From the IMG/VR virus record IMGVR_UViG_3300010372_000013, positions 1-24,841 of that record: DNA of 24,841 nucleotides. One strand, given 5' to 3'. The stretch is from a virus. The position numbers and the translations under genes were made by a program. Shown here one piece after another: positions 1-24,841 of the stretch. Every line of letters starts with the position of its first letter. Position 1 is the first letter of the stretch. The notes beneath the pieces were generated by a model. The model was not told the origin of the DNA. It ran no database searches and saw only the letters and a program-made list of their open reading frames with translations.

Positions 1-25
1 TAGTGTTATTGATTGGGTGGTTATT

Positions 26-748
26 ATGAAAGTAAAATTAAGAGGTTGCGGTGCTGAGTTAAACTTATTGTTCGGATGTGACGCTGAGTTCTTCTTAGCT
101 GACGCTGATGGCAATGTTATACCTGCATCTAAGGTTATCCCAGGCAAGAAGTACAAGCCGCATACATTAGATAACGGTGTGTGCCACCCTGATGGTCTAT
201 CCTTAGAGGTAGGTTGTCCACCAGCAGATACCCCAGAGGGTATGCTAACTAACCTGTTCGCTGTACTTCAGGAAGTCAAGGAGAAGTTCCTCGATCCAGC
301 TGGTGTACATATCATACCTGCTATGCAGGTTGACTCTTCCTTAGTCAAAGGTACAGACAAAGAAGACTTAGAGTTCGGCTGTGGTTCTGAGTACGATGTA
401 TACAGTAGTAATATGTTCAAGGATTCTGATCGAGATACATCCCAGAAGATGCGGTACTCTGGCTTTCATATCCACATAGGGTACACATCAGGTCAAGACG
501 ATAACTTCTGGACGTACACAGATGCTGGCAGATTAGTTCGAGTACTTGACTCTTTGGTAGATAAGTACCAGTTAGGTACAACATCTGGCAGAGCAAAGCA
601 GTACGGCGGTCGTGGAGCTTTCCGTGTCAAGCCGTACGGTATTGAGTACCGCTGTATGGACTGCTCAGTTATCACTAAACCAAGTAAGTTCAGTGCTCTG
701 GTTTCTTTCCTTAACGAAATCCCAAGTGCAATGGAGAAACTTTTATGA
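26..748 (+). CDS. phiEco32-type COOH-NH2 ligase (glutamine-synthetase fold)
   Basis: Probable ATP-dependent ligase joining a carboxylate to an amine, of the type-2 COOH-NH2 ligase family described in phage phiEco32. The N-terminal FGCDAEFFLAD motif (D19, E21) matches the family's G-x-D-P-E-F signature. HIHIG (H148, H150) and EYRC (E207, R209) supply further metal and nucleotide-site residues of the glutamine synthetase fold. I chose ATG at 26, which places the signature about 16 residues in. The frame is open to the left window edge with a GTG at 17, so an upstream start cannot be excluded. The stop overlaps the next ATG by 4 nt, and the following genes encode a second GS-fold ligase and an ATP-grasp enzyme, which supports a shared peptide or amide synthesis role. 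The substrate is unknown. Confidence 0.75.
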   Translation: MKVKLRGCGAELNLLFGCDAEFFLADADGNVIPASKVIPGKKYKPHTLDNGVCHPDGLSLEVGCPPADTPEGMLTNLFAVLQEVKEKFLDPAGVHIIPAMQVDSSLVKGTDKEDLEFGCGSEYDVYSSNMFKDSDRDTSQKMRYSGFHIHIGYTSGQDDNFWTYTDAGRLVRVLDSLVDKYQLGTTSGRAKQYGGRGAFRVKPYGIEYRCMDCSVITKPSKFSALVSFLNEIPSAMEKLL

Positions 749-1260
749 TCCCTCTGATGAACTGTTCCGCATCTGATTTAGGTTCGTACTATAACGGATG
801 CACTGTATTCGACTCTGATAAGAAACCTTGGCTGGTCAGGGAATGCGGTTCGAATAGTATCCACTGCCAAGATGAGAAGGGTACAAGTAAAGCGTTCAGC
901 AGGACTGACCTGTTCGTTCACTACCTGCCACCGTTCTTCACACGCAATGGTGACATCATCGGTGTCGAGGTATCTCGTTCGTACAAGAGAGCACCAACGT
1001 ACGACCTGTCTGTGTATCCTGAACTTTCGAGTATCCTTGATGGTTCCTTCAAGAGTACGTTCGATGGAAAGGTAGGGCGTATAGGTCGTATGTTCTTCTG
1101 TGAACCTGACCGACGTATTGAGTGCGCAGTCAAGTACTTCACAGACTTATGTGGGTTCTTCAAGGAAGGTATCTTCTACATCACAGACGACTTTTTAGCT
1201 GAACGGTTACAACAATTACTATCAGAAGAGGGTTCTTCATATGTGGTACGAACAGTATAG
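745..1260 (+). CDS. hypothetical protein in the ligase cluster
   Basis: 171-aa protein that I do not recognise. It starts at an ATG overlapping the previous stop (ATGA) with a GGAG-like site upstream, and its end overlaps the next gene by 20 nt, so it is translationally coupled inside the ligase cluster. It has no signal peptide or membrane segment. The N-terminal half has a beta-like pattern (W29, with a small-barrel look around residues 10-60). The rest is mixed, with a helical C-terminus. It contains seven cysteines, spread through the chain without a clear zinc knuckle. Its position between two GS-fold ligases makes it a candidate accessory factor, carrier or substrate of the pathway. That is inference from context only. 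Confidence 0.6.
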   Translation: MIPLMNCSASDLGSYYNGCTVFDSDKKPWLVRECGSNSIHCQDEKGTSKAFSRTDLFVHYLPPFFTRNGDIIGVEVSRSYKRAPTYDLSVYPELSSILDGSFKSTFDGKVGRIGRMFFCEPDRRIECAVKYFTDLCGFFKEGIFYITDDFLAERLQQLLSEEGSSYVVRTV

Positions 1261-2305
1261 TGGAAGGTCTGTTACGAACTTAGGTCTGCTGTACGGACTG
1301 GAGTTAGAGATAGAGGGTTCAGGTATCGAAGGTGCATCCTCTGAACTATCTCGTAGTAACTGGATCGTAGAACGAGATGGTTCGTTACGTAATGGCTTAG
1401 AGTTCAAGAGTCGTGGTCCTAAGACATATGAAGAAACTGTTGGTATGATCAAAGAGTACAGTAACTTCTTGGACAAGTGCAAGGCAAGAGCTACTCCTCG
1501 AACATCTGTTCACATCCATGTGAACACACAGCACATGACAGCCGAGCAGATGAAGTCTATGGTGTGGTTGTCTGTAGCTATGGAGCCAGTTATCTTGAGG
1601 TTCTGTTCTAATCTTCGGAACCATAACGGGTACTGTATTCCAGTGTACAACAGCACTAACTTAGTTCAGTACTGGCGTAACGTGTTCAAGTTCCTTGACA
1701 AGGGTTTAACAACGTCAGAGCTTACAGGGTTGTCACGTTACAAGTACGCCGCGACTGGTGCGTACCGACTACTTGACCTAGGTACAATCGAGTACCGTAT
1801 GTTCCCCGGTTGTACTGACCACACTAAGTTGTACTGGTACATAGATATACTTCGCTCTATCTATGAAGTTGCTATGTCTACTCCTGTGTCTACGTTACGT
1901 GACAAGAAGTTATCCGAGGGCTTACTATCTCTAATTACTAACGTGATCCTAGAGAACCGTAAGTCCGTAACATTAAAAGAGTTAGAAAGTTTACTTGAAA
2001 GAGGTGTCCAAATGGCTAATGATATCGCAAGAACCCCGATGACACGGCAACAATTGATTGCCAAGCACTCAGAATTATTCCCATCTAAGTACAAACCTGT
2101 TACTAGTTCGTCCTTAGTAGATCTTTATAAGTCTACTAACTTGAAGAAATCCCTGTCTGAGTACGACCCAGAAGAGTTAGGCACTATCCTTAAGGGTCAC
2201 ATCACTGATGTGTTCCAGTCTTTACGTACCCAGTACCCTAATGAACCTGCGAACATCGCTGTGTTCATTCGTGAGTTAGTAACATTAGGAGCGCTGAAGG
2301 TATGA
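1241..2305 (+). CDS. amidoligase (Amidoligase_2 family, GS fold)
   Basis: 354-aa protein. Residues 1-220 match the Amidoligase_2 pattern: GLELEIE (E21, E23, E25), W41-x4-D46 in the WIVERDGSL segment, HIHV (H91, H93) and IEYRMFPG (E184, R186). These correspond to the Mg/ATP and carboxylate-binding residues of the glutamine-synthetase-like amidoligases, enzymes predicted to form amide or isopeptide bonds. Residues about 225-354 are helical and may be substrate-specific. The E-x-E, H-x-H and E-Y-R layout is shared with the ligase at 26-748, so the cluster carries two related but divergent ligases. The start at ATG 1241 follows AGAAGAGGG. The gene ends in an ATGA overlap with the ATP-grasp gene. 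Family assignment is strong; the reaction is inferred. Confidence 0.8.
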   Translation: MWYEQYSGRSVTNLGLLYGLELEIEGSGIEGASSELSRSNWIVERDGSLRNGLEFKSRGPKTYEETVGMIKEYSNFLDKCKARATPRTSVHIHVNTQHMTAEQMKSMVWLSVAMEPVILRFCSNLRNHNGYCIPVYNSTNLVQYWRNVFKFLDKGLTTSELTGLSRYKYAATGAYRLLDLGTIEYRMFPGCTDHTKLYWYIDILRSIYEVAMSTPVSTLRDKKLSEGLLSLITNVILENRKSVTLKELESLLERGVQMANDIARTPMTRQQLIAKHSELFPSKYKPVTSSSLVDLYKSTNLKKSLSEYDPEELGTILKGHITDVFQSLRTQYPNEPANIAVFIRELVTLGALKV

Positions 2306-3174
2306 TTAATGTAATCTCATGGAACAACGGAGAGTCAGCCAAGGCTATTAGTTCTCTGGTCAGTAATGGTAAGTTACTCCGTAAGAACACAGCACCTGTA
2401 CCACGTAACAGCCAAGGTGTTATTAACTTCGGTTGCTCTGAAATCACTCGTGATACAAGAGATGTACTGGTACTTAACCGTCCAGAAGCTGTAGCTATTG
2501 CTTGCTCTAAGCTCAGGACATTCGAGACTATAGCTGCTAGGTATCCATCAGCTGTTCCTTGGTTCACAACTGACAGTGACCAAGCTGTACTGAAAGCTAT
2601 CATAGAAGACACACCTATCGTGTGTCGGACTATTGATCGTGGACATGGCGGTGCTGGTATTATTGTCAAGACACCCGAAGAAATACAGGCTGACGGTAAC
2701 TTACCAAGAGCTGCTGTGTACGTGAAAGCTATTAAGAAGCGTAGGGAGTACAGAGTACACTGTTCTATTACGAATGATCGGGGCTTCCGTGTGATAGATG
2801 TACAGCGTAAGGTTCGACGTGCTGATGTTCAAGATGGGGGTGTTAACGGTTCAGATCGTCCGTTCATTTGGAACCATGATAACGATTTCGTATTCCAACG
2901 GGAAGGTGTGAACAGTGGAACTGTACCTACGGATGTTCTAAGGGGGGCTTGCCGTGCTATCAATGCTCTTGGGCTTGACTTCGCTGCTATTGATATCGTA
3001 GTTGAACAACGTACAGGTAACTGTTATGTACTAGAGGTGAACACATCTCCGGGTATGGAGGGTACGACATTAGAACGGTATCAGATGTTCTTTAACCACC
3101 GCTTTAATGGTACACCTTTTGTTCGTTGGGATGGTGATAGTACTGAGGAGCAAGATGATGGGTCTGAAGATTAA
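2302..3174 (+). CDS. ATP-grasp ligase (RimK/YheC-like)
   Basis: 290-aa ATP-grasp enzyme, expected to activate a carboxylate as acyl phosphate and ligate it to an amine or thiol. Visible signatures are a glycine-rich loop (DRGHGGAGI), the REYRVHC strand, D231 in the LDFAAIDIVV segment, and E245-x-N247 in YVLEVNTSPGMEGT, the C-terminal Mg/ATP-binding E-x-N pair. This pattern is typical of RimK- and cyanophycin-synthetase-like members. The C-terminal tail (about residues 275-290) is very acidic. It overlaps the amidoligase stop by 4 nt, so the two are coupled. ATP-grasp plus GS-fold ligase neighbourhoods have been proposed to build peptide tags or modify proteins and surface polymers. The substrate here is unknown. 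Confidence 0.8.
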   Translation: MINVISWNNGESAKAISSLVSNGKLLRKNTAPVPRNSQGVINFGCSEITRDTRDVLVLNRPEAVAIACSKLRTFETIAARYPSAVPWFTTDSDQAVLKAIIEDTPIVCRTIDRGHGGAGIIVKTPEEIQADGNLPRAAVYVKAIKKRREYRVHCSITNDRGFRVIDVQRKVRRADVQDGGVNGSDRPFIWNHDNDFVFQREGVNSGTVPTDVLRGACRAINALGLDFAAIDIVVEQRTGNCYVLEVNTSPGMEGTTLERYQMFFNHRFNGTPFVRWDGDSTEEQDDGSED

Positions 3175-3430
3175 TCCAGAGATACAGATACAGTACTCAT
3201 CGGTGCTTGAGGTTCAGGTAGTTCTTGATATAGCTACTAAACTGATGGGTTATTTACTAGATAGGGATTTCCGTTCTCATTTCATGGAGCCAACTATATC
3301 AGCTCACTGTAACTCAAGAAGCGTACGAATAAGACTTCGAGACGGTGATATCCAGTTAGTACATCAACCGGATTACCGAGGAATCAAGCTTAACTTCCAG
3401 CAGTTCATTGAATACGCTGCTAAACAATAG
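3155..3430 (+). CDS. hypothetical protein, 91 aa
   Basis: Unknown small protein. An ORF is open from 3107, but the ATG at 3155 (or 3158) is preceded by GAGGAG at 3145-3150 and overlaps the 3' end of the ATP-grasp gene, so I place the start there. Predicted mixed alpha/beta: a helix near residues 17-38 and a strand-rich second half (VRIRL, IQLVHQ). It has no membrane segment and no recognisable motif. It lies between the ligase cluster and the primase-helicase gene and could belong functionally to either. Confidence 0.6.
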   Translation: MMGLKINPEIQIQYSSVLEVQVVLDIATKLMGYLLDRDFRSHFMEPTISAHCNSRSVRIRLRDGDIQLVHQPDYRGIKLNFQQFIEYAAKQ

Positions 3431-3444
3431 GAGATACTTTATTG
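3429..3444 (+). promoter_or_regulatory. RBS with TTG start of primase-helicase
   Basis: AGGAG at 3429-3433 lies 8 nt before a TTG at 3442. No ATG or GTG in this frame lies close enough to give the conserved N-terminal zinc-binding region, so TTG is the likely start. Confidence 0.6.
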
Positions 3445-4404
3445 AGTAAAGTCTGCGTAGAGAAACTACCACATAAGTGCGGGTCTAAGCGTGGCCTGCA
3501 AGTATTCCAGCAAGAGGATGGTACGTTCAACGCTTTTTGTTTCAGCTGTGGTACGTACGAACCAGATCCTTACGGTGAGTCAGGTTCATCACCACCAGTT
3601 AAGAAGCTCAGGGTTAAGACTCCAGAGGAAGTACAAGCTGAGCTTCAAGAGATACAAGAGTACCCTATCTTAGCTCGCGAGGAACGCTGTATATCCCTTA
3701 AGGTTATGCAGCACTTCGGTGTCAGAACCAGTATGTCTGAGTACCAAGCGAACACACCTGTTGCTTGTTGGTATCCGTACTATACAGGTGACAAGCTGTC
3801 AGCCTTTAAGTGTAAGACGTTCGACAAGATTATGTTCAGCAAAGGGGACATGCGTTCAGCTGATATGTTCGGATGGCACAAGGTGTACGGTGCTAATAAG
3901 TACAAGCTGTTCATTACTGAGGGTGAGGACGATGCTATGGCGTTATTCAGAGTCCTTGTTAAGAACTGGAAGTACGACTCGTACCCTGCTGTAGTCTCGC
4001 TTAAGAACGGCAGTAAGTCAGCTGGTTCGTGTATCAGCAAGCACCTTCAGGACATAGAACGTATGTTCAAAGAGGTGGTACTGTGCTTCGACAATGACGC
4101 TCCGGGACGAGCAGCTGTGTCAGCTGTAGCTAAGGTACTGCCCGGTGTTAAGGTAGCTACACTCCCACTCAAGGACGCTAATGACATGCTCATGGCAGGT
4201 CGTGAGAAGGAGTTGTTCCAAGCTGTGATGTACGAAGCAGCACCGAAGGTGTCAGGTTCTACTTATAACTCAGGTGAGATATGGCACCTAGCTGACGAGG
4301 TAGTGGAGCAGGGTCTTGACTGGCCTTGGCCTAGTATGACTGAGGTGACACGAGGTGCTCGCTTCGGTGAGGTTAGTTACTTCGGTGCTGGTGTCAAGAT
4401 GGGT
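3442..4404 (+). CDS. primase-helicase, exon 1 (T7 gp4-like primase and start of helicase)
   Basis: First exon (321 codons) of a T7 gp4-like DNA primase-helicase. A zinc-binding region lies near residues 11-36: H11, C13, C33, C36, with the first Cys of the usual C4 set apparently replaced by His. The TOPRIM core has FITEGEDDA, VVSLKNG and VLCFDNDAPG, followed by LKDANDML. The exon ends within the helicase Walker A motif, GAGVKMG (G315-G321). The unspliced reading frame stops at once with TGA at 4405-4407, which would give a primase-only product. Joined to 5130 the motif becomes GAGVKMGKS, giving a protein of about 553 aa, close to the 566 aa of T7 gp4. The start is TTG at 3442. Confidence 0.88.
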
Positions 4405-5129
4405 TGAGTAAAGCCCATGTAAAACTGTGTGAATTCAGGGGAACTCCAGAACGGACAATCCTGAGCGAAGCTCTCAATCTGCTCTTACATAAGGAGTGGA
4501 TATGTACATATACAAAGCTGTTAAAGATTATCCGAACTATCTTGTTCGAGATGATGGTGTTATTATTGGTGCTCGTGGTAAACCTCTGAAGTATGATTAC
4601 AATCGTACAGGTTATGCTCGCGTGTCTCTCTGTAGAGATGGTGAGATTAAACGTAAGTTTGTGCATAGGATTGTAGCAGAAAGTTTTCTACCTGACCCAG
4701 AAAAACCTGACGCGATAGTTAATCACCTAGACGGTGACAAGCTAAACAACAACTACATTAATCTTGAGTGGACAACACACAAGAAAAACTTACAACACGC
4801 CCTAGACACAGGGTTACGTTGTATGAAAAATAGTGTAGCAATGTCTGACGAGCAACGTGAGGAAGTGGAGTGGATGTTATCAACTGGTATGTATTCCTAT
4901 CAGATGATTGCTAACACATGCCGAGTTACTTACAATGCCGTTGCGTTACTAAACCGCAGATTGAGAGAACGTGCAACGACTATCCCGAAAGGGAGTACAT
5001 CACAAGCTAATGGTGATGGAAGCGCACAGCCCTCAGAAGTGAGGTGATGATATAGTCTGGTCTGCATGGGAACATGCAGCAGTTCATAAGAGAACGGGGT
5101 AGGTGTTGCGAACCTACCTGAACAATACG
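4405..5129 (+). ncRNA. group I intron (probably subgroup IA) in the helicase P-loop codons
   Basis: 725-nt self-splicing intron. P1 is explicit: exon ATGGGT (4399-4404) pairs with the guide GCCCAT (4413-4418), with a U-G wobble at the splice site. P4 is TTCAGG 4434-4439 with CCTGAG 4460-4465. P7 is GACTAT 4978-4983 with ATAGTC 5052-5057. CCC-GAAA-GGG (4984-4993) fits P7.1 of group IA introns. P9 is CTGCATG-GGAA-CATGCAG (5062-5079), with a GNRA loop. A further hairpin spans 5098-5118 (GGTAGGT/ACCTACC). The intron ends at G5129, the expected terminal G, and exon 2 begins AAATCT. Removing 4405-5129 restores the helicase frame and its P-loop exactly. An HNH endonuclease ORF lies inside. Confidence 0.92.
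4502..5047 (+). CDS. intron-encoded HNH homing endonuclease (NUMOD4-HNH)
   Basis: 181-aa homing endonuclease that would cut intronless alleles of the helicase gene and drive intron spread. Domains: NUMOD4 at residues 1-50 (YPNYLVRDDGVI), HNH nuclease at about 51-95 with H55-R56, N74-H75 and the LDGDKLNNNYINLEW block, and a C-terminal helix-turn-helix-like DNA-binding segment near 115-155. ATG 4502 follows AAGGAG at 4491-4496 with good spacing; the GTG at 4496 overlaps that Shine-Dalgarno sequence and is rejected. The last 25 or so codons run through the intron's catalytic core, including the 5' strand of P7 and P7.1, so one stretch is both protein-coding and ribozyme. GTAC density is low compared with the phage genes around it. 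Confidence 0.88.
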   Translation: MYIYKAVKDYPNYLVRDDGVIIGARGKPLKYDYNRTGYARVSLCRDGEIKRKFVHRIVAESFLPDPEKPDAIVNHLDGDKLNNNYINLEWTTHKKNLQHALDTGLRCMKNSVAMSDEQREEVEWMLSTGMYSYQMIANTCRVTYNAVALLNRRLRERATTIPKGSTSQANGDGSAQPSEVR

Positions 5130-5828
5130 AAATCTGTCTTAGTTGACGAGATAGCTGCTCACTTTATAACTAAGTACGACATAGCTCCGTTCCTTGTTAA
5201 GCCAGAAGAGCCTATGTCTGGTACACTCAGGCGATTAGCTGGTAAGGCTATAGGCAAAGTATTCTGGGATCCTAAGATACCGTACACCAAGGAAGAGTTC
5301 CAAGAGGGTAAGGACTTAATAGGTAACAGGGCGTACATCTATGACTGCTACCAAGGTACAGACTGGGAGCAGGTCAAGCGAGAGATACGTGTGTACTCTA
5401 GCTTCGAGTCTAAGGGTCTGGTTATCCTTGACCCGTTAACATGCTTTACTGTAGGTATGTCAATGGGTGAACAGAACGAGAAGCTTGTGTCTATAGCTTC
5501 AGAGTTCGCAGCTTTAGCTAAGGAGCTTAACTTCATTGGTGTTATCTTCTGTCACCTGAATAGACCGGACTCTGGCGCTCCCCATGAACGTGGTGGTAAG
5601 GTACTGTCGGTACAGTTCGCTGGATCTCGTGCCATGATGAGGTTCTGTCATTCACTCTGGGGGTTAGAAGGGAATAAAGACCCTGACTTACCAGAGGAGG
5701 AACGTAATACTAGGTTCCTTGTACTACTTGAGGATAGGAACTTCGGGGAGTCTATCCGTATCCCTATGTTCTATAACAAACAGACTGGTAAGTTAACTGA
5801 GTTAACACCAAGGGTTGGAGGTGATTGA
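5130..5828 (+). CDS. primase-helicase, exon 2 (T7 gp4-like helicase)
   Basis: Second exon (232 codons plus stop), starting at the lysine of the Walker A motif (K322-S323 of the spliced protein). It encodes the RecA-like replicative helicase domain: a Walker B-like strand in GLVILDPLTCF, the H-L-N-R motif in IFCHLNRPDSG, the GSRAMMRF segment and the RNFGESI loop containing a likely arginine finger. These match the T7 gp4 and DnaB helicase order. An ORF beginning with GTG at 5103 exists in this frame, but its first nine codons are intron sequence. Without splicing there would be no P-loop, so exon 2 is not an independent gene. It ends in TGATG overlap with the next gene. Confidence 0.88.
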   Translation, partial: KSVLVDEIAAHFITKYDIAPFLVKPEEPMSGTLRRLAGKAIGKVFWDPKIPYTKEEFQEGKDLIGNRAYIYDCYQGTDWEQVKREIRVYSSFESKGLVILDPLTCFTVGMSMGEQNEKLVSIASEFAALAKELNFIGVIFCHLNRPDSGAPHERGGKVLSVQFAGSRAMMRFCHSLWGLEGNKDPDLPEEERNTRFLVLLEDRNFGESIRIPMFYNKQTGKLTELTPRVGGD

Positions 5829-6094
5829 TGGATCTAGCAAATCACACCTTACTAGCAAGGATTGAGGAGCTAGAAGCTCAGGTGTCTTATCTGTTACGTG
5901 ACTCGGATGATACAGGTAGTGTGTTGAACAGAAGAGTTAGTATAGAGAACCACCTAGCTTTATGCTATCAAGGTAAGCTAAGGCTACCATCCAAGGAAGA
6001 TTGTAAGGTCTTAGCTTTACGTCTAGGTACTCCACGTAAGTACTGGAACGATTACCTAGTTAACTACAAGTTCACTGATGAGGAGCTACATTGA
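5828..6094 (+). CDS. hypothetical protein, 88 aa
   Basis: Unknown small protein. ATG at 5828 overlaps the helicase TGA and is preceded by GGAGGTGA (5817-5824), one of the strongest Shine-Dalgarno sequences in the window. A TTG at 5825 is the only upstream alternative. Residues 1-25 form a coiled-coil-like heptad segment (ARIEELEAQVSYLL), and the C-terminal half is basic and aromatic. It follows the replicative helicase directly and could interact with it, but nothing in the sequence proves this. Confidence 0.65.
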   Translation: MDLANHTLLARIEELEAQVSYLLRDSDDTGSVLNRRVSIENHLALCYQGKLRLPSKEDCKVLALRLGTPRKYWNDYLVNYKFTDEELH

Positions 6095-6255
6095 TGGATG
6101 AATTAGAGTATATGAAGCAGTTAGTACGTGAGTACTTAGATCTTAATAATCCAGAAGGTCTTCAAGAAATGAGTTACCCTGAATATGAAACTGCGTACCT
6201 TCGTATGAATGAAATCGAAGAAGAACTAAAAGAGTTAAGTGGTTATGAAGATTAG
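6094..6255 (+). CDS. small acidic hypothetical protein, 53 aa
   Basis: Small ORF with the ATG overlapping the previous TGA (TGATG) and GAGGAG at 6079-6084 upstream. The product is acidic and helical, rich in Glu, Leu and Tyr, with a C-terminal heptad-like stretch (RMNEIEEELKELSG). Phase and spacing fit the tightly overlapped operon. Function unknown. Confidence 0.55.
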   Translation: MDELEYMKQLVREYLDLNNPEGLQEMSYPEYETAYLRMNEIEEELKELSGYED

Positions 6256-6448
6256 TATTAAAGAAACAAAAGCAAAGACAGTATTCGGACAGCTAGATGT
6301 AGGTGATGTGTTCTTATACAAAAGTTCGCTGTGGTTGAAGACTCCTTTTAATACTCCGTCAGCATTCGCTGTTGGGTCTAAGTTCACAACGCAAGTACCT
6401 GATCACCAAGAAGTACAGAAGGTTATCTCAATCCAAGCAGAGGTGTAG
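6245..6448 (+). CDS. hypothetical protein, 67 aa
   Basis: Unknown. ATG 6245 lies inside the end of the previous ORF (11-nt overlap); a GTG at 6239 is a weaker upstream option. The predicted fold is beta-rich (FGQLDVGDVFLYKSSLWLKT), in the style of many small phage beta-barrel proteins. It has no membrane segment or known catalytic motif. The next gene begins one base after the stop. Confidence 0.55.
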   Translation: MKISIKETKAKTVFGQLDVGDVFLYKSSLWLKTPFNTPSAFAVGSKFTTQVPDHQEVQKVISIQAEV

Positions 6449-6449
6449 T

Positions 6450-6596
6450 ATGAAAGTTTATGTAGTTGTCTACAGCGATGATGATGGGAATCGGTACTAC
6501 GTACGAGTGTTCAAGAATAAACGAGAAGCTGACGATATGATTGAAGCTCTCGATCGTTTACCTAATAGTTACTTCGTACTGGAGGAAGAGATCTGA
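6450..6596 (+). CDS. hypothetical protein, 48 aa
   Basis: Small protein starting at ATG 6450, with AGAGGTG upstream inside the preceding gene's last codons. An ORF in the same frame extends back to 6372 but lies within the previous gene, so the short version is preferred. The pattern is strand-strand-helix-strand (VYVVVYSD, YYVRVFKNKREADDMIEAL, YFVLEEE). It ends with TGATG overlap into the sigma-like gene. Function unknown. Confidence 0.5.
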   Translation: MKVYVVVYSDDDGNRYYVRVFKNKREADDMIEALDRLPNSYFVLEEEI

Positions 6597-7129
6597 TGCT
6601 ATCTGAAGCTGACTTTAACCACTTGTACAAAACAGGGTACGCTAGAGCTTGCAGTATCTTCCGTAAGCAAGGGCTTGAACCTGACCAGTGTGACGACTGT
6701 GCCCAAGACATGTACGAGAGAATGTGGCGTTACCGTCACCAGTGCACTGAGACTTACACACCGCTTAACTTCTGGTACTTGAACTTACGCCATGCTATAG
6801 TGAACATAGTACCAGCTTACAAGCGTGAAGGTACGTACATCTTAACGAACTCTGATGCACTGGAGTTCTTACAAGATCATTACCCTGACCCTGATGACCC
6901 TGAGTTACAGCTTATGCTTGAGTCTTTCCTTGAGACTTTACCTACGGAGTTATCTCAAGACATACTAGCTAAGTACAACTCAGTTACACAGCAGGACGCT
7001 TACGAATTACTTGACTCTCTTGGCTTACGGCCTGCTGGCAAGGAGTCTAAAGCTTACATGATGCGTATCAAACGGTTAAAGGAAGACCCTGATGTTCTTC
7101 GTATGATACAGGAATTCACTGGGAGGTAA
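6596..7129 (+). CDS. putative phage ECF-type sigma factor-like protein
   Basis: 177-aa protein with the layout of a two-domain ECF sigma factor. Residues 9-82 resemble region 2: DDCAQDMYERMWRYR parallels the D-x-x-Q-x-x-F/Y-x-R-x-W core, followed by FWYLNLRHAIVNIV and a basic KREGT segment. Residues 109-163 resemble region 4: LPTELSQDIL, then a helix-turn-helix-like stretch (TQQDAYELLDSLGL) and MMRIKRLKE. The two are joined by an acidic linker. Phage phiEco32 is known to encode an ECF-like sigma, and no phage RNA polymerase is visible here, so a role in redirecting host RNA polymerase to middle or late promoters is plausible. This is pattern recognition without a search. A DNA-binding replication protein is the main alternative. 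Confidence 0.5.
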   Translation: MLSEADFNHLYKTGYARACSIFRKQGLEPDQCDDCAQDMYERMWRYRHQCTETYTPLNFWYLNLRHAIVNIVPAYKREGTYILTNSDALEFLQDHYPDPDDPELQLMLESFLETLPTELSQDILAKYNSVTQQDAYELLDSLGLRPAGKESKAYMMRIKRLKEDPDVLRMIQEFTGR

Positions 7130-7131
7130 GT

Positions 7132-7557
7132 ATGTTTGGTTACTCTGTAGATATAAGTTCTTATTGTACTCACTCACACCACTCTGAAGAAGAGTATGGA
7201 GATTGGAGTTCGTCATACGACAACACATTCCTAAAGGTCGCGAAGACGGATATCCACCCAGATGTAGTCTCTGTACTGGACATTGGGAGTGGAGAGAACT
7301 GCTTTGTTGTATGGGCTGAATGGGGTAGCGGAGACTCCTTTGGACATGCAGACTCTAGTAATGTGGAAGCGCTTGCTATATTCACAAATGAGGGTGTAGC
7401 TCAAGAGTTTGTGAGGATATTGGATGAAGGAAGTGAGTACACTCACGAGTTTAGTACATCAGATGGTCAGCATCATAGGGTGCATAAGGGCTGGGTTGGG
7501 CACTTTGAAACACTTGATGGTATTCACATAGAGAGTTGTGTTATGAATAAGGAGTAA
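7132..7557 (+). CDS. hypothetical protein, 141 aa
   Basis: Unknown soluble protein. It starts at ATG 7132 after GGGAGGTAAGT, two bases past the previous stop. The N-terminal 35 residues are rich in His, Ser, Asp and Glu, with an HSHHSEEE stretch that could bind metal. The remainder is predicted alpha/beta (CFVVWAEWGSGDSFGHADSS, ALAIFTNEGVAQEFVRIL). It has no membrane segment. It sits directly before the DNA polymerase gene with a 3-nt gap. Confidence 0.6.
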   Translation: MFGYSVDISSYCTHSHHSEEEYGDWSSSYDNTFLKVAKTDIHPDVVSVLDIGSGENCFVVWAEWGSGDSFGHADSSNVEALAIFTNEGVAQEFVRILDEGSEYTHEFSTSDGQHHRVHKGWVGHFETLDGIHIESCVMNKE

Positions 7558-7560
7558 ACT

Positions 7561-9546
7561 ATGATCGTCTTTGACTTAGAGACAGATGGTTTACTCGATA
7601 CCGTCAGCACTGTATGGTGCGGTGTGTTCCAGAACCTGAAGACTAACGAAGTCAAAGAGTTCAGGCCACACCAGATACAAGAGATGCTTGAGTACATGGA
7701 TACCTGCCCTGTACTCATAGGGCATAACGTACTGAACTTTGACTTCCCTGTACTAGAAAAGCTGTACGGCTACGAGTACAAAGGGAAGAAGATCGACACT
7801 GTTATCATGTCCCGTCTACTATTCCCTAACAGACAGTTACCTAAACAACTGGTGATAGACTACCAAGCTAAGAGGGCTGAGGGGTACAGTGTAAGGATGC
7901 CGGGGCCGCACTCTGTTGCATCTTGGGGTTACACCTTGGGACAGGGCAAGGTAGACTACGATGCTTGGGACAGCTTCGATGAAGGTATGATGGTACGATG
8001 TATCACTGACGTACAGATACAGTGTATGATATTCAAGCATCTTAGGGAACGAACCAAGCAACTGAACTGGCCTACTGAATCTCTTGAAGTTACGTTCAAG
8101 TGCTTCGAGATACTAAGTAAAATGGAGCAGTACGGTTGGCTGATTGACCAGCCTTTGTTACACCGCAGTATGTCTTTACTTACACACTGGATTAACAGGA
8201 TAGACAGGATAGTTCATCCGTTACTTCCGAACATCGTAGAGGTACAAGAGTCTAAGTCCAGTGGCATGTACAACTGGGTACGTAAACCTTTCTTAGCATC
8301 AGGTAAGTACGCTGCTATCACACTCAGAACTTTCCCTGAGCTAGATGGTGTAGATTCTAAGGATGGTTTAGTACAAGGCCCGTTCAGCAGGGTATCCTTC
8401 AGACGTGTTAACTTAGACTCACGGAATGAAGCTGTCGATTACCTATTAAGCATAGGGTGGCAGCCTAAAGAGTTTAACTATAAGACAGATGACAACGGAC
8501 GAGTAATCAAGGATCACCAAGGAAACCCAATCACCACATCACCGAAGATGAATTACAAGGATCCATTTAACGGCGTGGAAGGGTTGGTAGGTCAGCTTAT
8601 AGTTAAGCGTGTACAGTGCAGGCAGCGTAGGTCTACACTGGAAGGGTACGCTGATAACATCAGGGCAGATGGCAGAATATCCCAGCGTATCACAGGTATC
8701 GCTACCACTGGACGATTAACGCACTCAGGCATAGTAAATGTACCCGGTGCTAGATCGTTCTTTGGTAAGCGTATGCGTTCATTGTTCATAGCTAAGCCCG
8801 GCTACAAGATCGTAGGTACTGATGCTGTGTCTTGTCAGGACAGATGTTTAGCGGCTAGGGCTAACAGCCAAGAGTTCACAGACATGCTACTTAATGGCGA
8901 CAAGTCTAAGGGAACAGATGGCCACAGTCTTAACCGTGACGCTATCAACAAGAAGTTCGCTGCTGCTAAGTTAGAGTACAAGGTAGATAGGGATATAGGT
9001 AAGAACTTAAATTATGCAGCCAAGTTCGGTGCGTCTGATAAGAAGCTTGCCACCACTGCTAACGTACCTGACAAGTACGGTGCCTTAATACGGGAGGCTT
9101 TAGAAGAAGTATCTCAAGCTCAGACTATCTTAGTTGAGAATCTAACTAAAGAATGGAGAGCTACTGCTCAAGTCAAGCAAGGTCAGTTCGGAAGACCAGA
9201 GTTCTATAATGGATTTATTCGTGGCTTGGATGGACGACCCATCTTTATTGAGCACGAACATACTATCCTTGTGTTCATGCTTCAGTCAGACGAAGCGATA
9301 TGCATGCAGTACGCTAAGGTGTTGCTGTATGATAGGCTTGTAAGTCTAGGTTGGAAGTGGGGAGAGCACTTCGCCTTTGTAGCTAATGTGCATGACGAGT
9401 ACAGCGCAGAAGTTCGGGAAGATCTAGCAGAGCAGTACGCTACACTAGCTGCTAAAGCTATTGAGGTAGCATCTAAGAGGTTGAGGATGTCTGTACTACA
9501 ACAGGGAGAATCAGCTATTGGTAACAACTGGTACGATGTTCACTAA
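7561..9546 (+). CDS. family A DNA polymerase (T7-like, with 3'-5' exonuclease)
   Basis: 661-aa replicative DNA polymerase. Proofreading domain: Exo I DLET (D5, E7), Exo II HNVLNFD (N56, D61), Exo III around D150 in MVRCITDVQ. Polymerase domain: motif A TDAVSCQDR with catalytic D421, motif B R477-x3-K481-x3-Y485 then G, and motif C VHDEYS (H611, D612, E613). Tyr at 485 corresponds to T7 Tyr526 and E. coli Phe762, the residue linked to acceptance of dideoxynucleotides. The usually invariant motif A steric-gate Glu (E. coli E710, T7 E480) is Gln426 here. Length is close to T7 gp5 (704 aa). ATG 7561 follows AAGGAGT. No intein or intron interrupts it. Confidence 0.95.
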   Translation: MIVFDLETDGLLDTVSTVWCGVFQNLKTNEVKEFRPHQIQEMLEYMDTCPVLIGHNVLNFDFPVLEKLYGYEYKGKKIDTVIMSRLLFPNRQLPKQLVIDYQAKRAEGYSVRMPGPHSVASWGYTLGQGKVDYDAWDSFDEGMMVRCITDVQIQCMIFKHLRERTKQLNWPTESLEVTFKCFEILSKMEQYGWLIDQPLLHRSMSLLTHWINRIDRIVHPLLPNIVEVQESKSSGMYNWVRKPFLASGKYAAITLRTFPELDGVDSKDGLVQGPFSRVSFRRVNLDSRNEAVDYLLSIGWQPKEFNYKTDDNGRVIKDHQGNPITTSPKMNYKDPFNGVEGLVGQLIVKRVQCRQRRSTLEGYADNIRADGRISQRITGIATTGRLTHSGIVNVPGARSFFGKRMRSLFIAKPGYKIVGTDAVSCQDRCLAARANSQEFTDMLLNGDKSKGTDGHSLNRDAINKKFAAAKLEYKVDRDIGKNLNYAAKFGASDKKLATTANVPDKYGALIREALEEVSQAQTILVENLTKEWRATAQVKQGQFGRPEFYNGFIRGLDGRPIFIEHEHTILVFMLQSDEAICMQYAKVLLYDRLVSLGWKWGEHFAFVANVHDEYSAEVREDLAEQYATLAAKAIEVASKRLRMSVLQQGESAIGNNWYDVH

Positions 9547-9563
9547 CATGAAAGGAAGAACTA

Positions 9564-9818
9564 ATGTTCGTAGAAGTAAAAGGTAAAGATAAACAAGGCA
9601 ATGATATCACGAAGCAAGTAAACTTATTGAACGCTTCTATCATCCATGACATTAACCCAGACGACCCTGATAACAAGGGTAAGTTCAACTCAGTTATCTA
9701 TATGCAGAACGGGTACGCTGCTTACAGCATGTGCTCAGCAGCTCAGCTAGTGCAAGCTGTACAAGGTAACGTAGTCCCAGAGCAAGCTATCATTCAACAA
9801 CAGAACGAGGTGCAATAA
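9564..9818 (+). CDS. hypothetical protein, 84 aa
   Basis: Unknown small protein. ATG 9564 is preceded by AAAGGAAGA after a 17-nt gap, the first real intergenic gap after the polymerase. The first half is beta-like and charged, and the second is helical and Gln-rich (AAQLVQAVQGN, IIQQQNE). It has no membrane segment or motif. It lies between the polymerase and SSB-like genes, so a replication accessory role is possible but not shown. Confidence 0.6.
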   Translation: MFVEVKGKDKQGNDITKQVNLLNASIIHDINPDDPDNKGKFNSVIYMQNGYAAYSMCSAAQLVQAVQGNVVPEQAIIQQQNEVQ

Positions 9819-10003
9819 TGTTATCCTTAGAAACAAAAAAGAAATTCATAAAAGGCCTTAACGTAGCTGGTACAATTGCTGGTCTTATCTCACTACTAAT
9901 TGCTTGCTTTGGTTACAATAGTTCTGAGCCGCAAGCTACATTCTATTTAGTACTGGGTCTGTACCTTTCCACAGTAAAACTTGAATTAACAGAAGGTAAA
10001 TAA
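9818..10003 (+). CDS. small membrane protein with two predicted TM segments
   Basis: 61-aa protein with a basic N-terminus (TKKKFIKG) followed by two hydrophobic segments, about residues 13-32 (LNVAGTIAGLISLLIACFGY) and 38-55 (PQATFYLVLGLYLSTVKL). The ATG overlaps the previous TAA (TAATG). Size and topology fit a small inner-membrane phage protein. A holin is possible, but the position inside the replication block instead of beside the lysozyme-like gene makes that assignment weak. Function unknown. Confidence 0.6.
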   Translation: MLSLETKKKFIKGLNVAGTIAGLISLLIACFGYNSSEPQATFYLVLGLYLSTVKLELTEGK

Positions 10004-10006
10004 CAC

Positions 10007-10678
10007 ATGCCATTGAACGTGAACTCAGCAAAGAAATCATCAGCTCCTAAGAAAGCTGGCCCTGTCCCATTGGATGGTGTCCAGTTAGGTGTCTTAGTCC
10101 AAGTAGTAGACCTAGGTGTACAGCCCGGTGGTGAGTACCAAGGTGAGAAGAAGCCTGACTGCCAGCAGATCCGGTTAACGTACGAACTACCTAACGATGT
10201 ACATGACTTCGACGGTGAAGAGAAGCCTCTGTTAATCTCTGAGACTTTTAACTTCTCATCTCATGAGCTAAGCACCTGTATCAAGCGTATCAACAGCATT
10301 GATCCCGGCCTTAAGATCTCAGGTGGGGACTTCGGTAAGTTAGTAGGTACACCTGTGATGATTCAGATTACACACCGAGCAGGTAAAGGCAAGCACGACG
10401 GTCGTGTATTCGCTAACGTAGCCTCTGTCTCCCCACTGATGCGTGGGATGACAGGCCCAGACGATACTTATAATCCTAAGTACTCGTACTCACCTGATGA
10501 GCACGATGAAGAAGTCTGGGAAAAGATACCAGAGTTCCTACAGACTATCATCAATAACCGTTTAGACAAACGGACAAGCTCTCCAGCAGCTTCTAAGCCT
10601 GCACCTAAGCCTACCCCACAGGCTGTACCTCAAGAGCCAGCAGAGAGCGATACAGGCGCTTCTGGTGATGATTGGTAA
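10007..10678 (+). CDS. single-stranded DNA-binding protein-like, acidic tail
   Basis: 223-aa probable phage ssDNA-binding protein. Residues about 25-145 are strand-rich, with alternating hydrophobic residues and aromatic and basic positions typical of an OB fold (GVLVQVVDLGV, QQIRLTYEL, PVMIQITHR, RVFANVASV). A Pro/Ala/Lys-rich disordered linker (about 187-210) follows, then an acidic C-terminus ending in GDDW. Acidic tails ending in an aromatic residue are characteristic of T7 gp2.5 and other SSBs and recruit polymerase and helicase. Its position between polymerase and exonuclease matches T7-like replication modules. The gene ends with TAATG overlap. The fold call is from pattern only. Confidence 0.65.
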   Translation: MPLNVNSAKKSSAPKKAGPVPLDGVQLGVLVQVVDLGVQPGGEYQGEKKPDCQQIRLTYELPNDVHDFDGEEKPLLISETFNFSSHELSTCIKRINSIDPGLKISGGDFGKLVGTPVMIQITHRAGKGKHDGRVFANVASVSPLMRGMTGPDDTYNPKYSYSPDEHDEEVWEKIPEFLQTIINNRLDKRTSSPAASKPAPKPTPQAVPQEPAESDTGASGDDW

Positions 10679-11493
10679 TGCTGCCTAAACCTACTAAGAT
10701 ATGCTATGACCTAGATCTTTGGAGTTACGACATAGCCTTTGCAGCTCAACCAAAGGGTGGCGAACTGCTACCCTTTAGTTACTGCATTAGCTTGGTTGAC
10801 ACTCGATTTAAGGAGATCAGTGACAAGCTAGGTATCAAAGAGTTCTATGGATACCTGACAGGTAAAGGGAACTTCAGAGAACAGTTAGCTGTGTCTGATG
10901 TGTACAAAGGTAACAGGTCACAACCTAAGCCAGAGTACTACCAGTACGTACGGGATTACTTAATTAATCAGTACGGTGCTGTTGTAGTTAACGGTATCGA
11001 AGCTGATGATGCTATAGCTATCGACATGACTAAAGACCAAGGGGTTGTATGCTGTTCGAGAGACAAAGATCTACGTCAGGTACAGGGATGGCACTACGGA
11101 TACAGTGTAGGAAAGCAACCGGAGTTCCCACTTACGTATGTGGACTTCATCGGAGAACTGAGCATCTCCGAAAAGAGTTCAAAGCTTGTGGGAACTGGTC
11201 TAAAGTTCTTCTTCAGTCAAGTACTGACAGGAGATACAACGGATAACTACAAGGGTGCTAAGGGTAAAGGTGGTAAGTTCGCTTATAATCTATTGAATGA
11301 ACTGACTGACCCTGATGAGATGTACTTAAGTACTCTGTTAGTGTTCCAAGATCTGTACGGAGAAGTTGAAGGTACACTTAAGTTCAAGGAGCAGTGCCAG
11401 ATGGCTTGGATGGTACGTCACCTGAACCCTGACGGTTCACCTGTAATTATTTCTGGAGACAGAGGATTTTATTATGACAAGAATGACGAGTGA
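10678..11493 (+). CDS. 5'-3' exonuclease (T7 gp6-like, FEN/PIN family)
   Basis: 271-aa flap-endonuclease-family exonuclease that removes primers or degrades DNA 5' to 3'. Metal-binding motifs in order: YDLDLWSYD near the N-terminus (D11, D13), the IEADDAIAID segment, SRDKDL, and LTGDTTDNYKG, the G-D-x-x-D-N signature at the start of the helix-hairpin-helix-like region followed by GKGGKFA. I use ATG 10678, which overlaps the SSB-like gene's TAA; an in-frame TTG at 10672 adds two residues. The stop overlaps the next gene by 20 nt. T7-like phages place this gene after the polymerase, as here. Confidence 0.88.
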   Translation: MLPKPTKICYDLDLWSYDIAFAAQPKGGELLPFSYCISLVDTRFKEISDKLGIKEFYGYLTGKGNFREQLAVSDVYKGNRSQPKPEYYQYVRDYLINQYGAVVVNGIEADDAIAIDMTKDQGVVCCSRDKDLRQVQGWHYGYSVGKQPEFPLTYVDFIGELSISEKSSKLVGTGLKFFFSQVLTGDTTDNYKGAKGKGGKFAYNLLNELTDPDEMYLSTLLVFQDLYGEVEGTLKFKEQCQMAWMVRHLNPDGSPVIISGDRGFYYDKNDE

Positions 11494-12559
11494 ACAATTC
11501 TCCCGACAGTGGGAGATAGCTAGACGTATCTGTAACTACAAGATACACAACTTACTTAAACCTACGATAGCTGGTGGTGCAGCTATTGACACGTATCTCA
11601 AGAGGGAGTGCAAAGACTTCGATGTGTACTTCCCTGAGTGTTTGCTAGAGCACTTCGATGTCAGTAATTTCTGTACAGCTATAGGTTTATCTGCAACATC
11701 AGAGGTGGATAGTGGAGCAGAGGTCATCAACACATCCAAAGAGTACGGTGAATGTACTCTACGTTATATCATCAAGGATGAGTTACTAGGTGCTCCTGTG
11801 CACATTGAAATCATCACGTGGAAACCTGCTACTGATAGCACTTGGCTACAAGATATAGATTCGATTAAATCATTCATAGCTAACAGTTACACACCTGATG
11901 ATTTAGGTACTCAGATTATAAGTACGTTCTCAGTTAACACAAGCATGTCGTACTTCTTAGGTACGTACGATGGCAAGTTAGTGCTTCAGGTTCCTAATGG
12001 TTTGATTGGCTTTACGAGTCCACTACGTAGAGTAGAAGTGTACGACTTAACATCTGCATTGATGGACAAATCATTGGTTAAGTACGACCAGTACTGTGGG
12101 TCTCGTCCTTTCTTTTTTGATGATGAGGAGAAAGCAATGAGGTCTAAATCAATGATCAGAGACTCAACCAAACAATCATTCACTAAGCTTGGTGATTCTT
12201 TATTACGTATAGCTTCATTCCCTTACGATTACAAGGAGGGTTCACTTGAGCAAGAAGAACCAGCACCTTTCGACCGCAGAGATCCGTCAGTTAGTACTGA
12301 CATCACAACGTGGAATCTGTCCGGTGTGCGAGAGGGAAATACTACCGGAGCAAGCGTGCCTAGACCACGACCACTCGACTGGGTTGATACGGTGCGTGCT
12401 CCACAGGAACTGCAACCAGCTAGAGTCGAAGCTCCGCAGCCTACTCAAGAGATTTGGAGCACAGCTTTCTCCGCAACAACTTCTGCACAACCTAGAGGTC
12501 GTATGGACGGATTCGTCGCACCTCCCCATGATCCATCCAGACCACCTCACTGGGTATAA
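11474..12559 (+). CDS. nucleotidyltransferase-fold protein with overprinted C-terminus
   Basis: 361-aa ORF. The N-terminal region carries a Pol-beta-type nucleotidyltransferase signature: A-G-G-A at residues 33-36 and D48-F-D50 in KDFDVYF, with a possible third acidic residue in VHIEIITW. The family moves nucleotidyl groups to proteins, nucleic acids or small molecules; the target is unknown. Residues 1-257 look normal. From about 258 the sequence becomes Pro/Arg/Thr-rich and low in complexity, exactly where endonuclease VII is encoded in another frame (12246-12559). The tail is therefore probably constrained by the overlapping gene. ATG 11474 follows AGAGGA and overlaps the exonuclease stop by 20 nt. 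Confidence 0.65.
   Translation: MTRMTSEQFSRQWEIARRICNYKIHNLLKPTIAGGAAIDTYLKRECKDFDVYFPECLLEHFDVSNFCTAIGLSATSEVDSGAEVINTSKEYGECTLRYIIKDELLGAPVHIEIITWKPATDSTWLQDIDSIKSFIANSYTPDDLGTQIISTFSVNTSMSYFLGTYDGKLVLQVPNGLIGFTSPLRRVEVYDLTSALMDKSLVKYDQYCGSRPFFFDDEEKAMRSKSMIRDSTKQSFTKLGDSLLRIASFPYDYKEGSLEQEEPAPFDRRDPSVSTDITTWNLSGVREGNTTGASVPRPRPLDWVDTVRAPQELQPARVEAPQPTQEIWSTAFSATTSAQPRGRMDGFVAPPHDPSRPPHWV
12234..12248 (+). promoter_or_regulatory. RBS with TTG start of endonuclease VII
   Basis: AAGGAGG at 12234-12240 lies 5 nt before TTG at 12246, deep within the nucleotidyltransferase ORF. This strong internal site supports real translation of the overlapping frame. Confidence 0.65.
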
Positions 12560-12626
12560 GAAACAGGCTAAAGCTCTCCGTAAGCGTCTCAGATCAATTA
12601 AGACAGAGGCAGCAAGGGGTAGGTAA
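12246..12626 (+). CDS. endonuclease VII-family resolvase
   Basis: 126-aa recombination endonuclease VII-like nuclease, expected to resolve branched DNA and Holliday junctions. The zinc and His-Me-finger core is clear: CPVC, LDHDHSTGLIR (catalytic His in DHDH), then CVLHRNCN. In T4 endonuclease VII the second zinc pair is C-x-x-C; here the first member is His. The C-terminus is very basic (KKQAKALRKRLRSIK). It begins at TTG 12246 with a strong Shine-Dalgarno sequence and shares 314 nt out of frame with the upstream nucleotidyltransferase ORF. After its TAA the same frame stays open with coding character to 12746. T7-like phages carry a Holliday-junction endonuclease near the exonuclease, though T7 gp3 is of a different fold. 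Confidence 0.88.
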   Translation: MSKKNQHLSTAEIRQLVLTSQRGICPVCEREILPEQACLDHDHSTGLIRCVLHRNCNQLESKLRSLLKRFGAQLSPQQLLHNLEVVWTDSSHLPMIHPDHLTGYKKQAKALRKRLRSIKTEAARGR

Positions 12627-12668
12627 AGGGAAGAGATACAACGCCTTACAGACGAGCACAGAGCGTTT

Positions 12669-12746
12669 ATGGAGGCAGGCTCTATGACTAAAGATGAACT
12701 GGAGAAGTACCTTGAAGACAGAAATAAAGACAGACAAGCCACTTAA
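12669..12746 (+). CDS. possible mini-ORF or detached tail of endonuclease VII
   Basis: 25-codon ORF (alternative ATG at 12684 with GGAGG upstream) in the same frame as endonuclease VII. The frame is open and charged-helical from directly after the TAA at 12624-12626 (REEIQRLTDEHRAF and onward) to TAA 12744-12746. It may be a tiny gene, a readthrough extension, or a C-terminal part cut off by a nonsense mutation. It overlaps the start of the metallophosphoesterase. Low confidence. Confidence 0.3.
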   Translation: MEAGSMTKDELEKYLEDRNKDRQAT

Positions 12747-13506
12747 CATTGTGTATATTCCAGATATGCAACAGAAACCGGGAGTAGATCCTAGCTTCTT
12801 GCGTGCAGTTGGTAACTACATAGTTGCTAAGAAGCCTGACATCATCGTGAATGCTGGAGATTTCTGGGATATGCCTAGCTTATCTTCGTACGATAAAGGT
12901 AAGAAAGCATCCCATGGTAGGACTGTGTTAGCTGATATCGAAGCTGGCAAGCAAGCTATGCAGATTATGCTTGACCCTCTGTACGAACTGCAGACTAGGC
13001 AGGCACAGAACAAGAAGAAGGTGTACCAACCTAGGATGCTGTACTTAATGGGTAACCATGAGGAACGTATCCTTCGACATATAGAATCTAACCCTGAGCT
13101 AGATGGTTTCTTATCTCTTGATGACTTACAGTTAGAGTCGTACGGTTGGGAAGTAGTACCATTCCTTGACACAGCTAGTATTAACGGTGTCTTGTTCTCG
13201 CACTTCTTCTATAACCCAATGACTGGCAGACCTTTCAGTGGTAGTATAGAGAACCGATTGAACAAGATCAAGTGCTCATTCGTACAAGGTCATGTTCAAG
13301 GGTTACAGATAGGCACTACGTTCCGACCAGATGGCTCTCAACTGTGGGGTATCGTAGCTGGTTCAGGTTACGAACACGAGGAAGGGTACATAGGGCCGCA
13401 AGCTAATGACCACTGGCGTGGTATCTTGCACTTCTATAATGTCCTAGATGGAGATATGGGACACAAGACTATCGCCTTGAAGTGGCTACGTGACAATTAT
13501 TTATGA
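12694..13506 (+). CDS. calcineurin-like metallophosphoesterase
   Basis: 270-aa protein with metallophosphoesterase motifs in order: IPDMQ (D-x-Q where D-x-H is usual), NAGDFWDMP (G-D-x-x-D), LMGNHEER (G-N-H-E), a later SHFFYNP His and QGHVQG (G-H). These bind a dinuclear metal centre that hydrolyses phosphomono- or diesters. Phage members are often found among DNA metabolism genes, and the substrate is not known. The only in-frame ATG before the first motif is 12694, but it lacks a Shine-Dalgarno sequence. TTG 12712, with GGAGAAG just upstream, is a good alternative and would match the phage's other TTG starts. The end lies in a 13-bp sequence repeated beyond the HNH gene that follows. Confidence 0.85.
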   Translation: MNWRSTLKTEIKTDKPLNIVYIPDMQQKPGVDPSFLRAVGNYIVAKKPDIIVNAGDFWDMPSLSSYDKGKKASHGRTVLADIEAGKQAMQIMLDPLYELQTRQAQNKKKVYQPRMLYLMGNHEERILRHIESNPELDGFLSLDDLQLESYGWEVVPFLDTASINGVLFSHFFYNPMTGRPFSGSIENRLNKIKCSFVQGHVQGLQIGTTFRPDGSQLWGIVAGSGYEHEEGYIGPQANDHWRGILHFYNVLDGDMGHKTIALKWLRDNYL

Positions 13507-13507
13507 T
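13495..13507 (+). repeat. 13-bp direct repeat, left copy
   Basis: AATTATTTATGAT. It encodes the last residues (NYL) and stop of the metallophosphoesterase and contains the ATG of the HNH-AP2 gene. An identical copy is at 14022-14034. Confidence 0.85.
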
Positions 13508-14033
13508 TAAGAATATAATCTCTTACAAAGAAGTTTCGGAACTTTTTGATCACAACTGTGAGACAGGGGAGGTTACTTGGGCAGTTTCCAAAGGAGCTGC
13601 TAAGAAAGGGAGCCCAGCTGGTTGTCTGTCTAACGGGTATTTGTTAGTTAGATATAATGGCAAATTAGTTAGACTACACCGTGTAATTATGTCGCTTATT
13701 CTTAGAAGAGATATTCTTCAAGACGAAGTTGTAGACCATGTGAATGGTGATAAACTAGACAACTCCCGCGGTAATCTAAGGGTTGGAAGTTCTTCTCAAA
13801 ATAATCAGAATCAACGGGTTCGAAAGAATAACACATCTGGGTACAAGGGCGTTTCGTGGTGCTCTCCTAGAGATACTTGGGTTGTTCACATTAGAGAGTT
13901 TGGTAAATCTATCTACGTTGGAGCTTCCAGGGATTTAAAAGAAGCTGCAAGAATGTATGATGCTGAAGCAACCCGAAGGTTTGGGGACTGGGCGTTGACT
14001 AACTCAGATCTAAATAAGGAGAATTATTTATGA
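13503..14033 (+). CDS. free-standing HNH-AP2 homing endonuclease
   Basis: 176-aa HNH endonuclease with a DNA-binding AP2 domain. HNH region about residues 57-93: LHRVIM, VVDHVNGDKLDNSRGNLR (H79 catalytic). AP2-like domain about 112-161: GYKGVSW, DTWVVHI, SIYVGASRDLKEAARMYDAEA. These are typical of selfish phage nucleases that spread to related genomes. The ATG overlaps the upstream stop. The ORF is bounded by a 13-bp direct repeat, so it ends in the same NYL-stop as the gene before it. GTAC occurs once in about 528 bases, compared with roughly 11 per kb in the metallophosphoesterase gene, consistent with recent insertion. No group I intron core was seen around it. Confidence 0.9.
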   Translation: MIKNIISYKEVSELFDHNCETGEVTWAVSKGAAKKGSPAGCLSNGYLLVRYNGKLVRLHRVIMSLILRRDILQDEVVDHVNGDKLDNSRGNLRVGSSSQNNQNQRVRKNNTSGYKGVSWCSPRDTWVVHIREFGKSIYVGASRDLKEAARMYDAEATRRFGDWALTNSDLNKENYL

Positions 14034-14034
14034 T
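14022..14034 (+). repeat. 13-bp direct repeat, right copy
   Basis: Second AATTATTTATGAT copy. It ends the HNH-AP2 ORF and supplies the ATG (14030) of the next gene. Deleting one repeat unit (527 nt) would rejoin the metallophosphoesterase stop and this ATG in the ATGA overlap used elsewhere in the operon. Confidence 0.85.
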
Positions 14035-14200
14035 ACACCATCCTAAAGGCGAGATGTGCTTATCTTGTACTAAGCTCAAGGAGAACTGCTCGCACCTAGA
14101 GTTCTCCAAGATGCATGTGATAGAAAGGTATGATATGGATGGATTACTATTCGCTGAAGTAGCGTGTAACAAAAGGATACCTGTTAAGAATGTCCGTTAG
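14030..14200 (+). CDS. hypothetical protein, 56 aa, Cys/His-rich N-terminus
   Basis: Small ORF starting at ATG 14030, eight bases after AAGGAG (14016-14021), a ribosome site that now lies inside the inserted HNH gene. The N-terminal part has HH, C-x-x-C (MCLSCTKL), then C and H (NCSHLE), a plausible small zinc-binding knuckle. The rest is alpha/beta, ending in a basic tail. It overlaps the lysozyme-like gene by 11 nt. Function unknown. Before the HNH insertion it was probably coupled directly to the metallophosphoesterase. Confidence 0.6.
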   Translation: MIHHPKGEMCLSCTKLKENCSHLEFSKMHVIERYDMDGLLFAEVACNKRIPVKNVR

Positions 14201-14675
14201 TCAACAGTACAGAGAGGTGATCTCGAACACCCTAAAGAAATTCGAGGAGTTAGGTGGAGCTAAGTACTCCACCGATGCTGTTGAGTTACTCATGATGATA
14301 GCTGCACATGAATCTTTGATGGGTAAGTACTTATGTCAGGTTAATGGGCCAGCTCTTGGTCTGTACCAGATGGAACCTTTTACACATGACGATCTATACA
14401 GGACGTACATCAGTAAGAACAAAGCTATTGACTTCGCTGTTAGTAAGTTCGTACCAAGTCAGCACTCATTAACTGATAAGAGCACACACGCTGAGTTACT
14501 AGCTACTGATATACGGTACGCTACCGTTATGGCTCGTGTGTTCTTTATGAGGTTCAAGGAGCCCATCCCTTCTGACGACCTAGGTAAAGCTGAGTACGCT
14601 AAGAAATACTGGAACACAGAGCAAGGTAAGGCTACAGTTAATGACTATTACAAAGCTTATAGGAGTTTAGTATGA
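14190..14675 (+). CDS. lysozyme/transglycosylase-like endolysin candidate
   Basis: 161-aa protein with a lysozyme-superfamily pattern: an AAHES motif (E41 as likely catalytic Glu) followed by GPALGLYQMEP (53-63), similar to the E-S...G-L-x-Q-x signature of soluble lytic transglycosylase-like enzymes and to phage peptidoglycan hydrolases with a GPALG-x-x-QM motif. It is expected to cleave the glycan strands of host peptidoglycan. It has no signal peptide or membrane segment, so it would need a holin to reach the wall; the 29-aa membrane peptide 450 nt downstream is one candidate. The gene starts at ATG 14190 and ends with ATGA overlap. Assignment rests on motif pattern only. Confidence 0.65.
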   Translation: MSVSQQYREVISNTLKKFEELGGAKYSTDAVELLMMIAAHESLMGKYLCQVNGPALGLYQMEPFTHDDLYRTYISKNKAIDFAVSKFVPSQHSLTDKSTHAELLATDIRYATVMARVFFMRFKEPIPSDDLGKAEYAKKYWNTEQGKATVNDYYKAYRSLV

Positions 14676-15001
14676 GCGAGAATAAAGATTTAGACAATCT
14701 TCAAGACTACATACTCAGGACGAACCAGCTACTAGAAAATATACTAGAGTGGGCTGACTTTCGAGAGAACTCAATAGAATTCATAAATAGGTTCGATACT
14801 AGTGTAGTTAAAGATTCAATAGAACATCTCGCATCTATGAAACCATTGGTAGATCTGGCTGAGATACAATCTCAGGCCATCCACGATTTTGCTGACTACC
14901 TTATAAAAATTAAAAGATACGATAGAAACGATGCCAGCACATTCAGGATAAGGATGTATGCTGATAGGGTGCTGAGGAGAGCTAACAAATGCAAGACCTA
15001 G
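14672..15001 (+). CDS. hypothetical helical protein, 109 aa
   Basis: Unknown protein, predicted almost entirely alpha-helical, acidic at the N-terminus and basic at the C-terminus (YADRVLRRANKCK). ATG 14672 overlaps the lysozyme-like gene's TGA and follows AGGAG. It has no membrane segment or signal peptide, so it is not an obvious spanin or holin. It is translationally coupled to the lysozyme-like gene and overlaps the next small ORF by 13 nt. Confidence 0.6.
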   Translation: MSENKDLDNLQDYILRTNQLLENILEWADFRENSIEFINRFDTSVVKDSIEHLASMKPLVDLAEIQSQAIHDFADYLIKIKRYDRNDASTFRIRMYADRVLRRANKCKT

Positions 15002-15129
15002 ATTTAATTAATGACTTACTATCGGAAGCATCGTACTCTTTCGATGACTTAGATATCCCTGATGTAGATATCGAGTACCAAGAAGACGATGGTAATTCTG
15101 ACTGCGGCAGTGGGGCTTGCGCTATATGA
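14989..15129 (+). CDS. small acidic protein with Cys-containing C-terminus, 46 aa
   Basis: Short ORF with ATG 14989 after GAGGAGAGC. The product is very acidic: Asp and Glu make up about a third of residues (DDLDIPDVDIEYQEDD). It ends in CGSGACAI, a Gly-rich segment with two cysteines four residues apart. The size and charge resemble small DNA-mimic or inhibitor peptides, and the tail could bind metal or be modified. It overlaps the following TM peptide by 4 nt. Too short for a confident family call; overlap structure and codon phase support it being real. Confidence 0.45.
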   Translation: MQDLDLINDLLSEASYSFDDLDIPDVDIEYQEDDGNSDCGSGACAI

Positions 15130-15215
15130 CGTTCAAAGATCACACTAAAGTTAAACTGTTCTGGGGTGCGTACATAGCTTTCTGGCTGTTATTAATTTGG
15201 CTGGCAGCTCGATGA
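15126..15215 (+). CDS. 29-aa single-pass membrane peptide
   Basis: Tiny ORF. A basic, polar N-terminus (MTFKDHTKVK) is followed by one hydrophobic Trp-rich segment (FWGAYIAFWLLLIWLAA) and a terminal Arg. ATGA overlaps join it to the ORFs on both sides. A pinholin-like, antiholin or membrane-anchor role is possible given the lysozyme-like gene upstream. The sequence shows only that it is membrane-targeted. Confidence 0.45.
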   Translation: MTFKDHTKVKLFWGAYIAFWLLLIWLAAR

Positions 15216-15424
15216 TCCAGAACATAGACAAGCTGAGCACACAGCACGTTAAAGCTCTAATAGATATGCGTAATGATGAGTACTCTCGTGTTCATAGCGA
15301 ACTGTACCAACTACGTAGGGACTTAGATCAGTTGCACCAAGAGTTACAACTGAGACTTGACTCTTGCAAGACAGCCTCTAAATTCCAACAGCACTTAATT
15401 AATCAGGAAGCTACATGCAACTAA
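15212..15424 (+). CDS. hypothetical coiled-coil protein, 70 aa
   Basis: ATG 15212 overlaps the stop of the membrane peptide. Upstream in-frame starts from 15197 lie inside that gene. Residues about 15-55 form a long heptad-like helix (SRVHSELYQLRRDLDQLHQ), predicted to make a coiled coil. It has no membrane segment. It overlaps the MazG gene by 10 nt. A partnership with the preceding membrane peptide is possible from position but not shown. Confidence 0.55.
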   Translation: MIQNIDKLSTQHVKALIDMRNDEYSRVHSELYQLRRDLDQLHQELQLRLDSCKTASKFQQHLINQEATCN

Positions 15425-15729
15425 ATGACTACCAGAAGAAAGCAGAAGAGTTCCACCAATTCAAATCAATCATGTACCCGTACTTTTCCTTACCTGAAGA
15501 GGTGGGTGAGTTCCTTGGTAAGATGGCTAAGCTTCACCGAGGTGACTTCCAACCAGATGACGAGTTCATCAAAGCCTTGCGTAAAGAGCTAGGTGACGTT
15601 CTGTGGTGCGTTGCTGCCCTAGCTAGTATCAATGGGTGGACACTTGAGCAAGTGGCTACAGAGAACGTACAGAAGCTTACAGACCGTAAGGAACGTAACG
15701 TAATCAAAGGAGCTGGTGACGAACGATGA
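15415..15729 (+). CDS. MazG-like nucleotide pyrophosphohydrolase
   Basis: 104-aa single-domain MazG-family enzyme, which hydrolyses (d)NTPs, or possibly ppGpp-like nucleotides, to monophosphate and pyrophosphate. The metal-binding motifs are present: E28-E29-x-x-E32 in LPEEVGEFLGK and E58-x-x-D61 in KELGDVLWCVAALA, the E-E-x-x-E...E-x-x-D signature. Marine podoviruses such as SIO1 are known to carry MazG homologues. The gene ends in ATGA overlap with a DUF5664/dGTP-diphosphohydrolase-like gene, so two nucleotide-pool enzymes are produced together. The substrate cannot be told from sequence. Confidence 0.88.
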   Translation: MQLNDYQKKAEEFHQFKSIMYPYFSLPEEVGEFLGKMAKLHRGDFQPDDEFIKALRKELGDVLWCVAALASINGWTLEQVATENVQKLTDRKERNVIKGAGDER

Positions 15730-16046
15730 GTGTTCAACAAGATATGACAAAGTGTGATGGTAAAGCTGATGCAGGAAAAGTTAGGTCTAGCCTACTGCAC
15801 GCACAGTTCGGGGAACACCTAGAAGGTGTGGCTGGTGTTCTGACATTCGGAGCTAATAAGTACCCTAAACCTCCCTTGGATAACAGCTGGAGGGATGTAC
15901 CTAACGGACAACAGAGGTACTTAGATGCTTTGTACCGACACTTGACCGCCAGGTTTAGTAGGGGTGAGAAGAACGACGCAGAGAGTGGATACGATCATGT
16001 GTACCATGTGATGTGTAACTTACTATTTCTCCTTGAACTAGAGTAA
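15726..16046 (+). CDS. DUF5664 (dATP/dGTP diphosphohydrolase-like) protein
   Basis: 106-aa protein matching the DUF5664 pattern, named after a dATP/dGTP diphosphohydrolase N-terminal domain: DAGKVR near the N-terminus, LEGVAGVLTFGANKYP, the W-x-D-V-P-N-G-Q-Q-R-Y segment, YRHLTARFSRGE and D-A-E-S-G-Y-D-H followed by CNLLFLLELE. Acidic and His residues in these blocks are likely metal and nucleotide ligands. ATG 15726 overlaps the MazG TGA. It is the last gene of the plus-strand operon. MazZ in 2-aminoadenine phages also belongs to the MazG/DUF5664 sphere, but no PurZ is visible here, so no base-modification role is claimed. Confidence 0.78.
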   Translation: MSVQQDMTKCDGKADAGKVRSSLLHAQFGEHLEGVAGVLTFGANKYPKPPLDNSWRDVPNGQQRYLDALYRHLTARFSRGEKNDAESGYDHVYHVMCNLLFLLELE

Positions 16047-16088
16047 AATGTTACTAAGTGATGCTGTCTGTGTCTGTTATAGTGTAAC

Positions 16089-16110
16089 GGTACGAGCGGT
16101 AGCGAGTACC
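16089..16110 (+). other. stem-loop with internal tandem G-A pairs
   Basis: GGTAC 16089-16093 pairs with GTACC 16106-16110, and GC 16096-16097 with GC 16102-16103. Between them, GA faces GA (possible tandem sheared pairs in plus-strand RNA), closed by loop GGTA. In the opposite-strand RNA the internal bases would be TC facing TC, so the structure is better formed in plus-strand transcripts. It lies 42 nt past the last plus-strand stop and could protect the 3' end or slow polymerase. Confidence 0.5.
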
Positions 16111-16136
16111 CTACTGATATAAACTAAGTAATAAAG

Positions 16137-16166
16137 AAGGGAGCTGATGAGGCTCCCTTTTCTTTT
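16137..16166. terminator. probable bidirectional intrinsic terminator
   Basis: Perfect 8-bp stem AAGGGAGC (16137-16144) with GCTCCCTT (16152-16159), a 7-nt loop, then TTTTCTTTT on the plus strand. On the minus strand the same stem is followed by TTCTTTATT. It sits 9 bases beyond the minus-strand stop at 16169 and 90 bases after the plus-strand stop, so it can end both converging operons. Confidence 0.85.
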
Positions 16167-16168
16167 AT

Positions 16169-17962
16169 CTACTCTTCTGTCTGTAAGTTAGTTAAACCAA
16201 GAGACAGTCTAACAGCAGCTTCTAAAGCTGGCCCTACATCCTCTGCTCTAGCGTTCATTACTCTAGCGTACGACATAGTGTAATCGTTCAACACTCTTGA
16301 CAGATCAGCTGCTCTCTTCTGAGCATCAGCTGACAGAGGTAACTGACCTTGACGAGCACCAGATAGAACTGGCACTCTTAAAGCTGGATTACCTACGAAC
16401 TGTCTCGATGTATCCTGAAACCCTGCCTTGTAATCTACCTTAAACCTACCACCCTCGAATCTAATATCTAAATTCTTAGTGTAGTTCGGATCATGTAGCT
16501 GTAGTGAAGGAGCTATCTTCTCTCTCATCAGCGTTCTTGCTGACTCAATCCAGATATCACTAGGCTCTACACCTTCAGCAGCAGCAGCTGTCTGCACAGC
16601 CTCAGATAACTGAGGCGGGTGTACCGTCTTAGCTAGTCCTGATAACATACTAGGTAAAGCGTACGCTGAGTTCGCTACACCTCTGACCTTAGCAGGTGCA
16701 GAGATACCCTCAAGCATGTTATTAACTAGAGTTGTACCAGCATCAGCTACAACCTGTGGACTAGGTGATGTACCTAAGTCACGGATAGTATCTCCTAACA
16801 TCACGTAGTTCTGCTTAACAGCTTCTGGCTTCAAGCTGTACGTACTAGCAGCTCTAGCTAAACCATCAGCTGTCTGCCTAGCTACTGTATCTCGGACTGT
16901 CTGAGTACTCGTGCCACCTGAGTAGTACTTAAGAACCTCGTTCATAGAGTTCAAAGGAACCTTCAGGGCGTTGTTAATAAGCATAGCTCTTGATACAGAG
17001 TTATTACCGGGGTCAGCAGTGAAAGATAAAGCTGAGTCCACAGATAGTCTAGATAGTTCAGTCTCACTTAACTTCAGTGGGATAGTTCCATCAAGTATCT
17101 GAATGACTGTATCTATGTTAGAGTTAATTCTATTAAGCTGATCAGCCCCTATATCAGATAAATTACCACCTGCTTGATTCAACTGAGAAGCTAACTGATT
17201 CTGTAAGCTAGTCTGTTGTAGCTTCAAGTTAGTTACTAGGTCTGAAGTTAATTGCATCCTACTGTTAGGGTTCTTCTGTACAGCAGTACTGTACCCCATT
17301 AGTGCAGCCCGTAAGCCACTCTCAGTGTCAGCAGAGAACTTCTGGTACACACTGTTAGATACGATTAACCTTTCTCTATCAGCTAGGTTCAGCTTAGAAG
17401 TCTTGAGAGCAACTTCCTGCTGCTCTCTAGTTATCATAGCTGCTTGGCCTGCATCCATCTGACCTAAGATAAGTAACTGATTCTGGTCTAGCTCCTCTGG
17501 GTTGTAGCCCTGAGCAGCAGCTAGTTCAGCACCTTTAGTCCGGTAAGACTCAAGCTGTTTAATCTGACCAGCCTCTACCTCCCGCCTGTTCTTCTCATCC
17601 TCTGCTAAGAAAGACCCACCTAACTGTTCCTTGAGCACACCGTAGTACGCCTGTCGAGTAGTCTCTGACTGGCCAACCTGTGTTTCAAGAACAACAGAGT
17701 TCAAGAACCTCTTTGCCGCGGGCCTACCCTCTGTCTCCTCTATTTCCTTGAATCTCTTTAACTGCTCAACAGCCAGTTGCGCCCCTTGTGTCTTCAGATC
17801 CTCATCTATAGCTGACTGGCTCGGCCCCTTAGGGGCACGAACCAAGCTTAAAGCGTCTGATAAGAACCCTGCAACCTGCTGCCCCGTGGTATCAACCACA
17901 GGACGCTGGATACTAGGAGCTGATAGGTTCTGAACCTGTAATGGATTACTGAAATCCGCCAT
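16169..17962 (-). CDS. putative internal virion/ejection protein, 597 aa
   Basis: Large helical protein, rich in Gln, Ala, Leu and Ser, with no signal peptide or clear membrane segment. Long helical stretches (residues about 80-270) suggest coiled coils or stacked helices. It is the last gene of the minus-strand virion operon and directly follows the 1725-aa protein with a 1-nt gap; AGAGGAA lies just before its ATG. In T7-like phages gp14, gp15 and gp16 follow one another as internal core/ejection proteins, and by position and composition this protein would be one of the larger two. No lytic motif was recognised. Virion role is inferred from context. Confidence 0.65.
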   Translation of the reverse strand: MADFSNPLQVQNLSAPSIQRPVVDTTGQQVAGFLSDALSLVRAPKGPSQSAIDEDLKTQGAQLAVEQLKRFKEIEETEGRPAAKRFLNSVVLETQVGQSETTRQAYYGVLKEQLGGSFLAEDEKNRREVEAGQIKQLESYRTKGAELAAAQGYNPEELDQNQLLILGQMDAGQAAMITREQQEVALKTSKLNLADRERLIVSNSVYQKFSADTESGLRAALMGYSTAVQKNPNSRMQLTSDLVTNLKLQQTSLQNQLASQLNQAGGNLSDIGADQLNRINSNIDTVIQILDGTIPLKLSETELSRLSVDSALSFTADPGNNSVSRAMLINNALKVPLNSMNEVLKYYSGGTSTQTVRDTVARQTADGLARAASTYSLKPEAVKQNYVMLGDTIRDLGTSPSPQVVADAGTTLVNNMLEGISAPAKVRGVANSAYALPSMLSGLAKTVHPPQLSEAVQTAAAAEGVEPSDIWIESARTLMREKIAPSLQLHDPNYTKNLDIRFEGGRFKVDYKAGFQDTSRQFVGNPALRVPVLSGARQGQLPLSADAQKRAADLSRVLNDYTMSYARVMNARAEDVGPALEAAVRLSLGLTNLQTEE

Positions 17963-17963
17963 A

Positions 17964-20900
17964 CTATTCCTCTTGTTTTCTTTCTAAGAACTCTATTAGC
18001 ATGTTAGCTAGCGCAGCATCTTCTGGGTGCAAGGCTGCGTACCTACGTAACTCAGCTAATGACTGCTTAGATTCTAATGTTGTAAATAACTTATCAGCAT
18101 GGCTCACGAGTAAACCGTCTGGTGTGAAAGCCAGTCTCTGTGAGAATGCTTGTTTAGCAGCCTCCGCAGATTTAGGTGATCTCCCTAAAGTCAAGTCTAT
18201 CACCCTGTTACCTTCAGCTATAGCTTTAGCCAGAATACCACCGTTTATCTGGTCCTTAGGGTAATCATCTAACATACCTATAGCCACGTTGTTCGCTAAC
18301 TTAACGGCAGTGTTAACCTTATCCTCTTGGGCGTAGACTTTATCCAACTGACGGTAGTAGTCCTGAACAGCTGTAGGGGGTATACTAAACAGTATAGGTA
18401 TCCAAGATAAGTCACTTACGTTAGCTATCTGTTTACCGTTACTGTCTTGGTACTGACCCCACTGGTAAGCAACCCAAGCCTTCTCCACATCTGATAAACC
18501 AGATAAAGACTTAGTACCTACCTCCTTCATTAGACGAAGTGCTGACTCAGACGTCTCATCTGACGTAGTTACGAAAGACTTAACTACAGCGGATATGTCC
18601 TTGAATGTTGTCCACAATGCCTGCGAGGGACCTCCTATAATGAAACCACCGTCGTTGGTGAACATCATCTCGAACATACTCTTAACAGCTCCTATAGGAG
18701 TTATCCTAGATGTCAAGTCGAAACTCTCACCGAACACACCCTCTACACCCTTGGCGGCTAGGCCGTCCATAAATAGGGTTACTAGTTCTGGGTTCATACC
18801 TTGATCCTCAGCCCAAGAACTAGCACTAACTTTCTGATCGTCTGTAAGAGCGTAAGTACCTAAACCAAACATCCCAGATATACCAGCCAGTGTTATGAAT
18901 GATTGCCTCCATGAGTCTGCGTAAGGGTTAGCCCCATCAACAGATACCTTTAAGTCAGGGGACTTACCACCAGTTACTGCCTTCAGAGCTGGACTAGCAA
19001 CACGAAGTGTAGGGTCAATCAAAAGATCTAATGACATACGATGTACGTGTTGGAAGAACTGGAGTTGTGCAGACAAGAAGTTCTGTTGGTAATCGAACTG
19101 GTCAGCACGGTTCTGGTTGAAGGTTAGTCTAGTAGCTAAGGATGATATCTCTTCCTTACCTCTCCTACCTACAGCGTAGTCCACACCCTTAGCCTTGATT
19201 ACATCAGCTGCCGCTTGGTTCCATGCGAACAGGTTAGCCAAGTCCTGTGCCATCCTTTGAGGAACCATAGCTACCCTACCGGCTGATAAAGCAAAATTAA
19301 CCGGATTGAGTTTCTTATAAAAACTCGCAGATAAAGGGTTGTGGCGACCAGCTTCTATCTTTGCACTCTCAGAAAGTGTGGCAAGGATATCGTTGCCAAA
19401 GTTCGTACTGAACATACCTGACTCTTTCATGTTCTTCATGTACAGATTGAACTTATCAGGTGTCATCCCTTTCCCGTACAACTTAGCAAGCATAGACGGA
19501 GGAAACTTATCTCCGAACCCTAGACTAATAGAAGATGCTATCGTACTTCTTAAGGTATCCTTAACGAAACTTACTGGACTCCTTGTGAACAACCACATAA
19601 TACTAGAGCTGTTACCTAAGATCTGGTAGAAAAACCGAGAAGCTATAAACTTAACGGTGTTCAAAGCCTTGATTGTTTCAAATGCAGCATCAGCAGCTTT
19701 AGATGTTGACTTCAGAGCGCTTCCTAATCTGTCTGAACCCTTAACACGCAAACTATTACCCCAACTATCAAGGTGATTAAGCAGCATTGTAACATCTTTT
19801 CCAGATAAAGATCTCTCCATATTAGATATGAATCTATGGAATCTCTGAGCATCATCCACTACGCCATTCGCCTTAGCGGTGTCAGACCACTTAGCTGAGT
19901 ATCCTCCGAAATCAGGGGAGAAGCCCTCGTACCCATCCATGAACTTACCGTACGTCTGACTGAATCTCTCTTTCAGCATGTCAATAGCTTCAACACCTAA
20001 GTGCCTACGAGCTTCATGTACGCCTTTGTTCAGAGCTTCCTCTGGATCTAAGACATGAGCTAAACCCTCTGGGCCTAGTAGTCTTTCACCACGCTTCCTA
20101 GCATGAGCAGGTAAGCCTGTAGTACTGCCAGTAATATCTAACCCTACCTCTAACTCACCTTCGACTGTGAGCTTACTGGTGTACTTAGCTTCGATAGCTA
20201 GGATATCAGCTTCAGTAGCTGCACCGCCTAGTTCATCTATCTCTTGTGCTACCATAGCAGCCCTAGCCTCATCAGCTTGCGCTTTGTTAGCATAAATACC
20301 AACAGCTTTACTATACGTATCATCAACACCGTTGACCTGACGAGATACTGTAGCTTCTACCTTAAACGAAGTGCCGCCTTTATGACCGTAACCAAGGAAA
20401 GCTAAAGCATCTTCACCTTTGTAGTTCACATCTATGTGCCCCTTACGGATATTCATAGGTGTATTAGTCAAAGGTTTAATGTCAGTGGTGTTAACGATAG
20501 CGTAAGTCACAGCTTTGCCATCAGTGAACTCAGCATACCTGCTTAAACCGACAACCATCTTGTTAGTATCATTATAGATACTGTCTAGCAGGTCATCTGT
20601 CAGTGGAACGTACGAGCCTGTAGTGACGTCGTACAGCTCTTTACCCCACACAGTAGTAGTATCCCCTAGGGGTGCCTGTGTTGGCTTCGTAGAGGACAGT
20701 GTAGGACGTTCTACGATAGGTTTAGCTTGTACTTGTCCGCTTAAATCCTGCAGGATGCCGTCTCTAGTATACACAGACTTGAACCCACGAACATTCAACT
20801 TGTTGTACGTAGCCACTTGACGTACCTGAGCCATAGAATCGTAGAAATCCCTAGCTCCTGTGTACGCTTTCCAAGTTCTGTTCGAGATATTAGTCCCCAG

Positions 20901-23141
20901 CACAGTCTCAGCTTGCCCTTTAGAAGCGAACACTATCTCCTCTGCGTCTCCATGCGCTAGCATGCGAAACCAATCTGCTTTGTCTTTACCAGAGTTCATA
21001 CGAAGTATCGGAGAAAGCATGTTTCTTTGTAAGCCAGCTAGTCTAGTTGACTTCATAAAGTAACTATTCACTGTATCAAAGATATCCGTCTCTAACCTTC
21101 TTGAGAAAGACAGGAGCGAATCAGACAACATGTTACTAGGGAACAAAATTTCAGAGTTAAAGTCGTTAACGAACGCTGTGTTAGGTCGAACCTTAGCTTC
21201 TGAACGTACAAAGAATTCTAACTCACCAGTGAAGTCAGGGCTAACATCTTGAACCTGCATTAACTCTGACTGGATGCCACGAGGTTTAGCTAGTATCTCG
21301 TACGATTCGCCGAACAAGAACTTAGCTGCGTTGTCTGCTTCACCGATTGTACTGTAACCCCCATCCTTAGATGCACCGAATACAGAACGAATAAGCAAAC
21401 CACCTGACTCTTCACCTAAGATCTCAGAAGCTGATGGGTGCAGAGTACCACGAGAGTTCTTAGCTACCATCTTGGAGTACTTATCAGGTACTTCAGCTAA
21501 CTCACCTTCACGAAGTAAAGTTAAAGCAGAGTGGTCTAATAACTCTCTCTGGAACTGTTCGTACTTAACAGACCTATTCACCCTCTCAGAGTTCGTAGGA
21601 ACGTCTGTAAGCATGTTAGGGTGTACACCAATAGGTGAGCTAGGGTCTGGTACTAATCTCTCAACCAGCTGCTCTGGAGTAACTCCTAGAGCCTGTACTG
21701 CTTTAGGGTTCGCTTGGATAGCTTTAGCTAACAGAACAGAAGCCTGCTCAGGGTTAGTCTCTTTCATGGTATCTAAGAGAGAACCAGTACCTGTCTGAAC
21801 ATTTACATCTGGAGTAACTTCTCTAACCATAGCTCTTGATGCTACAGCTGAGTCTTCGATAGCTGAGTTAATAACTCGGTTGATCTCTGCGATAGTACTA
21901 GGAGACCACGAAGCATTCATACTAGCTCTACCTAGTATCTTTAAGCTAGCCATCTTAGCTAACGCTGGCAACTTCTTAACTACACCTGCTATGATAGTAG
22001 CATCTAAAGTATCGAATGCATCAGCTATATTACCAAGGGTAATCTGACCTGAGTTCGCTTTACGTAACTCATCCTTGATAACATCGAACAGTTCGTTAGA
22101 CCAGACAGGGTTAACTTCAGGAGCAACCTCGTCAAGAGAACTAACTACGGATTGTAGCTCCTCAAGACGTAAGTACAACTCATCAACAGTTAAGTTCGGG
22201 TCAGTTAAGTACTGAACTATCTTGTCAGCATGGGCTGACTTGAATACGTACTGGTCAAGTCCTACAGACTCACCGAAGGATTCCTGTAAGATACCTAACA
22301 ACTTACCTTGGTCGTACCGGCCTGCCACAGACTGAGCTGGGTTCAATAGAGCAGTGAACCAGTCACTAACAGATGAACGCTCTAAGTCAGAGTCAGACTT
22401 CCGAGACAGCATATCGTCGATAGCTCTACGGTACATAACCTCACCAGCTACATGCTGGAAGTCACCGAAGTACTGACGCTGTTCTGGTGTTAAGTTAGAA
22501 GATACCTCTGCTACCAGCTGAGATACCTTTTCTAACGTCTTAACATCTATACTCTGTTCTTGAACTAAAGCTTGAGCATCTAGCCCAGCCTGTGGGTCAG
22601 CTTGTACACCAGTTAAAGCTTCAAGGTTCTGCCACAGAGCAGCATTAATAGAACCTACTTCTTTTCTAGTTCTCTCATCTAAGAAAGAACTTAACAAAGG
22701 AGAGGCACCAGTTGATACTAAGTCAGCTGCTACCTCTTGCATCACACCTTGAACATCCTCACCATCGCCAGCCATAGACATACTAACAAGAGTACCGAGC
22801 TCAGAAGCTTTGTGTTCTGACTTCGGTTTAGTACTAGGTTGTGCGAACTGATCAAAGAAAGTGTAGTCTTGCTCTTGACCTTCTGAGAAAAAAGAAGTAC
22901 CAACCAAAGGAGCAGGCTGAGTCTGTGCTGGTACTTCTGCGGTAACTTGAGGAGTAACCTCAACCTCTGGGGCTAAGGTCTCCTGATTGATTTGAGATGA
23001 CCTACGAATCTCTTCGAGAACACTTGCCTTAGTCCCTTCGAGTAAACCCATCTCATTAACGGTACGAACTAAATCGTCTTCTGTTACTTTTCCTGTAGCT
23101 AGGTCTTCTCTTAGTTGACCAACTGCGTTCTCGATAGCCAT
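17964..23141 (-). CDS. giant internal virion protein, 1725 aa
   Basis: 5.2-kb gene, by far the largest in the window. The product is mostly predicted helical, with an N-terminal Gln/Glu/Thr/Pro-rich region and a charged middle. A hydrophobic segment near residues 1412-1434 (SFITLAGISGMFGLGTYAL) could insert in a membrane. Its place directly after the gp14-like gene matches the internal core/ejection proteins of T7-like phages (T7 gp16 is 1318 aa), which form a channel for DNA entry. I do not see a transglycosylase motif like that at the N-terminus of T7 gp16, nor RNA polymerase motifs like those of the N4 virion polymerase. The start is supported by AAGGAA upstream. Homologues in related podoviruses are often similarly large. 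Confidence 0.7.
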   Translation of the reverse strand: MAIENAVGQLREDLATGKVTEDDLVRTVNEMGLLEGTKASVLEEIRRSSQINQETLAPEVEVTPQVTAEVPAQTQPAPLVGTSFFSEGQEQDYTFFDQFAQPSTKPKSEHKASELGTLVSMSMAGDGEDVQGVMQEVAADLVSTGASPLLSSFLDERTRKEVGSINAALWQNLEALTGVQADPQAGLDAQALVQEQSIDVKTLEKVSQLVAEVSSNLTPEQRQYFGDFQHVAGEVMYRRAIDDMLSRKSDSDLERSSVSDWFTALLNPAQSVAGRYDQGKLLGILQESFGESVGLDQYVFKSAHADKIVQYLTDPNLTVDELYLRLEELQSVVSSLDEVAPEVNPVWSNELFDVIKDELRKANSGQITLGNIADAFDTLDATIIAGVVKKLPALAKMASLKILGRASMNASWSPSTIAEINRVINSAIEDSAVASRAMVREVTPDVNVQTGTGSLLDTMKETNPEQASVLLAKAIQANPKAVQALGVTPEQLVERLVPDPSSPIGVHPNMLTDVPTNSERVNRSVKYEQFQRELLDHSALTLLREGELAEVPDKYSKMVAKNSRGTLHPSASEILGEESGGLLIRSVFGASKDGGYSTIGEADNAAKFLFGESYEILAKPRGIQSELMQVQDVSPDFTGELEFFVRSEAKVRPNTAFVNDFNSEILFPSNMLSDSLLSFSRRLETDIFDTVNSYFMKSTRLAGLQRNMLSPILRMNSGKDKADWFRMLAHGDAEEIVFASKGQAETVLGTNISNRTWKAYTGARDFYDSMAQVRQVATYNKLNVRGFKSVYTRDGILQDLSGQVQAKPIVERPTLSSTKPTQAPLGDTTTVWGKELYDVTTGSYVPLTDDLLDSIYNDTNKMVVGLSRYAEFTDGKAVTYAIVNTTDIKPLTNTPMNIRKGHIDVNYKGEDALAFLGYGHKGGTSFKVEATVSRQVNGVDDTYSKAVGIYANKAQADEARAAMVAQEIDELGGAATEADILAIEAKYTSKLTVEGELEVGLDITGSTTGLPAHARKRGERLLGPEGLAHVLDPEEALNKGVHEARRHLGVEAIDMLKERFSQTYGKFMDGYEGFSPDFGGYSAKWSDTAKANGVVDDAQRFHRFISNMERSLSGKDVTMLLNHLDSWGNSLRVKGSDRLGSALKSTSKAADAAFETIKALNTVKFIASRFFYQILGNSSSIMWLFTRSPVSFVKDTLRSTIASSISLGFGDKFPPSMLAKLYGKGMTPDKFNLYMKNMKESGMFSTNFGNDILATLSESAKIEAGRHNPLSASFYKKLNPVNFALSAGRVAMVPQRMAQDLANLFAWNQAAADVIKAKGVDYAVGRRGKEEISSLATRLTFNQNRADQFDYQQNFLSAQLQFFQHVHRMSLDLLIDPTLRVASPALKAVTGGKSPDLKVSVDGANPYADSWRQSFITLAGISGMFGLGTYALTDDQKVSASSWAEDQGMNPELVTLFMDGLAAKGVEGVFGESFDLTSRITPIGAVKSMFEMMFTNDGGFIIGGPSQALWTTFKDISAVVKSFVTTSDETSESALRLMKEVGTKSLSGLSDVEKAWVAYQWGQYQDSNGKQIANVSDLSWIPILFSIPPTAVQDYYRQLDKVYAQEDKVNTAVKLANNVAIGMLDDYPKDQINGGILAKAIAEGNRVIDLTLGRSPKSAEAAKQAFSQRLAFTPDGLLVSHADKLFTTLESKQSLAELRRYAALHPEDAALANMLIEFLERKQEE

Positions 23142-23150
23142 TTGTATTCC

Positions 23151-23603
23151 TTAACCTGTTGGAGCTTTAGGGGCCTGTAATCCACCAGCTGCGCCTGCAA
23201 CTGATAAAGCTAATCCACCTACAGCTGAGTACGTACCAGCTTGTGATTGGTATCTCGCTGCTCTGCGATTGAACTGATTAATAACACCCACGCCAGTCTC
23301 AGTCTGTTGACTGAACGCTAGGTTCCCAGCTGCTGTAGCTTGTATGCCAGATAGTTGACCAGATAATCCAGATGAGTCTGCTGTACCAGATGTAATAGCA
23401 CCTTGCGTAGCTGTGGCCCTAGCAATCTGTGCCTGTCTTAATTGTTCAAGCCTCTCGCGCTGCATTGACCGAGCCTCTATCTTACCTTGAACTTGGTTAG
23501 CTCGCTCTTGAGCACGCCTAGCTTTGTTACCTTGGACGATACCTCCAACGGTAGCAACAGCAGATACGCCCACAGCAACAGCAGCTGTAACTGCGAAACT
23601 CAT
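23151..23603 (-). CDS. gp14-like internal virion protein
   Basis: 150-aa protein with the T7 gp14-like layout: an N-terminal hydrophobic Ala/Val-rich segment (residues about 3-24), a charged helical stretch rich in Arg, Gln and Glu (26-65), then a Gly/Ser/Thr/Ala-rich region and a C-terminal hydrophobic Ala/Gly segment (TYSAVGGLALSVAGAAGG). Proteins of this type join the ejected core and enter the outer membrane during infection. ATG overlaps the upstream TGA (4 nt), with GGAGGT as ribosome site. Position before the giant internal protein supports the call. Confidence 0.72.
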   Translation of the reverse strand: MSFAVTAAVAVGVSAVATVGGIVQGNKARRAQERANQVQGKIEARSMQRERLEQLRQAQIARATATQGAITSGTADSSGLSGQLSGIQATAAGNLAFSQQTETGVGVINQFNRRAARYQSQAGTYSAVGGLALSVAGAAGGLQAPKAPTG

Positions 23604-24043
23604 AGAACCTCCAGTAATCTTTTATCGTTGTAATCTGTAGTCACTAAAGCATCTACCGTCTTCTGTACATCATCTTCAATAGAAGGATGGAACGTAGTCC
23701 ATGTGGTATCCTCAAGAGCGTACACAGCTCTCTTAGCACCAGCAGGAGAGATGAACGTAACAGGGGCTACGAATTCATCAGCGCCGAACTCGGTGACTAC
23801 ACGAACCCTGCCCTCGGTTATCACGTTAATGCACTCATGTAAGTGTATCTTACCTACGACACATACACCCTCTGGTATAAAGATCTCTCTCCCGTACACA
23901 CCATTAGCGAAGTAATGCCACACGGGTAACTCCACTTGGTACTCTTCAGGCGTGGTCTGTAAAGCATCCTGTAGGTCAAGGATGCCAGCCTTACGGCCAG
24001 CCCTCGTATCCGGTAAGTTATTATCTACTGTAGCTGGTATCAT
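23600..24043 (-). CDS. cupin-like protein in the virion operon
   Basis: 147-aa protein whose middle (about 40-122) reads as a single cupin beta-barrel: G-R-E-I-F-I-P-E-G, then GKIHLHECINVITEGRV with the H-x-H metal motif, FVAPVTFISPAG and WTTFHPS with a terminal His. A short helical C-terminal tail follows. Cupins bind metals or sugars and may be structural. It is coupled to its neighbours by overlap (1 nt upstream, 4 nt downstream), between a tail protein and the gp14-like protein, so it may be a virion component or assembly factor. No enzymatic role can be read from the sequence. Confidence 0.7.
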   Translation of the reverse strand: MIPATVDNNLPDTRAGRKAGILDLQDALQTTPEEYQVELPVWHYFANGVYGREIFIPEGVCVVGKIHLHECINVITEGRVRVVTEFGADEFVAPVTFISPAGAKRAVYALEDTTWTTFHPSIEDDVQKTVDALVTTDYNDKRLLEVL

Positions 24044-24841
24044 TACATTCTTCCTTTAGCTGTGTACTGTACACTAAAACCTAACATCTCAACAGCATCT
24101 GACCCTACAGCATCGAACCTGAACTGTACAGCCTTACCTTTACCACGTAATTTGTCTTTGAACTGGACAACTGTATCCCCAGTATCAAAAGAAGATACGC
24201 CGTCATTAGCTGGTGCCCACCCTCTTGGTACAGGGTTGTATATCTGCCTTGAAGCTTCTTTAGCAGATGTCCTGAAATCCCACTGCACAGACATGTTACA
24301 TGAACTAGGCCTGTCAAAGAAGTACTCACCGACACCTGTAGTAACTGTTGTCTCAGTCTTCCTGAAGAACACGTTAACTAAAGGAGCACCTTTGTTCCGT
24401 GTGTAGTTACCTAGCGTTTCGTAGTTCGTAACTAAGTACGAGCTGTATTCTTCAGCCCCGTAGTCTCTATAATCTGATACTGACTCTTGATCATTAACAG
24501 CTAAGTACCAACTGGTAGAAGGGTCGCCACCTGCGTTACCTACACGGACTACGTAGTAAGATCTCTGATCAACTGTTGAGTACACTATAGAGTCAGGTAC
24601 TCTGGAAGAACTAGCTGTACTTAACTGCCAAGGATACCACCCACCCATCTCAAGATTCAGAACTAAGATCTCTCCAGTGAATCTCTTGTGGCAGTAGATA
24701 GACTTATCTTTCTCGTTATAATGCAGGAGCAGGTTCTCATTAGAGAACGACTTCCACTTAGTTCTAATTGTAGAATCAGTTAAGGAAGTTACTCTTGGGT
24801 TCCCGAAGTCATCAGTACTAATAGAGAACATAGAGTCTGAA
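24043..24841 (-). CDS. tail protein, C-terminal part (tail tubular protein B-like), partial
   Basis: Open to the right window edge: the ATG at 24829-24831 is internal, since the frame continues upstream without a stop to 24841. The visible 265 or so residues are beta-rich with many aromatic residues (GGWYPWQL, RSYYVVRVGN, SWYLAVND), as in the propeller-like tail nozzle proteins of podoviruses (T7 gp12, P22 gp10). The final GFSVQYTAKGRM resembles the C-terminal end common in that group. Position upstream of the internal virion proteins fits the T7 order. The start and N-terminal domain lie outside the window. Confidence 0.6.
   Translation of the reverse strand, partial: SDSMFSISTDDFGNPRVTSLTDSTIRTKWKSFSNENLLLHYNEKDKSIYCHKRFTGEILVLNLEMGGWYPWQLSTASSSRVPDSIVYSTVDQRSYYVVRVGNAGGDPSTSWYLAVNDQESVSDYRDYGAEEYSSYLVTNYETLGNYTRNKGAPLVNVFFRKTETTVTTGVGEYFFDRPSSCNMSVQWDFRTSAKEASRQIYNPVPRGWAPANDGVSSFDTGDTVVQFKDKLRGKGKAVQFRFDAVGSDAVEMLGFSVQYTAKGRM

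Follow-up and report, generated by a model that had tools for sequence, protein, structure and literature searches.

The sigma-like locus and its described counterparts

Phage phiEco32 makes its own ECF-type sigma factor, gp36 (PHROG 1740), and has no phage RNA polymerase. The protein reads middle and late promoters with the common motif tAATGTATAtA (PMC4281155) and binds E. coli RNA polymerase, as stated by a paper that cites Savalia et al. (PMC7881722). In Pseudoalteromonas phage RIO-1 (Zobellviridae, Melvirus), gene 19 (AGK87033) is located between the primase/helicase and DNA polymerase genes, and its GenBank note reads 'putative sigma factor ... there is a clear sigma factor in this position in related phages'. 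The oyster phage PQ867847 carries ORF25, labelled sigma factor, at the same position. Bacterial ECF sigmas (CnrH, AlgU/RpoE, SigR) are small proteins with a common region 2 fold and no regions 1.1 and 3.

The viral DNA analysed here (the window, 24,841 nucleotides, IMG/VR record IMGVR_UViG_3300010372_000013) carries a 177-aa ORF at the place of the RIO-1 gene. The protein is about 21% identical to the longer RIO-1 protein and 98% identical to ORF25 of PQ867847. The sigma identification is already in public annotation (RIO-1_19, PQ867847 ORF25) and is less novel than the first-pass annotation of the window supposed. What is new is GTTACTA-N21-TATAGTG, an element repeated in close relatives both where virion genes start and in other intergenic stretches, and unlike the late motif of phiEco32 and the sites of RIO-1; independent support for the sigma assignment and a caveat on region 4 are added. 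Our reading, with a probability of about 0.8, is that a two-domain ECF-like sigma factor would redirect the host polymerase to this element and switch on the virion genes. It offers a testable answer to how late transcription is controlled in Zobellviridae, which have no RNA polymerase of their own; for marine phages it proposes a sigma and a matching promoter as a candidate pair, and the candidate promoter set is directly usable by experimenters.

Table 1 Features of the window and split sigma ORFs of related phages
Feature	Position	Strand	Basis or remark
COOH-NH2 ligase, phiEco32-type	17-748		PF14395
Primase-helicase, split	3442-4407 and 5103-5828		HNH ORF separates the halves
Insert in primase-helicase	4408-5102		HNH ORF at 4496-5047
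Probable ECF-like sigma factor gene, 177 aa	6596-7129	+	ATG start; profile, intermediate-sequence, structure and selection evidence
Sigma region 2 domain, residues 1-80	6596-6835	+	2.2-like DDCAQDMYERMWRYR; 2.3/2.4-like FWYLNLRHAIVNIVPAYKR; AF2, VIA-align, hhalign
Candidate region 4, residues 101-177	6896-7126	+	LPTELSQDIL...TQQDAYELL...AYMMRIKRLKE; motif order and spacing, low-confidence helices only
141-aa ORF	7132-7557		between sigma-like gene and DNA polymerase
DNA polymerase	7561-9546		
Promoter-like element GTTACTA-N21-TATAGTG, exact copy	16050-16084	+	motif from virion-gene starts of complete relatives; putative sigma link
Intrinsic terminator	16135-16161	+	bidirectional pattern at the junction of the convergent arms; 50 bases past the element
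Virion arm (late genes)	16169-24831	-	presumed main sigma target; annotation of orthologues
Split sigma ORFs, L012	4440-4697 and 4694-4999		overlap ATGA
Split sigma ORFs, L010	4488-4745 and 4742-4996		overlap ATGA
Split sigma ORFs, Vibrio VPMCC5 (OL676770)	20722-20973 and 20973-21278		

The gene, its neighbourhood and its relatives

The 177-aa ORF is present as described, with the N-terminal blocks DDCAQDMYERMWRYR (residues 33-47) and FWYLNLRHAIVNIV (residues 59-72) and the C-terminal blocks LPTELSQDIL (residues 115-124) and MMRIKRLKE (residues 155-163). A GGAGG stretch lies 5' of its ATG, and its start shares one base with the stop of the small ORF just before. Among five orthologues, the pairwise dN is 0.007-0.10 against a dS of 0.32-1.63 (dN/dS about 0.01-0.08), indicating strong purifying selection, and most substitutions fall at third codon positions; on these grounds the ORF is a genuine gene. 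Its placement between helicase and polymerase also holds, with more precision: the primase-helicase is itself split, several small ORFs separate it from the sigma-like gene, and the 141-aa ORF intervenes before the DNA polymerase. In contrast, gp36 lies about 5 kb from the phiEco32 DNA polymerase gene. The COOH-NH2 ligase shared with phiEco32 and the minus-strand virion arm were both correctly recognised in the first-pass annotation. Unlike the case of bacterial ECF sigmas, no anti-sigma gene was identified near the window gene. A group I intron is annotated in the RIO-1 primase-helicase gene; an Rfam scan of the window, including the primase-helicase insert, returned zero families at threshold.

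Position was examined in 14 annotated relatives, and 13 of them have a sigma-like ORF between the primase/helicase and DNA polymerase genes. Three of these ORFs are near-identical orthologues; the remaining ten carry a sigma factor annotation or pass or approach the PF04542 model. The exception is Vibrio phage 275E43-1 (Zobellviridae), which has only a 70-aa ORF between both genes and whose genome gave no match to Sigma70_r2. Three oyster-associated Zobellviridae assigned to Melvirus (PQ867846, PQ867847 and PQ867849) and one IMG/VR contig carry orthologues that are 89-98% identical. IMG/VR searches with the sigma-like protein returned only one, near-identical locus, and homologues were found via DNA polymerase searches instead. 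In PQ867850, a second sigma-like ORF (L002:9391-9864; PHROG 1740, E 3.9e-5) is present besides the one beside the DNA polymerase.

The gene is in two pieces in Vibrio phage PS32B-12 and oyster phage PQ867854, and separate region 2 and region 4 ORFs occur in 24 records, comprising PS32B-like Vibrio phages, VPMCC5 and PQ867854. The region 2 ORFs of L010 and L012 both end in GGM-GRSL, and Vibrio phage 1.235 carries the fused form. The split ORFs suggest either a two-part ECF-like sigma, comparable with Bacillus RsoA/SigO, or a frameshift.

Relationship of the protein to ECF sigma factors

Direct scans of the window protein against Pfam and PHROGs matched no sigma model, and PHROG 1740 gave nothing at E<=1, whereas gp36 and Zobellviridae relatives match this family (L017, 0.0019; PQ867850, 7.7e-6; CVT22, 1.5e-22). 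Searched alone against the PDB, the protein found ECF SigE as its best match with a weak, non-significant E of 0.37; with a genus profile, ECF sigmas were reached at E 3e-4 to 0.0075, with unrelated uteroglobin chains ranking higher. Homology in region 2 emerged through a family profile and an intermediate sequence. A profile of five same-position sigmas from other Zobellviridae genera (A4), which holds no member of the window's clade, gave the window ORF a score of 15.7 bits (E 0.003), against 16.3-17.0 bits for the four orthologues and 6.1 bits for the best of 2000 shuffles. Among 3141 ORFs scanned with A4, all those above the window ORF were its orthologues and other sigma-like ORFs, including the putatively sigma-like L048:1745-2245. 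The intermediate homologue L017, located at the same position, is 28% identical to the window protein (BLASTP 3e-24) and passes PF04542 Sigma70_r2 with 25.6 bits (cut-off 24), as do other same-position genes. Furthermore, the profile-profile comparison proposed in the first-pass annotation placed the window clade with sigma profiles at 81-86% probability; hhalign of four orthologues against the five other-genus sigmas gave 81% over residues 2-96. The size (177 aa) and the two blocks only, lacking regions 1.1 and 3, agree with an ECF sigma.

The predicted structure agrees with the region 2 assignment rather than revealing an unrelated fold. In the AF2 model, residues 1-78 form a three-helix domain of fair confidence, with a pLDDT of about 80 for residues 1-70. 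Comparison of the alignment-assisted model of residues 1-80 by VIA-align gave CnrH as the best match (Z 9.4, 76 aligned, rmsd 2.5), and nearly all of the best 50 matches listed (Z 9.4 to 5.6) were sigma factors, in region 2. We treat the predicted fold as support for sigma identity and not as proof, because the best Foldseek E-value (0.025) is not significant by itself, helical bundles reach middling Z in such comparisons, and the input alignment held recognisable sigmas, so that the model is not fully independent evidence. The missing direct Pfam or PHROG match could be taken to mean that the protein is helical but has no kinship with sigma factors, the likeness arising by chance; the agreement of profile, intermediate-sequence, synteny and fold evidence makes such a coincidence highly improbable. 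Collectively, these sequence comparisons and models indicate that the gene most likely encodes a divergent ECF-type sigma factor, as the first-pass annotation proposed.

Its claim of two sigma-like blocks is supported for region 2, and region 4 remains a candidate. In the C-terminal half, the order and spacing of the motifs fit region 4, and AF2 confidence is about 60 or below, with low-confidence helices and no significant fold match: E. coli SigmaE region 4 ranked first at only E 1.3, and no sigma chain was among the VIA-align matches listed for the highly uncertain model of region 4 alone. Unlike in bacterial ECF sigmas, the candidate region 4 of the window protein is not recognised by sequence models, and its function is presumed. 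A sigma-derived co-regulator, which keeps an RNA polymerase-binding region 2 but has a missing or remodelled region 4 and acts alongside another factor or as a host sigma appropriator, would account for the well-supported region 2 next to the less supported region 4, for the variable C-terminus of the sigma-like protein among Melvirus members and for the split genes in the family. However, in length and order of motifs the protein matches a complete ECF sigma, the gene is under selection, and a recognisable region 4 is retained in some related phages, which leaves the co-regulator unlikely.

Promoter-like element and late transcription

PF00940, the model for T7-type RNA polymerase, had no match in the window or in any of four complete relatives, while the T7 positive control was detected, in line with the first-pass annotation. 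By analogy with phiEco32, the simplest mechanism would be that a phage sigma redirects the host polymerase to late promoters. The sigma, with regions 2 and 4, would be made together with the replication genes and would bind the host core RNA polymerase; the polymerase, guided to GTTACTA-N21-TATAGTG through putative recognition by the sigma, would then activate the virion operon of the minus strand along with a few further late units, with a presumed early/late timing.

The first-pass annotation had proposed to look for a repeated motif upstream of virion genes, and one was found by reading the virion-strand gaps of complete relatives. Copies with 0 mismatches occur at the arm junction and portal gap of PQ867846, the portal gap of PQ867847, and three places in PQ867849 (junction, virion operon start and portal gap). 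The window has a single such copy, at the arm junction, because it ends before the virion operon start and the portal gap. Copies with 1-2 mismatches are located at the junctions of PQ867847 and the IMG/VR relative, and ahead of endonuclease ORFs in PQ867849 (L004:8124), PQ867847 (L001:5871) and L005 (8720). Conserved minus-strand copies with 1-2 mismatches also lie in the left-arm gap of PQ867846, PQ867847 and PQ867849 (L003:3942-3978, L001:4550-4586, L004:87-123). A weight matrix built from eight sites scores those sites, in-sample, at 31-44 bits, and shuffled sequence at 12.5 or less. An exact 14-base match is expected by chance far below once per genome; at 2-3 mismatches, some matches should arise by chance, and since at up to 3 mismatches the pattern is no commoner than chance, we claim only copies with 0-1 mismatch or with homologous flanks. 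A conserved near-match within the terminase gene, found in RIO-1 too, was excluded as coding sequence. The exact long form of the pattern has zero matches in IMG/VR.

The element was not seen in PQ867850, RIO-1 or PQ867853; RIO-1 and PQ867853 have CTTGCA-N18-TATMTT at the virion operon start and portal gap instead. The window and near relatives, including the late gaps of the clade, contain no exact copy of the phiEco32 late motif TAATGTATA (PMC4281155), against 5 in the 49 kb of phiEco32. The joint divergence of sigma and promoter is suggestive, yet confounded by phylogeny. We give even odds to a more specific proposal, in which the sigma and GTTACTA-N21-TATAGTG form a lineage-specific pair that drives virion genes, certain homing endonuclease genes and a transcript from the junction, and RIO-1-type sisters have changed both, amounting to co-diversification within one genus.

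The TATAGT half of the element matches the sigma-70 -10 hexamer at 5 of 6 bases, and the host polymerase could therefore use these sites. Late genes might then be read by host sigma-70 polymerase with an activator, in which case the element would be a sigma-70 promoter dependent on that activator and the ORF would be a minor regulator, and the late sites of RIO-1 and PQ867853 do resemble sigma-70 promoters closely. Nevertheless, the spacing of 21 bases places GTTACTA too far away for a sigma-70 -35, a pattern scan found no sigma-70 promoter at the element, and most relatives keep the sigma-like gene at the same position, so we consider an activator-dependent scheme quite improbable and favour the phage sigma.

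At the convergent junction of the window (16050-16161), the plus-strand element is followed by the bidirectional terminator, and with 50 bases between them the would-be transcript is therefore about 75 nt. The same junction site lies ahead of a protein gene, ORF23, in PQ867849. The left-arm gap copies in PQ867846 and PQ867847 point into plus-strand genes. In the IMG/VR relative L005, an insert with an endonuclease-like ORF (L005:8640-9432) lies inside the DNA polymerase gene and is preceded by a one-mismatch element.
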